Positions 1-64,000 of a stretch of DNA of 64,000 nucleotides are shown here, piece by piece; the stretch's first letter is position 1; every line of letters begins with the position of its first letter. The stretch is taken from NCBI RefSeq assembly GCF_026168555.1, contig NZ_CP092471.1:1560501-1624500 (forward strand). The letters run 5' to 3'. The notes beneath the pieces are model-generated. The model did not search any database and had not been told where the DNA came from. It saw only the letters and a list, made by a program, of their open reading frames with translations. The stretch is from Qipengyuania spongiae. GTDB lineage: Bacteria; Pseudomonadota; Alphaproteobacteria; Sphingomonadales; Sphingomonadaceae. The translations under genes and the position numbers were made by a program.

Positions 1-128
1 GCGCGCCGATCGAGGGCGAGAACGAGCTTGTCGGCATCAGCCCGGTGCTTCTGGTGCTGGCCGCCGCTGCCGTGGTCGCAGGCGTCATTCTGATCGCCGA
101 TGACGACGACGATCCGATCAGCGCGTAA
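1..128 (+). CDS. 3' end of a small membrane-anchored hypothetical protein
   Basis: An open frame enters from the left edge and stops with TAA at 126-128. The visible 41 residues contain one hydrophobic segment (VLLVLAAAAVVAGVILI) followed by an acidic run DDDDD and a short tail ending ISA. This single-helix plus poly-Asp tail is a layout I recall from short sphingomonad membrane proteins of unknown function. The start and N-terminus lie outside the window, so neither length nor function can be given. Confidence 0.6.
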   Translation, partial: APIEGENELVGISPVLLVLAAAAVVAGVILIADDDDDPISA

Positions 129-151
129 GATTTGATCGAGCCGAAATGCGA

Positions 152-182
152 AGGGCGGGGCAGCGATGTCCCGCCCTTTTCT
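152..182 (+). terminator. intrinsic terminator after the truncated first gene
   Basis: AGGGCGGG (152-159) pairs with CCCGCCCT (170-177) around a 10-nt loop and is followed by a run of T. It lies 24 bases after the TAA stop of the partial gene and before metZ. Confidence 0.75.
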
Positions 183-219
183 GTTGCCCTTGCTCCGCGC
201 GGTGACCTATCGCGCGGCC

Positions 220-1437
220 ATGAAGAAGACCACCGGAACCGACCGTTCGATCACCTCACGCTGGCGCCCCGCCACCCAGGCCGTGCGCGGTGGCACCTGG
301 CGGTCCGAGCATGGCGAGACGAGCGAGGCGCTGTTCCTCACCTCGGGCTACACCTACGACGACGCACAGACCGTGGCCGATCGCTTCGCGGGCGAGGCCG
401 AGGGCATGACCTATTCCCGCCTCCAGAACCCGACCGTGGCGATGATGGAGGAGCGGATCGCGCTGATGGAGGGTGCCGAGGCCTGTCGCGCACAGGCGAG
501 CGGCATGGCGGCGATGACCGCGGCGCTGCTTTGCCAGCTTTCCGCCGGCGACCATGTGGTCGGCGCGCGCGCGGCCTTCGGCTCGTGCCGCTGGCTGCTC
601 GACAGCCTGCTGCCGCGCTTCGGGATCGAGACGAGCGTGGTCGACAGCGCGGACAATTCCGCGTGGGAAGCGGCAATCCGGCCCAACACCAAGGTCTTCT
701 TCTTCGAGACGCCGGCCAATCCGACGCTCGACGTGGTCGACATGCAGGCCGTCTGCGATCTTGCCCGCGCGCACGGTATCGTCACCGTGGTCGACAATGC
801 CTTCGCCACCAGCGCCTTGCAGCGACCGATGGATTTCGGCGCGGACGTGGTCGCTTATTCGGCCACCAAGCTGATGGACGGACAGGGCCGTGTGCTGGCG
901 GGCGCCGTGTGCGGATCGAAGGAATGGATCGACGAGGTGCTGCTGCCCTTCCAGCGCAACACCGGCCCCAACTGCGCGCCTTTCAACGCGTGGGTGGTGC
1001 TGAAGGGTCTGGAGACGCTTTCGCTGCGTGCCCATCGCCAGAGCGAGAATGCGGTCGCGCTCGGCCAGGCGATCGAGGACCGGGTGGTTCGCGCCGGAGG
1101 CACCATGCGCCATCCCGGCCTGCCCAGCCATCCGCAGCACGCGCTCGCCACGGCACAGATGGCTGCGACCGGCCCGATCTTCGCCCTCGATGTCGGCAGC
1201 CGCCAGACCGCCTTCGCCCTGCTCGACGCGCTCGAACTGATCGACCTGTCCAACAACATCGGCGATGCGCGCAGCCTGATGTGCCATCCGGCGAGCACCA
1301 CCCATGCGGGCATGAGCGCCGAGGGGCGGGCCGAGATGGGCGTGACCGAGGGGCTGTTGCGGATCAATGTCGGGCTCGAGGACATCGCCGACCTCACCGA
1401 GGACATGGACCGGGCGCTCTCCGCAGCCGGAATGTGA
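220..1437 (+). CDS. metZ: O-succinylhomoserine sulfhydrylase (PLP enzyme)
   Basis: The 405-residue product belongs to the Cys/Met metabolism PLP family (fold type I). It shows the N-terminal YSRLQNPT substrate/phosphate motif, VDNAFAT before the cofactor site, and SATKLMDG carrying the Schiff-base lysine. The HP-x-STTHAGM segment near the C-terminus is typical of the MetZ branch, which condenses O-succinylhomoserine with sulfide to homocysteine in cytosolic methionine synthesis. The ATG at 220 is chosen because conserved sequence begins within 20 residues of it; an upstream extension in frame is arginine-rich and overlaps the terminator. A cystathionine gamma-synthase assignment is the main alternative. 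Confidence 0.9.
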   Translation: MKKTTGTDRSITSRWRPATQAVRGGTWRSEHGETSEALFLTSGYTYDDAQTVADRFAGEAEGMTYSRLQNPTVAMMEERIALMEGAEACRAQASGMAAMTAALLCQLSAGDHVVGARAAFGSCRWLLDSLLPRFGIETSVVDSADNSAWEAAIRPNTKVFFFETPANPTLDVVDMQAVCDLARAHGIVTVVDNAFATSALQRPMDFGADVVAYSATKLMDGQGRVLAGAVCGSKEWIDEVLLPFQRNTGPNCAPFNAWVVLKGLETLSLRAHRQSENAVALGQAIEDRVVRAGGTMRHPGLPSHPQHALATAQMAATGPIFALDVGSRQTAFALLDALELIDLSNNIGDARSLMCHPASTTHAGMSAEGRAEMGVTEGLLRINVGLEDIADLTEDMDRALSAAGM

Positions 1438-1441
1438 TTCG

Positions 1442-1855
1442 CTAGCGCCGCCAGTCGTTGCGCAGGGCGATCCGGTTCAGTTCCTGCCCGAGCGCATGGG
1501 CCGTCGTCATCGCCGCCGGGCAGCGCGCATCGTCGGTCAGCGCGCCGAACACGTCGAGCCCGGCTCCGCCGATCAGCGCCATGATCAGCCCCTCGTCTCG
1601 GGTCATGCCCGAGGCGCAGCATGGGGCGAGCTTGATCTTGCGGCGCGAGGTGCGCGCAAGGTCAACCACCAGCGCGCGAGTGATCACCAGCAGCTTGCGG
1701 AAGTCGACTCCAGCCGCATCCATAGCGAGCATCGTCGCGCGCGCATCATGCAGTCCGTGGCCCGCGATCCGGCGGAGCAGCACCAGTCCGAGCGTCTGCT
1801 GGCGCCGGGCGGGGAGGGGCAGGTCGAGCGTGTTCGAATCGGGCATGTTGGGCAT
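1442..1855 (-). CDS. conserved hypothetical protein, DUF6628 type
   Basis: This 137-residue protein has no catalytic motif that I recognise. The stretch CCASGMTRDEGLIMALI and the alpha-helical C-terminus match what I recall as DUF6628, a family largely confined to sphingomonads. The gene converges with metZ, with stops only a few bases apart. A good ribosome site (GAAGGAG) lies 8 bases before the ATG, and a Fur-like palindrome sits over its promoter, which suggests iron-linked expression. Function unknown. Confidence 0.75.
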   Translation of the reverse strand: MPNMPDSNTLDLPLPARRQQTLGLVLLRRIAGHGLHDARATMLAMDAAGVDFRKLLVITRALVVDLARTSRRKIKLAPCCASGMTRDEGLIMALIGGAGLDVFGALTDDARCPAAMTTAHALGQELNRIALRNDWRR

Positions 1856-2233
1856 CGCGGATCTCCTTCGGTCCGCGACACTATGCTATTGCAAGTCATT
1901 CGCAACCCCGAAAGAGGATCGACCCGGGAATATCCGGCAAAGCGCCGGCGACGTTGCCCTCGGGCCTCCGCGTTGTAGCGGTCAGCGCCGTCCGACGACC
2001 ACCATGCCGCTGCTGTCGCGCATGATGTGCCTGAAGAAGGCCTTCCAAACTCGCATCCGATATCCCCGTGTCCGTTGGTGTCGCCGGTATGCGGAAGGAA
2101 GGATTGCGGAGACCTCAAGCGAGACGGTTACCCGGAATTAACCCTCCGCCCGCGCCGATTCCGCCGCCCCCGTAGCGCCTTTTCCGTCGCAAGCCCCTTG
2201 GAGAGGGGGCGCGCAGTCGCTACCTTGTCGCCT
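1856..2233. other. intergenic region, DUF6628 / apaG
   Basis: Apart from the Fur-like box and promoter next to the DUF6628 gene I see no RNA gene or protein gene here. Short open frames crossing it have no ribosome site and no recognisable sequence. The right part should contain the apaG promoter but no clear sigma-70 match was found. Confidence 0.5.
1888..1905 (-). promoter_or_regulatory. Fur-like operator overlapping the DUF6628 promoter
   Basis: On the minus strand the element reads TTGCGAATGACTTGCAAT, an interrupted palindrome with TTGCgA and TtGCAA half-sites that resembles proteobacterial iron boxes. It lies about 33 bases upstream of the ATG and overlaps a plausible -35 (TTGCGA) with a TAGTGT -10. 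Protein binding is inferred from the pattern only. Confidence 0.45.
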
Positions 2234-2635
2234 GTGTTGAAAGAGCTTTTCCAGCATGCCGCCATAACCGACGGGATCACCGTTCGCGTGGCCGTGAACT
2301 TCCTGCCCGAACAGTCGCAGCCCGCGCTGGGCAAGTGGTTCTGGGTCTATCATATCCGAATCGAGAACGGCAGCCACGAGACCGTGCGCCTGCACACGCG
2401 GCACTGGCGGATCACCGATGCGCGCGGCGCGGTGGCCCATGTCGATGGTGAAGGCGTGGTCGGCGAACAGCCGCTGCTCCGCCCAGGCGAGGCGCATGAT
2501 TACGTGTCCGGCTGCCCGCTCGAGACGCCCTACGGCTCGATGGAGGGCTTCTACACCTTCCACCGGGAGGACGGCTCCCCGCTCGAGGTTCGCATTCCCT
2601 TCTTCCCGCTCTCGGCCCCCGCCACGGCGGGTTGA
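2234..2635 (+). CDS. apaG: ApaG domain protein (Co2+/Mg2+ efflux-associated)
   Basis: The 133-residue product is a full-length ApaG, a fibronectin-III-like beta-sandwich protein linked to divalent metal homeostasis and Ap4A metabolism in enterobacteria. Diagnostic strings are FWVYHIRIEN, LHTRHWRITD, GVVGEQPLLRPGE and GCPLETPYGSMEG. There is no ATG in the right place; GTG at 2234 or the next codon TTG at 2237 begins the conserved part (KELFQHAAITDGITVRV), and GTG is preferred. Neighbours are unrelated, and the gene appears monocistronic. Confidence 0.9.
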   Translation: MLKELFQHAAITDGITVRVAVNFLPEQSQPALGKWFWVYHIRIENGSHETVRLHTRHWRITDARGAVAHVDGEGVVGEQPLLRPGEAHDYVSGCPLETPYGSMEGFYTFHREDGSPLEVRIPFFPLSAPATAG

Positions 2636-2668
2636 CCGGCGGGATAGCCGGGGCCTGCCGTCCGCAAA

Positions 2669-3385
2669 CTAGCTCTTCGGCCTGCGCGCCGCCTCGTTCC
2701 GCCCTTCCTCGCGCCCCTCTTCCCGGGCGAGCTCCAGCTCTGCGCGGTGGCGCAGCGCGCCGGACATCTCGTCGAGGATCTCGGCCCGGATGCGTTCGTA
2801 GAGCGGGTGGCCGGGGATGACGTGCGCGGCGTATTTCTCGGGCCGGCGGTTGCGCAGGAAGAACATCACCAGCGCCTCGTTGTGGCGGGTGCCGTAGGTC
2901 ATCACCCCGCCATCGGGAGTGACCTTCCATTCGGGCGTGCCCTCGATCGCGCGGGCGAGGGCGGAGTGCTCCAGCCGGTCGACCCCGCGCTCGACCGCCG
3001 CGTCCCAGGCGGCGGCGAAGCCTTGTGCGCCGGGCTTGGCGCGCAGCTTGTAGAGAGCCTCCACGCTGCGCCCGATATGGAGCGCGGCCTTGGCGACGAT
3101 GCCGGTGGCGGCGAGATGGGCGATGAAGGCGCGCTGCCGGGCAGGCGTGATCGAATTGCGCCGCGGCCGCGCATGGACGTAGGGCGCGAAGGCGAGCAAC
3201 GGATCGTCCGCCCCCGGCTCCTGGCCGAGAAAGGCGACCGCGGACGTCGCCCGCCGCGCAACGGCGCGGGTGGGGGTGAGGCTCCTTTGTAGTGAACCCG
3301 CCTCCGCGGGTCCATCCTCGGTGCTGTTCCCTCCGCTACGCTGCGGGGCACCTGCGGGCGCGCAGTCGCGCTTGCGGCCGCTCAC
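2669..3385 (-). CDS. hypothetical protein with HTH-like segment
   Basis: Open frame of 238 residues, convergent with apaG. Residues from about 65 onward look like real protein: FAPYVHARPRRNSITPARQRAFIAHL and then LAATGIVAKAALHIGRSVEALYKLR, which has the shape of a helix-turn-helix, followed by AAAWDAAVERG. The C-terminus is charged and helical (REEGREEGRNEAARR). The first 45 or so residues are low-complexity and translate repeat-like DNA, so the true start may lie further in (no good ATG is visible). I recall similar proteins in sphingomonads but know of no function. Confidence 0.6.
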   Translation of the reverse strand: MSGRKRDCAPAGAPQRSGGNSTEDGPAEAGSLQRSLTPTRAVARRATSAVAFLGQEPGADDPLLAFAPYVHARPRRNSITPARQRAFIAHLAATGIVAKAALHIGRSVEALYKLRAKPGAQGFAAAWDAAVERGVDRLEHSALARAIEGTPEWKVTPDGGVMTYGTRHNEALVMFFLRNRRPEKYAAHVIPGHPLYERIRAEILDEMSGALRHRAELELAREEGREEGRNEAARRPKS

Positions 3386-3434
3386 GCGCCCGTCTCCGGG
3401 AGAAACAAGGCACCGCCGCTCCCGCCCGCGGTCA

Positions 3435-3469
3435 GAGGAATGGAGCGCCGGTCCTCGGCAGGATCAAAC
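3435..3469. repeat. 35-bp direct repeat, copy 1
   Basis: GAGGAATGGAGCGCCGG followed by TCCTCGGCAGGATCAAAC. Copy 2 at 3534-3568 differs at one base (G to A). The pair lies in the non-coding stretch between the HTH-like gene and the TIR gene. Confidence 0.85.
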
Positions 3470-3533
3470 CCCTCCTGCCGCTGGCACCCCACCCGCCCCG
3501 AAGCGCGCCGTCGATCGCGTGGAGCCTCGCTCG

Positions 3534-3568
3534 GAGGAATGGAACGCCGGTCCTCGGCAGGATCAAAC
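3534..3568. repeat. 35-bp direct repeat, copy 2
   Basis: Second copy of the repeat at 3435-3469, 99 bases downstream, one mismatch. The 3386-3689 interval holds no gene that I can support; it contains these repeats and GC-rich sequence up to about 3640, where composition shifts to AT-rich. Confidence 0.85.
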
Positions 3569-3689
3569 AAGGACTCGGCAGCGGAGCGGGGAGGGGTATG
3601 GCCGGGCATGACCGCGGCTAGGTTGCAGGTTTTGGACGTGTAGGAAAATGTTTTAAGCCACTTTCTACAATCAGAGGCGGCTTTGAGAA

Positions 3690-4913
3690 TTAGGTTTTAG
3701 GAATCTCCTCTGCACCCTCAAACACCGGTAATGGATCACCAAGGTAATTCGCCAGTCCATCCCTGATCATGGGCGTTAAGAATTCTTTGACCTCGGTGTA
3801 GGGAATACCGAGCTCGTGCGAGCCAGCCGCATACGTTCCGATTTGGTATGGTGGGAAAAAGAACTCGATCCTCTCTTTTCCGAAGACATAATTCTCGAAA
3901 CAATTCCAGTCCGTGGTTCCGTCTTTAACCCAATCTCTGTCGAGTTTGACCGAATCGCTGTCTCCAGATTCAGATACGAATTTGGATAGACATCGCTCCT
4001 GAAGAAATTCTAGTGCTGAGCTGGAATACGAAAATATGTCCGATATGCTACTTATAGAAACAAGGGGGTCCAGAAAATAATTGAACGCGGCAAACGATCT
4101 GTTGCCGTGCGCAGCACCTGCTCCGTACCAATATATTTCATATAATATCGAAAGTAGTTTCCCATTGACATACGGTTCAGCGCAGTAGGCTTCCCAACTG
4201 TTAGTTCTTAGTGATCGCGACTGTCCAAAAGTGAAATAGGGTGGCCCTTGAGATCCGCCTGACGGTCCGAATACTTCTTCTCTCTGTCGAAAAAGAGATC
4301 GTTTTGCCCATCCCTGCAAAATTTCGGTAACATCAGATATACGTGGGTATATTTCCGATGATAGTAAAGGTACCTCCGCAGAAAATGTATAACCAGGAAG
4401 GCCGTCGTACTCATCTCGAACAAATGTCCGAGAGACCTTAATTCCGGTGTTAGCCTCTTTCTTGGTAGTTGTTAATGAGAGGCGCTCGAATTGCCTATCA
4501 ATAGCCGCTTGGAGGCGGTCGAGGAACTCGACATCCCAGGTTTCAATAAAATGGAATTCACTCAAACTACGAGGCGCTTCGACGTCATCAAGCTTGACTG
4601 GGATCAAATAGATGTCATCCTCTAACCGCTCTTTAACGTTATCAAGAGCAGATTCTATTTCTCTCTGTAGATAGCCTCTCCTATCAATGCTATTAGATGA
4701 AACAAAAACAACTACAATCACACTTTCGTGCAGCGCGCGCTTTATCGATACGTCCCATTTCTCGCCTGGAAGAATTTCTTTGCGATCAATCCATACATTG
4801 TAGCCAGCATTCTTTAGCTCGGCATAAATTTCCATAACTCTTGGCCGATCGGGGCTCGCGTAGCTCAAGAAAATTAGGTCGGATGTTGCTTCTTCCTGAG
4901 CTATCATCAGCAT
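3690..4913 (-). CDS. TIR domain fused to RsiV-like DUF3298 domain
   Basis: The 407-residue protein starts with a TIR domain (about residues 12-145): FLSYAS in the first strand, WIDR about 41-44, an ILPGEKW box, VVVFVSSNS, and REIESAL carrying Glu85, which is where the NADase glutamate of TIR enzymes falls. The second half resembles the DUF4163/DUF3298 pair of the anti-sigma factor RsiV and of PdaC: GYTFSAEVPLL, GAGAAHGNRSFAAFNYFLDP, a DIF motif, and FPPYQIGTYAAGSHELGIPY near the end. No signal peptide or membrane helix is seen, so it should be cytosolic. The gene is clearly AT-richer than both flanks and uses rarer codons (AGA, ATA, TTA), which indicates horizontal gain. It stands alone, divergent from rpsL. 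A role as NAD-depleting defence effector is inference from the TIR domain. Confidence 0.85.
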   Translation of the reverse strand: MLMIAQEEATSDLIFLSYASPDRPRVMEIYAELKNAGYNVWIDRKEILPGEKWDVSIKRALHESVIVVVFVSSNSIDRRGYLQREIESALDNVKERLEDDIYLIPVKLDDVEAPRSLSEFHFIETWDVEFLDRLQAAIDRQFERLSLTTTKKEANTGIKVSRTFVRDEYDGLPGYTFSAEVPLLSSEIYPRISDVTEILQGWAKRSLFRQREEVFGPSGGSQGPPYFTFGQSRSLRTNSWEAYCAEPYVNGKLLSILYEIYWYGAGAAHGNRSFAAFNYFLDPLVSISSISDIFSYSSSALEFLQERCLSKFVSESGDSDSVKLDRDWVKDGTTDWNCFENYVFGKERIEFFFPPYQIGTYAAGSHELGIPYTEVKEFLTPMIRDGLANYLGDPLPVFEGAEEIPKT

Positions 4914-5366
4914 CCCTTCCAGTTTAAGTCTTGTTCTGGTTTAAGGTCTGCGCACTTCTGCGCAACCTGATAGTATCTTCCCCCACCCTTGACCCTGCGC
5001 CCCCCACAAGCTAAGCGCCCGCCCATCCGGTGAAGGACTCGCCTCGCGCGTGTCCTGCCGGTCAGATAGAGCTGAACATTGCCGGTCATGTCCCGGAGGG
5101 CCAGTCGAGAAGCGCTTCAGCGCTGGCGACGTGGCTCTTTTCTATTGCAGCAGGGTCTCCTGCTCGGGGCAGCCGTCAGAGTAACCCGGTGGCCGTGCGG
5201 CCCGAGGGTGGAGCGTTTCAGGCTCGTGCGGCGTGTGCCCCTTTCGCGAGGCGGGCTGTCCTATTTGGGGCAGGCTCGCGGCGAGCGGGGCTCCGGATGC
5301 CGCCCGAACCCGGCGATCCATTCCCCGACCGCTAGTCGCCATCATCACACGGTGAAGAGAGAACTC
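4914..5366. other. leader region between TIR gene and str operon
   Basis: Contains the candidate rpsL promoter at 4989-5017 and then about 350 bases of GC-rich leader with several short inverted repeats (for example AGCAGG/CCTGCT near 5148-5163) but no T-tract terminator. Open frames through it lack recognisable sequence. AT-rich sequence of the TIR insert ends about 4970. Confidence 0.5.
4989..5017 (+). promoter_or_regulatory. candidate sigma-70 promoter of the str operon
   Basis: TTGACC (4989-4994), 17-base spacer, TAAGCG (5012-5017). The same -35 and -10 hexamers with the same spacing occur upstream of rpsM at 24029-24057, and a close relative precedes the tRNA gene, which supports the call. 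Confidence 0.45.
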
Positions 5367-5738
5367 ATGCCGACGATCAACCAGCTGGTCCGCAAGGGCC
5401 GCGTTCCGCAGAAGGCCAAGTCCAAGGTCCCTGCGATGGAGCAGAACCCGCAGAAGCGCGGTGTCTGCACCCGCGTCTACACGACGACGCCGAAGAAGCC
5501 GAACTCCGCTCTGCGCAAGGTGGCCAAGGTTCGCCTGACCAACCAGCGCGAGGTCATCTCCTACATTCCGGGCGAGGGCCACAACCTGCAGGAACACTCC
5601 GTGGTCCTGATCCGCGGCGGCCGTGTGCGCGACCTTCCGGGTGTGCGCTATCACGTGCTGCGCGGCGTGCTCGACACGCAGGGCGTCAAGGATCGCAAGC
5701 AGAGCCGCTCGAAGTACGGCGCCAAGCGTCCGAAGTAA
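5367..5738 (+). CDS. rpsL: 30S ribosomal protein S12
   Basis: Full-length S12 of 123 residues with [19 protein letters not shown] and [18 protein letters not shown]. It sits at the decoding centre of the 30S subunit and is the first gene of the str operon. Lys43 and Lys44 are retained. Position 88, Lys in E. coli (RVKDLPG), is Arg here (RVRDLPG). ATG at 5367 is the only start that gives the standard N-terminus [11 protein letters not shown]. Confidence 0.98.
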
Positions 5739-5759
5739 GGTCTTAGCTCGGCATCAGCC

Positions 5760-5838
5760 CGGCTCCGGCCCGCTGCCCCTCCTGGCTACCCTACGCGGTA
5801 GTCTCTGGGTGGCCGGGAGGGGGAGTGGGCCGGAGCCG
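5760..5838 (+). promoter_or_regulatory. long rpsL-rpsG intercistronic hairpin
   Basis: CGGCTCCGGCCC (5760-5771) pairs perfectly with GGGCCGGAGCCG (5827-5838). Pairing continues inward through CCCCTCC and GGAGGGG with small bulges to a CTAC-gcg-GTAG tip near 5791-5801, giving an almost continuous stem. It ends 46 bases before the rpsG start. In E. coli the equivalent intercistronic region is the S7 autoregulatory site; an analogous role here is inference. Confidence 0.6.
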
Positions 5839-5884
5839 CAAGCCCCGACGGAGGTCGGGGCGCACTCCGAAGGAGTTACACGAA

Positions 5885-6355
5885 ATGTCACGTCGTCGTC
5901 GTCCCGAGAAGCGGGAAATCCTGCCCGATCCCAAGTTCGGTGATCAGGTCCTTTCGAAGTTCATGAACAACCTCATGTATGACGGCAAGAAGGCCGTCGC
6001 CGAAGGTATCGTCTACACCGCGCTCGACACTGTCGAAACGCGCGCCAAGGCGAACCCGGTCGAGGTGTTCCATGCAGCGCTCGACAACATCAAGCCGCAG
6101 GTCGAGGTGCGTTCGCGCCGCGTCGGCGGTGCCACCTACCAGGTGCCGGTCGAGGTCCGTCCCGAGCGTGCCCAGGCGCTCGCCATCCGCTGGCTCATCA
6201 CCGCCGCGCGCGGCCGGGCCGAGACGACCATGGCGGCACGCCTGTCGGGCGAGCTGATGGATGCGTCCAACAATCGCGGCAACGCGGTCAAGAAGCGGGA
6301 AGACACCCACCGCATGGCCGACGCCAACCGCGCGTTCTCGCACTACCGTTGGTAA
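5885..6355 (+). CDS. rpsG: 30S ribosomal protein S7
   Basis: Full-length S7 (156 residues), the assembly-initiating protein of the 30S head and contact for E-site tRNA. Visible signatures are [31 protein letters not shown], and [27 protein letters not shown]. It ends RAFSHYRW as in other alphaproteobacteria. The ATG at 5885 follows GAAGGAG and fits the family N-terminus. Second gene of the str operon. Confidence 0.98.
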
Positions 6356-6489
6356 CGGGGTGCCGGTAATCCGGCGCGCTTGAGGTCCGGGTCGCCCCGA
6401 AAGGCGGTGCCCGGGTCTTCAAGCGGTCACAAAATTTCCTACATGGGGGATCGAGCCCGTCTCGCCCCCGAACTCTCAGAGGTATTCCT

Positions 6490-8625
<2,136 letters not shown>

Positions 8626-8644
8626 GGCAGGCGCAAGGTCTAGG

Positions 8645-8677
8645 GGCGGCGCCTGATTCAGCGGGCGTCGCCTTTTT
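8645..8677 (+). terminator. terminator-like hairpin between fusA and tuf
   Basis: GGCGGCGCC (8645-8653) pairs with GGCGTCGCC (8664-8672) with one G-U pair, followed by TTTTT (8673-8677). It lies 19 bases after the fusA stop and 38 bases before tuf, so it can only attenuate tuf transcription from upstream. Confidence 0.65.
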
Positions 8678-8715
8678 CCCGCAGAGAAATCAATCCAGAC
8701 AGAGGTTATACGAGA

Positions 8716-9891
<1,176 letters not shown>

Positions 9892-9913
9892 GCCTTACGG
9901 TCTGAACATGCTG

Positions 9914-9947
9914 GGGCCCGTCCTTCTCTCCGAAGGGCGGGCCCTTT
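9914..9947 (+). terminator. intrinsic terminator after tuf
   Basis: GGGCCCG (9914-9920) pairs with CGGGCCC (9938-9944) and the inner TCCTTC with GAAGGG, loop TCTCC, followed by TTT. It lies 22 bases after the tuf stop. Confidence 0.85.
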
Positions 9948-10092
9948 GCATTGTGGGGGATACTAGGGAGGGCGGGGCGGCGCTCGGGCAAGCGATTGTG
10001 GGTACGGCCACACACAGCCGCCCGTGATCCGGAATTTGTCGGAAAACGGGGTTGCCAGCCCCAGCCTCTCTCCGTATATGCGCGTCCACGGA

Positions 10093-10176
10093 CGGAGATT
10101 CGTCTCCGCCAACGGAATTCATGGAAGGTCGCCCTTGCCGGGAAACCGGGCTCAAATGGGCGGGCCTTTCTTTTTT
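10093..10176 (+). promoter_or_regulatory. S10 operon leader with attenuator-like hairpins
   Basis: Two structures lie upstream of rpsJ. CGGAGA-TTCG-TCTCCG (10093-10108) is a perfect tetraloop hairpin. A second stem pairs AGGTCGCCC (10126-10134) with GGGCGGGCCT (10158-10167), one bulge, enclosing CCGG-GAAA-CCGG, and runs straight into a T-rich tract to 10176. The end is 58 bases before the rpsJ ATG. The rest of 9948-10234 shows no gene. An attenuator function is inferred from shape. Confidence 0.5.
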
Positions 10177-10234
10177 GCGGGTCGGAAACGACAAGGTTGA
10201 AGGCCCGCTTGGCTCTTTCGCATCGGTACAGGTA

Positions 10235-10546
10235 ATGGAAGCACAGAACATCCGCATTCGCCTCAAGGCGTTCGACCACCGCGTTCTCGACCAGGCGACT
10301 GGCGAAATCGCTGATACGGCGCGTCGCACGGGTGCTCTTATTCGTGGCCCCATTCCCATGCCGACGCGTATCGAGAAGTTCACCGTGAACCGCGGGCCGC
10401 ACATCGACAAGAAGTCGCGTGAGCAGTTCGAGGTCCGTACCTACAAGAGGTTGCTCGACATCGTGCAGCCCAACGCCCAGACCGTGGACGCGCTGATGAA
10501 GCTCGACCTCGCAGCGGGCGTCAATGTCGAGATCAAGCTGGCTTGA
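10235..10546 (+). CDS. rpsJ: 30S ribosomal protein S10
   Basis: S10 of 103 residues, a 30S head protein and NusB partner in antitermination. Signatures: [43 protein letters not shown] (shown in part), and the C-terminal [17 protein letters not shown] at 10235 gives [11 protein letters not shown], the usual alphaproteobacterial start; upstream in-frame codons have no family similarity. First gene of the S10 operon. Confidence 0.97.
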
Positions 10547-10725
10547 TCCGACGCGCGGCATAGTACCCGCGATATCGAGATACCGCCGGATCCGATCCGG
10601 GCTGCGTCTCCCGTCTCGCTTCCCGCATCGGGAAGCATGTTTGGCCCGGGCGGGCGACGCATCACTCAAATGGGCCAAGCAAGCACCTCGGATGGGCCGG
10701 GGTGCCTCTGTTAAGGAGTTTGACG

Positions 10726-11604
10726 ATGCGCACAGGCGTTATCGCAAAGAAAGTCGGGATGACCCGTCTCTTCCAGGAGGACGGGCGGCACGTGCCGGTC
10801 ACCGTCCTCGCGCTGGAGAATTGCCAGGTTACCGCGCAGCGCACGCAGGAGCGTGACGGTTATTTCGCCGTCCAGCTCGGCGCGGGCGAGGCCAAGCAGA
10901 AGAACGTCAACAAGCCGCAGCGCGAAGCTTTCGCCAAGGCCGACGTCGGGCTGAAGATGAAGGTCGCGGAATTCCGCGTCGATGGCGAAGACGGGCTGCT
11001 GCCGGTCGGTGCCCGCATCTCGGCCGAGCATTTCATCGCTGGCCAGAAGGTCGACATCACTGGTCACACGCAGGGCAAGGGCTTCGCCGGCGCCATGAAG
11101 CGCTGGGGCTTCGGTGGTCTTCGCGCCACGCACGGTGTCTCGATCAGCCACCGTTCGCACGGTTCGACGGGTAACCGCCAGGATCCGGGCCGCGTGTTCA
11201 AGGGCAAGAAGATGGCCGGCCACATGGGCGACCGTCAGCGCACCCAGCAGAACCTCGAGATCGTCCGCACCGACGCCGATCGCGGCCTGCTCTTCGTCAA
11301 GGGCTCGGTTCCCGGCGCCAAGAACAGCTGGATGCTCGTTCGCGACGCCGTCAAGGTGAAGCACGAGGATCTGCCGTTCCCCGGCGTCATGTACCGCAAC
11401 CGCGACGAGTTCGAGCACCAGGAAGCCGAAGCCGGTCTGGTCGAGAGCGCGGCCGAGAGCCAGGTCAACCTCGAAGTTTCCGCCGAGCAGCAGGAAGAAC
11501 TGCTTGAGCAGCAGGATGCCGGCGTCGATGCCGACACCGGCGCGGCCGAAGATAACAGCACCACGCCCAGCGTCGACGACGCCGGCGAGAGCAAGGAGTC
11601 CTGA
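10726..11604 (+). CDS. rplC: 50S ribosomal protein L3 with acidic C-terminal tail
   Basis: L3 is an early 50S assembly protein that reaches the peptidyl-transferase centre. The core ([58 protein letters not shown]) is standard. At 292 residues it is clearly longer than the usual 205-240. The extra part begins after about residue 228 and is acidic and Gln/Ala-rich ([20 protein letters not shown]), ending GESKES. ATG at 10726 follows TAAGGAG. Confidence 0.97.
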
Positions 11605-11606
11605 TC

Positions 11607-12230
11607 GTGAAGGTCAAGGTCCAGAATCTGGATGGGAAGGCATCCGGCGATATCGAGCTCAACGATGCCGTTTTCGGCATCGAACCGCGCGCCGACATCC
11701 TTCACCGCGTCGTCACCTGGCAGCTTTGGAACCGTCGCGAGACGGCCCGTCCGACGCGCGAGCGTTCCGACGTTGCTCGCACCGGCAAGAAGTTCGGCCG
11801 TCAGAAGGGTTCGGGCGGCGCTCGCCACGGCGATCGCGGCGCTCCGATCTTCATCGGCGGCGGCAAGGCCCATGGTGCCCGCAAGCGCGACTTCACCAGC
11901 TCGCTGAACAAGAAAGTTCGTGCGCTGGGTCTGAAGATGGCGCTGTCAAGCAAGGCGAAGGACGGTCTCGTGATCGTCGACAGCCTCGAGCTCAAGGATG
12001 CCAAGACCAAGGCGCTCAAGGGCCAGTTCGACAAGAATGGCTGGAACGGCAAGGTCCTGGTCATCGGTGGCGAGAGCGTGGATGACGGTTTCCGCAAGGC
12101 GGCCGGCAACCTTCCGGGCGTGAACGTGCTGCCGGCGATCGGCGCCAACGTCTACGACATCCTGAAGCATGACACGCTGGTCCTCACCAAGGATGCGGTC
12201 GAGAAGCTGGAGGCGCGTTTCAATGGCTAA
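11607..12230 (+). CDS. rplD: 50S ribosomal protein L4
   Basis: L4 of 207 residues, lining the exit tunnel. The long loop with [22 protein letters not shown] sequence ([19 protein letters not shown]), [20 protein letters not shown], and the globular end are intact. It starts 2 bases after rplC. In E. coli L4 also represses the S10 operon through its leader; a leader hairpin exists here too. Confidence 0.97.
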
Positions 12231-12537
12231 GAAGCAGGCAATCGATGCGCGTCACTACGACGTGATCCTCAGCCCCCACATCACCGAAAAGTCGACCATG
12301 GCGTCCGAGCATAACGCGGTCGTCTTCAAGGTCGCGAACACCGCCACCAAGCCGCAGATCAAGGAAGCGATCGAAGCGCTCTACGATCGCAAGGTCGCGG
12401 CGGTGAACACGATGAACGTGAAGGGCAAGTCGAAGCGCTGGCGGGGCAAGCCCTATAAGCGGACCGACCAGAAGAAGGCGATCGTGACTCTCGCAGAGGG
12501 TCAGGATCCGATCGACATCACCGAAGGTGTGAGCTGA
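12223..12537 (+). CDS. rplW: 50S ribosomal protein L23
   Basis: L23 (104 residues) docks trigger factor and SRP at the tunnel exit. It has [19 protein letters not shown] and [21 protein letters not shown]. The ATG at 12223 overlaps the last eight bases of rplD, and the longer frame upstream is only the rplD shadow. Confidence 0.97.
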
Positions 12538-12541
12538 TCCC

Positions 12542-13378
12542 ATGGCACTGAAGAATTATAAACCGACGAGCCCCGCGCGCCGCGGCCTCATTCTCGTCGA
12601 CAAGTCCGGCCTCCACAAGGGTGGTCCGGTCAAGTCGCTGACGGAAGGCAAGCGCAAGACGGGCGGCCGCAACAACAAGGGGCATGTGACCTCGCGCGGC
12701 ATCGCCGGCGGTCACAAGCAGAAGTACCGCTACATCGACTTCAAGCGTCGCAAGTGGCACGTCGAAGGCACCGTGGAACGGCTCGAATACGATCCGAACC
12801 GCACCGCATTCATCGCCCTGGTGAAGTATGAGGACGGCGAGCTCGCCTACATCATCGCGCCGCAGCGTCTCGCGGTCGGCGACAAGGTCGTCGCCGGCGA
12901 GCGGACCGACACGAAGCCGGGCAATGCCATGCTTCTCGGTCAGATGCCGGTCGGCACGATCTGCCACAATGTCGAGATGAAGCCGGGCAAAGGCGGTCAG
13001 ATCGCCCGTTCGGCGGGGACCTACGTCCAGCTGGTCGGTCGCGATCGGGGCATGGTCATCGTTCGTCTCAACAGCGGCGAGCAGCGTTACCTGCGGGCTG
13101 ATTGCATGGGCACGGTTGGCGCGGTGTCGAACCCCGACAACCAGAACCAGAACTTCGGCAAGGCCGGTCGCACCCGCTGGAAGGGCCGCCGTCCGCTGAC
13201 ACGCGGTGTCGCGAAGAACCCGGTCGATCACCCGCACGGTGGTGGCGAGGGCCGCACCTCGGGTGGCCGTCATCCGGTCACGCCGTGGGGCAAGCCGACC
13301 AAGGGCGCCCGCACCCGCAAGAACAAGCAGACGGACAAGATGATCATCCGTTCGCGCCACGCGAAGAAGAAGAGGTAA
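12542..13378 (+). CDS. rplB: 50S ribosomal protein L2
   Basis: L2 of 278 residues, required for subunit association and peptidyl transfer. [13 protein letters not shown] ([16 protein letters not shown]), [17 protein letters not shown] and [19 protein letters not shown] (with the conserved His) are present. It follows rplW after four bases. Confidence 0.98.
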
Positions 13379-13384
13379 CCGGAC

Positions 13385-13663
13385 ATGGCACGTTCCGTTT
13401 GGAAGGGTCCGTTCGTGGAGCTCAGCCTTCTCAAGAAGGCGCAGGAAGCTCAGGAAGCGAACACCAGCAACAAGCCGATCAAGACCTGGTCGCGGCGCAG
13501 CACCATTCTGCCCGACTTCGTCGGCCTGACGTTCAGCGTCTACAATGGGCACAAGTTCATCCCGGTGTCCGTTTCGGAAGAAATGGTCGGCCACAAGCTC
13601 GGCGAGTTCGCGCCCACGCGCACCTTCCCGGGCCACGCCGCCGACAAGAAGGGTAAGCGCTGA
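13385..13663 (+). CDS. rpsS: 30S ribosomal protein S19
   Basis: S19 of 92 residues in the 30S head. [37 protein letters not shown] and [18 protein letters not shown] are diagnostic. Its stop overlaps the rplV start (TGATGA), showing translational coupling. Confidence 0.98.
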
Positions 13664-14040
13664 TGAGCAAGCCTAAAGCACCCCGCCGCGTTGAGGATAA
13701 CGAGGCGCTCGCCGTCGGCACCACGATCCGTGGTTCGGCGCAGAAGCTCAACCTCGTCGCCGAGCTGATCCGCGGCAAGAAAGCCGAAGAGGCCATGAAT
13801 ATCCTCGCCTTCTCGAAGAAGGCGATGGCGCGCGATGCCAGCAAGGTTCTCGCTTCGGCGATTGCTAATGCGGAAAATAATCACGACTTGGACGTCGATG
13901 CGCTGGTGGTTGCCGAGGCATCCGTCGGCAAGTCGATCACCATGAAGCGGTTCCACGTTCGCGGCCGCGGCAAATCCACCCGTATCCTCAAGCCGTTCAG
14001 CCGGCTGCGGATCGTGGTTCGCGAGATGGAAGAGGCGTAA
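13663..14040 (+). CDS. rplV: 50S ribosomal protein L22
   Basis: L22 of 125 residues, whose beta-hairpin forms part of the exit tunnel. [26 protein letters not shown] and the C-terminal [19 protein letters not shown] are present. Start overlaps the rpsS stop. Confidence 0.98.
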
Positions 14041-14041
14041 G

Positions 14042-14737
14042 ATGGGTCAGAAGAGCAATCCGATCGGTCTGCGCCTGCAGATCAACCGCACTTGGGACAG
14101 TCGCTGGTACGCCGAAGGTCGCGACTATGCCAAGCTGCTGAGCGAAGACATCGAGATCCGTAAGCACATCTTCGACTCGCTGCCCCAGGCCGCTATCTCG
14201 AAGGTTGTGATCGAGCGTCCGGCAAAGCTTTGCCGCATCTCGATCTATGCGGCGCGTCCCGGCGTCATCATCGGCAAGAAGGGCGCGGACATCGAGAAGC
14301 TGCGCACCAAGCTGTCGCGGATGACCGCCAGCGAAGTGAAGCTGAACATCGTTGAAATCCGCAAGCCGGAAATCGACGCCAAGCTCGTCGCGCAGGGCGT
14401 GGCCGATCAGCTGATCCGCCGCATCGCCTTCCGCCGCGCGATGAAGCGTGCGGTGCAGTCGGCGCTTCGTCTGGGTGCCGAGGGCATCAAGATCGTGTGC
14501 GGCGGCCGTCTCGGCGGTGCCGAGATCGCCCGCGTGGAATGGTATCGCGAAGGTCGCGTCCCGCTTCACACGCTGCGTGCCAATGTCGACTATGCCGAAG
14601 CCGAAGCGCTCACCGCCTACGGGATCATCGGCATCAAGGTCTGGATCTTCAAGGGCGAGATTCTCGCGCACGATCCGACCGCTCAGGACCGCCTGATGAT
14701 GGAAGCGCAGACTTCCGGCGTTCGGCCGGCGCGCTGA
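14042..14737 (+). CDS. rpsC: 30S ribosomal protein S3
   Basis: S3 of 231 residues with N-terminal [20 protein letters not shown], a type II KH domain containing [14 protein letters not shown], and the C-terminal domain [26 protein letters not shown] (in part). It forms the mRNA entry site and helicase with S4/S5. It is one base after rplV. Confidence 0.98.
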
Positions 14738-14758
14738 TTGCAGGTATAGGAAAGAACC

Positions 14759-15193
14759 ATGCTGCAACCGAAGAAAACCAAGTTCCGCAAGGCGTTCAAG
14801 GGCCGTATCCACGGCAACGCCAAGGGCGGCACGGCACTGAATTTCGGCTCCTACGGGCTCAAGGCCCTGGAACCGGAACGCATCACCGCGCGCCAGATCG
14901 AAGCCGCGCGTCGTGCGATCACGCGCCACATCAAGCGTCAGGGACGCCTGTGGATCCGCGTGTTCCCGGATGTTCCCGTGTCCAAGAAGCCGGCCGAAGT
15001 CCGTCAGGGTAAGGGCAAGGGTTCGGTGGAATACTGGGCCGCGCGTGTGAAGCCGGGCCGTATCCTGTTCGAACTCGATGGCGTTGCCGGCCCGCTGGCC
15101 GCCGAGGCGTTCGAGCGTGCGGCGATGAAGCTGCCGGTCAAGACCAAGGTCGTCGCCCGCTTTGGCGACACCGCTCACCTCGGAGGCGAATGA
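14759..15193 (+). CDS. rplP: 50S ribosomal protein L16
   Basis: L16 of 144 residues, located at the A-site side of the 50S subunit. [54 protein letters not shown] and [18 protein letters not shown] are conserved. Its stop overlaps the first possible rpmC start. Confidence 0.98.
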
Positions 15194-15432
15194 TGGCCCA
15201 GAAGAAGCCCACCGCTGAAGACATGCGGACGAAGACCGACGACCAGCTTTCCGAGCAGCTCGTCGATCTGAAGAAGGAGCAGTTCAACCTGCGCTTCCAG
15301 GCCGCCACCAACCAGCTCGAGCGTCCGGCGCGGATCAAAGAAGTCCGTCGCGACATCGCCCGCATCAAGACGCTTCAGACCGAGCGCCAGGCCACCGCGA
15401 AGAGCGCGGCCGGCACGAAAGAGAAGGCCTGA
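15193..15432 (+). CDS. rpmC: 50S ribosomal protein L29
   Basis: L29 of 79 residues (family usual about 65-70), at the tunnel exit next to L23. The coiled-coil core [20 protein letters not shown] and [14 protein letters not shown] are present. Two adjacent ATGs exist (15190 and 15193); the second has better spacing from GGAGG and gives MAQKK. The C-terminus has an extra Lys/Ala-rich tail. Confidence 0.95.
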
Positions 15433-15434
15433 AC

Positions 15435-15725
15435 ATGCCCAAGCGTATCCTCATCGGCACGGTCACCTCGAACAAGACCGACAAGACCGTGACCGTGCTC
15501 GTCGAGCGCAAGGTGAAGCACCCGCTCTACGGGAAGATCATCCGCCGTTCGAAGAAGTATCACGCCCACGACGAGCAGAACGAGTATGAACTCGGCGACA
15601 TCGTGCGGATCGAAGAGACCAAGCCGATCTCCAAGACCAAGACCTGGGCCGTGAAGGACCGGGTCACGGCGGGCGGCACGCAGGCGGTGGATGCCGACCT
15701 CGAGGTCGAAGCCGCAGGCAACTGA
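15435..15725 (+). CDS. rpsQ: 30S ribosomal protein S17
   Basis: S17 of 96 residues, an OB-fold 16S rRNA binder. [44 protein letters not shown] and [18 protein letters not shown] are diagnostic. A 15-residue acidic tail ([11 protein letters not shown]) extends past the family core. Confidence 0.97.
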
Positions 15726-15780
15726 CGAATTAGGAACTGCCGGACCCGTTCCGGCAAGCCAGTGAGAAGGAACCGGATCG

Positions 15781-16149
15781 ATGATCCAGATGCAATCCAA
15801 TCTCGACGTCGCGGACAACAGCGGCGCCAAGCGCGTCCAGTGCATCAAGGTACTGGGCGGGTCGAAGCGTCGCACCGCGAGTGTCGGGGACGTGATCGTG
15901 GTTTCCGTGAAGGAAGCCCAGCCACGCGCCAAGGTGAAGAAGGGCGACGTCCATCGCGCCGTGATCGTGCGCACCAAGAAGGACGTCCGCCGCCCCGATG
16001 GCAGCGTGATCCGTTTCGACAGCAATGCTGCCGTGCTCGTCAACAAGAGCGAGGAGCCGATCGGCACTCGTATCTTCGGCCCGGTCGTCCGCGAGCTTCG
16101 CGGCAAGGGCTTCATGAAGATCATCTCGCTTGCGCCGGAGGTGCTGTGA
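15781..16149 (+). CDS. rplN: 50S ribosomal protein L14
   Basis: L14 of 122 residues, forming intersubunit bridges. [27 protein letters not shown] and the C-terminal [23 protein letters not shown] match the family throughout. It starts 55 bases after rpsQ and its TGA overlaps the rplX ATG. Confidence 0.98.
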
Positions 16150-16469
16150 TGGCTGCTGCAAAGATCAAGAAGGGTGACACCGTCGTCGTTCTGTCCGGCA
16201 AGGACAAGGGCAACACCGGCACCGTCCAGAAGGTCATGCCCAAAGAGGGCAAGATCGTCGTGGAAGGCGTGAACGTCGCCACCCGCCATCGCAAGCCGAG
16301 CCAGCAGAACCCGCAGGGCGGGCTCGACCGGTTCGCCGCGCCCATGTCGATCGGCAAGGTCGCGATCGCCGATCCGAAGGATGGCAAGCCGACCCGCGTC
16401 CGCTTCGAGCAGAAGGACGGCAAGAAGGTCCGCGTTGCAGTCAAGTCCGGGGAGACCATCGATGGCTGA
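16149..16469 (+). CDS. rplX: 50S ribosomal protein L24
   Basis: L24 of 106 residues, an assembly initiator with a KOW motif ([20 protein letters not shown]). [20 protein letters not shown] and [10 protein letters not shown] follow. The start overlaps the rplN stop (ATGA), so the long open frame upstream is a shadow. Confidence 0.97.
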
Positions 16470-17046
16470 TTACAAGCCCCGCATGAAGTCCAAGTACGAG
16501 GACGAGATCGTCAAGGCGATGACCGAGAAGTTCGGTTACGCCAACCGTCTCGCCGTACCCAAGCTAGAGAAGATCACGCTCAACATGGGCGTGGGTGAGG
16601 CGAGCCAGGACAAAAAGAAGGTCCAGACCGCCGCCGAAGAAATGGCGCTGATCGCCGGCCAGAAGCCGGTCATCACCAAGGCGAAAAAGTCGATCGCGCA
16701 GTTCAAGCTGCGTGAAGGCATGCCGATCGGTGCGAAGGTGACCCTGCGTCGCGACCGGATGTTCGAATTCCTCGATCGGCTCGTGACCATCGCCATGCCG
16801 CGCATCCGCGACTTTCGCGGATTGAATCCCCGTTCTTTCGACGGGCGCGGCAATTATGCTATGGGCCTGAAGGAACAGATCGTGTTCCCGGAAATCTCGT
16901 ACGACAAGATCGAGAAGGTCCGGGGCATGGACATCATCGTAACCACCACGGCGAAGACCGACGAGGAAGCGCGCGAGTTGCTCCGTCTGTTCGGTTTCCC
17001 GTTCCCGGGCGACAAGTCGTCCGAAGCAGAGAAGGAAGCGGCGTAA
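16462..17046 (+). CDS. rplE: 50S ribosomal protein L5
   Basis: L5 of 194 residues, binding 5S r[45 protein letters not shown], and [19 protein letters not shown] are conserved. ATG at 16462 overlaps the end of rplX. A short acidic tail (SSEAEKEAA) follows the family core. Confidence 0.97.
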
Positions 17047-17072
17047 GCCGCTAGCAAAGGAACTTAAGTCCA

Positions 17073-17378
17073 ATGGCGAAACTGAGTTCGATCAACAAGA
17101 ACGAGCGTCGCAAGAAGCTCGTCAAGCAGTATGCGGACAAGTACGCGAAGCTCAAGGCGATCGCGGATGACGAGTCGCTCGACGATACCGAGCGTCTGAT
17201 GGCCCGGCTCAAGATGGCCGAACTGCCGCGCAATGCGAACCCGACCCGGGTGCGCAACCGCTGCTCCACGACCGGCCGCCCCCGCGGCTACTACCGCAAG
17301 TTCGGCCTCAACCGCATTGAACTGCGCGACCTCGGCAACAAGGGGATGATCCCCGGTTTGACCAAGTCGAGCTGGTGA
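17073..17378 (+). CDS. rpsN: 30S ribosomal protein S14
   Basis: S14 of 101 residues, long zinc-free form (no CxxC pair). [26 protein letters not shown] and the end [18 protein letters not shown] are diagnostic. Located in the spc part of the cluster. Confidence 0.98.
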
Positions 17379-17389
17379 GGGTTTAGAAG

Positions 17390-17785
17390 ATGGCTATGAC
17401 CGATCCCCTGGGTGACATGCTCACCCGCATCCGCAACGGCCAGCAGGCGAAGAAGGACAGCGTCCTGTCGCCCGCCAGCAAGCTGCGCGCCAACGTGCTC
17501 GAGGTTCTCCAGCGCGAAGGTTACATCCGTGGCTTCAGCGAGGATTCCTCCGGTAAGCACGCCGCGCTGCGGATCGAACTGAAGTATTTCGAAGGCGAAC
17601 CTGCGATCAAGCATGTCGCTCGCGTCTCCAAGCCGGGCCGCCGCGTCTATTCGGGTTCCAAAGAACTGCCGATCGTGCGCAATGGCCTCGGTATCACCAT
17701 CGTCTCGACGCCGAAGGGCGTGCTTTCGGACAACGAAGCGCGTTCGGAAAATGTCGGCGGCGAAGTGCTGGCGGAGGTGTTCTGA
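17390..17785 (+). CDS. rpsH: 30S ribosomal protein S8
   Basis: S8 of 131 residues; in E. coli the spc operon repressor as well as a 16S rRNA binder. [20 protein letters not shown] and [15 protein letters not shown], then [20 protein letters not shown] are present. Its TGA overlaps the rplF start. Confidence 0.98.
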
Positions 17786-18318
17786 TGAGCCGCATCGGCA
17801 AACGTCCGGTGGCGATCCCCAGCGGGGTCTCCGCCAATATCGAAGGCAGCACACTTTCGGTCAAAGGTCCCAAGGGCACTCTGACCATGGGTCTGTCCGA
17901 TCTGATCGACTACAAGGTCGAGAATGAAGAGATCTCGGTGCAGCCGGCCAATCCGAGCCGTGCGGCGCGCAATCACTGGGGCATGCAGCGCACGCTGGTG
18001 TCGAACTTGGTCGAAGGCGTCACCGAGGGCTTCACCAAGACCCTGCAGCTCACCGGCGTCGGCTATCGTGCGCAGGCGCAGGGCAAGAAGCTCAAGCTTC
18101 AGCTCGGTTATTCGCACGACGTCGATCTCGACGTGCCGGAAGGCCTCGACGTTCAGACCCCTGATCAGACGACTATCCACGTAACGGGGATCGACAAACA
18201 AAAGGTCGGTCAGTTCGCCGCAGAAATCCGTCGCTGGCGCAAGCCCGAGCCGTACAAGGGCAAGGGTATCAAGTACCAGGGCGAATACATCTTCCGCAAG
18301 GAAGGGAAGAAGAAGTAA
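17785..18318 (+). CDS. rplF: 50S ribosomal protein L6
   Basis: L6 of 177 residues near the factor-binding site. [45 protein letters not shown] and [14 protein letters not shown] define it. Coupled to rpsH by an ATGA overlap. Confidence 0.98.
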
Positions 18319-18319
18319 G

Positions 18320-18664
18320 ATGGCAAAGCTTTCCCTCTTCGAGCGCCGCCGCCGCCGCGTGCGGACCGCCCTGCGCCGCCGTGCCGGCGACAAGCCGCGG
18401 CTGTCCGTGCACCGCACCGGCAAGCACATCTACGCCCAGATCATCGACGATGCTTCGGGCAAGACGGTCGCTGCCGCTTCCACTCTCGGCGGTTCCTCGT
18501 CGGGTGCCAATGTGGACGCCGCCACCAAGGTCGGGAGCGACATTGCCGCTGCCGCCAAGCAGGCCGGCGTGACCACTGTCGTGTTCGATCGCGGCGGGTT
18601 CCTTTTCCATGGCCGCGTCAAGGCGCTGGCCGACGCCGCCCGCGAAGGCGGGCTGGAGTTCTGA
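18320..18664 (+). CDS. rplR: 50S ribosomal protein L18
   Basis: L18 of 114 residues, 5S rRNA binder. [33 protein letters not shown] and [26 protein letters not shown] are standard. The stop overlaps the first rpsE ATG. Confidence 0.98.
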
Positions 18665-19524
18665 TGATGGCTGACGAAAACACAACCGAAGAAAACCAGG
18701 CGAACACGGCTCCGGCCGAGACGCCCGAGGTCGCCAAGGCGAAGGCCGATTCCGGCGTGGTCGAAGCACAGACCGAAAACGCGGTGACGAACGAGAAGCC
18801 GGCAATCGCCGACACTCCGTCGGAAGCCGAAGCCAACCAAGATCCCGCGCAGGGTGCCGAAGGACAGCCCGAACAGCGTGGTCGTGGTGGCCGGGGTGGT
18901 CGTGACAATCGCGGCGGCGGCGATCGTGATCGTGGTCGTGGTCGTGGCGGTCGCGACAATCGTCGGGGCAACCGCCGCGAGGAAGAAGACGACGGCATCA
19001 TCGAGAAGCTGGTCCACATCAACCGCGTCTCCAAGACGGTGAAGGGCGGTAAGCGCTTCGGCTTCGCGGCGCTGGTCGTGGTCGGTGACGGTTCGGGCCG
19101 CGTCGGCTTCGGCAAGGGCAAGGCCCGCGAAGTGCCGGAGGCGATCTCCAAGGCGACCGCCGCCGCGCGCAAGCACATGGTTCGCGTCCCGCTCAAGGAA
19201 GGTCGCACGCTTCATCATGACGGCAACGGCCGTTTTGGTGCCGGCAAGGTCACCGTCCGCACTGCGCCTCCGGGTACCGGTATCATTGCCGGCGGTCCGA
19301 TGCGCGCCGTGTTCGAGAGCCTCGGCGTTTCCGACGTCGTGACCAAATCGGTCGGTACGTCCAACCCTTACAACATGATCCGCGCCACCTTCGACGCGCT
19401 GACCAACCAGACTTCGCCGAAGTCGGTCGCTCAGCGTCGTGGCAAGAAGGTTGCCGACCTGCTGGGTCGCGGCGGCGCGTCCGAGGCGGAGGCACACGCC
19501 GACGCCGCGGCTGTTGCGGAGTAA
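18664..19524 (+). CDS. rpsE: 30S ribosomal protein S5 with RGG-rich N-terminal extension
   Basis: The C-terminal two thirds is normal S5 ([61 protein letters not shown]), which helps unwind mRNA at the entry channel and controls decoding accuracy. The total of 286 residues is well above the usual 165-200. The extra N-terminus has an acidic Glu/Ala part (residues 3-66) and then an Arg-Gly part (about 69-100) made of [11 protein letters not shown] and RDRGRGRGG blocks. ATG at 18664 overlaps the rplR stop and the extension stays in frame throughout. Confidence 0.96.
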
Positions 19525-19530
19525 TTCGAG

Positions 19531-19716
19531 ATGGCAAACACCAACACCATCAAGATCAAGCAGATCGGCTCGCCCATTCGGCGTCCCGAAAGCCAGAAGA
19601 AGATCCTGATCGGCCTCGGCCTCGGCAAGATGCATCGTGTTGTCGAACTTCAGGATACTCCTGAAGTTCGCGGCGCCATTGCCAAACTGCCGCATATGGT
19701 CCAGGTGATCGACTGA
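19531..19716 (+). CDS. rpmD: 50S ribosomal protein L30
   Basis: L30 of 61 residues. [33 protein letters not shown] (shown in part: [14 protein letters not shown]) and NTP-like end [10 protein letters not shown] are diagnostic. It is followed at once by a strong terminator hairpin. Confidence 0.97.
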
Positions 19717-19721
19717 TCGAT

Positions 19722-19751
19722 CGGGCGTCCCTCGCGGGGCGCCCGTTTTTT
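19722..19751 (+). terminator. terminator inside the spc operon, rpmD / rplO
   Basis: CGGGCG (19722-19727) and CCC pair with GGG and CGCCCG (19740-19745) around a TCGC loop; six T follow (19746-19751). It begins 6 bases after the rpmD stop and 33 bases before rplO. Confidence 0.8.
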
Positions 19752-19783
19752 GAGCGCGAACAAAGCGAAAGCGAGTGCAGACT

Positions 19784-20308
19784 ATGAAACTTACCGACAT
19801 CCGCGACAATGATGGTGCCCGCAAGAGCCGCATGCGTGTGGGCCGGGGCATAGGCTCGGGCAAGGGCAAGACCGCAGGGCGCGGCCAGAAGGGCCAGAAG
19901 AGCCGTTCTGGCGTCGCCATCAAGGGCTTCGAGGGTGGCCAGATGCCGCTCCACATGCGCCTGCCGAAGCGCGGCTTCAACAACCCCTTCGCGAAGGATT
20001 ATGCCGAAGTGAACCTGGGCATGGTCCAGAAGTTCATCGACGCCGGCAAGCTCGACACTAGCGGCACGCTCGACCACCAGGTGCTCAAGGCTGCCGGTCT
20101 TGCGCGCGGCGGCAAGGATGGCGTGCGTCTGCTCGGCAAGGGCGAGCTGACCGCGAAGGTCTCGTTCAAGGTCGCCGGTGCGTCCAAGGGTGCCATCGAA
20201 GCGGTCGAGAAGGCCGGCGGTTCGGTCGAGGTGATCGAGAAGGCGCAGCCCGAGCACGAGAAGAAGGCCGCGCGCACCGCCGCCAACAAGGCTGCCAAGT
20301 CGAACTGA
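19784..20308 (+). CDS. rplO: 50S ribosomal protein L15
   Basis: L15 of 174 residues, slightly longer than usual because of a Lys/Ala-rich tail. [30 protein letters not shown] (part) and [17 protein letters not shown] identify it; it organises 23S rRNA late in assembly. ATG at 19784 gives MKLTDIRDN. Confidence 0.97.
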
Positions 20309-20412
20309 CGGGCAAAAGTTCGGGAGCGGGTTCGACAACCGGTCACCCGCTCCCTATCTGTCCGGTCATCGCCGGGGACGGGCCGGCGCCAAGCTAGGAT
20401 CGACCACGTACC

Positions 20413-21777
20413 ATGGCATCACGCGCCGACAATCTCGCAAGCCAGATGAGTCTGGCCAATTTCTCCAAAGCCACCGAATTGCGGCAACGGATCTGGTTCA
20501 CCGTTGGTGCGCTGATCGTCTTCCGCTTTCTCAGCTTCGTGCCCCTCCCAGGGATCAACCCGCTGGTGCTGAGCCAGCTCGCCGACCAGACGCGCGGCGG
20601 CATCCTCGACATGTTCAACATGTTCACGGGCGGCAGTCTCGAGCGCATGAGCCTGATCGCGCTCGGCGTCATGCCCTACATCACCGCATCGATCGTCGTG
20701 CAGCTCGCCAGCGCGCTGCACCCGACTCTTGCGGCGATGAAGAAGGAAGGCTCGGTCGGGCGGCAGAAGCTCAACCAGTACACTCGGTACGGCACGGTAT
20801 TCCTCTGCACTATCCAAGGCTGGTTCGTCGCGGCCGGCCTTGAAAGCTTCGGCGCGGCCAGCGGCCTTCAGGCCGTGGTCGATCCGGGCTACATGTTCCG
20901 CATCGGCGCCGTCATCAGTCTCGTGGGCGGAACGATGTTCCTTCTCTGGCTGGGTGAGCAGATCACCAGTCGCGGCATCGGCAACGGCGTGTCGCTGATC
21001 ATCATGGCGGGCATCGTCGCCCAATTCCCTCAATTCGCTTCCAACCTCTTCGAAGGCGGGCGTACCGGCTCGATTTCAGCCGCGATCATCATCGGCTTCA
21101 TCGTGATGGTGGTGGGCCTGATTCTCCTAATCAGCTTCATGGAACGCGCCCAGCGCCGACTGCTGATTCAGTATCCCAAGCGCGCGACGCAGCGCGGCAT
21201 GATGCAGGCGGACCGCTCGCATCTTCCGCTCAAGCTCAACACGGCCGGCGTCATTCCGCCGATCTTCGCCAGCTCTCTGCTGCTCCTGCCGCTGACGATC
21301 ACGCAGTTTGCGGGCAATTCCGTGAGCACCGACAGCACGATGGGCAGCATCATCGTGTCGCTGAACCAGTATCTCGCGCACGGTCAGCCGCTTTACATGA
21401 CACTCTATGCGGCCGGGATCATCTTCTTCTGCTTCTTCTACACCGCGGTTGTCTTCAACCCTGAGGAGACGGCGGAGAACCTCAAGCGCAATGGCGGGTT
21501 CATTCCCGGCATCCGTCCGGGTAAGCGGACCGAGGAATATCTCGACTACGTTCTTACCCGGATCACCGTGGTCGGCGCGATCTACCTAACGCTGGTCTGC
21601 GTCATTCCCGAATACATGATCGCTCAGACGGGTATCCCGCTGTTCCTGGGAGGTACCAGCCTGCTGATTGTCGTGAACGTCACCGTGGACACGATCAGCC
21701 AGATCCAGTCGCACTTGCTGGCGCACCAGTATGGCGACCTCATCAAGAAGGCCAAACTGAAGGGACGGCTGCGCTAG
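20413..21777 (+). CDS. secY: Sec translocon subunit SecY
   Basis: The 454-residue inner-membrane channel protein has ten predicted hydrophobic segments. Hallmarks: FVPLPGINP, the plug region DMFNMFTGGSLERMSLIALGVMPYI (part), TRYGTVFLCTIQGW, SRGIGNGVSLIIMAGIVAQFP, and ENLKRNGGFIPGIRPGKRTEEYLDYVLTR (part) for the ribosome/SecA-binding cytosolic loop. It is separated from rplO by about 100 bases. Confidence 0.98.
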   Translation: MASRADNLASQMSLANFSKATELRQRIWFTVGALIVFRFLSFVPLPGINPLVLSQLADQTRGGILDMFNMFTGGSLERMSLIALGVMPYITASIVVQLASALHPTLAAMKKEGSVGRQKLNQYTRYGTVFLCTIQGWFVAAGLESFGAASGLQAVVDPGYMFRIGAVISLVGGTMFLLWLGEQITSRGIGNGVSLIIMAGIVAQFPQFASNLFEGGRTGSISAAIIIGFIVMVVGLILLISFMERAQRRLLIQYPKRATQRGMMQADRSHLPLKLNTAGVIPPIFASSLLLLPLTITQFAGNSVSTDSTMGSIIVSLNQYLAHGQPLYMTLYAAGIIFFCFFYTAVVFNPEETAENLKRNGGFIPGIRPGKRTEEYLDYVLTRITVVGAIYLTLVCVIPEYMIAQTGIPLFLGGTSLLIVVNVTVDTISQIQSHLLAHQYGDLIKKAKLKGRLR

Positions 21778-21803
21778 GCGCAGTCTGAGGGGACAGGGGT
21801 TAG

Positions 21804-22448
21804 ATGGATATCATCCTACTCGGACCGCCGGGAGCGGGTAAGGGAACGCAGTCGCAGCGCCTCGTTGAGCATCACGGCATGCGGCAGCTGTCCACCGGCG
21901 ACATGCTGCGCGCGGCGGTCACGGCCGGCACCCCTGTGGGGATCAAGGCCAAGGAAGTCATGGACCGCGGCGAGCTCGTTTCCGACGAGATCGTGTCCGA
22001 GCTGATCGATGCCGAGCTCACCGCCATGGGCTCCGAGACCGGTGCAATCTTCGACGGATATCCCCGCACAGCCGCGCAGGCGACCATGCTCGACGAGATC
22101 CTCTCCAGGCATGGCCGCAAGCTCGACCATGTGATCGAGCTCGGCGTCGACGAGGACGCGCTGGTCGAGCGGATCACGGGCCGCTACACCTGCGCCAATT
22201 GCGGCGAGGGCTACCACGACGAGTTCAAGCGCCCCCGTAAAGAGGGCGTGTGTGACAAGTGCGGAAGCACCGAGTTCAAGCGTCGCCCCGACGACAACGA
22301 AGAGACCGTGCGCCATCGGATGGGCGTTTATCGGTCCGAAACCGCGCCGATCCTGCCGGGTTACGAGGCGCGCGGAATCGTCTCGCGGGTCGACGGCATG
22401 GCGAGCATCGAGGACGTGACCCATGCGATCGACGCTATTCTGACCTGA
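21804..22448 (+). CDS. adk: adenylate kinase, zinc-lid type
   Basis: The 214-residue enzyme interconverts ATP + AMP and 2 ADP in the cytosol. LGPPGAGKGTQ is the P-loop, FDGYPRT the AMP-site motif, and the LID holds two CxxC pairs (CANCGEGYHD and CDKCGST), marking the zinc-stabilised long form. It follows secY, as in most alphaproteobacterial spc clusters. Confidence 0.97.
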   Translation: MDIILLGPPGAGKGTQSQRLVEHHGMRQLSTGDMLRAAVTAGTPVGIKAKEVMDRGELVSDEIVSELIDAELTAMGSETGAIFDGYPRTAAQATMLDEILSRHGRKLDHVIELGVDEDALVERITGRYTCANCGEGYHDEFKRPRKEGVCDKCGSTEFKRRPDDNEETVRHRMGVYRSETAPILPGYEARGIVSRVDGMASIEDVTHAIDAILT

Positions 22449-22579
22449 ACGAATTTCCCGTTCCAGGTCCGGTTACTGAACTTCGGAACTCGCTGCCGTG
22501 ATCTCGGAACTAGGCCTGCCGGCCGCACGTTCCGAACCCGATAACAGGTCTGATACGGACGACGGGTAGGCAGAACTTG

Positions 22580-23944
22580 ATGGCTTCGGTGTACGATCGA
22601 CATGTCGATCTCGATCAATTCATGGAGGGCGTGAAGAAGCGCAATCCCGGACAGGACGAATTCATTCAGGCGGTTCGCGAGGTTTCGCAGGACGTCTTCG
22701 AATTCATCGAGGACAAGGAAGAATATCACGAGGCGCAGATCCTGCGCCGCATCGCGGAACCCGACCGCGTGGTCAGCTTCCGCGTGTGCTGGGAAGACGA
22801 CAACCACAACATCCGCGTCCAGCGTGGATGGCGCGTACAGAACAACAACGCCATCGGGCCTTACAAGGGCGGCATCCGCTTTCATGCCGGTGTCAACGAG
22901 AGCGTCCTGAAGTTCCTCGCCTTTGAACAAACCTTCAAGAACTCGCTGACCGGTCTGCCGATGGGCGGGGGCAAGGGTGGCGCGAACTTCAACCCCAAGG
23001 GCAAGAGCGATGCCGAGATCATGCGCTTCTGCCAGAGCTTCATGACCGAACTCTATCGCCATATCGGCCCGGAAATCGACGTTCCGGCGGGCGACATCGG
23101 TGTCGGCGCGCGCGAGATCGGGTTCATGTTCGGCCAGTACAAGCGTATCACCAATCGGTGGGAAGGCGTCCTCACGGGCAAGGGGCTCGAATATGGCGGC
23201 TCGAAGATGCGGCCAGAGGCGACCGGCTATGGCGCGGTCTATTTCCTCCAGAACATGCTGGACCACGCGAGGGACGGCATCGAGGGCAAGACCGCGGTCA
23301 TTTCGGGCGCCGGCAATGTCGCGCTGCACGCGGCGGAAAAGCTGACGGAACTGGGCGGCAAGGTTCTTACCATGTCGGACAGCGACGGCTTCCTCCATGA
23401 CCCGGACGGGATCGATCAGGACAAGATCGACTGGATCAAGCGGCTGAAGAACGAACGGCGCGGCCGGATCAGCGAGTATTGCGACGAGTTCGACGGAGCG
23501 GAATTTCACGGCGACGGCGCGCGCCCTTGGAAGATCGAGTGCGACATCGCGCTTCCCTGCGCCACCCAGAACGAGTTGGACGAGGACGATGCCCGTGCGC
23601 TGGTCGATAATGGCTGTATGGCCGTGGTCGAGGGCGCGAACATGCCCACCACGCTCGACGGCGTGAAAGTCTTCCACGACGCGAAGATCATGTATGCGCC
23701 GGGCAAGGCGGCAAATGCCGGCGGGGTGGCGATGTCCGGCCTCGAGATGGCGCAGAACTCGGAGCGAATGAGCTGGGATCATGACCGGCTCGGCGACATG
23801 CTGACGGAGGTGATGAGCGGCATTCACGACAAGTGCGTCGAATATGGCGGCGCCGGCGATGGTTATCTCGACTATGTGAAGGGCGCGAACATCGCGGGCT
23901 TCAAGAAGGTCGCCGATGCGATGCTGGCTTTCGGCGTCGTTTGA
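22580..23944 (+). CDS. gdhA: NADP-type glutamate dehydrogenase
   Basis: A 454-residue hexameric-type glutamate dehydrogenase (ammonium assimilation or glutamate oxidation). NAIGPYKGGIRFHAGVNESVLKFL, the catalytic-lysine motif GLPMGGGKGGANF, PAGDIGVGAREIGFMFGQYK and the nucleotide-binding ISGAGNVALHAAEKL are clear; NAGGVAMSGLEMAQNS is close to the C-terminus. The length and the GVGAREIG string favour the short NADP-linked class. ATG at 22580 is preferred over the TTG just before. It sits between adk and rpsM, an unusual place for a metabolic gene. Confidence 0.93.
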   Translation: MASVYDRHVDLDQFMEGVKKRNPGQDEFIQAVREVSQDVFEFIEDKEEYHEAQILRRIAEPDRVVSFRVCWEDDNHNIRVQRGWRVQNNNAIGPYKGGIRFHAGVNESVLKFLAFEQTFKNSLTGLPMGGGKGGANFNPKGKSDAEIMRFCQSFMTELYRHIGPEIDVPAGDIGVGAREIGFMFGQYKRITNRWEGVLTGKGLEYGGSKMRPEATGYGAVYFLQNMLDHARDGIEGKTAVISGAGNVALHAAEKLTELGGKVLTMSDSDGFLHDPDGIDQDKIDWIKRLKNERRGRISEYCDEFDGAEFHGDGARPWKIECDIALPCATQNELDEDDARALVDNGCMAVVEGANMPTTLDGVKVFHDAKIMYAPGKAANAGGVAMSGLEMAQNSERMSWDHDRLGDMLTEVMSGIHDKCVEYGGAGDGYLDYVKGANIAGFKKVADAMLAFGVV

Positions 23945-24028
23945 GGCGACCTGCAGGGGCACGGCCTCGGGTTGAAACCGGGGATGCGAAGCCCATATGG
24001 CGAGGGCGCCGTGATGCGCGCAAACCGG

Positions 24029-24057
24029 TTGACCCTCGGGCCGAATCCGATTAAGCG
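24029..24057 (+). promoter_or_regulatory. candidate promoter of the rpsM operon
   Basis: TTGACC (24029-24034), 17-base spacer, TAAGCG (24052-24057), identical in hexamers and spacing to the candidate before rpsL. Start of transcription would be near 24064. Confidence 0.5.
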
Positions 24058-24082
24058 CGCCAGCATTCGACAGGTAAGGTCC

Positions 24083-24126
24083 AGTCCGGCAGGTGCCAGC
24101 CTCATTGCGCGCCAACCGGACTTTTT
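24083..24126 (+). promoter_or_regulatory. attenuator-like hairpin in the rpsM leader
   Basis: AGTCCGG (24083-24089) pairs with CCGGACT (24116-24122) and TTTTT follows (24122-24126). It lies downstream of the candidate promoter and about 95 bases before rpsM, the position expected for a leader terminator. Confidence 0.5.
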
Positions 24127-24219
24127 GCGTTAGACCTTCCCGCCGGATCGAAAACAGCGATGAGATAGGGTGCGCCGCCCGACGCAAGCGGCCGGACCCT
24201 GTGGAGCATGGAGAACAAA

Positions 24220-24588
24220 GTGGCTCGTATTGCCGGGGTCAACATCCCCACCAACAAGCGCGTTATCATCGCGCTTACCTATATTCACGGAATCGGCCGC
24301 ACGACTGCGGTCCGCATCGCCGACAAGCTCGGCATCGATCACGCTCGCCGCGTTCAGGACCTCACCGACGAGGAAGTGCTGCGCATCCGCGAGACGATCG
24401 ATGAGGATCATCAGGTCGAGGGCGACCTGCGCCGCAACACCGCGATGAACATCAAGCGCCTGATGGACCTGCGGTCCTATCGCGGCCTGCGTCATCGCGC
24501 CGGACTGCCCGTTCGTGGACAGCGCACCCACACCAACGCCCGCACCCGCAAGGGCAAGGCCAAGCCGATCGCCGGCAAGAAGAAGTAA
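24220..24588 (+). CDS. rpsM: 30S ribosomal protein S13
   Basis: S13 of 122 residues in the 30S head. [29 protein letters not shown] (part) and [27 protein letters not shown] (part) are diagnostic. GTG at 24220 is chosen because it yields the family start VARIAGV and has GGAG seven bases upstream; ATG at 24208 would add four residues (MENK). Confidence 0.96.
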
Positions 24589-24646
24589 GCGAGGCGGGTT
24601 TCCCATCACGCTTTTACCTTCTTGAGAATATAAGGAAGACATTCAC

Positions 24647-25036
24647 ATGGCACGCGAACCGAGCCGGATCAGGCGGCGCGACAAGAAGAACATCACGAGC
24701 GGCGTCGCGCATATCAACGCCAGCTTCAACAACACGATGATCACCATCACCGACGCGCAGGGCAATGCGATCAGCTGGTCCAGCGCCGGCATGATGGGCT
24801 TCAAGGGCAGCCGCAAGTCGACGCCCTATGCCGCTCAGGTCGCTGCGGACGATGCCGGCAAGAAGGCCGCCGAACACGGTGTCCGCACGCTGGAAGTCGA
24901 AGTGAAGGGTCCGGGCTCGGGTCGCGAGAGCGCGCTGCGTGGTCTTGCCGCCGTGGGCTTTACCATCACCTCCATCCGCGACGTCACGCCGATCCCGCAT
25001 AACGGGGTCCGTCCGTCCAAGCGGCGCCGGGTCTGA
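24647..25036 (+). CDS. rpsK: 30S ribosomal protein S11
   Basis: S11 of 129 residues on the 30S platform. [42 protein letters not shown] and [23 protein letters not shown] are conserved. Second gene of the alpha operon. Confidence 0.98.
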
Positions 25037-25152
25037 CACGAACGTCTGATCCGTAGCTGCCCGGCGGGAGCCCTTCCGCCGATCTCTTCACGGACCGGAC
25101 GCTTCGCCCAAGCGCTCCGGTCCCGTCCGCATCTAACCTCCAGGGGAAATCC

Positions 25153-26208
25153 ATGTCCGTCAACACCAAGAACTGGCAGGAACTCAAGAAACCCAACACT
25201 CTCGAAATCAAGGATGGCGGCGACAAGAAGCGCAAGACCACCTTCGTCGCGGAACCCCTCGAGCGTGGTTTCGGCCTGACGCTCGGCAATGCGCTGCGTC
25301 GCGTGCTGCTCTCCAGTCTTCAGGGCGCCGCGATCACCTCGATCAAGATCGAGAACGTGCTGCACGAGTTCTCCAGTCTTGCCGGCGTGCGCGAAGATGT
25401 GACCGACATCGTCCTCAACGTGAAGCAGATCGCGTTGAAGATGGAAGGCACGGGCCTCAAGCGCCTGCAGCTTTCGGCCACCGGTCCGGGAGAGGTCAAG
25501 GCCGGCGACATCGCCACGTCGGGCGACATCGAGGTGATGAACAAGGATCTCGTGATCTGCCACCTCGACGAGGGCGCGACGCTCAACATGGAGCTGACCG
25601 CCGATGTGGGCAAGGGCTACATCCCCGCCGTCCAGAACCGTCCGGCCGATGCGCCGATCGGTCTGATCCCGGTGGACAGCCTCTATTCGCCGGTCCGCCA
25701 GGTAAGCTACAAGGTCGAGAACGCCCGCGTCGGGCAGGAGCTCGACTACGACAAGCTCAGCCTCACGGTCGAGACCGACGGCACAGTCACCCCGGAAGAC
25801 GCCGTGGCCTATGCCGCGCGCATCCTGCAGGACCAGCTGACGCTGTTCGTCCACTTCGAGGACGGCATCCCGCAGCCTTCCAGCGCGATGATCGGCCAAG
25901 CCGCCGAACCGCAGGAAAGCGACACCAACCAGCTCAACCGCTACCTCCTCAAGAAGGTCGACGAGCTGGAGCTGTCGGTGCGGTCGGCCAACTGCCTCAA
26001 GAACGACAACATCATCTATATCGGCGATCTGGTCCAAAAGACCGAGGCCGAGATGCTCCGCACGCCGAATTTCGGCCGCAAGAGCCTCAACGAGATCAAG
26101 GAAGTTCTTTCCTCCATGGGTCTGCGCCTCGGCATGGACATCCCGGGCTGGCCGCCCGAGAACATCGAGGAAATGGCCAAGAAGCTCGAGCAGGAACTGC
26201 TCGGCTAA
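25153..26208 (+). CDS. rpoA: RNA polymerase alpha subunit
   Basis: Alpha subunit of 351 residues. N-terminal dimerisation domain: [23 protein letters not shown] and [19 protein letters not shown]-terminal DNA/activator-binding domain: [23 protein letters not shown] ([19 protein letters not shown]) and [16 protein letters not shown]. It follows rpsK after 116 bases, with rplQ after it, the classical alpha operon order (rpsD absent). Confidence 0.98.
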
Positions 26209-26289
26209 AACGGGCAATGGCGGCGGGCCCTGACCGCCGCCGGCACTGGGCTACCTAGGACGGGCCCTTTTCGAACGAAGGACTAGAAC

Positions 26290-26712
26290 ATGCGTCACAA
26301 GATTTCCGGCCGCAAGCTGCAGCGCAAGACCGGCCACCGCAAGGCTCTGTTCCGCAACATGAGCGCCGCGCTCATCAAGCACGAACAGATCCTGACGACC
26401 GCCGCCAAGGCGAAGGAACTGCGCCCCTATGTCGAGAAGCTGATCACGCTGGCGAAGCGCGGCGGCCTTTCGAACCGTCGTCTGGCGATGAGCCGCCTCG
26501 GTGACGAGACGCAGCTGAAGAAACTCTTCGATATCCTGGCCGAGCGGTATTCGGACCGCGAAGGTGGCTACACCCGCGTAATCAAGGCCGGCTATCGCGG
26601 CAGCGACGCCGCGCAGATGGCCATCATCGAGTTCGTCGACCGCGACGTCGATGCCAAGGGTCAGGACAGCGGCCCCGTCGTGAACGACGAGGAAGAACTC
26701 GAAGACGCCTGA
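26290..26712 (+). CDS. rplQ: 50S ribosomal protein L17
   Basis: L17 of 140 residues. [50 protein letters not shown] and [23 protein letters not shown] (part) are standard. An acidic tail ([11 protein letters not shown]) extends the core. Last gene of the translation cluster and followed by a terminator. Confidence 0.98.
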
Positions 26713-26736
26713 TCGTCATCGCTGCGAGATCGAACG

Positions 26737-26769
26737 GGGCCGGAGGGGAAACCTTCCGGCCCTTTTCTT
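26737..26769 (+). terminator. intrinsic terminator after rplQ
   Basis: GGGCCGGAGG (26737-26746) pairs with CCTTCCGGCCC (26752-26762) through one wobble, loop GGAAA, followed by TTTTCTTTT. Marks the end of the alpha operon. Confidence 0.85.
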
Positions 26770-26797
26770 TTGCCAATGGTCTGTCACAAGCGAGTGC

Positions 26798-28192
26798 ATG
26801 ATCCGACATGCTCTCCTTGCCGCCGCCGCCCTGACCCTCCTTCCCGCCGCCACTGTCGCCACGGCGCAAGCGGTCACTCAGGACGATATCGAAGCGCGTT
26901 ACGACCGAGCACTGGCTGCGGGTTACAAGGCGTTGTTCCTTTGCGGCGCGATCGCCAATGCCGAGCGCAACGGGACCACGCGCTCTCCGGAAAGCGTCGA
27001 ACGTTGGGAGCTGACGGGAATCCAGCAGCCGCTCGACGGACTGGTCGGGTCGTTGCGGGCGGTCCCGATCCGGGTGTCGCCCGTTTCCGCTGCTGGAGCG
27101 TCCAATGCGTCGCCGCTCGTCGCATATTCCGTTGAGTGGGGCGAGGGGGCAAAACCGCGCCTCGCAGTGAATTCCGGCGAGACAGGGTGCCGGCTCGCGC
27201 CGATAGGCACCGATCTGCAAACCGCGCTCGGTAAGGCCGGGACGCCCATGAGGCCGGTCCGATCCGAAGCCGGAGCGGCGCCCGCCGACCCGTCCGGCAT
27301 CGCCCGCCGCGGCTTCGACCAGGAGCTTTACGGAGAAGGGACAAGGACGACCGCCGTGCTGGTTACCCAAAGAGCTCGGTCCGTCGCGGAAGCCTATGAC
27401 GACGATTTCGGACCTAACATTCCCCAGCGCACGTGGTCAGTCGCGAAGAGTCTCGCCGCGACGCTCGTTGGGGCGGCCGTTGAGCGCGGGGATGCCGACG
27501 TCGAAGCGAGTGCCGGTCTCGGTGCCGAAGAGAGTGACCCCCGCCGCGCGATCAGCATCGACGATCTGCTGCGGATGACGTCCGGCCGGTACTCCGACAC
27601 GGCAGGCAACCGGACCGATCCACTCTATTTCGGTGGCGCCACGGTTGAGGAACGTGCGACCGACTGGCCGCTGCTCAATGCGCCCGGAACCGTGTTCCGC
27701 TACGCCAACAACGACACTTTGATGGCGGTTCGCGCCATCGCCGACGGGCTTGAGACCCACTCGCCGGCCGAACTTTTCGCTCGCCTCGGCATGGAGCACA
27801 CCGTCGCCGAAACCGACTGGGAAGGATCCTACATCCTTTCCAGCCAAGTATGGGCATCCGCGCGAGACCTTGCGAAACTGGGTCAGCTTTATCTGCAAGA
27901 TGGCCGACTTTCCGATGGAACGCGCATCTTGCCGGAAAGCTGGGTGGACTATGTCTCGTCCCCCCGCGGACCGCAGCCCAATGGCCCCTTCGGCTACGGG
28001 GCCGGGTTCTGGCTGATGAACAACTCCGACGGCGTCCCTGGCGATACCTTCGCGGCCTTCGGCAATCGCGGTCAATATGTCGTGATCGTCCCGAGCCGCG
28101 AAATCGTGATCGTGCGGCGAGGGGAGGATCCGACTGGCAGCCGCTTCGACATTGCCGCCTTCACCCGCGACGTGCTGACGGCGCTCGACTGA
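26798..28192 (+). CDS. exported beta-lactamase-family serine hydrolase
   Basis: A 464-residue protein with an N-terminal signal peptide (RHALLAAAALTLLPAATVATAQA). It has the SxxK motif as SVAK (about residue 214), the YxN motif as YANN (about 302), and a late G-R-G box (GNRGQ) in place of KTG, so it belongs to the class C beta-lactamase/DD-peptidase/esterase fold (COG1680 type). The N-terminal 170 residues before the catalytic fold are of unknown role. Substrate cannot be told from sequence; actual beta-lactam hydrolysis is unlikely to be the main job. Periplasmic. About 70 bases upstream of the peptidase gene and possibly co-transcribed. Confidence 0.85.
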   Translation: MIRHALLAAAALTLLPAATVATAQAVTQDDIEARYDRALAAGYKALFLCGAIANAERNGTTRSPESVERWELTGIQQPLDGLVGSLRAVPIRVSPVSAAGASNASPLVAYSVEWGEGAKPRLAVNSGETGCRLAPIGTDLQTALGKAGTPMRPVRSEAGAAPADPSGIARRGFDQELYGEGTRTTAVLVTQRARSVAEAYDDDFGPNIPQRTWSVAKSLAATLVGAAVERGDADVEASAGLGAEESDPRRAISIDDLLRMTSGRYSDTAGNRTDPLYFGGATVEERATDWPLLNAPGTVFRYANNDTLMAVRAIADGLETHSPAELFARLGMEHTVAETDWEGSYILSSQVWASARDLAKLGQLYLQDGRLSDGTRILPESWVDYVSSPRGPQPNGPFGYGAGFWLMNNSDGVPGDTFAAFGNRGQYVVIVPSREIVIVRRGEDPTGSRFDIAAFTRDVLTALD

Positions 28193-28260
28193 ACGATTGA
28201 CCGGGCAGGCGTGGACCCTACACCCGCCATCGATAATTTTTCACGGAGAGGACCACGACA

Positions 28261-30402
28261 ATGAACCGCATCACCGCCGCCGCGCTTGCCGGCGCCGCCA
28301 TCGTCGCACTGGTCGCAGCGCCTGGATCGGCTCAATCCGTGGATGCGTATCCCCAGACACGCAGCACCGATACGACCGACACGATCTTCGGCGAACGCAT
28401 CGCCGATCCCTATCGCTGGCTCGAGAACGATGTTCGGACCGACAAGGAGGTGGCCGCCTGGGTCGATGCGCAGAATGTCGTCACCGACGCTTATCTCGCG
28501 CAGCTTCCCGCCACCCGATGGTTCAAGACCGAGCTCGCCGAACTGATCGACTACGAACGTTTCGGCATCCCGGCCAAGGCGGGCGACCGCTATTTCTACA
28601 GCTACAATTCCGGCCTGATGAACCAGTCTCAGTATTTCGTTCGCGATGGCTGGAACGGGGAAGGGCGGCTGCTGATCGATCCCAACACCTGGTCGGCCGA
28701 CAACGCCACCGCGCTTGCCGACACCGCTCCTTCCAAAAGCGGCAAGTTCCTCGCCTACGCGATCCAGGACGGCGGCAGCGACTGGCGCACGATCAAGGTG
28801 CTCGATGTCGATAGCGGCGAGGAGATGGGCGACGAGATCCAGTGGGCGAAATTCACCGGCATTTCCTGGCTGGGCGACGAGGGCTTCTTCTATTCGCGCT
28901 TTCCCGAAACCGAGGGCGGGCAGGACTTCCAGTCGCTGAATTACAATCAGAAGGTCTATTACCATCGCCTCGGCACGCCGCAGAGCGCCGACCAGCTGAT
29001 CTACGAGACGCCTCAGGCGAAGGAGCAGGGGCACGGACTCTCAGTGACCGACGATGGTCGCTGGGGCTTCATCTATTCATCGACCGGGACCGACAATCGC
29101 AACGAACTGCGCGCAATCGACCTCACGCGGCGCGACAGCCAGGGATGGCGAGCACGTGAGATCGTGACCGGCTTCGACAACGAATGGAGCCCGATCGCAT
29201 CGACTGGCGACACGGTCTATTTCATGACCAACAAGGATGCGCCGCGCTATCGCATCGTGCGCGCCGATCTGACCCAACCGACCCTGGAATGGGAAGAGGT
29301 CGTTCCTGAGGGCGATCAGCCGATCTCGGGCGCCTCGATCATCGGCGACAAGCTGGTGGTCGAACTGATGCAGGATGCGAGCAGCCGCGCGGTTTATTAC
29401 GATCTCGACGGCAATCGCACGGGCGAGCTCGACTTGCCTAGCATCGGCTCGATCGGTGGCCTTGGCGGCGAGGCGGGCGATCCGGAAACCTTTTACAGCT
29501 TCACGAGCTTCAACCAGCCCGGCGCGATCTATCGGCTAAACGTCGATACCGGCGAGACGCAGGTCTTCGCTCAGCCGGAAGTCGCCTTCTCGCCCGACGA
29601 TTACGCGGTCGAGCAGGTGTTCTACAATTCGAAGGACGGCACGCGTGTGGCCATGTTCATCGTCCGCGCGAAGGACAGCACCGGGCCGGCGCCGACGCTG
29701 CTCTACGGTTACGGCGGTTTCAACGCATCAATGACACCCGGCTTTTCCGCGACCCGGCTCGCCTGGCTGAAGGCCGGCGGCACCTTCGCACTCGCCAATA
29801 TCCGCGGCGGCGGCGAATACGGCAAGGAATGGCACGATGCTGGACGCCTCGCTAACAAGCAGAACGTGTTCGACGATTTCATCGCGGCGGGCGAGTATTT
29901 GAAGGCGAACGGCTATACGACGCCCGAGGGGCTGGCCATCCAGGGCGGGTCGAACGGGGGCCTGCTGGTCGGTGCGGTGGTCAACCAGCGCCCGGACCTG
30001 ATCGATGCCGCCAATGCTGCGGTCGGCGTGATGGACATGCTGCGCTTCGACCGCTGGACCGCGGGCCGTTACTGGGTGGACGATTACGGCTACCCCTCGA
30101 AAGAAGCGGATTTCGAGGTTTTGCGCGCGTATTCGCCCTATCACAATATTCGTTCCGGGACCGACTATCCGCCTGTCCTCGTGACGACCGCCGATACCGA
30201 CGACCGCGTGGTGCCCGGGCACAGCTTCAAATACACCGCGGCCCTTCAGGCAGCCGATGTCGGGGACGAGCCGCACCTTATTCGGATCGAGACGCGGGCA
30301 GGGCATGGAAGCGGCAAGCCGACCGACAAGGTGATCGACGAGTATGGCGACGTGCTTGCCTTCCTTGCCTATCACACCGGTCTCGAAGTACCGCCGCGCT
30401 AA
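28261..30402 (+). CDS. exported prolyl oligopeptidase (S9A)
   Basis: The 713-residue protein carries a signal peptide (LAGAAIVALVAAPGSAQS), the S9 N-terminal strand DPYRWLENDVRTDKEVAAWV, a seven-bladed propeller, and an alpha/beta hydrolase domain. The nucleophile Ser is in GGSNGG (about 562-567), Asp in TADTDDRVVPGHS, His in RAGHGSGKP. NIRGGGEYGKEWHDAG is characteristic. It cuts short peptides after proline in the periplasm. Confidence 0.93.
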   Translation: MNRITAAALAGAAIVALVAAPGSAQSVDAYPQTRSTDTTDTIFGERIADPYRWLENDVRTDKEVAAWVDAQNVVTDAYLAQLPATRWFKTELAELIDYERFGIPAKAGDRYFYSYNSGLMNQSQYFVRDGWNGEGRLLIDPNTWSADNATALADTAPSKSGKFLAYAIQDGGSDWRTIKVLDVDSGEEMGDEIQWAKFTGISWLGDEGFFYSRFPETEGGQDFQSLNYNQKVYYHRLGTPQSADQLIYETPQAKEQGHGLSVTDDGRWGFIYSSTGTDNRNELRAIDLTRRDSQGWRAREIVTGFDNEWSPIASTGDTVYFMTNKDAPRYRIVRADLTQPTLEWEEVVPEGDQPISGASIIGDKLVVELMQDASSRAVYYDLDGNRTGELDLPSIGSIGGLGGEAGDPETFYSFTSFNQPGAIYRLNVDTGETQVFAQPEVAFSPDDYAVEQVFYNSKDGTRVAMFIVRAKDSTGPAPTLLYGYGGFNASMTPGFSATRLAWLKAGGTFALANIRGGGEYGKEWHDAGRLANKQNVFDDFIAAGEYLKANGYTTPEGLAIQGGSNGGLLVGAVVNQRPDLIDAANAAVGVMDMLRFDRWTAGRYWVDDYGYPSKEADFEVLRAYSPYHNIRSGTDYPPVLVTTADTDDRVVPGHSFKYTAALQAADVGDEPHLIRIETRAGHGSGKPTDKVIDEYGDVLAFLAYHTGLEVPPR

Positions 30403-30794
30403 TTGATTTTCGATCGACCACAACTGAAAGCCAAGCGAACCGGGCGGTGGAGGCGCTATGCGCCTGGACCAGCTGTTGGTGGGAGACATCGCCACGTATC
30501 GGGCGTGTTTCTGATTGGGAAAACGAGTGCGTTGCAAGCGCAGACCGACACCGCTCGCGTCGCCATGAAAAACTAGGGCAGGTCGGTTGGGACGAAAGTG
30601 CTTCTGGCGAAGCTTCTCGGAACAGTCGAGCCGCTTGTTCTCCGTTCGTCTGACTGGCGCTGTTCCGCTACGCCGGCGGTTCGTGGGAGGCGTTGGTTAC
30701 CGGTCCTTTCACGACAGGCACCGGTCTGAGGCGCGGTTTGCCGGCACTCATGGCCGGCGCAGGCGAAATGGTCACGAAGTGGGCAAACCAATGG
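30403..30794. other. gene-free stretch before the tRNA
   Basis: No protein frame with a ribosome site or familiar sequence, and no RNA gene up to the tRNA promoter. It may hold the end of the S9 transcript and degraded sequence. Confidence 0.5.
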
Positions 30795-30823
30795 TTGACC
30801 GACCGGCGGACCCGCCCTAAATG
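30795..30823 (+). promoter_or_regulatory. promoter of tRNA-Met
   Basis: TTGACC (30795-30800), 17-base spacer, TAAATG (30818-30823), about 57 bases before the mature tRNA 5' end. Same -35 as the candidate ribosomal promoters in this window. Confidence 0.6.
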
Positions 30824-30880
30824 CGCCGCCTGCTCGCGAGGCCCATGGCCCCGATGAGCTGCCCACGAAGGCGACTTTGG

Positions 30881-30957
30881 GGCGGAGTAGCTCAGGTGGT
30901 TAGAGCAGCGGAATCATAATCCGCGTGTCGGGGGTTCAAGTCCCTCCTCCGCTACCA
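30881..30957 (+). tRNA. tRNA-Met (CAT), elongator type
   Basis: A 77-base cloverleaf with encoded CCA: acceptor GGCGGAG/CTCCGCT, D stem GCTC/GAGC, anticodon stem GCGGA/TCCGC with loop ATCATAA (anticodon CAT), variable GTGTC, T arm GGGGG-TTCAAGT-CCCTC. The first acceptor pair is G-U. It lacks the initiator signature (C-A mismatch at 1-72 with GGG/CCC anticodon stem), so elongator Met is preferred; a lysidine-modified tRNA-Ile2 cannot be fully excluded. Confidence 0.93.
30931..30957 (+). other. probable attachment site (attL) in the tRNA 3' end
   Basis: The integrase gene starts 179 bases after the tRNA and points away from it, the typical position for a tyrosine-recombinase island using the T-arm to CCA part of a tRNA gene. 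A second copy (attR) was looked for and not found in the window, so it should be beyond 64000. The exact core cannot be set from one copy. Confidence 0.5.
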
Positions 30958-30968
30958 TTCCTTGATCC

Positions 30969-30996
30969 GGAAGCTTCCACTAGCTTCCGCATTTTT
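30969..30996 (+). terminator. terminator after tRNA-Met
   Basis: GGAAGCT (30969-30975) pairs with AGCTTCC (30982-30988), followed by GCATTTTT. It starts 12 bases after the tRNA CCA. Confidence 0.65.
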
Positions 30997-31082
30997 CCAG
31001 AAATTGAAAGAAAAGCAGAGGGTTGCGGGTGATTCGCGTCCGCATGCGCCCATGGTCTTCCACATGCAGCCAGATTTGGTGT

Positions 31083-31135
31083 GGGGGTATTTTGGGGGTA
31101 TTTTCGCGGAGTATCGGAAAGGAGCGATACCCCCA
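31083..31135. promoter_or_regulatory. repeats before the integrase gene
   Basis: GGGGGTATTTT occurs twice in tandem (31083-31104) and its inverse ATACCCCC lies directly before the ATG (31128-31135). Such short repeated sites next to a tyrosine integrase look like arm-type integrase or excisionase sites, or an autoregulatory operator; the role is inference. Confidence 0.5.
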
Positions 31136-32389
31136 ATGCCTCTCACGGAGATTCAGGCCCGAAATTCCAAGCCACGCGAGCGCGCCTACAAGCTGGCCGA
31201 CGGGGAGGGCTTATTCCTGTTCGTCCAGCCAAACGGGTCAAAGTTGTGGCGGATGAAGTACCGCTTCGCGGGCAAGGAGAAGTTGCTCTCGTTCGGCGCT
31301 TACCCAGAGCTCGGGATAGCTGCCGCGCGCGACAAGCGCACAGCCGCAAAGTCGTTGCTAGCAGAGGGCAAGGATCCAATGAGATCCAAGGGCGAAGTGA
31401 TTTTGCAGGAGGGAGCGACCTTCTTCGAGGTCGCAAAGCGCTGGCATGAAAATCGAAAGAGCGCGTTGAATGCCGCGCATGCCGACCGCGTCTGGTCGCG
31501 GATGGAAAGGGACGTCTTTCCAGCCATCGGCGAGAAACTCGTGCATGAAATCACGGCTCCTGACGTCCTGGCAATGATCCGCAAGATCGAAGCAAGAGGC
31601 GCGCTCGATATCAGCCGCCGTGCAAAGCAAGGGGTGGGGCAAGTCTTCCAGTTTGCGATCGCGTGTGGCTTGGCAACGAACGATCCGACGACACATTTGC
31701 GTGGGGCGCTAAAGCCGCGACCAAGAGTGAAGCATATGAGCCGGCTGCCGCTCAGCGAATTGCCCGCTTTCATCGACAAGCTGCATGCCTACCAAGAAGA
31801 GGGCGAACGACGGTCCGCGATCACCCGTGACGCAGTTCTCTTTGCGCTCTTGACTTGGGTTCGAACCAAGGAGCTCCGCTTCGCCGCCAAATCCGAGTTT
31901 GAAGACCTGGGCGGCAAATCACCTGTCTGGCGCATACCAGCAGAGCGAATGAAGATGGGACGAGAGCATTTGGTGCCCCTCTCGCAGCAGGCAACGCACA
32001 TTGCGAAATCTATGATAGCAGCAGCGCCTGGCGAGTTTCTCTTCCCGGGCAACGGCCCGAACAAGCCGCTTTCAGAGAACACAATGATCTACGCGCTCTA
32101 TCGTCTTGGATACCACAGCCGCCAAACCGTGCACGGCTTCCGGGGCTTGGCGAGCACCTGGGCCAATGAACAGTTGGTCGAGTTTGGCAAGCCGCCCATG
32201 TGGATCAGGAAATACCATGAGGATTGGGTCGAACTACAGCTCGCGCATTCGGAGAAAAACGACGTGCGTGGAGCTTACAATGCCGCTGAATACCTGGCTC
32301 CCCGGCGCCGGATGATGCAGGACTGGGCTGACTATCTGAGCGGCGGGAAGGTGATCGACATCAAGAAGGCAGGGAAGCGCGCAGCCTGA
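31136..32389 (+). CDS. tyrosine-type site-specific integrase (P4 family)
   Basis: Integrase of 417 residues. The N-terminal DUF4102-type arm-binding domain is seen (MPLTEIQARNSKPRERAYKLADGEGLFLFVQPNGSK, part; YPELGIAAARDKR), then a core-binding domain (WHENRKSALNAAHADRVWSRM) and catalytic domain with R in LTWVRTKELRFA, HGFRGLASTW (H-x-x-R) and LAHSEKNDVRGAYNAAEYL, where the final tyrosine is Y in RGAYN. ATG at 31136 with AAGGAG upstream is chosen; a longer frame runs back into the tRNA. It should integrate and excise the element at tRNA-Met. Confidence 0.93.
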   Translation: MPLTEIQARNSKPRERAYKLADGEGLFLFVQPNGSKLWRMKYRFAGKEKLLSFGAYPELGIAAARDKRTAAKSLLAEGKDPMRSKGEVILQEGATFFEVAKRWHENRKSALNAAHADRVWSRMERDVFPAIGEKLVHEITAPDVLAMIRKIEARGALDISRRAKQGVGQVFQFAIACGLATNDPTTHLRGALKPRPRVKHMSRLPLSELPAFIDKLHAYQEEGERRSAITRDAVLFALLTWVRTKELRFAAKSEFEDLGGKSPVWRIPAERMKMGREHLVPLSQQATHIAKSMIAAAPGEFLFPGNGPNKPLSENTMIYALYRLGYHSRQTVHGFRGLASTWANEQLVEFGKPPMWIRKYHEDWVELQLAHSEKNDVRGAYNAAEYLAPRRRMMQDWADYLSGGKVIDIKKAGKRAA

Positions 32390-32404
32390 TAATTATGGCT
32401 TCGA

Positions 32405-32602
32405 TCAGACCAGTCCAATCCAGTCTGCGCGCAAACGATCTCGACTTGTGACAACCCCCTCGACAATCACCGCTGATCCGACGAATTCGCATTCGGGTTC
32501 TTCGCTCTCGATAATCCAGACGACTTCGTCTGTCGTGGTCAGGAACATCCCGCGACTACCGCGGCTCAAAATTCCCGAGATGCGTATTCGACCAGCGCTC
32601 AC
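32405..32602 (-). CDS. small DUF5818-like protein
   Basis: 65 residues starting at GTG (32602). The pattern GRIRISGIL...GMFLTTTDEVVWII...FVGSAVIVEGVVTSRDRLRADWIG resembles the small beta-rich DUF5818 family; a longer relative lies at 61227-61535 in the same element. It lies 12 bases downstream of the transglycosylase gene and is probably co-transcribed with it. Function unknown. Confidence 0.6.
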   Translation of the reverse strand: MSAGRIRISGILSRGSRGMFLTTTDEVVWIIESEEPECEFVGSAVIVEGVVTSRDRLRADWIGLV

Positions 32603-32614
32603 AACGCCCCCCGT

Positions 32615-33274
32615 TCAAAAACGCCAATGGCGCAGCACTTCGCGCACATAGGCCGGCGTCTCGCCATTGCGAGGAATACCGCCGGCGCGCTCGACGGCAC
32701 CTGGACCTGCGTTGTAGGCAGCGAGGGCCAGATGAACCACCCCGAACTTGTCTAGCATCTGGCGTAGGTATCGGGCCGCACCCAAGATGTTCGCCTTGGG
32801 ATCGAAGCGATTTGAAACGCCAAGGTCCCGTGCTGTCCCTGGCATCAATTGCCCCAAACCTGCGGCGCCGGCCTTGCTGATGGCCAAGGGATTATATCGT
32901 GATTCCGTCCATACAAGAGCGTCGAGAAGGCCGCTTGGTAGCGAGTATTGAGCCTCAGCAGCGTAAACATGAGGAAGGTAGCTTGCCCGACGGAAGCCTG
33001 ACGGCGCGCTGCCTTGGGGCTTTGGGTATCGATAGGGCAGATAGGTTCGACCTGCATCGGCAGCCGGCGGCTCGAACGAGCCCGCTGGAGGCATTCTCCA
33101 AATGCCGTGTTCGACGAGAAGAAAGCCATCGGTCCCTTCTGCGACGCGGAAGCCATCAGTCGTCGACTTCGAGGCAACGGTCATCTGAGGGGGCTCCAGT
33201 TCCTGCGCGTGAGCGGGGAGGACGAACCCAAATTCTGCCGTTGCCACTGCGGCAATTGCCCATTTCAGTCTCAT
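32615..33274 (-). CDS. lytic transglycosylase (VirB1-like)
   Basis: 219 residues with a signal peptide ([22 protein letters not shown]). The SLT/goose-lysozyme fold is marked by the catalytic Glu in [34 protein letters not shown], and the [14 protein letters not shown] repeat. On mobile elements such enzymes open peptidoglycan for a conjugation channel. The first ATG of the frame would add 16 residues with no signal-peptide character, so MRLKW at 33274 is preferred. Confidence 0.88.
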
Positions 33275-33335
33275 TCCCGAATCCTTTGTTGGTCGAATCG
33301 GGAAAGAACATATATAGAACATATGATGTAGGAAA

Positions 33336-34310
33336 ATGAAACGTCAGCGACGCAGAGCGGAGGCTGCGCGGGTGGAGGTACGTTACGATGGAGATGCCCC
33401 CATGGACCAACACCGAACATCCCAATTCCAAGGCATGCAGCTGGAAACCCGCGCACGCAAGATAGTCGAGCAGCTGGGCGGCACCTGGTCGCACTCGCGC
33501 GGGATGTGCTGCTGCCCGGCCCACGACGACCGCAATCCTTCGCTAAGCATCACCCTCGGAAAGCGTGCAATTCTTGTTCATTGCTTTGCCGGCTGCGCGA
33601 ACGAGGCGGTGATAGAAGCCATGGCCGGGAACGGAATACGAATTGCGGACCTGTTCGATGGGACGAGTGATCCGATCGAGACCGAGCCGCGCGAGGAAGT
33701 CGCCAATCGTAATGCGCTGAGGCTCTGGCGTGAGGCATCGACCATCGCCGGTAGCCCTGTCGAGCGATACCTCGAGACCAGAGGTATCACGATTTCGTCG
33801 ACCGAGCTGCGTTTCCACCCGCGCATGCCTCTGGGGCCAAAGGGTGCTGTCCGGTTTCTTCCCGCGATGATCGCGGCCGTGCGCAGTGACGCCGGGATTC
33901 TGGCGCTGCACCGCTCCTTCCTCAATCTGGAAAAAAGCAGCTTGGCTTCGTTTGATCAGCCCAGGCGTGCGTTAGGCAGTCCCGGTTCTGGCGCGGTGCG
34001 TTTCGCATACCCGGATGAGGGACGCCTTGGCCTCGCAGAAGGAAACGAAACGGCCCTCTCAGCGATGCAAATGTTCAATGTTCCCTGCTGGGCGACGCTG
34101 GGAAACGAACGCTTCGGCCAGGTCACAATCCCGGAATCGGTGCGCCAGCTGTATCTCTTTGTCGACAATGACGCGGGTGGGCGCCTTGCTGAAGAGCGCG
34201 CGCGAAATGCTTACGCTTGCGAAGGGCGGCTGATTGTCACCAGGCGTCCGCAGCAGACCGGCGATGATTGGAATGATGTGCTCATGCGCTCAGTCCGAGC
34301 TGCGGTCTGA
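33336..34310 (+). CDS. zinc-finger/Toprim DNA primase
   Basis: 324 residues with an N-terminal CHC2-like zinc motif ([15 protein letters not shown]... HCFAGC, about residues 52-90) and a C-terminal Toprim domain: [13 protein letters not shown] supplies the Glu, [11 protein letters not shown] the DxD. This is the short primase class of plasmids and ICEs, without a helicase domain. ATG at 33336 is just four bases from an AGGA; ATG at 33402 is an alternative that would shorten it by 22 basic residues. Divergent from the transglycosylase gene. Confidence 0.85.
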
Positions 34311-34413
34311 ATGTCGGTGAGAGGAAAGCGGGCTTGGGGCCTTGTGAGGCCCCCGGACGGATCCATCTGAACGGACACCCGGACAAACCCAGGGCCTCTT
34401 CAGGAGGTCTCCC

Positions 34414-37400
34414 ATGTCACACGCAAATTCCGCTTTCGCATTCGCAGATCCCGCCGAGCCGCCAGTGTTGGCAGCGGCGAGGGCGCTGGCCGCGCGGCTC
34501 GCTGCAGATCAAGCAATCTCGCGGCTCACCATGAACGCCACCATGGCCGGTCACTTCGGCGGTAGCGACGCCGAAGGACGCTGGTCTGTTCGCGATGCCC
34601 ATGCCGCACTTGAATTGGCGCAGGTGCTGTTTCTGGCGCAGGCAACTGAATTCTCACCTACGATGTCGTCCAGCTTTGCTGATGCGGCTTTCATGCGCCT
34701 TGAAGCTCTGGTCCCAACCCAGTCCAACCGGAGCGACGAGCAGATCGAGTGGCAACAATTCGCAACGCCGCCCCGTTTGGCCTGGATGGCTGCAAAGGCA
34801 TCCGCGATTGCTGTCAACGAACTGGTTCTCGAACCTTCGGCCGGGACCGGGATGCTGGGCGTATGGGCGGCAAAGGCAGCGGCGCGTCTCGCTCTCAACG
34901 AGATATCGCCGCTGCGCCGCGAATGCCTGGGCGCCGTGTTTCCGGACGCGACAGTCACGGGATTTGACGGGGAACTGATCGACGAACTTCTCACGCCCGA
35001 CGTGGGTCCGAGCGTGGTGCTGATGAACCCGCCCTATTCGCACGGTATCGAGCGCGGCCACGATAGTCGCACTGGCGATCGCCATTTGCGTTCTGCCTGG
35101 AAGCGCCTTCTACACGGTGGCCGCCTGGTCGCAGTGATGCCCGAATGGTTCGAACTTCCGAAGTTCCTTGCTGGGATTGCCGGTCCCGTTTCGTTGCGCC
35201 TCAACGCGACGATCGAGCGAGGCTTCGTCAAGCAGGGCACATCAATCTCTACCCGGCTCCTGGTTCTCGACAAGGCTGATGATGTTGCCAGCCCGATCAT
35301 CGCCCAGCCGGCAAACTTTGCCGAGCTTCATCTGCTGATCGAAATGCTACCTGACCGGGTAAGCCTGCCCGCCGAGCCCAGCATCGGCATCAAGCCAGCC
35401 TTGCCGCTTCGACTGGTGGCGAACAGGACAAAACCGGTTCCACTTAAGGTCCATCCAGCCGCTGCGGCGCCGTCGATACTGCCGCTCGAATTTACTCCGC
35501 TGGACGCACCTGCGCCGATCGAAAGCCAGGTTGGGCATTATTTGCCTTACCGACCGAGCCGGATCTCAATTGCAAATGCGGTCTCCCACCCGACCCCGCT
35601 GGTCGAATCCGTCGCAATGGGTTCGATAATCGCACCCGTGCCGGAAGTGGTGCCTCAGCTTCCTTCGAGTATCATTGCTGAAGGCGTCTTATCCGCTGCG
35701 CAGGCCGAGACCCTGATCTATGCCGCAAGCGCCCATGCCCGCGATCTGCCGGGCCGGTTCGAGCCCGACGACAAGGGCTGCGCCCTCAAGGCGAGCGCCG
35801 AGGGGCACGCCTATCGCATGGGCTACTTTCTCGGTGACGGAACTGGCGCAGGCAAAGGCCGGCAAGTCGCATCTGTCATCCTCGACCGATGGGTGAGGGG
35901 TGAACGGCGCCACATCTGGATTTCCAAGAACGAAGCTTTGCTCGAGGATGCCTGCCGCGATTGGAGCGCGCTAGGTGGCCTTCCTATCGATGTTCAACCC
36001 CTTGGCCAATGGAAGCTCGGTGTCTCGATCGGGATGCGCGAAGGCATCCTCTTCGTAACCTATCCGACACTGCGCTCGGGCCGCAGCGACGCGACCAGGC
36101 TCGAGCAAATTCTCGAATGGGCAGGGGAGGACTTCGACGGAGTCATCGTTTTCGACGAAGCCCATGCGATGGCCAACGCCGCTGGCGGGGAAGGCTCACG
36201 TGGTAAGGTCAAAGGATCGGAACAGGGCATTGCCGGTGTTCGCATCCAGAATCTGTTGCCGCGCGCTCGTGTGCTCTACGCATCGGCGACCGGGGCATCC
36301 GACGTCAATAATCTCGCCTATGCCACCCGTCTTGGCCTGTGGGGTCCCGATACGGCTTTTGCCAATCGCGAAGCCTTCGTCGCGGACATCCGCGACGGCG
36401 GTATCGCTGCAATGGAACTGGTCGCCCGTGATCTGAAGTCACTCGGACTGTACGCGGCGAGGGCACTTTCATTCGCCGGAGTTGAGTACGAGATTCTCGA
36501 GCATTGCCTGACCGACGACCAGGTAGCGGTTTATGATGCCTATGCAGACGCCTGGGCAATCATTCATGCCAACCTGCGCGAGGCACTCGAGGCAACCCGG
36601 ATCGTCGACGCTGACAATGGCGAGACCCTAAATTCAGGCGCCAAATCGACGGCGCTTTCGGTGTTTGAAGGAACCAAGCAGCGCTTCTTCGCGCAGCTCC
36701 TTCTATCGATGAAGCTGCCTAGCCTGCTGCCTGCGATTGATGTGGCACTTGCCGACGGCAACGCGGTTGTGGTGCAACTCGTCTCGACCGCGGAAGCCAT
36801 GCTCAATCGCCGCCTCGCTGATCTCTCCGATGCAGAACGTGAAGCGCTCGAAATCGATCTCTCCCCCCGCGAATACGTGGTCGATTACCTCACCAAAAGC
36901 TTTCCGGTTCGGTTGATGTCCGTGTTTACGGACGAGAACGGCAATGCTCGGTCTGAACCGATGAGTGATGAGAACGGTGCTCCTGTTCTCTGCCGTTCGG
37001 CGCTTGCCGCGCGCGATCGCATGATCGAACAGCTCTGTGCCTTGCCGCCGATCGCGACGGCGCTCGATGCGATCATCGAACGGTTCGGTGTCGATCAGGT
37101 CGCCGAAGTCACGGGCCGTACTCGCCGCCTGATTGTCGGACGCGATGGACGCCAGGTGCTCCAGTCGCGCTCTCCGCGCGCCAATGTCGCCGAGACGCGA
37201 GATTTTATGGACGGGACCAAACGAATTCTGGTTTTCTCCGATGCCGGTGGCACTGGCCGCAGTTATCATGCCGACCTCGCCGCAAAGAACCAGATGCGCC
37301 GGGTCCACTTTCTGCTTGAGCCGGGCTGGCGGGCCGATGCCGCAATTCAAGGGCTTGGCCGTACCAACCGCACCAATCAGGCATCTGCCCCGCTGTTCCG

Positions 37401-38646
37401 CCCGGTGACCACTGATGTGCGTGGCGAACGTCGGTTTATATCGACCATTGCACGGCGGCTCGACAGCCTCGGGGCACTGACCCGCGGGCAGCGCCAGACT
37501 GGTGGGCAGAACCTCTTCGATCCTGCCGACAATCTCGAGAGCACCTACGCCAAGGAGGCGCTTCATCGCTGGTTCGGCCTGTTGTTTGCGGGCAAGCTCG
37601 AAGCCGTTACGCTTTCCCGGTTTGAGGAATTGAGCGGGCTCAGGATCGAAGGGCCCGACGGCGGGATGGTCGATGACCTGCCAACAATCCAGCGCTGGCT
37701 CAATCGCATCCTCGCGTTGCCGATTGCTTTGCAAAACGGAATATTCGACGAGTTTCTCGGCCTCGTCGAAGCGCGGATCGATGCAGCACGCCAGGCCGGC
37801 ACGCTCGACATTGGGGTCGAGACCATTGCGGTAGAGCATTACGAGGTGCTGACCGACACGCTACTGCGCACCGATGCGCTGTCGGGTGCGGCTACGCATC
37901 TCCTGGAACTCGAGATCGCCCGCGCGCTCAAGCCTTTGCGTCTCGAACGCCTCAAGGAGCTCTACGGCTTTTCAGGTGCGCGTCAGCAGTTTCTGCGTAA
38001 TGCGCGCTCAGGCCGGATCGGGCTGCTTGTCCCAGCGCGCAGTCTGCTCACCGACGAAGGTATGCGTGTGGCCCGCTTCGAGCTTGTCCGCCCCTTGAAG
38101 CACGGGCACATTACTGCCGATCAACTCGCGGAGAGCAGCTGGGAAACGGTGGATCCAACCGAATTTCGCCGCCTGTGGCAGGCAGAGGTCGATGACGCCG
38201 CATCAAATCACAAGCGCGAGCGACTGCATCTTGCAACGGGCCTGCTGCTTCCGGTGTGGGACAAACTCCCTTCCGACTATGTTCGCGTCAGCCGGATTTC
38301 GGCGCGAGACGGACGCTCGCTGTTAGGCCGGGAGGTTCCGCTCCATTGCGTGCCCGAACTATGCCAGGCGCTTGGTCTTGAAGACGAACATGCCTTCTCG
38401 GCAGAGCAAATCGTCGATGCGGTGATCGTGACCGGGCGGCCGATGCAAATCAAAAGCCGCGAAGCGCTCACGCTCAAGCGCAGCCTCGTCAACGGCGCGC
38501 AGCGGCTCGAACTGGCAGGTTGGTCGGCATCGCGCCTCGACTGGTACAAGGCACATGGGTGTTTCACCGAGATCATCCGCTATCAGACGCGGCTTTTCGT
38601 TCCTACCACGAACGCAGTGGCGGTCTTGGCGCGGCTTGCAGGCTAA
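34414..38646 (+). CDS. methyltransferase / strawberry-notch-type helicase fusion
   Basis: A 1410-residue protein. The N-terminal part is a class I N6-adenine-like methylase with motif I EPSAGTGMLG (about 140-149) and catalytic motif IV NPPY (205-208). The middle is a superfamily 2 ATPase: GDGTGAGKGRQ (about 474) as Walker A, VIVFDEAHAM with DEAH near 580. The C-terminal half is of strawberry-notch type, with FSDAGGTGRSYHAD and GLGRTNRTNQ (about 981). Such fusions are common on sphingomonad and rhizobial mobile elements. A role in DNA modification/anti-restriction during transfer is plausible but not shown. A strong ribosome site (AGGAGGT) precedes the ATG. Confidence 0.88.
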   Translation: MSHANSAFAFADPAEPPVLAAARALAARLAADQAISRLTMNATMAGHFGGSDAEGRWSVRDAHAALELAQVLFLAQATEFSPTMSSSFADAAFMRLEALVPTQSNRSDEQIEWQQFATPPRLAWMAAKASAIAVNELVLEPSAGTGMLGVWAAKAAARLALNEISPLRRECLGAVFPDATVTGFDGELIDELLTPDVGPSVVLMNPPYSHGIERGHDSRTGDRHLRSAWKRLLHGGRLVAVMPEWFELPKFLAGIAGPVSLRLNATIERGFVKQGTSISTRLLVLDKADDVASPIIAQPANFAELHLLIEMLPDRVSLPAEPSIGIKPALPLRLVANRTKPVPLKVHPAAAAPSILPLEFTPLDAPAPIESQVGHYLPYRPSRISIANAVSHPTPLVESVAMGSIIAPVPEVVPQLPSSIIAEGVLSAAQAETLIYAASAHARDLPGRFEPDDKGCALKASAEGHAYRMGYFLGDGTGAGKGRQVASVILDRWVRGERRHIWISKNEALLEDACRDWSALGGLPIDVQPLGQWKLGVSIGMREGILFVTYPTLRSGRSDATRLEQILEWAGEDFDGVIVFDEAHAMANAAGGEGSRGKVKGSEQGIAGVRIQNLLPRARVLYASATGASDVNNLAYATRLGLWGPDTAFANREAFVADIRDGGIAAMELVARDLKSLGLYAARALSFAGVEYEILEHCLTDDQVAVYDAYADAWAIIHANLREALEATRIVDADNGETLNSGAKSTALSVFEGTKQRFFAQLLLSMKLPSLLPAIDVALADGNAVVVQLVSTAEAMLNRRLADLSDAEREALEIDLSPREYVVDYLTKSFPVRLMSVFTDENGNARSEPMSDENGAPVLCRSALAARDRMIEQLCALPPIATALDAIIERFGVDQVAEVTGRTRRLIVGRDGRQVLQSRSPRANVAETRDFMDGTKRILVFSDAGGTGRSYHADLAAKNQMRRVHFLLEPGWRADAAIQGLGRTNRTNQASAPLFRPVTTDVRGERRFISTIARRLDSLGALTRGQRQTGGQNLFDPADNLESTYAKEALHRWFGLLFAGKLEAVTLSRFEELSGLRIEGPDGGMVDDLPTIQRWLNRILALPIALQNGIFDEFLGLVEARIDAARQAGTLDIGVETIAVEHYEVLTDTLLRTDALSGAATHLLELEIARALKPLRLERLKELYGFSGARQQFLRNARSGRIGLLVPARSLLTDEGMRVARFELVRPLKHGHITADQLAESSWETVDPTEFRRLWQAEVDDAASNHKRERLHLATGLLLPVWDKLPSDYVRVSRISARDGRSLLGREVPLHCVPELCQALGLEDEHAFSAEQIVDAVIVTGRPMQIKSREALTLKRSLVNGAQRLELAGWSASRLDWYKAHGCFTEIIRYQTRLFVPTTNAVAVLARLAG

Positions 38647-38653
38647 ATTTGAC

Positions 38654-38695
38654 GCCATCTTGCCAAATGGCATTCAAAGCTCTATATGATGCCAT
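38654..38695 (+). promoter_or_regulatory. promoter and operator of the Xre/RES pair
   Basis: TTGCCA (38660-38665), 17-base spacer, TATATG (38683-38688) is a good sigma-70 promoter. It is interleaved with inverted half-sites GCCAT (38654-38658), ATGGCAT (38667-38673) and ATGCCAT (38689-38695), the last two flanking the -10. Autoregulation by the Xre antitoxin is typical of the family. Confidence 0.6.
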
Positions 38696-38708
38696 ATGGA
38701 GAATAGTC

Positions 38709-39122
38709 ATGTTGGCTTTGCAACCCGTTGATACCGTCCCCCACGCCTTCCGACCCGATCCTGTAACTCAGGAGGAAGCAGCGGCGATGTTTCGCGCCGT
38801 GCTGAACCTCTTCGGCAGATGGGAACTCACAGACGAGCAGGCCGCGACTCTGCTCGACATGCCGGTTCGCTCCTATCGGCGGTGGAAGGCTGAGGGTGCA
38901 GGCCGTGTCTCGCGAGATGGTGCGGCGCGGCTCTCCAACCTGATGGGTATCCATAAGGCGCTGAGGATCATCTTTTCAGAAGCCCAGCGTGGTTACGCCT
39001 GGATCAAGGCAAGTAACGCCGCTTTTGGTGGAGCGAGCGCGCTCGACGTCATGCTTGGCGGTGAGTTGACCGATATCATGCGGGTGCGTCGCTATCTTGA
39101 TGCCGAACGTGGTGCTTGGTGA
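38709..39122 (+). CDS. Xre/MbcA/ParS-type antitoxin
   Basis: 137 residues. An N-terminal helix-turn-helix (EEAAAMFRAVLNLFGRWELTDEQAATLLDMPVRSYRRW, part) is followed by the toxin-binding ParS/MbcA domain (NLMGIHKALRIIF, and the end FGGASALDVMLGGELTDIMRVRRYLDA). It neutralises the RES toxin by covering its active site and represses its own promoter. ATG at 38709 is preferred to an upstream frame that runs through the end of the helicase gene. Confidence 0.92.
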   Translation: MLALQPVDTVPHAFRPDPVTQEEAAAMFRAVLNLFGRWELTDEQAATLLDMPVRSYRRWKAEGAGRVSRDGAARLSNLMGIHKALRIIFSEAQRGYAWIKASNAAFGGASALDVMLGGELTDIMRVRRYLDAERGAW

Positions 39123-39838
39123 TTGATCCCAAGGCAATTCCAATTGCCCAGATCGAGTGGAAAGGTGCTGTCCGGATTATCCGCAGTGCCTTTCCACCGA
39201 TCGACCTGTTTGAAGATATCGCAGACCCCGCAGACTGGCCGCTGCTGATCTCTGCCGAGCAAAAAACCAATCCCCGCATCATGGCGACGATCGGCAATCT
39301 CGATCTTGTACCTGCTGACCGCAGGGTAGGGGGAAACGGAGCATCCTATCTGATGGCCCCTTTCACGCATGTCAGCACGGATCGGCCCAGTCGCTTCACT
39401 GATGGAACCTACGGCGTCCTATACGCGGGGGATGCATTCGAAACTGCGCTGTTCGAGACAATCCATCATCATGCCCGCTTCATGGCTCGCACATTCGAAG
39501 CGCCAGGTTGGACCTCGCAGTTCCGTGAGATCATCCTTTCGGTGAGCGCTGATCTTCATGATCTCAGGAACCTTGCCGCCGGCGATCCCGCGCTTGATCC
39601 CGACAGCTACGCCGCATCGCAATGCCTCGCTGTTGAACTCAAAGGAGGTGAGGCCGAAGGTGTTGTCTATCCGAGCATCCGGCATCCGGGTGGTGAATGT
39701 GTCGGCTTGTTCTACCCCGATCGTGCGTCGGACCCCATTCAGGGCCGTCACCTCGACTACCACTGGGACGGAACGGGTGTCGACCTGGTTCGAGACGCGG
39801 GATCAGGTGCTGTGTTTCGAGTGGTGGATGCTGTGTAG
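39119..39838 (+). CDS. RES-domain toxin (NAD+ phosphorylase type)
   Basis: 239 residues. The RES fold shows the conserved Arg-Tyr-Glu set in RPSRFTDGTYGVLYAGDAFETALFETIHH (part): R and Y around FTDGTYG, E in ETIHH. C-terminal sequence EGVVYPSIRHPGGECVGLFYPD is also typical. RES toxins such as MbcT and Res split NAD+ and stop growth when free. GTG at 39119 overlaps the antitoxin stop; TTG at 39116 is possible. The N-terminal 60 residues are of the long RES class. Confidence 0.92.
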   Translation: MIDPKAIPIAQIEWKGAVRIIRSAFPPIDLFEDIADPADWPLLISAEQKTNPRIMATIGNLDLVPADRRVGGNGASYLMAPFTHVSTDRPSRFTDGTYGVLYAGDAFETALFETIHHHARFMARTFEAPGWTSQFREIILSVSADLHDLRNLAAGDPALDPDSYAASQCLAVELKGGEAEGVVYPSIRHPGGECVGLFYPDRASDPIQGRHLDYHWDGTGVDLVRDAGSGAVFRVVDAV

Positions 39839-40256
39839 ACAGAAAATCCAACGTCTGGTTTCTGTTGCGGTGATTCCGGTGCCTTTGCGCCCCAAACTCG
39901 GTCATTAACGCGCCACCGCCGACTCCCTGAAAGCGGACGTCGGAGTGATGGATACGGAACAATCGCGATATCGGACACTCCGTAAAGGCTCCTTTCAGTA
40001 TCGTAATCCAGGATAGCGGACATTATTGCCAGAGTTCTGGCGGGTCAGCTGAGCGCTCAAATCCGGTCTGTGCGACGGAAATCTGCACAACCTAATTCGG
40101 TCGCGGTGAATAGCAGAAATAGAGCGGGATGGCGCGCCAATTGGCTGTGGACATCAGGGCGAGCCAGCGTCAACGCAATTATGGCGCAACTGAGTCCCTT
40201 TTAAGGCTTCATGCCGCTGCGCAATTTTCATACATACGGCGCAGGGGAGCTCGACA
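39839..40256. other. gene-free stretch between RES toxin and hamA
   Basis: No supported gene. It should contain the hamA promoter; a GGGGAG ribosome site (40244-40249) is visible. Less GC-rich than flanks. Confidence 0.5.
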
Positions 40257-41210
40257 TTGACCTTGCACAATTGCCCACCGCCAAAGGCTGCGCTGGCACG
40301 ATGGCTTAAAGACTATCCGAGCGAGGTCGACAATTACGGTCACCTTTTGCTTGAGCAAGATTGTGACTGCGACGATGATCTAATCGCCGATTTCGTGACC
40401 TATTTTGAATCCGCGCATGCAGATGCGCGCGCATTTTTCCACGAACAGATGGGCATCGAGCTTCACCCCGATGCGGATGCCCCCGCAGCGCATATCACTT
40501 ATCCCACTTGCCTACCGCCGATAACGCGACGTGGCCTGTTCGGTGAAGTCATGGCCGGCATGCTTACCGAACATTACGATTATGTCGGTTGCCATGACTG
40601 GACGATCCCGGTCTTCCTGTTCCGCTATCATGAAGATGCCGAGGCCTATCTGTTCGCCCTTGTCCGCGATCCCGAGCGGAAGCGCGAAGTCTATGGCCGT
40701 CGCGGATCGGACTTCCTCGCCCTCGCGCTAAACGACGCTGGTGAGATCGAGCGGTTTATCGCCGGCGAGGCGAAATGGCGGAAAAAGCTCCAGCCATCGG
40801 TCGTCGCCGAGCTCATGTACGGAAAGAAAAAGAAGAACCCCGAGACCGACGAACTCGAGCATGACGGCAAGGGTATCTGGTTCCAAATTAATCGCGATAT
40901 TCCCGCGCCGCATGGCCTTCGGCAGCTCCAGCGCCTGCTTCGCGACATCGATCCGGACGGCTATTCGGCAGCAATTGTGACTCTCGACCGGGTACTGGTT
41001 ACCCGCAATGCCCAGCCGCTCCCCCGCACCAACCTCATCCTGATTTCAGGTGGGGATGTGCCGAGCCGGGAAGCGACCCACTCGCTGATACCGTGGGACG
41101 CGGTGCCGGAGGACTACACTGCGACGTACGATCTGCAGGTGGTCGAACTCATCCTCAAAGATGGCGATAAACTGATCGACGGTGTCTATGACGCCCTCTG
41201 GCCAATCTGA
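40257..41210 (+). CDS. hamA: Hachiman nuclease subunit HamA (DUF1837)
   Basis: 317 residues. The segment LFGEVMAGMLTEHYDYVGCHDWTIPVFLFRYHED (in part) followed by RRGSDFLALALNDAGEIERFIAGEAKWRKKL has the DUF1837 layout and a PD-(D/E)xK-like set: Asp152 in GSD, Glu171 and Lys173 in GEAK. HamA is the nuclease held in check by HamB in Hachiman anti-phage defence. The start is TTG at 40257, seven bases after GGGGAG; there is no in-frame ATG upstream. The N-terminal 85 residues are less conserved. The stop overlaps the hamB ATG, so the two are coupled. Confidence 0.82.
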   Translation: MTLHNCPPPKAALARWLKDYPSEVDNYGHLLLEQDCDCDDDLIADFVTYFESAHADARAFFHEQMGIELHPDADAPAAHITYPTCLPPITRRGLFGEVMAGMLTEHYDYVGCHDWTIPVFLFRYHEDAEAYLFALVRDPERKREVYGRRGSDFLALALNDAGEIERFIAGEAKWRKKLQPSVVAELMYGKKKKNPETDELEHDGKGIWFQINRDIPAPHGLRQLQRLLRDIDPDGYSAAIVTLDRVLVTRNAQPLPRTNLILISGGDVPSREATHSLIPWDAVPEDYTATYDLQVVELILKDGDKLIDGVYDALWPI

Positions 41211-44200
41211 TGCCGGTGCACGATCCCCAACGTCTCGAAATCGCGAACGGCGCCCGCATCGGGCTCGCGCTCGAAAACGAAATATCGGCCAACCAGGCAC
41301 GCTCCTATGTCCGCTGCCTTCAGATCGGCTGGCAGGTCGATACGATCGGCTGGAGCAATGCAGACTCGGAAGCCCAGTTGGCGGATGCACGCAGCCTGTT
41401 GCAAGCCGCCGAGATCTTCGCCGAAATCGAAGGCCATGACGCTCCGCGCGCGATCGACTGCTATCGGCGTGCCGGGGAAATCCTCGAATGGCTGGCGCGC
41501 TCCGCTGACGCTATCAGGACCATCGCCCCGATCGAACTGCTGGCCGGCGCGGCGTTTCAGCTGGGCGGCTTGCCCGCCATGGCGTCGGGACTGCTGGGTC
41601 AACTCGATCTCGAAGAGGAGGGGGCTCGCCTATTCGCGGACTTTTTCCGTGCCGATTTCGACGCCGTCCTTGTCCATGCGATGGCGTTTTGGGGGCAGAA
41701 CGGCGATTTGACTGACGCTGCGTCTTCGCGCCAAATCCTGGATCAGGACGAAGACGATCGGCTGGCCTGGTATTTCACGGTCGAACTGATCCGTGCACTC
41801 GGTCTCTACGCGGATTCGATTAGGCGGGGGGATGACCGCCGCCTCGCCAAAGCCGCCGCCAAGCTCAAGGCACTCGACGCCATGGCCGTGCGCACATTCA
41901 GCGACGATGTGGCGCTGTTGATCAGCCTATTACGGCAGGTCGGCGAGCGCTTCGCCGACGCCAGCATTTATCGTTCGGTCCGCGCCCTTGGGCAACTCAA
42001 TGTCGAGCGCATGCCGCGCATGCTCGCGTTCGCGCGCGATCAGTTCTCGCGCGGTCGCGGTATCCTCTGGTCGTCGCAGCGTGCTGGCCTCACGCGCCTG
42101 CTCGAAAACTCATCCTTTGCGCTCTGTACGCCGACTGGCTCGGGCAAGACCCTCGTCGCCAATCTAGGCTTGGTGAAGGAACTGCTGCTGCGCGATCATG
42201 GCGAGGTCGTGCCGCTCGCGCTCTACCTCGTTCCGTCGCGCGCGCTCGCCGGGGAAGTCGAGGCCAAGCTGACCGCCGAACTTGGCCGCGATCTCATCAT
42301 TACCGGCCTTTATGGCGGCGCCGACTGGGGCATCACCGATTATTGGCTGAACGCCGACCAGCCGACCGTGCTGATCGCCACCGTCGAGAAGGCCGATGCG
42401 CTCATGCGCTATCTCGCGCCCCTGCTGCTCAGTCGGCTGAGGCTGCTGATCGTCGACGAGGCCCACCAGGTACTCCCCGAAGATACAGAAAGCGGCCGGA
42501 GCGACTTCGCCGATCACAGCAGCCGGTCGTTGCGGCTCGAGAGTTTCGTCGCTCGCTTGCTCACGCAGGCTCCCGATATCACACGGATCGCCCTGACCGC
42601 AGTCGCAGGCGGTGCTGCCGGACCCGTCGCGCGGTGGATGGAAGGGCATAGCGAGGCCGCCGCGATCGGGACACGCTATCGCAGCACCCGGCAGGTGATC
42701 GGCGTTCTCGAAACCGCATCGGAACGGCGCAGCACCATGTTGCTCGAACTGATGAACGGCCGTCCGCTCTATGTGCAGGGCCGCGACGCCCCGGTGTATC
42801 TCAACCTTACGATTCCGCCGATGGCGCAGTTGCCGGCGCAGATGCGCTCGAGCCTCAACCGCTTCAATCAGGTCACCGTCTTGTGGACCGCGCTCCACCT
42901 TGCCGCGACCGATCGCCGCATCCTGATCTCGCTCGCGCAGGAACCTGAGCAGACGATGGGCTGGTATGTCCAGTCGTTCGCACTCCCGGCCTGGCAAGGG
43001 CTCCCCGTGTTCGTGCCGCCGGAAGGCATCGGCGGCGCGTTGTTCGCCGAGGCGCGGGCCGCCTGCGTCGATTATTGTGGGCCGGAATCCTACGAAGTGA
43101 AGCTGCTCGATCGCGGCATTGCGACCAGCCACGGCCAGATGCCGCAGCGCCTACGCCGCCTGATGGTGGCGCTGATCGACGAAAAGATCTGCCCGATCAC
43201 GGTCGCAACCGCCACGCTCACCGAAGGCGTGAACCTGCCGTTCGACATCATCTTCGTGACCTCGCTCAAACGCAGCGCCTACGATAACGTCAAGCAGGAG
43301 CCGATCATCACGCCCTACACCCCGGCCGAGTTCCGCAACCTCGCCGGTCGTGCCGGACGCCCGGGCGCGACACGGGGCATGGAGGGTCTGACGCTAATCG
43401 CGCTGCCAACCACCATCGCTACCACCGCAAATGGGCAGAAACAGACCCAGCGCAACCAGATGGACGCCCTGCGTGAGGATTATGACGCCCTGCGTGAACA
43501 GCTCCGGCTCGATGAACTGGCTGGCGACGCAACGCTCAGTCCGCTCGCTATGCTGCTCCAGGAGCTGCGCGACAAGGCGCGGGTCTATTTTGGGCATTTG
43601 ACTGACGAGGCATTTCTCGACTGGCTGGAACAGGTCGAGCCGTGCGAAGTCAGCGATGATGCCGGAACCGGCGCGACCGGCGGATTCGCTCGATTGGCAG
43701 ACACCGTCGACGAACTCGATGCCTTCGTCATGACCGCGCTGGAGGAACTGAGTCTCCTCGATCCTGCACTCGACGGCGTGCAGGCCGAGGCCAAGCTCGC
43801 GACGCTATGGCAAAAAACCTTCACTGTCGCTGCCGCTGCGCAAGAGGCTTGGCTCGAACAGGCGATCGTGCGCCGGGGTCGCGCGATCGTCGAGGATATC
43901 TATCCCGATGCCGACGAACGGCGCCGCCTCTATCAATATGGCTTCTCGCCTTATGTCGGGCGACGTTTCGAAGCGATTGCGCCGGAACTTGGTGGTCTCC
44001 TGGCGGCCGCCCTTGATTACGGCACCGAGACGCCAGCCCAGCGCCTTGCGCGGTTCGAGGCGCTGGGTGAATTGCTGAAGGAGGATCGCGGCTTCGGATT
44101 CCGCGTGCGCGATACCGTCACCGACCAGACCATCCTCGATAACTGGACCGACGTTCTTGGCTGGTGGATGCGCGGGCCCGACGGGGCCGTACCCGCCGCC

Positions 44201-44833
44201 GGTGATCTACGGGCGAGGCAGCGCTTCGTCGCCGATAATCTCGAATTTCGTCTGGGGGTCGCCATCGGTGCGGTCGTCGCGCAGAAATGGACCGCCGGAG
44301 CCGGTGATCCGCTAGCGGTCCCCTCGCTTGCCGAGTGGAAAGTGACTACCGGGCTCCCCTGGTTCGCCTTCTGGGCGCGAGAGCTGTTGCGCTGGGGAAC
44401 GCTCGATCCCTTCGTTGCCTTCGCCCTCGCGCAGGGGCGCGCGAAGACGCGCGAGGATGCCGAAGCACAGAGGCCTGTATTCGAGGATTGGCTCGGCGAA
44501 GTGGTCGGCGCGCCGACCCCCGAAGACCTGATCGATCCCCAGCAGTTTCTGGCCTGGGAACGGAGTCTGCCTGCCCGCGAGCGGGAGCGCGCCGAGGCTG
44601 TGCCGGAGGAAGCCGAGCTGACGGGGACGGCCGGCGCCATGAAACGCTACAATGTTCTGCCGATGGCCGGTGTGGACGAAGTCATCTGGCTCGACGCGTC
44701 TGGTTACGAGCTTGCACGGTCGCCTGACGAGTTTGGACTGTATGACCGGTCGGATCTTGCTAATGATTACGTGCTCGATGCCGAGGGGCAGGCTACCGTA
44801 CGGCGCGTATTCGCCCGCTACGGGCGTCGATGA
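41210..44833 (+). CDS. hamB: Hachiman helicase subunit HamB
   Basis: 1207 residues. A superfamily 2, Ski2-like helicase core lies in the middle: TPTGSGKT (about 307-314), LLIVDEAHQVLPE (about 413-425), ATATLTEGVNLPFDIIFVTSLKR, and NLAGRAGRPG (about 708-717). The N-terminal 290 residues are helical repeats and the C-terminal 450 are of unknown fold. In Hachiman, HamB senses DNA damage or invading DNA by ATPase/helicase action and releases HamA. Overlap of start and hamA stop is 1 base (ATGA). Confidence 0.85.
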   Translation: MPVHDPQRLEIANGARIGLALENEISANQARSYVRCLQIGWQVDTIGWSNADSEAQLADARSLLQAAEIFAEIEGHDAPRAIDCYRRAGEILEWLARSADAIRTIAPIELLAGAAFQLGGLPAMASGLLGQLDLEEEGARLFADFFRADFDAVLVHAMAFWGQNGDLTDAASSRQILDQDEDDRLAWYFTVELIRALGLYADSIRRGDDRRLAKAAAKLKALDAMAVRTFSDDVALLISLLRQVGERFADASIYRSVRALGQLNVERMPRMLAFARDQFSRGRGILWSSQRAGLTRLLENSSFALCTPTGSGKTLVANLGLVKELLLRDHGEVVPLALYLVPSRALAGEVEAKLTAELGRDLIITGLYGGADWGITDYWLNADQPTVLIATVEKADALMRYLAPLLLSRLRLLIVDEAHQVLPEDTESGRSDFADHSSRSLRLESFVARLLTQAPDITRIALTAVAGGAAGPVARWMEGHSEAAAIGTRYRSTRQVIGVLETASERRSTMLLELMNGRPLYVQGRDAPVYLNLTIPPMAQLPAQMRSSLNRFNQVTVLWTALHLAATDRRILISLAQEPEQTMGWYVQSFALPAWQGLPVFVPPEGIGGALFAEARAACVDYCGPESYEVKLLDRGIATSHGQMPQRLRRLMVALIDEKICPITVATATLTEGVNLPFDIIFVTSLKRSAYDNVKQEPIITPYTPAEFRNLAGRAGRPGATRGMEGLTLIALPTTIATTANGQKQTQRNQMDALREDYDALREQLRLDELAGDATLSPLAMLLQELRDKARVYFGHLTDEAFLDWLEQVEPCEVSDDAGTGATGGFARLADTVDELDAFVMTALEELSLLDPALDGVQAEAKLATLWQKTFTVAAAAQEAWLEQAIVRRGRAIVEDIYPDADERRRLYQYGFSPYVGRRFEAIAPELGGLLAAALDYGTETPAQRLARFEALGELLKEDRGFGFRVRDTVTDQTILDNWTDVLGWWMRGPDGAVPAAGDLRARQRFVADNLEFRLGVAIGAVVAQKWTAGAGDPLAVPSLAEWKVTTGLPWFAFWARELLRWGTLDPFVAFALAQGRAKTREDAEAQRPVFEDWLGEVVGAPTPEDLIDPQQFLAWERSLPARERERAEAVPEEAELTGTAGAMKRYNVLPMAGVDEVIWLDASGYELARSPDEFGLYDRSDLANDYVLDAEGQATVRRVFARYGRR

Positions 44834-44852
44834 TCCCCTCGGCAATATCTGC

Positions 44853-44874
44853 GTTTGAGCCAAAAGCCTCAAAC
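44853..44874. terminator. hairpin between convergent hamB and pAgo genes
   Basis: GTTTGAG (44853-44859) pairs with CTCAAAC (44868-44874). No long T tract. It lies between two convergent stops 51 bases apart and could serve both strands. Confidence 0.4.
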
Positions 44875-44884
44875 TTGGAGCGCT

Positions 44885-46342
44885 CTACATGTAGAAGCTG
44901 TAGCGAGGAGCAATCTCTTGACCATCGGGGACGTACTTTAACACCTCGCCCACTTGCTTCGCTGCAGCGATCGTGATGGGCAGGCCGTTATCGAACTGGG
45001 TGTTGTTCCAATTCATCTTCGTCAAGGCCAGCATCTCGGCCGCCACATGTTGTAGCGGCTGACCCAGCGCCTGGCACCGTAACATCAGTGGTCTAGGGAC
45101 ATACATGCCAGGATACGTCCTAAAGAACTCGACGCTGCCGCGGGTGTAAAGGAGGGCCTGGTCCTTCTCGAAGCGGAGCAGCGATCCTCGCAACGGCGGA
45201 TACACACCGAGCCGGTAGAGTCGTGTCATCGACTTCTGCACCCAGATCAGGTCGGCATAGTCGATGTCGCGCTCGTCGATGGCCTTGTGGAAGCCGGCCA
45301 ACTCATTCCGATCGAAACGCGATGTTTTATGAAGCACCACACGCGCCGGATAGTGGCCGTGCTGCTGTCGGAACACTTTCAGAGAGTTCCGGAGCAGTTC
45401 ATAGGCGTCTTCGGCCGTGAGATGCGGCCGTCGATCCTCCTCGCTCTCCACCATCCGACCGCCACGTAGGATCAGACCCTCGCCACGCTCGTCGAACATC
45501 TGCGCGGTGCTGGTGTGAACATGCTCGCCGTCGATCGAGCGGTAGAAGCTGAGCTCGACAAACGATGTCCGCAACTGTCGCGCATCCCGAGCGAGGCGCC
45601 AAGGTAGCCCTCCCGCCTTGTAGTAGACCGCGGTTAGCAGATTCCAAGCAATTGTGGCCGGGTCCTGCGTCCGACGGTCGCTGTTCTCCTTCAGCTTGCG
45701 CGGAATTTTGTAAGCTGGATCGAAGGTCGTGGGCCACAGAAGCTGGATCGGCAGATGTAGCCGCATGCAGGACGCCTTCAGCATACCCCGAAAGTCGAGT
45801 TCGGGACCACTTTCGTCCGGGGCGCCATCATCGTTCTCAGACGAAGTCGCCGCTCTCGCGTTGTAGGTCCGCTGGATTATCTCGATTGGTAGCGCGACCA
45901 GTACTACATCCGGCTTCGTCGTCCGCTCGGAAAGCACGCCGATCTCGTCGGCGATGCTCTCCACGACTGCCCTTGTCATTTCCCGCTGCCCCGGAATGGC
46001 AGCCAGCCTCGCGATCTCCTTCGGCGGCAGAACACGCTGGAGTTCGTCCGAAGTGACGAACTCGCACCGGAACGCCTCCTCGAAAGACAGGCCAGGGAAA
46101 ACCGGAAATAGGTTGGGTTGGCGGCTGGCCTTGGCCTCGAACCCGGTTCGGCAGCTCTCCAGCCAGCGGGCCGTGCCTTCGACGGTCTCGGCGCTTCCGA
46201 CGATGCCAACCTTGATACGCTTCGGCGCGCCCTCCATGCCGGCATCGAACGGACCGTAGTCCATCAGGCCAAACCTGATATCGACATGCCGCATGGCCCC
46301 GCCGAACTCGAGGGGCGGCTCGGTTAGGTGGCTCAGCTTCAC
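44885..46342 (-). CDS. short prokaryotic Argonaute (MID-PIWI)
   Basis: 485 residues, the size of short pAgos that have MID and PIWI only. The PIWI part shows VVLHKTSRFDRNELAGFHKAI, LLYTRGSVEFFRTYPG, LTKMNWNNTQFDNGLPITIAAA (part) and the C-terminal carboxylate end YSFYM used to bind the guide 5' end. A catalytic DEDX tetrad is not evident, as in all short pAgos. It binds guide RNA and target DNA and activates the partner encoded just upstream on the same strand (46339-47676), whose stop overlaps this ATG. Confidence 0.88.
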   Translation of the reverse strand: MKLSHLTEPPLEFGGAMRHVDIRFGLMDYGPFDAGMEGAPKRIKVGIVGSAETVEGTARWLESCRTGFEAKASRQPNLFPVFPGLSFEEAFRCEFVTSDELQRVLPPKEIARLAAIPGQREMTRAVVESIADEIGVLSERTTKPDVVLVALPIEIIQRTYNARAATSSENDDGAPDESGPELDFRGMLKASCMRLHLPIQLLWPTTFDPAYKIPRKLKENSDRRTQDPATIAWNLLTAVYYKAGGLPWRLARDARQLRTSFVELSFYRSIDGEHVHTSTAQMFDERGEGLILRGGRMVESEEDRRPHLTAEDAYELLRNSLKVFRQQHGHYPARVVLHKTSRFDRNELAGFHKAIDERDIDYADLIWVQKSMTRLYRLGVYPPLRGSLLRFEKDQALLYTRGSVEFFRTYPGMYVPRPLMLRCQALGQPLQHVAAEMLALTKMNWNNTQFDNGLPITIAAAKQVGEVLKYVPDGQEIAPRYSFYM

Positions 46343-47676
46343 GAGGCCGCTTCCGCCTGGGCCCAGTCGAACAGCGGGGAGCCCGGGTCCCCCTCCTGCG
46401 ACTTCCAGAGATCATCAGGAACGCCGACCTCGAGGCACAGCGGATCGAGCGCCAAGAAACCGAGGAACGGATACTGGTCGGCGTAGAGCGTCGCCGTACC
46501 ATGGGTGGTGAGGAAGTGCCTCCACATCACGAACTGTCCCATGACTGCCGCATTGTTCTCGAGCTCTTTGATCCTCTTCAGCCGCTCTCCTCCGAAAAGC
46601 TCATCAGGTTTGTAGCCGTCCCGGGTGAAATGGTAGGTCGGCGTGATCTCCGCATACCACTCGCTTCCGAGCCTGGTGAACCGGTGAAGGAACGCAGAGT
46701 GCCGGAAGTAGGCTGGCCGCGTGGGGTCGTCGCGCCGCTTCCCGTATCGCTTTACGACGTCCCGTGGAACGAAGCTCTTCAGGCTCTTGTAGGCATATCG
46801 GAGCTTGTCGCGGTCGCGGGGCTTGCGGAAGTAGTAGGCACCGCTGTCACGGTCATGCCAGAGCGTGGGCTGAACGAACCGCCCCATGGCCCGGTTCAGC
46901 AGCGCCACGAAGTCGCGCTGCCGATCCTCGTCGTCGCTGTCCGCCCACTCGTCGGAGCCGAACTCCTCCATCGCTTCCGCTTGGCATAGCTTGTTCCAAG
47001 GCCAGCGGTCCAAGTCATGGAAGGAAAGCACCGACTTGCTCCGGACGATCCACTCTCCACCGGCATCGGGATCGATCTCGCGGAGCGCCGCACCGAAGCT
47101 CTTGTCTGTGGCATGGTCCGTAGGAGCCCAGTATAGCGTCTTGCCGAACGAAACCCCAAGAAGGTTAACCAGCAAGTCTTCCTGGATGCGCGCACTCGGG
47201 GCGACCGCTCCTGGCGAAGTAGCGAGCGCAATCGCCGCGATAGCCTGCTTCGCGTTGCGGTCGAACTCGTCGTTGTTTTTGTCGAAGACGACCTTCCGCG
47301 CCTTCAGCCGTTCGGGGTCCCTGAACCACTCCTTGATCGATTTCCAATAGGCAGTGCCGCGCTCCGGCAGAACGACGATGAGCAGCACCGGGGCAGTGCC
47401 GTGCAGCCAGTAGGAGATATCGTTCTCTGAGCACGGGAACTCGAAGCTGTCATCGGTCTCTGCCTGAAGACGCTGACGCTCGGTTGATTTGCCTTGGACC
47501 TGCAGCAGTAGGTTGCCGACCACCTCCGTCTGTTCGTCCCGAAGCTCGATGTAGCCGTCGATGCCGGCCTCGACGCCGCCGGTCGGGTAGAAAACGTAAC
47601 CCATCGAATGGACGACCCCGTCAATGTGAGCCATGCCGCGCTGGCCTATGATATCGCTACGACCGATCTTCTTCAT
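46339..47676 (-). CDS. DREN-APAZ effector nuclease of a SPARDA-type system
   Basis: 445 residues. N-terminal DUF4365/DREN nuclease domain: GVEAGIDGYIELRD (Asp40, Glu44) and LLLQVQGKS (Gln61, Lys63) form a PD-(D/E)xK-like site. The remainder (about 165-445) fits an APAZ domain, which packs against the short Argonaute in place of PAZ/N. In SPARDA the pair, once guide-matched to plasmid or phage DNA, degrades DNA and RNA without discrimination and kills or stalls the cell. Good ribosome site (GGAGG) before ATG 47676. First gene of a two-gene operon with the pAgo. Confidence 0.85.
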   Translation of the reverse strand: MKKIGRSDIIGQRGMAHIDGVVHSMGYVFYPTGGVEAGIDGYIELRDEQTEVVGNLLLQVQGKSTERQRLQAETDDSFEFPCSENDISYWLHGTAPVLLIVVLPERGTAYWKSIKEWFRDPERLKARKVVFDKNNDEFDRNAKQAIAAIALATSPGAVAPSARIQEDLLVNLLGVSFGKTLYWAPTDHATDKSFGAALREIDPDAGGEWIVRSKSVLSFHDLDRWPWNKLCQAEAMEEFGSDEWADSDDEDRQRDFVALLNRAMGRFVQPTLWHDRDSGAYYFRKPRDRDKLRYAYKSLKSFVPRDVVKRYGKRRDDPTRPAYFRHSAFLHRFTRLGSEWYAEITPTYHFTRDGYKPDELFGGERLKRIKELENNAAVMGQFVMWRHFLTTHGTATLYADQYPFLGFLALDPLCLEVGVPDDLWKSQEGDPGSPLFDWAQAEAAS

Positions 47677-48068
47677 GCTTCCTCCGCTGGAAGCATATGT
47701 TCACTGTAGGTTCTTTTTCCAGTCCTGGAACGCAGAAGGTCTTTGCTATGCACAGTTACGGCGACAGCGAAGCGAAAGGAGCGCCAACAGGTTAGCGACT
47801 GTAGCGGCCTAGCCTTCGTTTTCGCGGACAATGAACGAACGGTTAGTGCTGATGAAGATCATTCGAGCCAAAAACCACCGCAACGTCAGCGACTGCGGGC
47901 CCACCCATTGTTACGCCCGAACGTCTGTTTTCGTACGTTTGCTGTTCTGTACCGGACAGATAGCAAGCGGCTCACCGCCAGGCATTGAGAGGGAAGGGGG
48001 CTTGCTTCTGACTGAGCCGAGTGAGCGTCGAAGGTCGATGCTTGGGCTCGTAATCAGGAGTACGTCCC
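47677..48068. other. divergent regulatory region, SPARDA / parB
   Basis: No supported gene; small frames lack ribosome sites. Near-repeats GTTAGCGACTGTAGCGGCC and GTCAGCGACTGCGGGCCC (about 47791 and 47884) are seen. Promoters of both flanking operons should be here. Confidence 0.45.
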
Positions 48069-50057
48069 ATGATCAAGTCGATCCCGTTGACCAAGTTGGT
48101 CCAGTCCCCTCGCAATGTGCGCCGTCACGGTGACCCAGCCGCAGATTCCGAACTGAAAGCGAGCATTGCAGCCCATGGGTTGTTGCAGAACCTCATCGTT
48201 CGGCCTGCGGCTCGTGGCAAATTCGAGGTCGAAGCCGGAGAGCGACGCCGGTGCGCCTTGCTGGCGCTTGTCGAAGAGAAAGTCCTGCCGAAGGGCTATG
48301 AGGTTACCTGCCTCGTCCTTGAAGACGATGCGGAAATCGCAGTCGAAACGAGCTTGGCCGAAAACTTCCATCGCCTGGCGATGAACCCAGCCGACGAAGC
48401 GCAGGCGTTCGCCGCCCTGATCGAGGCAGGTGCCTCGACGGGAGACGTCGCGCGCCGGTTCGGACTGACGGTCCGCTTCGTCGAAGGCCGTCTGCGTCTC
48501 GCGACCCTTGCACCCGTCGTCTTCGATGCTCTGGCGGCCGGAGAAATCACTCTCGATCTTGCCAAAGCTTTCGGCGCGACCTCCGACCAGGAAATTCAGG
48601 CTCGCGTCTACGAAGAGGCTTCTTCGGGCTATTATGCGCCCAGCGCCGACAGCATCCGGCGCATGGTGCTCTCCGGCACGGTCCGCGGCAGCGACGCTCG
48701 GGCCCGTCTTGTCGGGCGCGAGACCTATATCACTGCAGGTGGCCGGATCGAACGCGAACTCTTCGACGACGATGACAGCGAATCCTGGGTCGATGTCGCG
48801 CTTCTCGAAACGCTCGCCGCGGAGGAGATGGAAAAGCGCGCCAAGGCGCTCGCAGCAGAGCAGGGTCTCGCCTGGGTCAAGCCGACGCTTGATGCCTATG
48901 CCAGTCACGATCTCGTCGAAGGCCTCATTCGACTTCCAGCCGAGCCGGCTCCGTTGACTGACGCCGAACTGGCTCGCCTTGACGAGCTCGATGCCTCGTA
49001 CGACGCGCATGCGGCCATTCTTGAGGACGAAGACAGCGCCGAAGAAGCAATTGCTGCGGCCGAGGCCACGATCGAAGCGATCGAGCGCGAATGCCAGGAC
49101 ATTCGGGCAAAGCCCCCGGAGCTGGCACCCGAACTGAAGGCCGATGCCGGAATGATCCTCGTTCTCTCGCGCGACGGCACACCGGTTCTCCAGCCGGTGT
49201 TCTACGGCGAGCGCGACATCGAAGTCGTTGGTGACGAAAATGTCGTCGAAGTCGTTGCGAGTGTCGGCAGTGATGGCAAACGCCGTGCAGCGCTTTCCAA
49301 GCGGCTGGTCGACGAACTTGCGATGCAACGTCGTGACGTGCTCGCGCTCCACGTGGCATCGGATCCCGGCCTTTCGCTCGACATCATGGTCTTCACCCTC
49401 GCGGATGCCGACACCCACGACTGGCGGTCACGCGCGGCCACGACCCTGCGTGGCGGCGTCCCCGCGGGTCCGATTGTCGGGTTCGAAGCGAAGGATGCGC
49501 CGGCAAGCGCATCCCTTGCGGACCTGCGCTCGGGTCTCGATGAGAGTTGGCGATCTGGTGAAGACGCTTCGTCGCGCTTCAAGATGTTTCGGGCACTCGC
49601 TGATGAGAGTCGCGCAGCATGGCTCGGCTTTGTCGTCGCTCGCACGCTCGAGGCGAGCCTCAACATGGCAGGCGAACGTCAGATTTCGTTCCAGGATCAT
49701 CTGGGCAGCAAGATCGGCATCGACATGGCGCAATGGTGGCGTCCGACCGCGGCGAACTACTTCGACCGCGTCTCGAAGCAGGTCATCCTCGATGCACTCA
49801 CCGATGTTGGCGGTTTGGAACTGTCCTCGCGCTTCGCATCGGTGAAAAAGGGCGATCTCGCGATGAGCGCCGAGCGCGTCTTCGCGGGGACCTACATCAC
49901 CGAGGTCGAAGTTCGGGAAAGGGCGCTTGCCTGGGTGCCCGAAGTCATGCGCTTTGCCGACCTGCCGGAAATTACTGCCGATCACGAAGCGCAAGGTCCC
50001 GACGCGGATTGCGTCGCCAACGACGACAATCAGCCCCCGAGCGAGCTGGCCGCCTGA
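48069..50057 (+). CDS. large ParB-like partition/regulatory protein
   Basis: 662 residues. The N-terminal ParB/sulfiredoxin domain has LVQSPRNVRRHGD, SIAAHGLLQNLIVRP and GERRRCALL (about 54-62), the CTP-binding box. An HTH follows (STGDVARRFGLTVRFVEGRLRLA). The rest, about 450 residues, has no domain I can name. Long ParB-like proteins of this kind sit next to ardC and SSB on plasmids and ICEs of sphingomonads. No parA is in the window, so a true partition role is uncertain; a transcription role is possible. Confidence 0.82.
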   Translation: MIKSIPLTKLVQSPRNVRRHGDPAADSELKASIAAHGLLQNLIVRPAARGKFEVEAGERRRCALLALVEEKVLPKGYEVTCLVLEDDAEIAVETSLAENFHRLAMNPADEAQAFAALIEAGASTGDVARRFGLTVRFVEGRLRLATLAPVVFDALAAGEITLDLAKAFGATSDQEIQARVYEEASSGYYAPSADSIRRMVLSGTVRGSDARARLVGRETYITAGGRIERELFDDDDSESWVDVALLETLAAEEMEKRAKALAAEQGLAWVKPTLDAYASHDLVEGLIRLPAEPAPLTDAELARLDELDASYDAHAAILEDEDSAEEAIAAAEATIEAIERECQDIRAKPPELAPELKADAGMILVLSRDGTPVLQPVFYGERDIEVVGDENVVEVVASVGSDGKRRAALSKRLVDELAMQRRDVLALHVASDPGLSLDIMVFTLADADTHDWRSRAATTLRGGVPAGPIVGFEAKDAPASASLADLRSGLDESWRSGEDASSRFKMFRALADESRAAWLGFVVARTLEASLNMAGERQISFQDHLGSKIGIDMAQWWRPTAANYFDRVSKQVILDALTDVGGLELSSRFASVKKGDLAMSAERVFAGTYITEVEVRERALAWVPEVMRFADLPEITADHEAQGPDADCVANDDNQPPSELAA

Positions 50058-50212
50058 CCTCCTCCTGACAGGAACGGCTGCTCGCCACCGTGAAGCGGTC
50101 CTCCGGCACATGCCGGGGGACCGCTTCCTTCATGGAAAGAGAGTGGAGGGGGCTCCGGGATCTCCGGCACTGACCGACGAAGCTGTCGTCAGGCCATTTC
50201 AGGAGATCCAAC

Positions 50213-51154
50213 ATGGCCTATCGCAAGGGACAAAGCGGCGGAGTGTCGCCTGCTACCCGTATCACCCAGGAAATCATCGCACGCCTCGAGTCCGGCACGA
50301 AGCCGTGGATCAAGCCATGGCGCGGTGTGCCAGTCTCGCGCCCATTGCGGGCGTGCGGCATCCCTTATCGCGGCATGAATGTATTCTGGCTCTGGATGGT
50401 TGCCGACATGTGCGATTACGCCTCGCCGTTCTGGATGACCTACAATCAGGCCAAAGAACTGGGCGCACAGGTGCGCAAGGGTGAAAAATCCACCATCGCC
50501 ATCTTCTACAAGAGCTACACCAAGGAAGTCGAAGCCCCCGAAACCGGCGAAAAAACCGACGAAAGTCGTCGTGTGCTGAAGGCCTATCCGGTTTTCAATG
50601 CTGATCAGGTCGAAGGTCTGCCCGAGTGTTTCCATCCCGCCGCGACGCTTGATGTGGTGGAGCCCGAGGGCCGTCAGGCTGAACTCGACTCATTCTTTGC
50701 CCGTATTCCGGCCGTGCTGCGGCATCAGGGCGACGAAGCCTATTATGAGCCAGTGGCTGACCGGGTGACAATGCCGCCCGCGCATCTCTTCTCGGGCTTC
50801 GACCACTATTACGCGACGCTCGCGCACGAGCTGTCGCATTGGACCGGCCATGCCAGTCGCCTCGACCGCAATCTCAAGAATCGATTTGGTTCTGCAGCTT
50901 ACGCTGCCGAGGAACTCATTGCCGAACTTTCGAGCGCCATGATTGGCGCTGAACTCGGTCTGCCAGTCACCCACCTCGATAGCCATGCCAGCTATATCGA
51001 GCACTGGCTCAAGCTCCTGAAGCAGGATGACCGTGCCATTCTCACCGCTGCCGCAAAGGCGGAGGAAGCATCAAGGCTTCTGCTCAAACTCGGAGGACGG
51101 ATCTTTGCCGATGATACCGACGAAGCGTCTGCCGACGCTGCGTTGGCTGCCTGA
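50213..51154 (+). CDS. ardC: ArdC-like antirestriction protein
   Basis: 313 residues. The N-terminal DUF1738 ssDNA-binding domain (ITQEIIARLESGTKPWIKPWRG, SRPLRACGIPYRGMNVFWLW in part) is followed by an MPTase-type metalloprotease domain with HELSHWTGHASRLDRN (HExxH) and a later Glu (EELIAELSSAMIGAELG). ArdC proteins protect incoming ssDNA and counter restriction during conjugation. Ribosome site AGGAG before ATG. Confidence 0.9.
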   Translation: MAYRKGQSGGVSPATRITQEIIARLESGTKPWIKPWRGVPVSRPLRACGIPYRGMNVFWLWMVADMCDYASPFWMTYNQAKELGAQVRKGEKSTIAIFYKSYTKEVEAPETGEKTDESRRVLKAYPVFNADQVEGLPECFHPAATLDVVEPEGRQAELDSFFARIPAVLRHQGDEAYYEPVADRVTMPPAHLFSGFDHYYATLAHELSHWTGHASRLDRNLKNRFGSAAYAAEELIAELSSAMIGAELGLPVTHLDSHASYIEHWLKLLKQDDRAILTAAAKAEEASRLLLKLGGRIFADDTDEASADAALAA

Positions 51155-51165
51155 AGGAGGGTGTC

Positions 51166-51588
51166 ATGGGCCGATCGGTTAGCTACCCCAGCGGGGCCAT
51201 AGTGGCCTTCACGGTGCTCGAAGTCGAAAACGACGACGACTGGGACTTCGAATATGAGTGGCTCCGCGAAGATCTGCGCGAGCGCGCAAGGCAGGCATTC
51301 CCTTCCCTGATCGCCCACGACGGTTGGCGATGCCGCGAAGACCGCATCCTCATGCGCAATGCTTACGCGGATTTCGGTGTGTCGGTTTACGCCGGCCTTG
51401 TTGCGGTGTGGATCGTCGAGCGTGACGATGGCGCCTATTGGGATGCCGATTGGCGCACGGCCAGATCGCCGAGGGCACAACGCTGGCTGTCCCAGATCGC
51501 TTCGCGCTTTGAAGCGTTGTTCGGCGACTACGTCTGCCTCGGTCACATGTCGAACGGGGAGGGCGTTTACGCAAAGCGGGTAGCCTGA
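51166..51588 (+). CDS. plasmid-type hypothetical protein
   Basis: 140 residues, acidic, ending GVYAKRVA. It starts 12 bases after the ardC stop with a GAAGGAGG site. I recall similar proteins next to ArdC genes on mobile elements but know of no function. No membrane segment or motif is seen. Confidence 0.75.
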   Translation: MGRSVSYPSGAIVAFTVLEVENDDDWDFEYEWLREDLRERARQAFPSLIAHDGWRCREDRILMRNAYADFGVSVYAGLVAVWIVERDDGAYWDADWRTARSPRAQRWLSQIASRFEALFGDYVCLGHMSNGEGVYAKRVA

Positions 51589-51887
51589 TGCGCCAGTCAC
51601 TATGGTCGTGGCGAAGTGCCTGTTCTCCCTGACGAAGCTTGTTTTTGCACTCATGGCCTGAAGCCATGCGAGAGAGGCCCTGGGCCAGCCGCCAGTCTGC
51701 CGCAACCCGGCTTGCGCAAGCCCGAGTTGGCCCGGCCCTGTGGGCCGTTGGCCTGCCCGCGCCAGCCTGCCCAAGCGGGTTTCCCCTGTCGGGTGCGGAG
51801 ACTGCCTCAAGCTGGCCCTGACGGGCTCTCGCTGGCGCAGCCATAAGCGGGTGCGTCAGCCTCACGCCAGTCAGGAGGACAATACCC
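51589..51887. other. palindrome-rich gene-free stretch
   Basis: GC-rich sequence with several inverted repeats, including a perfect 14-base palindrome GGCTTGCGCAAGCC (51709-51722) and GGCCC-type repeats. No ribosome sites fit the short frames that cross it. May be a replication, transfer or transcription control region. Confidence 0.45.
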
Positions 51888-52841
51888 ATGCACTCATCAT
51901 TTTCCGAGCAACTTGCCGGCCTCGATCTTTCCGGTTTTTCGATTGGTCCTGCCCCGGTTTCCACCAATGATTTTCCGGGCCACGATGCGGTTGTACAAAC
52001 TCTCGAAGCGGTCTGGTCCGATCTCTTTGCGATGGTCTCTGGGACTGCGCTCGAGGCCGATGCCGAGGACCTCGGCTGGGCGTTCGTCAACATCTTCCAT
52101 CGTTCCGCGACCCGCAAATCGGCCGCAGTCGACCGCGCAACCGACGAGGTCCGAGCGCTCCTGGCCACTGCCGATGGATCCGAAATTCACACCCATGAAC
52201 TCGAGACCCAGGTTGAGCGTGCGCAGTGTGCCGAAGGCGCCATGCTCGCTCTCGAAGAGATGCGTGAGGTGGCCGCTGCCCTCTATCTCAACGAGTTCGG
52301 ATCTTCGTGGAAACCTGTGTCGAGCTCGCGCTTCAATCACAGCGCCATGCTGACTTCCGCGCTTGTGGAGGGCCGCGAGTTCGTCCGAGCTCGGTCCGAA
52401 GCGAAACGCCGCGCCGCCATGCCAGAAGGTACGCCGGTGATCTTTGCCGGTGGCCGCACACGCCATCCAAACGAGCAGGACGCTCTTACCTTTGCCAACA
52501 ATGTCTGGGCTACTCTGGACAAGGTCCACGACCGGGTTCCTGACATGGTTCTTGTCCATGGCGGTGATACCAAGGGTGTTGACCGTCTGGCATCCTCATG
52601 GGCGGAACGACGCAACATCCCGCAAATCAGCTTCTCCCTCGACATGCGCCTGGGGGCACGCGCAGGCTTCAAGCGCAACGAGCGTATGCTCTCGCTCGCC
52701 CCCCGTTATGTCGTCGCCTTTCCCGGAAACGGAGTCCTGGAGCGCCTCGTCATCGAAGCCAAATCCCGTCGGATCACGGTTGTCGATCGCCGTGGTCCGC
52801 TGGGCACTTCCCCCAAGCGCGCGGCGCAGGATACCGACTGA
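51888..52841 (+). CDS. DUF2493 / SLOG-domain protein
   Basis: 317 residues. The C-terminal third is a SLOG (YspA-like) nucleotide-binding fold: VIFAGGRTRHPNEQDALTF, VLVHGGDTKGVDRLASSWA, and RNERMLSLAPRYVVAFPGNG. The N-terminal 170 residues are helical and typical of the plasmid-borne version. SLOG domains bind nucleotide ligands; the ligand here is unknown. A strong site (AGGAGG) precedes ATG 51888. Confidence 0.85.
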   Translation: MHSSFSEQLAGLDLSGFSIGPAPVSTNDFPGHDAVVQTLEAVWSDLFAMVSGTALEADAEDLGWAFVNIFHRSATRKSAAVDRATDEVRALLATADGSEIHTHELETQVERAQCAEGAMLALEEMREVAAALYLNEFGSSWKPVSSSRFNHSAMLTSALVEGREFVRARSEAKRRAAMPEGTPVIFAGGRTRHPNEQDALTFANNVWATLDKVHDRVPDMVLVHGGDTKGVDRLASSWAERRNIPQISFSLDMRLGARAGFKRNERMLSLAPRYVVAFPGNGVLERLVIEAKSRRITVVDRRGPLGTSPKRAAQDTD

Positions 52842-52958
52842 TGCGTCGGGCATCGCGCCAGCGCTATCGGCGCTGGCGCAGACCGTCAGAGGAAAGAGAT
52901 CGCCTGTTATCGTGGGCAAGACGATTGGTGCTTGCCCGCACATATCAGGAGATATCTC

Positions 52959-53396
52959 ATGACTGATTTTCAGGCAATTATGGCGGACTTTGCTGTCCGC
53001 CAGGCCGAACGCGCGGCGCAGGCACAAAGTGAAATCCAACGGCTCAAGGCAGCTATCATTGACCCGCTGCTCAATGCCGAAATTGCCCGCGTAGAAATCC
53101 GCTTCGATGGGTGCGGCGACAGCGGTGCGGTCGAAGGATGCGTCTTCTCAGACGCCGTCGGGGCGAGTGTTCCGTGTCCCGAAGTGACGATCGATTGTGC
53201 TGGAGAAGGCGACGACCAGAGCCTTAATTCCGCCCTCGAGCAACTGACTTACCTTGCTCTCGAACGCCATCATCCCGGATGGGAAATCAATGATGGTGCA
53301 TGCGGCGAACTGGTCATCGACGTGGCTACGCCGAGTTTCGTTCTGGACTGCCAGCTGCGTTACACGGCGACCGACGACCATTCGACTGATCTCTAG
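52959..53396 (+). CDS. plasmid-type hypothetical protein (DUF6878-like)
   Basis: 145 residues beginning MTDFQAIMADFAVRQAERAAQAQ, with a central acidic beta-rich part (VEIRFDGCGDSGAVEGC) and LEQLTYLALERHHPGWEINDGACGEL. I associate it with DUF6878, often near SLOG/DUF2493 genes on plasmids. ATG at 52959 has CAGGAG upstream. Function unknown. Confidence 0.75.
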   Translation: MTDFQAIMADFAVRQAERAAQAQSEIQRLKAAIIDPLLNAEIARVEIRFDGCGDSGAVEGCVFSDAVGASVPCPEVTIDCAGEGDDQSLNSALEQLTYLALERHHPGWEINDGACGELVIDVATPSFVLDCQLRYTATDDHSTDL

Positions 53397-53406
53397 GAGA
53401 AGTGCG

Positions 53407-53835
53407 ATGGCTCATTGCTATTATCACGCCCTATCGTCGGTCCGGAAATGGGGAGGGAGGGTGGAAGATTACCTGCCGCTCCACCAATGGTTTGACCAGT
53501 CGAAGGCGATCTTTGCTGATCCGCGGCACCGGGCCCTTCGGCACCATGCCGAAGGCATTTTCATGCTCGAAACGCTGTTCGGGCCTACCATCGTCAACGC
53601 CGACAGCCGTGTCGTGCCTGTTCGTCTTATAGGCGAGCAGCACGTCCGCGAGGACTTGGGTACGATCCCTTCCTTTGCGGATTGGGGGCGCCTGATCACG
53701 CCCCAAGACTGGATGTTGCGGGGTCATCGCCTGGACGAGCCGATGCCGCTTGGCACTATGGAGACTGGAGCTAGCGGTGCGTTTTCAGGTGGTCATTCGT
53801 CGGCTTCGAGAGGAGTTTCCGTCGTCGAGATATGA
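53407..53835 (+). CDS. plasmid-type hypothetical protein (DUF6915-like)
   Basis: 142 residues. MAHCYYHALSSVRKWGGRVEDYLPLHQWFD and HRALRHHAEGIF, then VPVRLIGEQHVREDLGTIPSF and WMLRGH (both in part), fit DUF6915. Eleven bases after the previous gene with TAGGAG as ribosome site. Several conserved His residues hint at metal binding, but nothing more can be said. Confidence 0.75.
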   Translation: MAHCYYHALSSVRKWGGRVEDYLPLHQWFDQSKAIFADPRHRALRHHAEGIFMLETLFGPTIVNADSRVVPVRLIGEQHVREDLGTIPSFADWGRLITPQDWMLRGHRLDEPMPLGTMETGASGAFSGGHSSASRGVSVVEI

Positions 53836-54132
53836 TGTCGCCTTCGAGACGGGCGAGGTCAGGGGCACGTTGCAGCCCGTTAATGTGAAAAGTCATGGCT
53901 TAACCTGTGCAAGGCACTCGGGACCAACCCGGCCTGTAAGCAAACCTTTCCTGAAGCACCCCCGTCGAGACGCGCAACCCCGATCAGGTCCGGCCGAGTT
54001 GCCGGGCTGCGCCCGGCTGCCCGCACCACCCGATCCAGATCGAGGTTTCCCTTCGGTGCGCTTCGCCGTGGCCGCTTCCTAGTCGGGTTTGCAGCCGGGA
54101 TGGACCCGGAATGCTCGATCAGGAGAAAGACC
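53836..54132. other. ssb upstream region
   Basis: No gene supported. A perfect hairpin GCCGGGC-tgc-GCCCGGC lies at 54001-54017. The ssb ribosome site is AGGAGAAA. Confidence 0.5.
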
Positions 54133-54522
54133 ATGACCAATCTCGTTATCCTCGTTGGCCGCATCGCTCGCGATCCCGAAACCCGCACCACCCAGGGCGG
54201 CACCAACATTACCTCGATCTCGGTCGTCACCGACCGTCCCGCCCGCAAGGACGGCAAGACCTACAAGGACGAAAACGGCTACACCGCCAAGGACAGCGAA
54301 TTCCACCGCGTGACCTGCTTCAACGGTCTCGGCCAGAACGTCGCCAAGTACTGCACCAAGGGCCAACTCGTGACGGTCGAGGGACGCATCCACTATACGC
54401 AGTGGGAAGACCAGGACGGCACCAAGCGCTACGGCTGCGAGATCATCGCTGACAAGGTGGACTTCCTCACCAAGGGGCGGGCGTCGAACAATGAGGGTGC
54501 GCCCGACATCGATGAGGACTGA
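54133..54522 (+). CDS. ssb: single-stranded DNA-binding protein
   Basis: 129 residues with one OB fold: NLVILVGRIARDPETRTTQGG, FHRVTCFNGLGQNVAKYCTKG and GRIHYTQWEDQDGTKRYGCEIIADKVDFL (part). It lacks the usual long Gly/Pro linker and the DDDIPF tail; it ends acidic (DIDED), as in many plasmid SSBs. It coats single strands during replication or transfer of the element. ATG 54133 is preferred over an upstream extension. Confidence 0.93.
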   Translation: MTNLVILVGRIARDPETRTTQGGTNITSISVVTDRPARKDGKTYKDENGYTAKDSEFHRVTCFNGLGQNVAKYCTKGQLVTVEGRIHYTQWEDQDGTKRYGCEIIADKVDFLTKGRASNNEGAPDIDED

Positions 54523-54540
54523 GCGCCTTCCGCAAACCAC

Positions 54541-54576
54541 AAGGCTCCGATGGTTCGCGCCATCGGGGCCTTTTTT
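54541..54576 (+). terminator. intrinsic terminator after ssb
   Basis: GGCTCCGATGG (54543-54553) pairs with CCATCGGGGCC (54560-54570) with one wobble, loop TTCGCG, then TTTTTT. Confidence 0.88.
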
Positions 54577-54638
54577 GTGCTCGCTGGCGTGAACGGCGGG
54601 GCGGGGCATCGAGCCCACGCCCCGCCGCGGTTGAAGTG

Positions 54639-54869
54639 TCAGGCGGGGGAGAGCCGCTTGAGAGCATCGTCGATCCCGATGGTGAGCGATGCGCGGATGA
54701 GCTGCTTCAGTTGCGCAGGTTCGATAGTCTCGGCTCCGCATTCAAGAAGAACCTTGCCCAGTTCGCCGGCTGCTTCATCACGGAGCCTGGCCTCCTGTGC
54801 ATCGAGTTCTTCGCGCTGCTCGCGCAGCTTCTTGAGCGCATTACGCGCGCTCGGTTTGGACCTGGCCAT
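54639..54869 (-). CDS. small coiled-coil protein (DUF6437-like)
   Basis: 76 residues: ARSKPSARNALKKLREQREELDAQEARLRDEAAGELGKVLLE is a heptad-like basic/acidic helix, followed by AQLKQLIRASLTIGIDDALKRLSP. I associate it with DUF6437, common beside MobF-type transfer genes. Start MARSK at 54869 is chosen; the upstream 18 residues lack family character. Possibly a relaxosome helper, by context only. Confidence 0.7.
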   Translation of the reverse strand: MARSKPSARNALKKLREQREELDAQEARLRDEAAGELGKVLLECGAETIEPAQLKQLIRASLTIGIDDALKRLSPA

Positions 54870-55023
54870 CTGATTGTCCTTTCGCTGGCCGTTGGTCCCC
54901 TCCACGCGCGACAGTGCCAGCATGGGACCATGTAGGAAAACGGTTTATGCCGCGATGCTAGTGCTTCTTACGCTGACGTTGGAGAGGTCTCTCTCGCAGA
55001 AAGTCCAAGTGTGATGCGGGCTT

Positions 55024-55082
55024 TGGGGCCGCGTCAAGGACGACGGGGCCCCACCATTTTTACCGGGCAAGCCCGGCAAAAA
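55024..55082. promoter_or_regulatory. conserved-looking inverted repeat region, candidate oriT or terminator
   Basis: ATTTTT-a-CCGGGC-aa-GCCCGG-c-AAAAAT (55055-55082) is a near-perfect palindrome that would end transcription on both strands. Just before it GGGGCC and GGGGCCCC bracket CGTCAAGGACGAC (about 55024-55051). It lies between two plasmid-type genes and 1.4-3.8 kb from the coupling protein and relaxase genes. Transfer-origin function is a guess; terminator is the simpler reading. Confidence 0.4.
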
Positions 55083-55195
55083 TCGTTTCCCCCGTCGCCG
55101 CTTCGCGGCCGCGCTATGCGCGGTCCCTGACCCGGCCCGTCACCCACATCCTCGCAGCTCCTGATGCGACGCATCGAACATCAGGAGGAAAGATC

Positions 55196-55432
55196 ATGTA
55201 CGCTTCACTGAATATCGCGCAGGGTTCATTCCAGGCAGATCAGGCAGCTTTCGTTGCCGCACTCGACAAGGCTCATGCCCGGTCCCTTCACAGCTACTTC
55301 ACCCAATATGTTCTGACCGATGGTGAGGCAGGTTACATCGCGGTCGATGAGGGCGATTACGGCGCACTGCCCAAGGTGATGCTGGACCGGGTCATCGACA
55401 CTGTGCCCGGAAAGCTGAGCGATGAAATTTGA
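55196..55432 (+). CDS. small hypothetical protein
   Basis: 78 residues, start ATG 55196 with AGGAGGAAAG before it. FVAALDKAHARSLHSYFTQYVLTDGEAGYIAVDEGDY (in part) has no domain that I recognise. Short acidic protein of plasmid type; a hairpin-T run near 55450-55480 follows. Confidence 0.65.
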   Translation: MYASLNIAQGSFQADQAAFVAALDKAHARSLHSYFTQYVLTDGEAGYIAVDEGDYGALPKVMLDRVIDTVPGKLSDEI

Positions 55433-55534
55433 TGCCACAAACAAGGAGGAAGTCCGTCAGGGCTTCCTCCTTTCTTTTTGCTCGGGTCCCGTATTGTCGC
55501 TCCCGTAGGTATCGCGCGAGCATTCCCTGCCGCA

Positions 55535-55729
55535 TCAGTCCTCGGCGGTAGACGCATCGAAGTCCTCCAGCCGATCGGGCATGTCGAGTACCTTCATGGC
55601 CGCTGCTGAAATGGCCTCGGCCTTCGTCGGAAAGGCTTCTGCCGAACTGATCGACACGCCGCTCGAATAGGTAACGGTTGCCTGGAAACCATTGCCTTTG
55701 GGTGTCGCGCTCAGTGTTACGTCCGCCAT
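55535..55729 (-). CDS. small hypothetical protein
   Basis: 64 residues: MADVTLSATPKGNGFQATVT then SSAEAFPTKAEAISAAAMKVLDMPDRL, ending acidic. The ATG at 55729 has GGAG eight bases upstream; ATG at 55735 would add two residues. A larger frame continues upstream without sense. No function known. Confidence 0.6.
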   Translation of the reverse strand: MADVTLSATPKGNGFQATVTYSSGVSISSAEAFPTKAEAISAAAMKVLDMPDRLEDFDASTAED

Positions 55730-55735
55730 AGCCAT

Positions 55736-56171
55736 GCTCCCGGTGGGATGCCCGCGACACCATTCTTCCTGTCGGCGGACTCGATCGATCTTTAGCACGA
55801 TCGGCCATCGAGCGGCATCAACTTCATCCGTTCGACTTGGGACTTCAAAACCGCCGAGCCTGTGCAGGTCATGACACTGGGACCTACCCTCTAAGCTGGG
55901 GACAGAGGTGCACACCGTACGCGACAAATCGCAGGCGGGAGGCAATAAAAAAGACAGTAAAGACAGCGTGTTGATGGATTTTCGCAAAAATGGCAGCTTC
56001 TCAATCAGAAATGAATGGTCGCCAATTCGCCAATCGGATTTGATTGAATGCAGCCAAAAAATGGCGCATTCCTGCGCATCTCGCGTGTTCTTGACATGTT
56101 CTCGTTTCTGATTTAGACAATAACAGCCTTTCGCAGTGCGTTCCGGGCTCCTGACCAAAAGGAGTCCGTGC
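55736..56171. other. gene-free, partly AT-rich region before the transfer genes
   Basis: No supported gene in 436 bases. The stretch 55920-56130 is markedly AT-richer than its surroundings, which would suit a promoter region or an origin, but no iteron set or nick motif was identified. Confidence 0.45.
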
Positions 56172-56504
56172 ATGACACGGCCAAAATCTCTCCAGGTACA
56201 TGTCACCGTCGAGCTCGCTGAGCGGGTTCGTGCTGCAGCCAAGCGGCGCGATATCAGCGTCAGCGAATGGATCCGGTCGCTGCTTTCGCAGGCATGCGAA
56301 AATGACGATCTTGCATCCAAGCTCGAGACATCGGTGGACCGCGTCAGCCGTCAATCGGTGTTCACGATGGTCGGCGTCGATGCCCTTCTCGCAGGGCATC
56401 CCGATCACGGTCTGCGTGAGCGAGCCCATCAGGCCTACGGCCGCAAATGCAAGGAACTGGGGCTCACCGCAAACGCCGGCGAGGGAGGTTCCGATGAAGC
56501 GTAA
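56172..56504 (+). CDS. ribbon-helix-helix relaxosome-type accessory protein
   Basis: 110 residues. The N-terminus (LQVHVTVELAERVRAAAKRRDISVSEWIRSLL) has the strand-helix-helix layout of RHH DNA binders. The C-terminal half (MVGVDALLAGHPDHGLRERAHQAYGRKCKE) is family-specific. It lies directly before the coupling protein gene, overlapping it by 11 bases, so a role in binding oriT or controlling transfer genes is likely. Ribosome site AGGAG. Confidence 0.75.
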   Translation: MTRPKSLQVHVTVELAERVRAAAKRRDISVSEWIRSLLSQACENDDLASKLETSVDRVSRQSVFTMVGVDALLAGHPDHGLRERAHQAYGRKCKELGLTANAGEGGSDEA

Positions 56505-58878
56505 CCTCGTCAACTTCACGCGCGGAAGTCAGCTGCTCGGGCACTTCAGTTTCATGTTTGCAGCAGGTCTCAAGGGCCCGCTGATCATCGCCGCGATCGG
56601 CATTTCCTGGACCAGCTGGTGGACCGTTTCTGCCGGGCTAACCGATCACGAAACCTACCTGGTCTGGATGCGAATTTATGCTGCCATCTACGGCTTCATG
56701 GAGTTCGATCCGGCCAAACAGGTCGCACTCGAAACGGGGTTTGGAGGAACCATCCAGATCCCCATCATCATGCTCGATGCCTATCCGCCGGTGATCCGTG
56801 CGTGGGATCATCTGCTCGACTTGCTGGGCGATGCGCTGGTGCGTTCGGCCTTGCTGCTCGTGCCGGCCTTCGTGCTGTTCTACTGGTTCGCAGCGCGCTT
56901 CGGCAGCCGCTCGAAAGAGCGCAAGCATGAGCGCGGTGCCATGCTCGTTACACTACCGGAACTGGTTGATGAGGTGCGCGGGCACAACCAGCGCGAGCGC
57001 GCCCGAGAGCTTTCGAGCGCCATGGGTTGGAAATGGCATCTCTGTTCGCCCAAGGAACTATCTGCGGCATTTCCCTACCGGCCCTCGCATCTTGCGACGG
57101 TTGTCTATCCCTGGCGGCTCGAACAGAGCCACGCCATGCTCATCGGCACCACCGGCATGGGCAAGACGGTCGCGATGTCGGACATGATTGCCGAAGCCCG
57201 CGCCAAGGGACAGCGCTGCGTCGTCTTCGACCTCACCGGCGCTTTCATCGAACACTTCTATCAGGCCGACCGGGACATCATTCTCAACCCGCTAGACGCG
57301 CGCTGTCCGCAATGGAGCCTCTTCGACGAATGCCGTACCGAAGGTGAATTTTGGGCGGCAGCGGAAGCCCTCGTACCCCATGACGGGGGCGGGGAGGCGC
57401 AGTTCTGGGTCATCGCGGCGCGTGCCTTATTCGTCGAGTTCTGCCTCAAGCTGGTGGCCGAAGGGCGGGGCACCAATGCTGCGCTTGCCCGCGAATTGAT
57501 GACCGCCGATCTCTCGCGGGTCCACGCCATGATGCGAGGCACGATTGCTGATCCCCTGACCGCTCCTGAAGCCGCGCGCATGGCGGAATCGATCCGGGCA
57601 GTGTTCAACGTGAACGCCAAGGCGCTGAAACTCCTGCCCACCTCCGGGCGGAACTTTTCGGTCCGCGACTGGGTCGAGGAAGGCGCCCATGAAGACGAAG
57701 GCACTAACGCCCAGAGACGTGGCTCGGTGGTCTTCATCTCCGCGCGCTACGTCGACATGAGCGTATGCGCGCAGCTCCTCGCGCTGTGGCTCGATACGGC
57801 GATGAACACGCTGATGACGATGCCACGCACCAAGGATCTCAAATGCTGGTTTTTCATCGACGAGCTGGGCGCGCTTCATCGCCTGCCAGCGCTCGAGAAA
57901 GGCCTGCAGACGGCGCGTAATTTTGGCGGCGCGATCGTCACCGGCATCCACGCCTACGCCAAGCTCAAAGAGGTCTATGGCGAGAACATGGCGATGACCC
58001 TGGCATCGCTAGCCAGGACCAAATTGATCCTCGGTACGGCAGACCGCGAGACCGCCACCTGGTGTTCCGACTTCATCGGACATCGCCAGGTTCGCGACAT
58101 GGAAGAAGGCTACACCTATGGCTACAACAATGCCCGCGACGCCGTCAGCCTGACGCCGCGCAAGCATATCGAGCCTTTGCTGCTGCCCGACCAGTTGATG
58201 AACCTTCCGCGCCTGTCGGGCTTCATCAAATTCCCCGATGGGTTTCCCGCAGCACCGGTTCGCCTGAAACCAATAGACCGGGAAAGAATCGCGCACGTCT
58301 TCGTCGGTCGGGCCAAGGATCGAGAGCCCATCCGGCTGGTTGAAGGCAAACCTGAGGACGGCCAGGCAGCTGCCAATCCGCCAACAAACCAGAGCGAACA
58401 TCCTTCGTCGAACGATGATGGGGCAGGCAAGCCTGTCGTCCCAAAGCAAGGTACTCTTCCGCTCGAACCGGCAGTCGAGGTCGATGCCAAGCAGTCACTC
58501 CAGCGGGTGGCGAAACAGGCCGAGAAGTACATTCCCGACGACACCAGGAAGCCGTCAGGCAAGTCCGGTCATCCGCGAAAATCGTCGCCCGAAGAGCGCA
58601 CGGCAACGCCGCGTGGTTCCCGTCCATTGCTGCCCACGAATGCGGCGCTCCGCAAAGGCGATCATCCCGATGAGAAGGATCCATCGAAAGCGGAAAAGGT
58701 GGGACGCCGAAGCGACGTGCCTCGGGCCAATCCGCCCTCGGATAAGCCGCAAGCCGTCGATCGGACAGCCCAACGCCAGCTAGAGGCAGAAGCCCGCAAG
58801 CTCATGCTCGAAGACGGCGTTCCCGAGCAGGATCAGCCATCGCACGAGGGCCCCGATCTCGGCGATTTTGAACTGTGA
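56494..58878 (+). CDS. type IV coupling protein (TraD/TrwB family)
   Basis: 794 residues. Two to three N-terminal membrane helices (GPLIIAAIGISWTSWW; DALVRSALLLVPAFVLFYWF) are followed by a VirD4/TrwB ATPase: GTTGMGKT (about 218-225) as Walker A, CWFFIDELGALHRLPALEKG (about 450) as Walker B, ARNFGGAIVTGIHAYAKLKE. The C-terminal 150 residues are Pro/Lys-rich and disordered, ending DLGDFEL. It carries the relaxase-DNA complex to a secretion channel. ATG at 56494 follows GGGAGG. Confidence 0.9.
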   Translation: MKRNLVNFTRGSQLLGHFSFMFAAGLKGPLIIAAIGISWTSWWTVSAGLTDHETYLVWMRIYAAIYGFMEFDPAKQVALETGFGGTIQIPIIMLDAYPPVIRAWDHLLDLLGDALVRSALLLVPAFVLFYWFAARFGSRSKERKHERGAMLVTLPELVDEVRGHNQRERARELSSAMGWKWHLCSPKELSAAFPYRPSHLATVVYPWRLEQSHAMLIGTTGMGKTVAMSDMIAEARAKGQRCVVFDLTGAFIEHFYQADRDIILNPLDARCPQWSLFDECRTEGEFWAAAEALVPHDGGGEAQFWVIAARALFVEFCLKLVAEGRGTNAALARELMTADLSRVHAMMRGTIADPLTAPEAARMAESIRAVFNVNAKALKLLPTSGRNFSVRDWVEEGAHEDEGTNAQRRGSVVFISARYVDMSVCAQLLALWLDTAMNTLMTMPRTKDLKCWFFIDELGALHRLPALEKGLQTARNFGGAIVTGIHAYAKLKEVYGENMAMTLASLARTKLILGTADRETATWCSDFIGHRQVRDMEEGYTYGYNNARDAVSLTPRKHIEPLLLPDQLMNLPRLSGFIKFPDGFPAAPVRLKPIDRERIAHVFVGRAKDREPIRLVEGKPEDGQAAANPPTNQSEHPSSNDDGAGKPVVPKQGTLPLEPAVEVDAKQSLQRVAKQAEKYIPDDTRKPSGKSGHPRKSSPEERTATPRGSRPLLPTNAALRKGDHPDEKDPSKAEKVGRRSDVPRANPPSDKPQAVDRTAQRQLEAEARKLMLEDGVPEQDQPSHEGPDLGDFEL

Positions 58879-58912
58879 CGCACGAGGCAGACGCCGCCGG
58901 GCGGAGTGAGAC

Positions 58913-60685
58913 TTGATGCTCTCTGTAGCCAATGTCCGTACTGCTGGCGGCGCTGCCAACTACTTTGCCGCCGACAATTACTATACCCGCGCCGATGCCG
59001 AGAGATCGGGTCAATGGCTTGGTAAAGGCGCGGAGACGCTTGGACTGCGAGGCGTTATTGAAGCCTCGCAGTTCGAGGCTGTGCTCAAGGGCATGCTGCC
59101 CGATGGAAGCCGTGTCGGGACCGATAACAGGGCCCATCGCGCTGGCACTGACCTCACCTTCTCGATGCCCAAGAGCTGGTCCATCCTTGCCCTCGTCGGT
59201 GGCGACAGGCGTATCCTCGATGCCTATGGCGCCGCCGTCCGCGAGACGCTGGCCTGGGCCGAGAAGAATCTCGCCGAAACCCGCATGGAAGTCCGAGGCA
59301 AGGAGCGAGTGGTCGCGACGCGCAATCTCGTGATCGGGCTGTTCCAGCACGATACGAACCGCAATCAGGAACCCAACGCGCACTTTCACGCGGTGGTTGC
59401 CAATGTCACTCAGGGACCCGATGGCAAATGGCGAGCACTGAGGAATGACAAACTCTGGATGGTCGGCAATGCCGACAAGGAAAAGCTCGTGCGCCTCGCC
59501 AACCTGCTCCAGCTAGACCGCTTCGCCAGCATCGGGGACAGGAAGCAATTGGGCGCTGTCGATGCGGGCAAACCCTTTGACGTCATGCTGCAAGCAGGCG
59601 TCGAAACCGCGATCATGAACACCAATCTCCGTGCCCGCGATAAGGCGCTGCGCGATGCTCAATATGCAGCGCAGGGCGGAAATATCGACGAGGCCTTGCG
59701 GCATCTCGGTCCGCATGTCGTCGCGTCGGGAAATACAGCCGCCGTTGACGCTGCGGCGGCCTGGCTATCGCTATCGCCGGCCGAGCGGGAGGTGACTGCG
59801 ATCTATGCTTCGGGTCGCAACTTGCGCGGACAGGTGAACGACGCCGTCCAGACCGGACTCAAAGCCAATGGAGAGTTGGGACCGGGTTCCTTGCGTCTCA
59901 CTGTGCTGTCGCGCGTCAACCTTACGCGTGAGGAAATGCGCTATTCGCGCAGCTATGCGGCCGGCATGGTGCTCGAGGTCGACCGCCGGCAAAGGGGGCA
60001 GGGGCTGCAGAAGGGCCGCTATGATGTGATCGAAACCGATCACGCCCGCGAACGCGTGATGCTACAGAACGAGCGGGGCAAGCGTTTTGAATTCCGGCCG
60101 GGCCAGATGCGACCGCAAGGTGAGCAGGATCCGCTGCGTCTGTTTGAGGTTCGCCCATTAGAAATCCACGATGGTGACCGCATTCGCTGGACGGCGACGG
60201 ATCACAAGCGCGGACTGCTCAACGCCGATCAGGCGCGCATCGTGGCGGTTGATGCGAAGGGCGTCATGGTGAAAACCTCCCTTGGCGCCGAACACCGGCT
60301 GGGGCTGGCCGACCCCATGCTCGAGCGTCTTAACCTCGCCTACGCGCTCAACGCGCACATGGCGCAGGGCCTGACCTCCGACCGCGGGATTGCCGTCATG
60401 GACAGCCGCGAACGCAATCTTGCCAACCAGCAGACATTCCTCGTGACGATAACCCGTCTGCGCGATGGTCTGACCCTGTTTGTCGACAATGCGGGCAAGC
60501 TCGAAGCAGCTGTTGAGCGCAATCCGGGAATGAAACGCTCGGCGCTCGAAACGGTCAATCAGCTGCGGGATGCGGCAGCAACGGGCCGGGCTAAGGGCAA
60601 GGCGCCTGATCGTTCGCAAGAACCGGCCCGCGAGCCGCCCGAGCTCGATCGCTCGATCACCAAGCCCTTCGAAATCGGGATCTGA
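58913..60685 (+). CDS. MobF relaxase with internal deletion of the helicase core
   Basis: 590 residues; intact MobF/TrwC relaxase-helicases are about 900-1100. The N-terminal relaxase has tyrosines at 16, 22 and 23 (NYFAADNYYTRADAE) and the three-His metal site at H145, H156 and H158 (FQHDTNRNQEPNAHFHAVVAN). At residue 181 the sequence jumps from WRALRNDKLW directly to MVGNADKEKLVRL and IGDRKQLGAVDAGKPF, which is the motif II/III end of the helicase. Walker A and the Asp-Glu of motif II are absent, while the C-terminal helicase part (HMAQGLTSDRGIAVMD, UvrD-type) remains. The frame is kept. The protein might still nick but not unwind. Confidence 0.88.
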   Translation: MMLSVANVRTAGGAANYFAADNYYTRADAERSGQWLGKGAETLGLRGVIEASQFEAVLKGMLPDGSRVGTDNRAHRAGTDLTFSMPKSWSILALVGGDRRILDAYGAAVRETLAWAEKNLAETRMEVRGKERVVATRNLVIGLFQHDTNRNQEPNAHFHAVVANVTQGPDGKWRALRNDKLWMVGNADKEKLVRLANLLQLDRFASIGDRKQLGAVDAGKPFDVMLQAGVETAIMNTNLRARDKALRDAQYAAQGGNIDEALRHLGPHVVASGNTAAVDAAAAWLSLSPAEREVTAIYASGRNLRGQVNDAVQTGLKANGELGPGSLRLTVLSRVNLTREEMRYSRSYAAGMVLEVDRRQRGQGLQKGRYDVIETDHARERVMLQNERGKRFEFRPGQMRPQGEQDPLRLFEVRPLEIHDGDRIRWTATDHKRGLLNADQARIVAVDAKGVMVKTSLGAEHRLGLADPMLERLNLAYALNAHMAQGLTSDRGIAVMDSRERNLANQQTFLVTITRLRDGLTLFVDNAGKLEAAVERNPGMKRSALETVNQLRDAAATGRAKGKAPDRSQEPAREPPELDRSITKPFEIGI

Positions 60686-60747
60686 CGCAGCGTCTATCCG
60701 CAAGGTTCATATGGCACCGGTTGACTATAAGTTCTGTTTTTGTTCTC

Positions 60748-60996
60748 ATGGCGACCATGTCCCGAATCGCCGATGAGATCCTGTTTACGCATATCGAAGT
60801 CGCGCTTGCGGTTGCGTCCGAAGCAACGCTTATTGGGCTCGGTGCTGACGACCCGCGAACCCAGCGTAATGCTCGTGTCGATCTCGCGCGCCATCTGGTC
60901 GAGCGCATGCAGGGCTTGGAGATCGAAGGCGAAGCGAATGTAGGCAGGAGCTCTCAGCCCACTCTCTTTCCGGGCGATCTCTCGCCGATGGGCTGA
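60748..60996 (+). CDS. small hypothetical protein
   Basis: 82 residues from ATG 60748: SRIADEILFTHIEVALAVASEATLIGLG, then DDPRTQRNARVDLARHLVERMQGLEI. Composition looks protein-like, but no good ribosome site is visible and no family is recognised. The opposite strand is also open in part. Lies between the relaxase gene and the S24 operon. Confidence 0.45.
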   Translation: MATMSRIADEILFTHIEVALAVASEATLIGLGADDPRTQRNARVDLARHLVERMQGLEIEGEANVGRSSQPTLFPGDLSPMG

Positions 60997-61029
60997 CCAG
61001 CATTGAGACCTGGCTGACACCGTTTTGGC

Positions 61030-61227
61030 TTATTGCAGGCGCGTCGGGCCATCCTTGCCCATCAGCTCTGCCACGCGTTGGGCGATGGCTTTCCAAGTGG
61101 CGATGCCCGCCTCGTCCTTTGCCAGCGCGAGCGCGCCGATCTGCTCGGCGACATGAAGCGGTGCATTCTCACCATGGGTTTTCAGGACCTGGTTGGCACA
61201 AGCCCAGAGTTCCCAATCGCTCAGCAT
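61030..61227 (-). CDS. small hypothetical protein (DUF6961-like)
   Basis: 65 residues: MLSDWELWACANQVLKTHG, then APLHVAEQIGALALAKDEAGIATWKAIAQRVAELM. This pattern I associate with DUF6961 in sphingomonad elements. Its ATG shares an A with the stop of the upstream DUF5818-like gene (TGATG), so it is the last gene of the S24 operon. Function unknown. Confidence 0.75.
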   Translation of the reverse strand: MLSDWELWACANQVLKTHGENAPLHVAEQIGALALAKDEAGIATWKAIAQRVAELMGKDGPTRLQ

Positions 61228-61535
61228 CAGCCGAGACGTCCAACAAGGCCGAGGAAGAACGCGATCAAACCGTAGCCCACGACACTGCACGCCAAGAGAA
61301 GTTCTATATTGAATTTGGAGCGAGGAGGGCGGGGTTGTCCTGCTAGCCAGATCTGATCGCAGATGAGCTCGTTGAACCCGGCGCGGCGTCCGCAGACTTC
61401 CACTTCGCATCCGAGCAACCGGCGTGCTCCACGCCCGGTGTCGAGCTCCCACACCCCGCCGCCCGAATGCAGTTCAAGTCCGAAAGGGCCTTCGGCAAGA
61501 CGGCCTGTCAGACAGAGTTCCGGACCTAGCGGCAT
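61227..61535 (-). CDS. DUF5818-like protein with C-terminal membrane helix
   Basis: 102 residues from ATG 61535. CLTGRLAEGPFGLELHSGGGVWELD and RRLLGCEVEVCGRRAGFNELICDQIW (both in part) fit the small beta domain also seen at 32405-32602. Here a C-terminal hydrophobic segment (LLLACSVVGYGLIAFFLGLV) is added and should anchor it to the membrane. The start overlaps the end of the nuclease-like gene by 10 bases. Confidence 0.7.
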   Translation of the reverse strand: MPLGPELCLTGRLAEGPFGLELHSGGGVWELDTGRGARRLLGCEVEVCGRRAGFNELICDQIWLAGQPRPPRSKFNIELLLACSVVGYGLIAFFLGLVGRLG

Positions 61536-61951
61536 GCAGGACCTTTCCAATAGCGATCCCAGCGCAGCACAGTGCGTGTCTGGATCATCGAGCAGGAGAG
61601 ATCGGCTCCGTTCGGCAGTCGGCACCAGGCAGCCGTCCGGTTGCCGCCTGCCGAACCTTCTGACCGGCATGTCAATCTCGGTCCACGAACCACGACGTGC
61701 CCTGTCGAGATGGTCCCGCGAGGGCCGCCAAGAAGATCGACGAGCGCGTCGCGCGCTTCGATAGCCGACGCGTCGGGGCAGGGCTGGTTGGTTCGGCATG
61801 TTCCGTCCATTTCGCGCGCTGCAATCCCGGCGATGCGGACATGGGGGCCTTCGGCGCACCATATAGGCCCGTCGCCATCCCACACATGCGTGGGCGTGCA
61901 GGTAAAGCTCTGGCCGGCAGCGACGATCGAGGCAGCAAGAAGCGCAAGCAT
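61526..61951 (-). CDS. exported thermonuclease-like (SNase fold) protein
   Basis: 141 residues with a short signal peptide (MLALLAASIVAAGQS). THVWDGDGPIWC, HVRIAGIAAREMDGTC, and ARDALVDLLGG correspond to the staphylococcal nuclease order of an Asp-containing DGD strand, an Arg in RIAGI and a Glu two to four residues later. The C-terminal Arg region is weaker. Secreted or periplasmic, disulfide-rich (six Cys). Nuclease activity is likely but not certain. Second gene after the repressor, 11 bases away. Confidence 0.75.
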   Translation of the reverse strand: MLALLAASIVAAGQSFTCTPTHVWDGDGPIWCAEGPHVRIAGIAAREMDGTCRTNQPCPDASAIEARDALVDLLGGPRGTISTGHVVVRGPRLTCRSEGSAGGNRTAAWCRLPNGADLSCSMIQTRTVLRWDRYWKGPACR

Positions 61952-61962
61952 GGGTTCGCTAC

Positions 61963-62607
61963 CTAGCGCAGCGCGCGGCCGAACCAAAGCACGCGGCCGA
62001 CGATATTGATCGTCCGCTTCTCCAGGCCGCGCCAACTTGGATAGGCCGGATTGTCGCTGAGCACCGAGACCCGCTTGCCTTGCGGCTCGATTGCGACCCG
62101 CTTGACGCTGAGCATGTCGTCCATGCGTAGCACATAGATCCCGTCGCGCAGCCGCGACTGTCCATCGTTGAGATCGACCATGACTTCATCGCCGTCATGC
62201 AGCGTTGGCTCCATCGAATCCCCGTGCACGGCGATGATCGAAAGGCTCGTCGCCTTGCTTGCGGTCAGACGGCGCAGCCACTTCTCGTCGAACCCGAACT
62301 GGGCGCATTTGGATTCCATCTCTGCCAAAGCGCCGTGCCCTGCCGAAGCTTCCACATCGAGAACCGGGACATGGACCAGTTCCACGACCGGGCCGGATCG
62401 CCGTTCGGGCGCACCGAGGATCTTCTCGTCTACTCCGAAGAAGCGGGCGAGCACTGAGCGGTCCTGCTCGTCCAACTGCCGGGGACTGCCGCGGCGGATG
62501 TATTGTTGGATGTAGGCCGCGTTGCGTCCGAGAAGGCGGGAGATCGAGGAGTAATTACATCCTCGTTGCTGGATCAGAACGTCCAGGGCTTTGCGTGCAT
62601 CTTCCAT
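61963..62607 (-). CDS. S24/LexA-type repressor with self-cleavage domain
   Basis: 214 residues. An N-terminal helix-turn-helix (NYSSISRLLGRNAAYIQQYIRRG) is followed by a peptidase S24 domain with Ser131 in VHGDSMEPTL, Lys169 in LSVKRV, and an Ala-Gly cleavage bond in EASAGHG (89-90). Such repressors hold a mobile element silent until RecA-ssDNA triggers self-cleavage. Two palindromic operators lie just upstream. First gene of a four-gene operon ending at 61030. Confidence 0.9.
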   Translation of the reverse strand: MEDARKALDVLIQQRGCNYSSISRLLGRNAAYIQQYIRRGSPRQLDEQDRSVLARFFGVDEKILGAPERRSGPVVELVHVPVLDVEASAGHGALAEMESKCAQFGFDEKWLRRLTASKATSLSIIAVHGDSMEPTLHDGDEVMVDLNDGQSRLRDGIYVLRMDDMLSVKRVAIEPQGKRVSVLSDNPAYPSWRGLEKRTINIVGRVLWFGRALR

Positions 62608-62630
62608 CGCTGCGGGTCCTATCGCATTCG

Positions 62631-62669
62631 TCTAGGAAATTCGATCCTAGACTCTAGGAAGACTTCCTA
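62631..62669. promoter_or_regulatory. paired operators between the S24 repressor and the 57-residue gene
   Basis: TCTAGGA (62631-62637) and TCCTAGA (62645-62651) form one palindrome with a 7-base centre; TAGGAAG-a-CTTCCTA (62655-62669) forms a second, sharing the TAGGA core. They lie 24 to 62 bases before the repressor ATG and 45 bases before the divergent gene. Confidence 0.75.
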
Positions 62670-62713
62670 ATAAGAACATAACAAGAACACAAGCGGAAAG
62701 CGAGTCGGAGGCG

Positions 62714-62887
62714 ATGGAGCTCCTGGACCAGATTGAGGGCTATTTGGCGCGAAGCGGTACGAAGGCCAGCATGTTTGGTAGGCAGGCCGTCGGGGACCCT
62801 CGATTCGTGCAGGATCTGCGCGAAGGGCGTCGACCGAGGCGCAAGACAAAGGAACGAGTGAAGGAATTTTTGAGAGCGAAGAGCTGA
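62714..62887 (+). CDS. 57-residue Cro-like small protein
   Basis: Reads MELLDQIEGYLARSGTKASM, then FGRQAVGDPRFVQDLREGRR and a basic end KEFLRAKS. The pattern of helix, FGRxAVGDPRFVxDLRxGR, basic helix is one I recall from many short sphingomonad HTH-like proteins. It is divergent from the S24 repressor with the paired operators between, the layout of a cI/cro switch. Start ATG 62714 with GGAGGCG upstream (TCGGAGG). Confidence 0.8.
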   Translation: MELLDQIEGYLARSGTKASMFGRQAVGDPRFVQDLREGRRPRRKTKERVKEFLRAKS

Positions 62888-62997
62888 GCTCCTCGCGGCA
62901 GTTTCCGCCAATCAAGAGGCTTTTCCGACAACTCGCTCAATTTTCGGAAAGCAGCCCTTCGCTTCCCCATTTGCCTGACATAAATGGCTGGGATTGA

Positions 62998-64000
62998 TCA
63001 GTATTGTCCGAGGGCAAGCGTATTGCTTGCGGTTCGTTGACTCACGAACTTCTGCCAGCCAGTTTCTGCGCTAAGAAAACCTTCAAAGTCCTCCTTTGTG
63101 AGCATGGCATAATGAAACTGGCTTCCTTCAGCCAGTCGCTCTGCAGCTTCTTGCTTGGCAACTACAACTGGATCTTCAGCTTTCCACGCCGATTTGACCT
63201 CGACGAGATGCGTGGTGCCGTCTTCACGAAGGATGAGAAAATCAGGGTAGTAATTGCAGACGGTGTGGGATTCCGGATGGATGTAGTTCACGCGGAACCC
63301 AGACTGCCCATGCACAAGCATGCCGGTGAAGTAGATCTTGTCGCCATCGTTTAGCTTCAGCACCTTTTCGAAGAAATCGACCTCGGGCTGGCTGTCGAAA
63401 CAGTAGTGATCGAGATGGAACGTGCGATGCCGGGTATCAGCGTAGCGGGGGAAGTCCCTACTTGCGACGAGATGCGGCTTTGCTCTGAAGGTAAACGAAG
63501 GAACCCGGTTGGTCTCGGGGTTGTAGCCTTTTACCAGCTCGATCTGCTCTTCGACGGGGTCTTCGAACGTCTTGATCTCGAACAGGGCCTGGAAAACGGT
63601 CGGAACGATCAGGTCATGCAGGATGTCATTCGACATGTTCACGGCATGAACCAATCGGCCAAGTCCAACCTCCGTTTCGGCCAGCATGTCACCGATATCG
63701 AAAGGTGACACCCCATCACCGGCGAAATAACGAGCAACCTCGGCGATCAGAGTGTATTCTGAGAACGTCCGGTTCTCGAGCCTGTCTGTCACATCGACCT
63801 GTTCTTCCGCTGCAGCATTCACAGCCTTTCGGCGGCGAAGTGTTGCCCGATATTGTTCCATCGCGGCGTCTGACAAATCGAACGACAACTTTTCCGGCTC
63901 GTCCTTGCGCCGGGTTTGGAAAAGCTCGCGGCGGCGCGTGATTGTCAGTACAATGGGGGGCGGAACAGCCGTGACGGTATAGGTCTCACTGTCATCGGTC
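62998..64000 (-). CDS. type III-like restriction endonuclease, C-terminal part
   Basis: The frame is open to the window edge, so the start (and the helicase part) lies beyond 64000; about 333 residues are visible. The last 100 contain a PD-(D/E)xK nuclease: YYPDFLILREDGTTHLVEVKSAW gives PD...EVK. Upstream FTGMLVHGQSGFRVNYIHPES and FEKVLKLNDGDKIYF match Res-subunit-like proteins with DEAD/DEAH helicases. Internal TTG at 63888 is not a true start. Likely encodes an ATP-dependent DNA-cutting defence enzyme; a stand-alone or type III context must be read from the missing side. Confidence 0.8.
   Translation of the reverse strand, partial: TDDSETYTVTAVPPPIVLTITRRRELFQTRRKDEPEKLSFDLSDAAMEQYRATLRRRKAVNAAAEEQVDVTDRLENRTFSEYTLIAEVARYFAGDGVSPFDIGDMLAETEVGLGRLVHAVNMSNDILHDLIVPTVFQALFEIKTFEDPVEEQIELVKGYNPETNRVPSFTFRAKPHLVASRDFPRYADTRHRTFHLDHYCFDSQPEVDFFEKVLKLNDGDKIYFTGMLVHGQSGFRVNYIHPESHTVCNYYPDFLILREDGTTHLVEVKSAWKAEDPVVVAKQEAAERLAEGSQFHYAMLTKEDFEGFLSAETGWQKFVSQRTASNTLALGQY

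Follow-up and report, generated by a model that had tools for sequence, protein, structure and literature searches.

A TIR protein with a DUF4163-DUF3298 module in an exchangeable cassette upstream of rpsL: a candidate compact immune sensor in Qipengyuania spongiae

Among solved structures, the closest sequence relatives of the TIR domain described here are of the SPARTA type, and we take the chains 8ifk, 8j8h and 8qlo to be structures of SPARTA TIR-APAZ. The other part of the protein is of a type carried by RsiV, an anti-sigma factor and lysozyme receptor, which contacts lysozyme through S169, P259 and Y261. In the excerpted text of one study, E77A is the catalytic mutant of TIR-APAZ (PMC10474274), and in that of another the structures 3cyg, 3s5t, MPT64 and PA4972 are RsiV-like (PMC5014341). 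Neither PADLOC nor the open-access literature gave a described system in which TIR is fused to DUF3298 or DUF4163, in agreement with an earlier note on this DNA, which knew of none. For PdaC with a TIR domain, the open-access matches listed concerned medical topics by title, and the combination of TIR with an endolysin or a lysozyme inhibitor was not found in that literature.

We analysed a gene of this architecture in a stretch of 64,000 nucleotides of Qipengyuania spongiae (the window; Table 1). It is a solitary gene whose product consists of two parts, TIR and DUF4163/DUF3298, and this product probably serves as a compact immune sensor, one of a kind so far undescribed. We read it as an immune sensor because a TIR domain is joined to a module of the lysozyme-receptor type, in a slot that is filled with presumed anti-virus genes in related bacteria. 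More specifically, judging from its sequence and surroundings, it appears fairly probable that the gene acts alone and encodes a cytosolic anti-phage (or anti-mobile-element) TIR protein with a ligand-reading module.

Table 1. Features of the window, full-length relatives of the window protein and protein types among the hot-spot cargo.
Feature	Position or locus	Strand	Basis or remark
TIR-DUF4163-DUF3298 gene	3690..4907	-	405 aa counted from second ATG
TIR domain, residues 14-127	4533..4874	-	Pfam TIR_2, 8.3e-24
Glu85 codon	4659-4661	-	residue kept in 10/10 members
DUF4163 (PdaC-like) part, approximately residues 165-290	4044..4421	-	family profile to 3cyg; Pfam PdaC in relatives
DUF3298 domain, residues 291-372	3798..4043	-	Pfam PF11738, 1.1e-8
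Exchangeable AT-rich cassette, GC 0.45	3655..4977		absent from nearest relative L096, flanks kept
Terminase-small-subunit-like gene, hot-spot flank	2669..3385	-	phrog_4044, 4.2e-14
Conserved leader and likely str operon promoter, right hot-spot edge	4978..5366	+	start of similarity; promoter by eye
Full-length relative	L031		Rhizobium leguminosarum plasmid
Full-length relative	L032		Agrobacterium plasmid
Full-length relative	L003/L033		genome G110
Full-length relative, other clade	L034		genome G011, same genus as window
Full-length relative	L127		Fulvimarina manganoxydans
Full-length relative	L128		Mesorhizobium sp. LHD-90
Full-length relative	L184		genome G604
Full-length relative	L185		genome G773
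Full-length relative	L186		genome G770
Cargo: KAP NTPases	L071, L074, L083, L092, L109		Pfam
Cargo: AAA_15	L095, L103, L105, L111, L113		Pfam
Cargo: DUF4435	L106, L113		Pfam
Cargo: SMODS (below cut-off) with patatin	L107		Pfam
Cargo: GmrSD_N	L093		Pfam
Cargo: reverse transcriptase (below cut-off)	L117		Pfam
Cargo: TIR	L085		Pfam
Cargo: NACHT with Mrr-like part (both below cut-off)	L115		Pfam
Cargo: DUF4062	L116		Pfam
Cargo: HipA-like	L073		Pfam

The reading frame (3690-4913, minus strand) is open over 407 codons, with the first possible ATG at 4913, from which residues are numbered here. Since GGAAGGG stands six bases before the second ATG (4907), which is the best start, the protein probably has 405 residues. 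Signs of decay into a pseudogene, a possibility raised earlier, are absent: the frame is open, full-length relatives align along the whole length, and the catalytic-type residues are preserved, with L185 and L186 sharing 40-42% identity with the protein. We consider it extremely unlikely that the gene is a decaying passenger without current function. The AT-rich foreign DNA would fit such a passenger, and orthologues are too distant to measure selection; the good ribosome-binding site (by eye) argues against it, as do the open frame and the intact residues.

Both Pfam domains exceed their cut-offs in the window protein (TIR_2, 84.8 bits vs 28; DUF3298, 36.3 bits vs 24.1), so that the proposed fusion of TIR and DUF3298 stands; a search of the own genome with PF11738 gave the window gene as its sole match. 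With the TIR half alone, the best PDB match reached 2e-6, while 8qlo was matched by the family profile at 7.6e-10; 8fex and 8sp0 are named TIR-APAZ among the PDB matches. Glu85 aligns with residue 77 of chain 8ifk (counted along the printed alignment), and from the excerpt of PMC10474274 we infer that this residue and E77A concern one chain. All ten full-length members have E85, which supports the earlier claim of a glutamate at the NADase position and shows that TIR homologs with this residue exist. The PADLOC matches of the window protein are confined to its TIR part (Aga TIR-PNTD, 1.2e-18), and the SAVED_TIR model covers only residues 7-93 of that part.

When comparing the members with each other, we find that in 42 of 45 pairs, identity is higher in the TIR half than in either sensor part (means 36.9% vs 27.1 and 25.6%), which fits a constant effector with a changing sensor. 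Twelve residues of the N-terminal half are identical in all ten members (F15, Y18, W41, D43, G50, W53, R78, G80, R84, E85, L90 and L134), as are two of the sensor part (S255 and H269); a further six are kept in nine of ten (Y189, E246, A268, N271, W336 and G364).

For the sensor module, the order of DUF4163 followed by DUF3298 combines a direct match of DUF3298 in the window protein with a DUF4163 part that is recognised only via relatives and the 3cyg profile match. On its own, the window protein gave no Pfam PdaC (DUF4163) match with E as high as 1. PdaC is above cut-off in the Agrobacterium relative (1.7e-7); by protein, P0003 lies above the cut-off and P0002 and L034 lie below it. PF11738 passes in the scanned relatives L031 and L032 and has no match at E up to 1 in L003 and L034. 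A five-sequence family profile matched 3cyg at 2.3e-12 over profile positions 155-363, 3s5t at 5.8e-12 and, weakly, MPT64 (0.016) and PA4972 (0.033). The family's sensor-part profile matches L127, L128 and L184-L186, all five of which are contained in it. As the AlphaFold model from three sequences is poor (mean pLDDT 43.8, pTM 0.41), the assignment of the sensor fold rests on sequence profiles. Two motifs had been read earlier as a DUF4163/DUF3298 signature; YAAGSHELGIPY falls within DUF3298, and FNYFLDP directly precedes that domain.

The earlier reading of the sensor part as cytosolic agrees with our results, as membrane-helix-like segments are absent from all ten members and no 19-residue stretch exceeds a mean hydropathy of 1.37. 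Because no segment is hydrophobic enough for a membrane helix, the DUF4163-DUF3298 module of the TIR fusions is probably cytosolic, unlike that of RsiV.

Endolysins build up in the cytosol ahead of lysis. The earlier note had proposed phage lysozyme as the ligand, and as a special case of the single-gene anti-phage explanation the module might, prior to lysis, bind a cytosolic phage endolysin or some other enzyme that cuts peptidoglycan and thereby turn the TIR on, which we regard as decidedly unlikely. RsiV, which shares the module, binds lysozyme at 70 nM, whereas MPT64, also with this module, does not bind it, and the authors conclude that lysozyme binding is not general to proteins of the RsiV/MPT64 module (all from the excerpted part of PMC5014341). 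In a PDB set that may or may not include RsiV, the family profile found 3cyg, 3s5t, MPT64 and PA4972 but no RsiV chain at E up to 10, and phage endolysins come in many folds. At L184, the next gene, one base downstream, encodes an LprI 'lysozyme inhibitor' domain (3.1e-8) after one likely membrane segment; this favours a lysozyme-like ligand, but such a neighbour occurs at only one of the ten loci. With MPT64 not binding lysozyme, the earlier proposal is not established, and the lysozyme reading of the ligand is weak. We give an equally low probability to its extended form, a cytosolic pattern-recognition receptor for lysis enzymes. Here an RsiV-type module, moved inside the cell and fused to a TIR NADase, would detect endolysin or virion lysozyme before lysis and shut the cell down, and L184 would be a version helped by a membrane-anchored LprI protein.

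Relatives were searched in 196 related genomes, a 385-genome class sample, a 396-genome order sample, plasmids and genome contigs. This search for TIR and DUF3298 architectures, as suggested earlier, yielded nine more full-length relatives and thus ten full-length members with pairwise identities of 18-59%. Full-length matches were present in at least 4 of the 396 order genomes (own, G604, G773 and G770) and in at least 1 of the 385 genomes of the class sample (own); these counts cover partial matches whose loci were fetched and are lower bounds, because the G011 protein first showed as a TIR-only match. We looked for further whole fusions hidden among the partial matches by running the sensor profile over 186 loci, and both halves occurred only in the ten members, some of which stand under several locus ids; 57 frames had TIR alone. 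A tblastn search of the window protein against 50,697 phage records gave zero matches. With back-translated peptides, no close relatives of P0001 were found in genome contigs or viral contigs, and those of A2 and of the L128, L031 and L034 proteins found nothing in viral contigs; for the L127 protein, only its own gene was recovered there.

The family is sparse and mobile. This distribution bears on the idea that the protein is a non-immune cytosolic enzyme for stress or envelope signals, with a TIR that makes an NAD-derived signal for the host. In favour of such a role, RsiV and MPT64, which share the module, function at the envelope or outside it (PMC5014341, in excerpt), as does PdaC by its Pfam name. 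The idea is nevertheless very unlikely given the sparse occurrence, the foreign base composition and the fact that the nearest relative, L096, has an unrelated gene in place of the cassette.

We next consider the surroundings of the relatives. Of the ten members, two lie in phage structural gene clusters, two on large (rhizobial) plasmids and two at the hot spot beside rpsL. The genes around L127 encode tail tape-measure, major tail and major head proteins and run on the strand opposite to it, and the IMG/VR viral contig L129 carries the L127 gene; L128 adjoins portal and large-terminase genes, a setting of a prophage or gene-transfer-agent cluster. A DarT-family gene and a recombinase gene are found near L031, and HEPN, GIY-YIG and integrase genes near L032. 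L186 has an adjacent Schlafen AlbA_2 gene, and a DUF2971 gene lies 1.5 kb off L185. No partner gene common to the ten loci was seen in the loci as read. At L184 (5328-7789), three consecutive genes encode a small protein with one likely membrane segment, the TIR-DUF3298 protein and the membrane protein with the LprI domain. The members in phage-gene clusters and on plasmids, together with an integrase-like gene near L184 (by eye; Pfam gives a weak DUF6538), would suit an accessory gene of prophages and plasmids for plasmid defence or superinfection exclusion, which senses a conserved protein of competing elements rather than one of lytic phages. This alternative is unlikely, as the remaining loci show no obvious mobile genes nearby (by eye) except for the hot spot's terminase-like gene.

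The window gene itself occupies a variable slot between rpsL, which starts at 5367, and an oppositely oriented terminase-small-subunit-like gene. The GC content of the cassette is 0.45 vs 0.68 on the left and 0.62 on the right, and this region is the sole place in the window where 1-kb GC falls below 0.50, as expected from the foreign AT-rich insert beside the str operon that had been described. Compared to the nearest relative L096, positions 2699-3654 and 4978 onward are conserved, whereas 3655-4977 is replaced by an unrelated gene of 554 aa. We found rpsL in 57 of the 60 genus genomes searched and looked at 56 loci, namely those of the window and L034 together with 54 others (a contig starting inside rpsL was omitted). 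Similarity to the window begins at 4972-4988, at the start of the likely str-operon promoter, in 42 of 55 loci, and 47 of 56 have the terminase-like gene upstream of rpsL. AT-rich DNA, defined as a 600-base stretch below 0.54 GC, occurs upstream of rpsL in 45 of 56 loci and is absent from 11. It accompanies the terminase-like gene in 42 of 47 loci vs 3 of the 9 others, for which 5 kb upstream were examined instead (Fisher p 0.0009). The window and L034 genes fall into two separate groups, both well supported (100/100 and 100/98), so a gene of the TIR-DUF4163-DUF3298 type probably entered the slot on two occasions, at the same rpsL site. The cassettes were presumably exchanged via homologous recombination between the conserved flanks. 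An att site at the sharp right edge was considered and rejected: the shared motif is a likely str-operon promoter (by eye), and, with up to three mismatches allowed, it is missing from the three stretches that hold the remaining terminase-like copies of this genome. In L096, some 3.8 kb separate ApaG and the terminase-like gene, which nearly adjoin in the window (2546-2699); with this difference in spacing, there may be another variable stretch beyond the terminase-like gene. For a TIR or defence hot spot in Sphingomon-, none of the open-access matches listed was relevant by title.

To characterise the cargo of the hot spot, we collected 58 AT-rich ORFs with a minimum length of 150 aa and scanned 50 of them with Pfam; the other eight are two each of L034 and L091 and one each of L072, L085, L094 and L099, where the L094 ORF shares 568 of 589 residues with L082. 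Of the 50 scanned proteins, 38 match a Pfam family with an E value no higher than 0.01, in some cases below the Pfam cut-off, and many of these are of defence type by our reading of the matches (Table 1). Cargo that does not look like defence includes an aldo-keto-reductase-like protein (L087) and a MetE-like one (L101), both judged by their first residues only. The remaining 12 proteins have no Pfam match at this threshold (among them those of L070, L079, L096 and L112 and the second genes of L084 and L108), and such Pfam-less cargo (L068-L121) offers candidates for undescribed defence genes. At 1e-5, 209 PADLOC families match among 46 cargo proteins vs 9 among 46 controls; many models are generic ATPases and the 209 counts overlapping models, so that one ATPase can match many of them and the number shows an enrichment rather than 209 systems. 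The cargo proteins here are those of the window and L034 and 44 of the 50, and the controls are 46 of 48 ORFs (the two longest dropped) from 20 arbitrary loci in seven other family genomes, with unmatched base composition. This company in the hot spot is the strongest evidence for the function of the window gene, and defence is argued mainly from it; the gene is solitary, as described earlier, and lies in defence-type surroundings.

Beyond the rpsL site, four copies of the terminase-small-subunit-like gene were found in the own genome, and each adjoins an AT-rich island of 1-2 kb with one main gene: the window TIR gene, an aspartyl-protease-like gene (L130), a gene without Pfam match (L131) and an AIPR gene (L132). 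The pairing of AIPR with a terminase small subunit was not found in the open-access literature. In seven other family genomes (L134-L153), we observed a GC drop of at least 0.12 within 3.5 kb at 12 of 20 picked copies vs 1 of 20 control loci (p 0.0004; Mann-Whitney 1.6e-5), and 8 of the 20 copies had no such drop. Of 119 family genomes, 99 have terminase-like matches, with up to 18 each. The terminase-small-subunit-like gene may serve small cargo islands as a marker or a helper.

For the preferred reading of a single-gene anti-phage protein, we propose the following mechanism. Without infection, the C-terminal DUF4163-DUF3298 module would keep the N-terminal TIR inactive or monomeric. Upon infection, it would bind a ligand, most likely a phage protein, whereupon the TIR domains would assemble and cleave NAD+ through Glu85. 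The loss of NAD would stop both growth and phage, and it is from the family and the hot spot that such an abortive infection is suggested. If this is true, TIR immunity includes a new sensor type, and a lysozyme-recognition module is tied to the sensing of phages inside the cell. The ten natural variants are available for direct functional comparison, and the site between rpsL and the terminase-like gene, which holds different small cargo in most species examined, is a source of further single-gene candidates.

Lastly, we compared the window protein to known systems. Its TIR domain finds its best PDB matches in SPARTA TIR-APAZ, including the alignment of Glu85 with residue 77 of 8ifk; however, DUF4163-DUF3298 stands in the place of APAZ, and no Argonaute is among the neighbours read. 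With Aga TIR-PNTD, TIR-SAVED and Thoeris ThsB it shares a TIR effector and PADLOC matches on the TIR part, whereas its sensor is of another family and fused in the same chain. Near the window gene there is no ThsA, since the neighbours up to position 12000 are housekeeping or terminase-like (ORF reading and Pfam of five proteins), and neither a SAVED domain nor a cyclase, as in CBASS TIR-SAVED, was seen for it. Like RsiV, the protein has DUF4163 and DUF3298 C-terminal to an output domain. It differs in that TIR replaces the sigma-binding domain and in that it has no membrane-helix-like segment, while RsiV is membrane-anchored with the module outside the cell; moreover, its neighbours are the terminase-like gene and rpsL, with no ECF sigma gene. 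The SspB family binds ssrA tags, and a further TIR with an unusual binding module is encoded at L035 (5635-6480, genome G119), where TIR_2 is fused to SspB (1.6e-10). That protein also combines an N-terminal TIR_2 with a different C-terminal binding module, and it carries SspB where the window protein has DUF4163-DUF3298.
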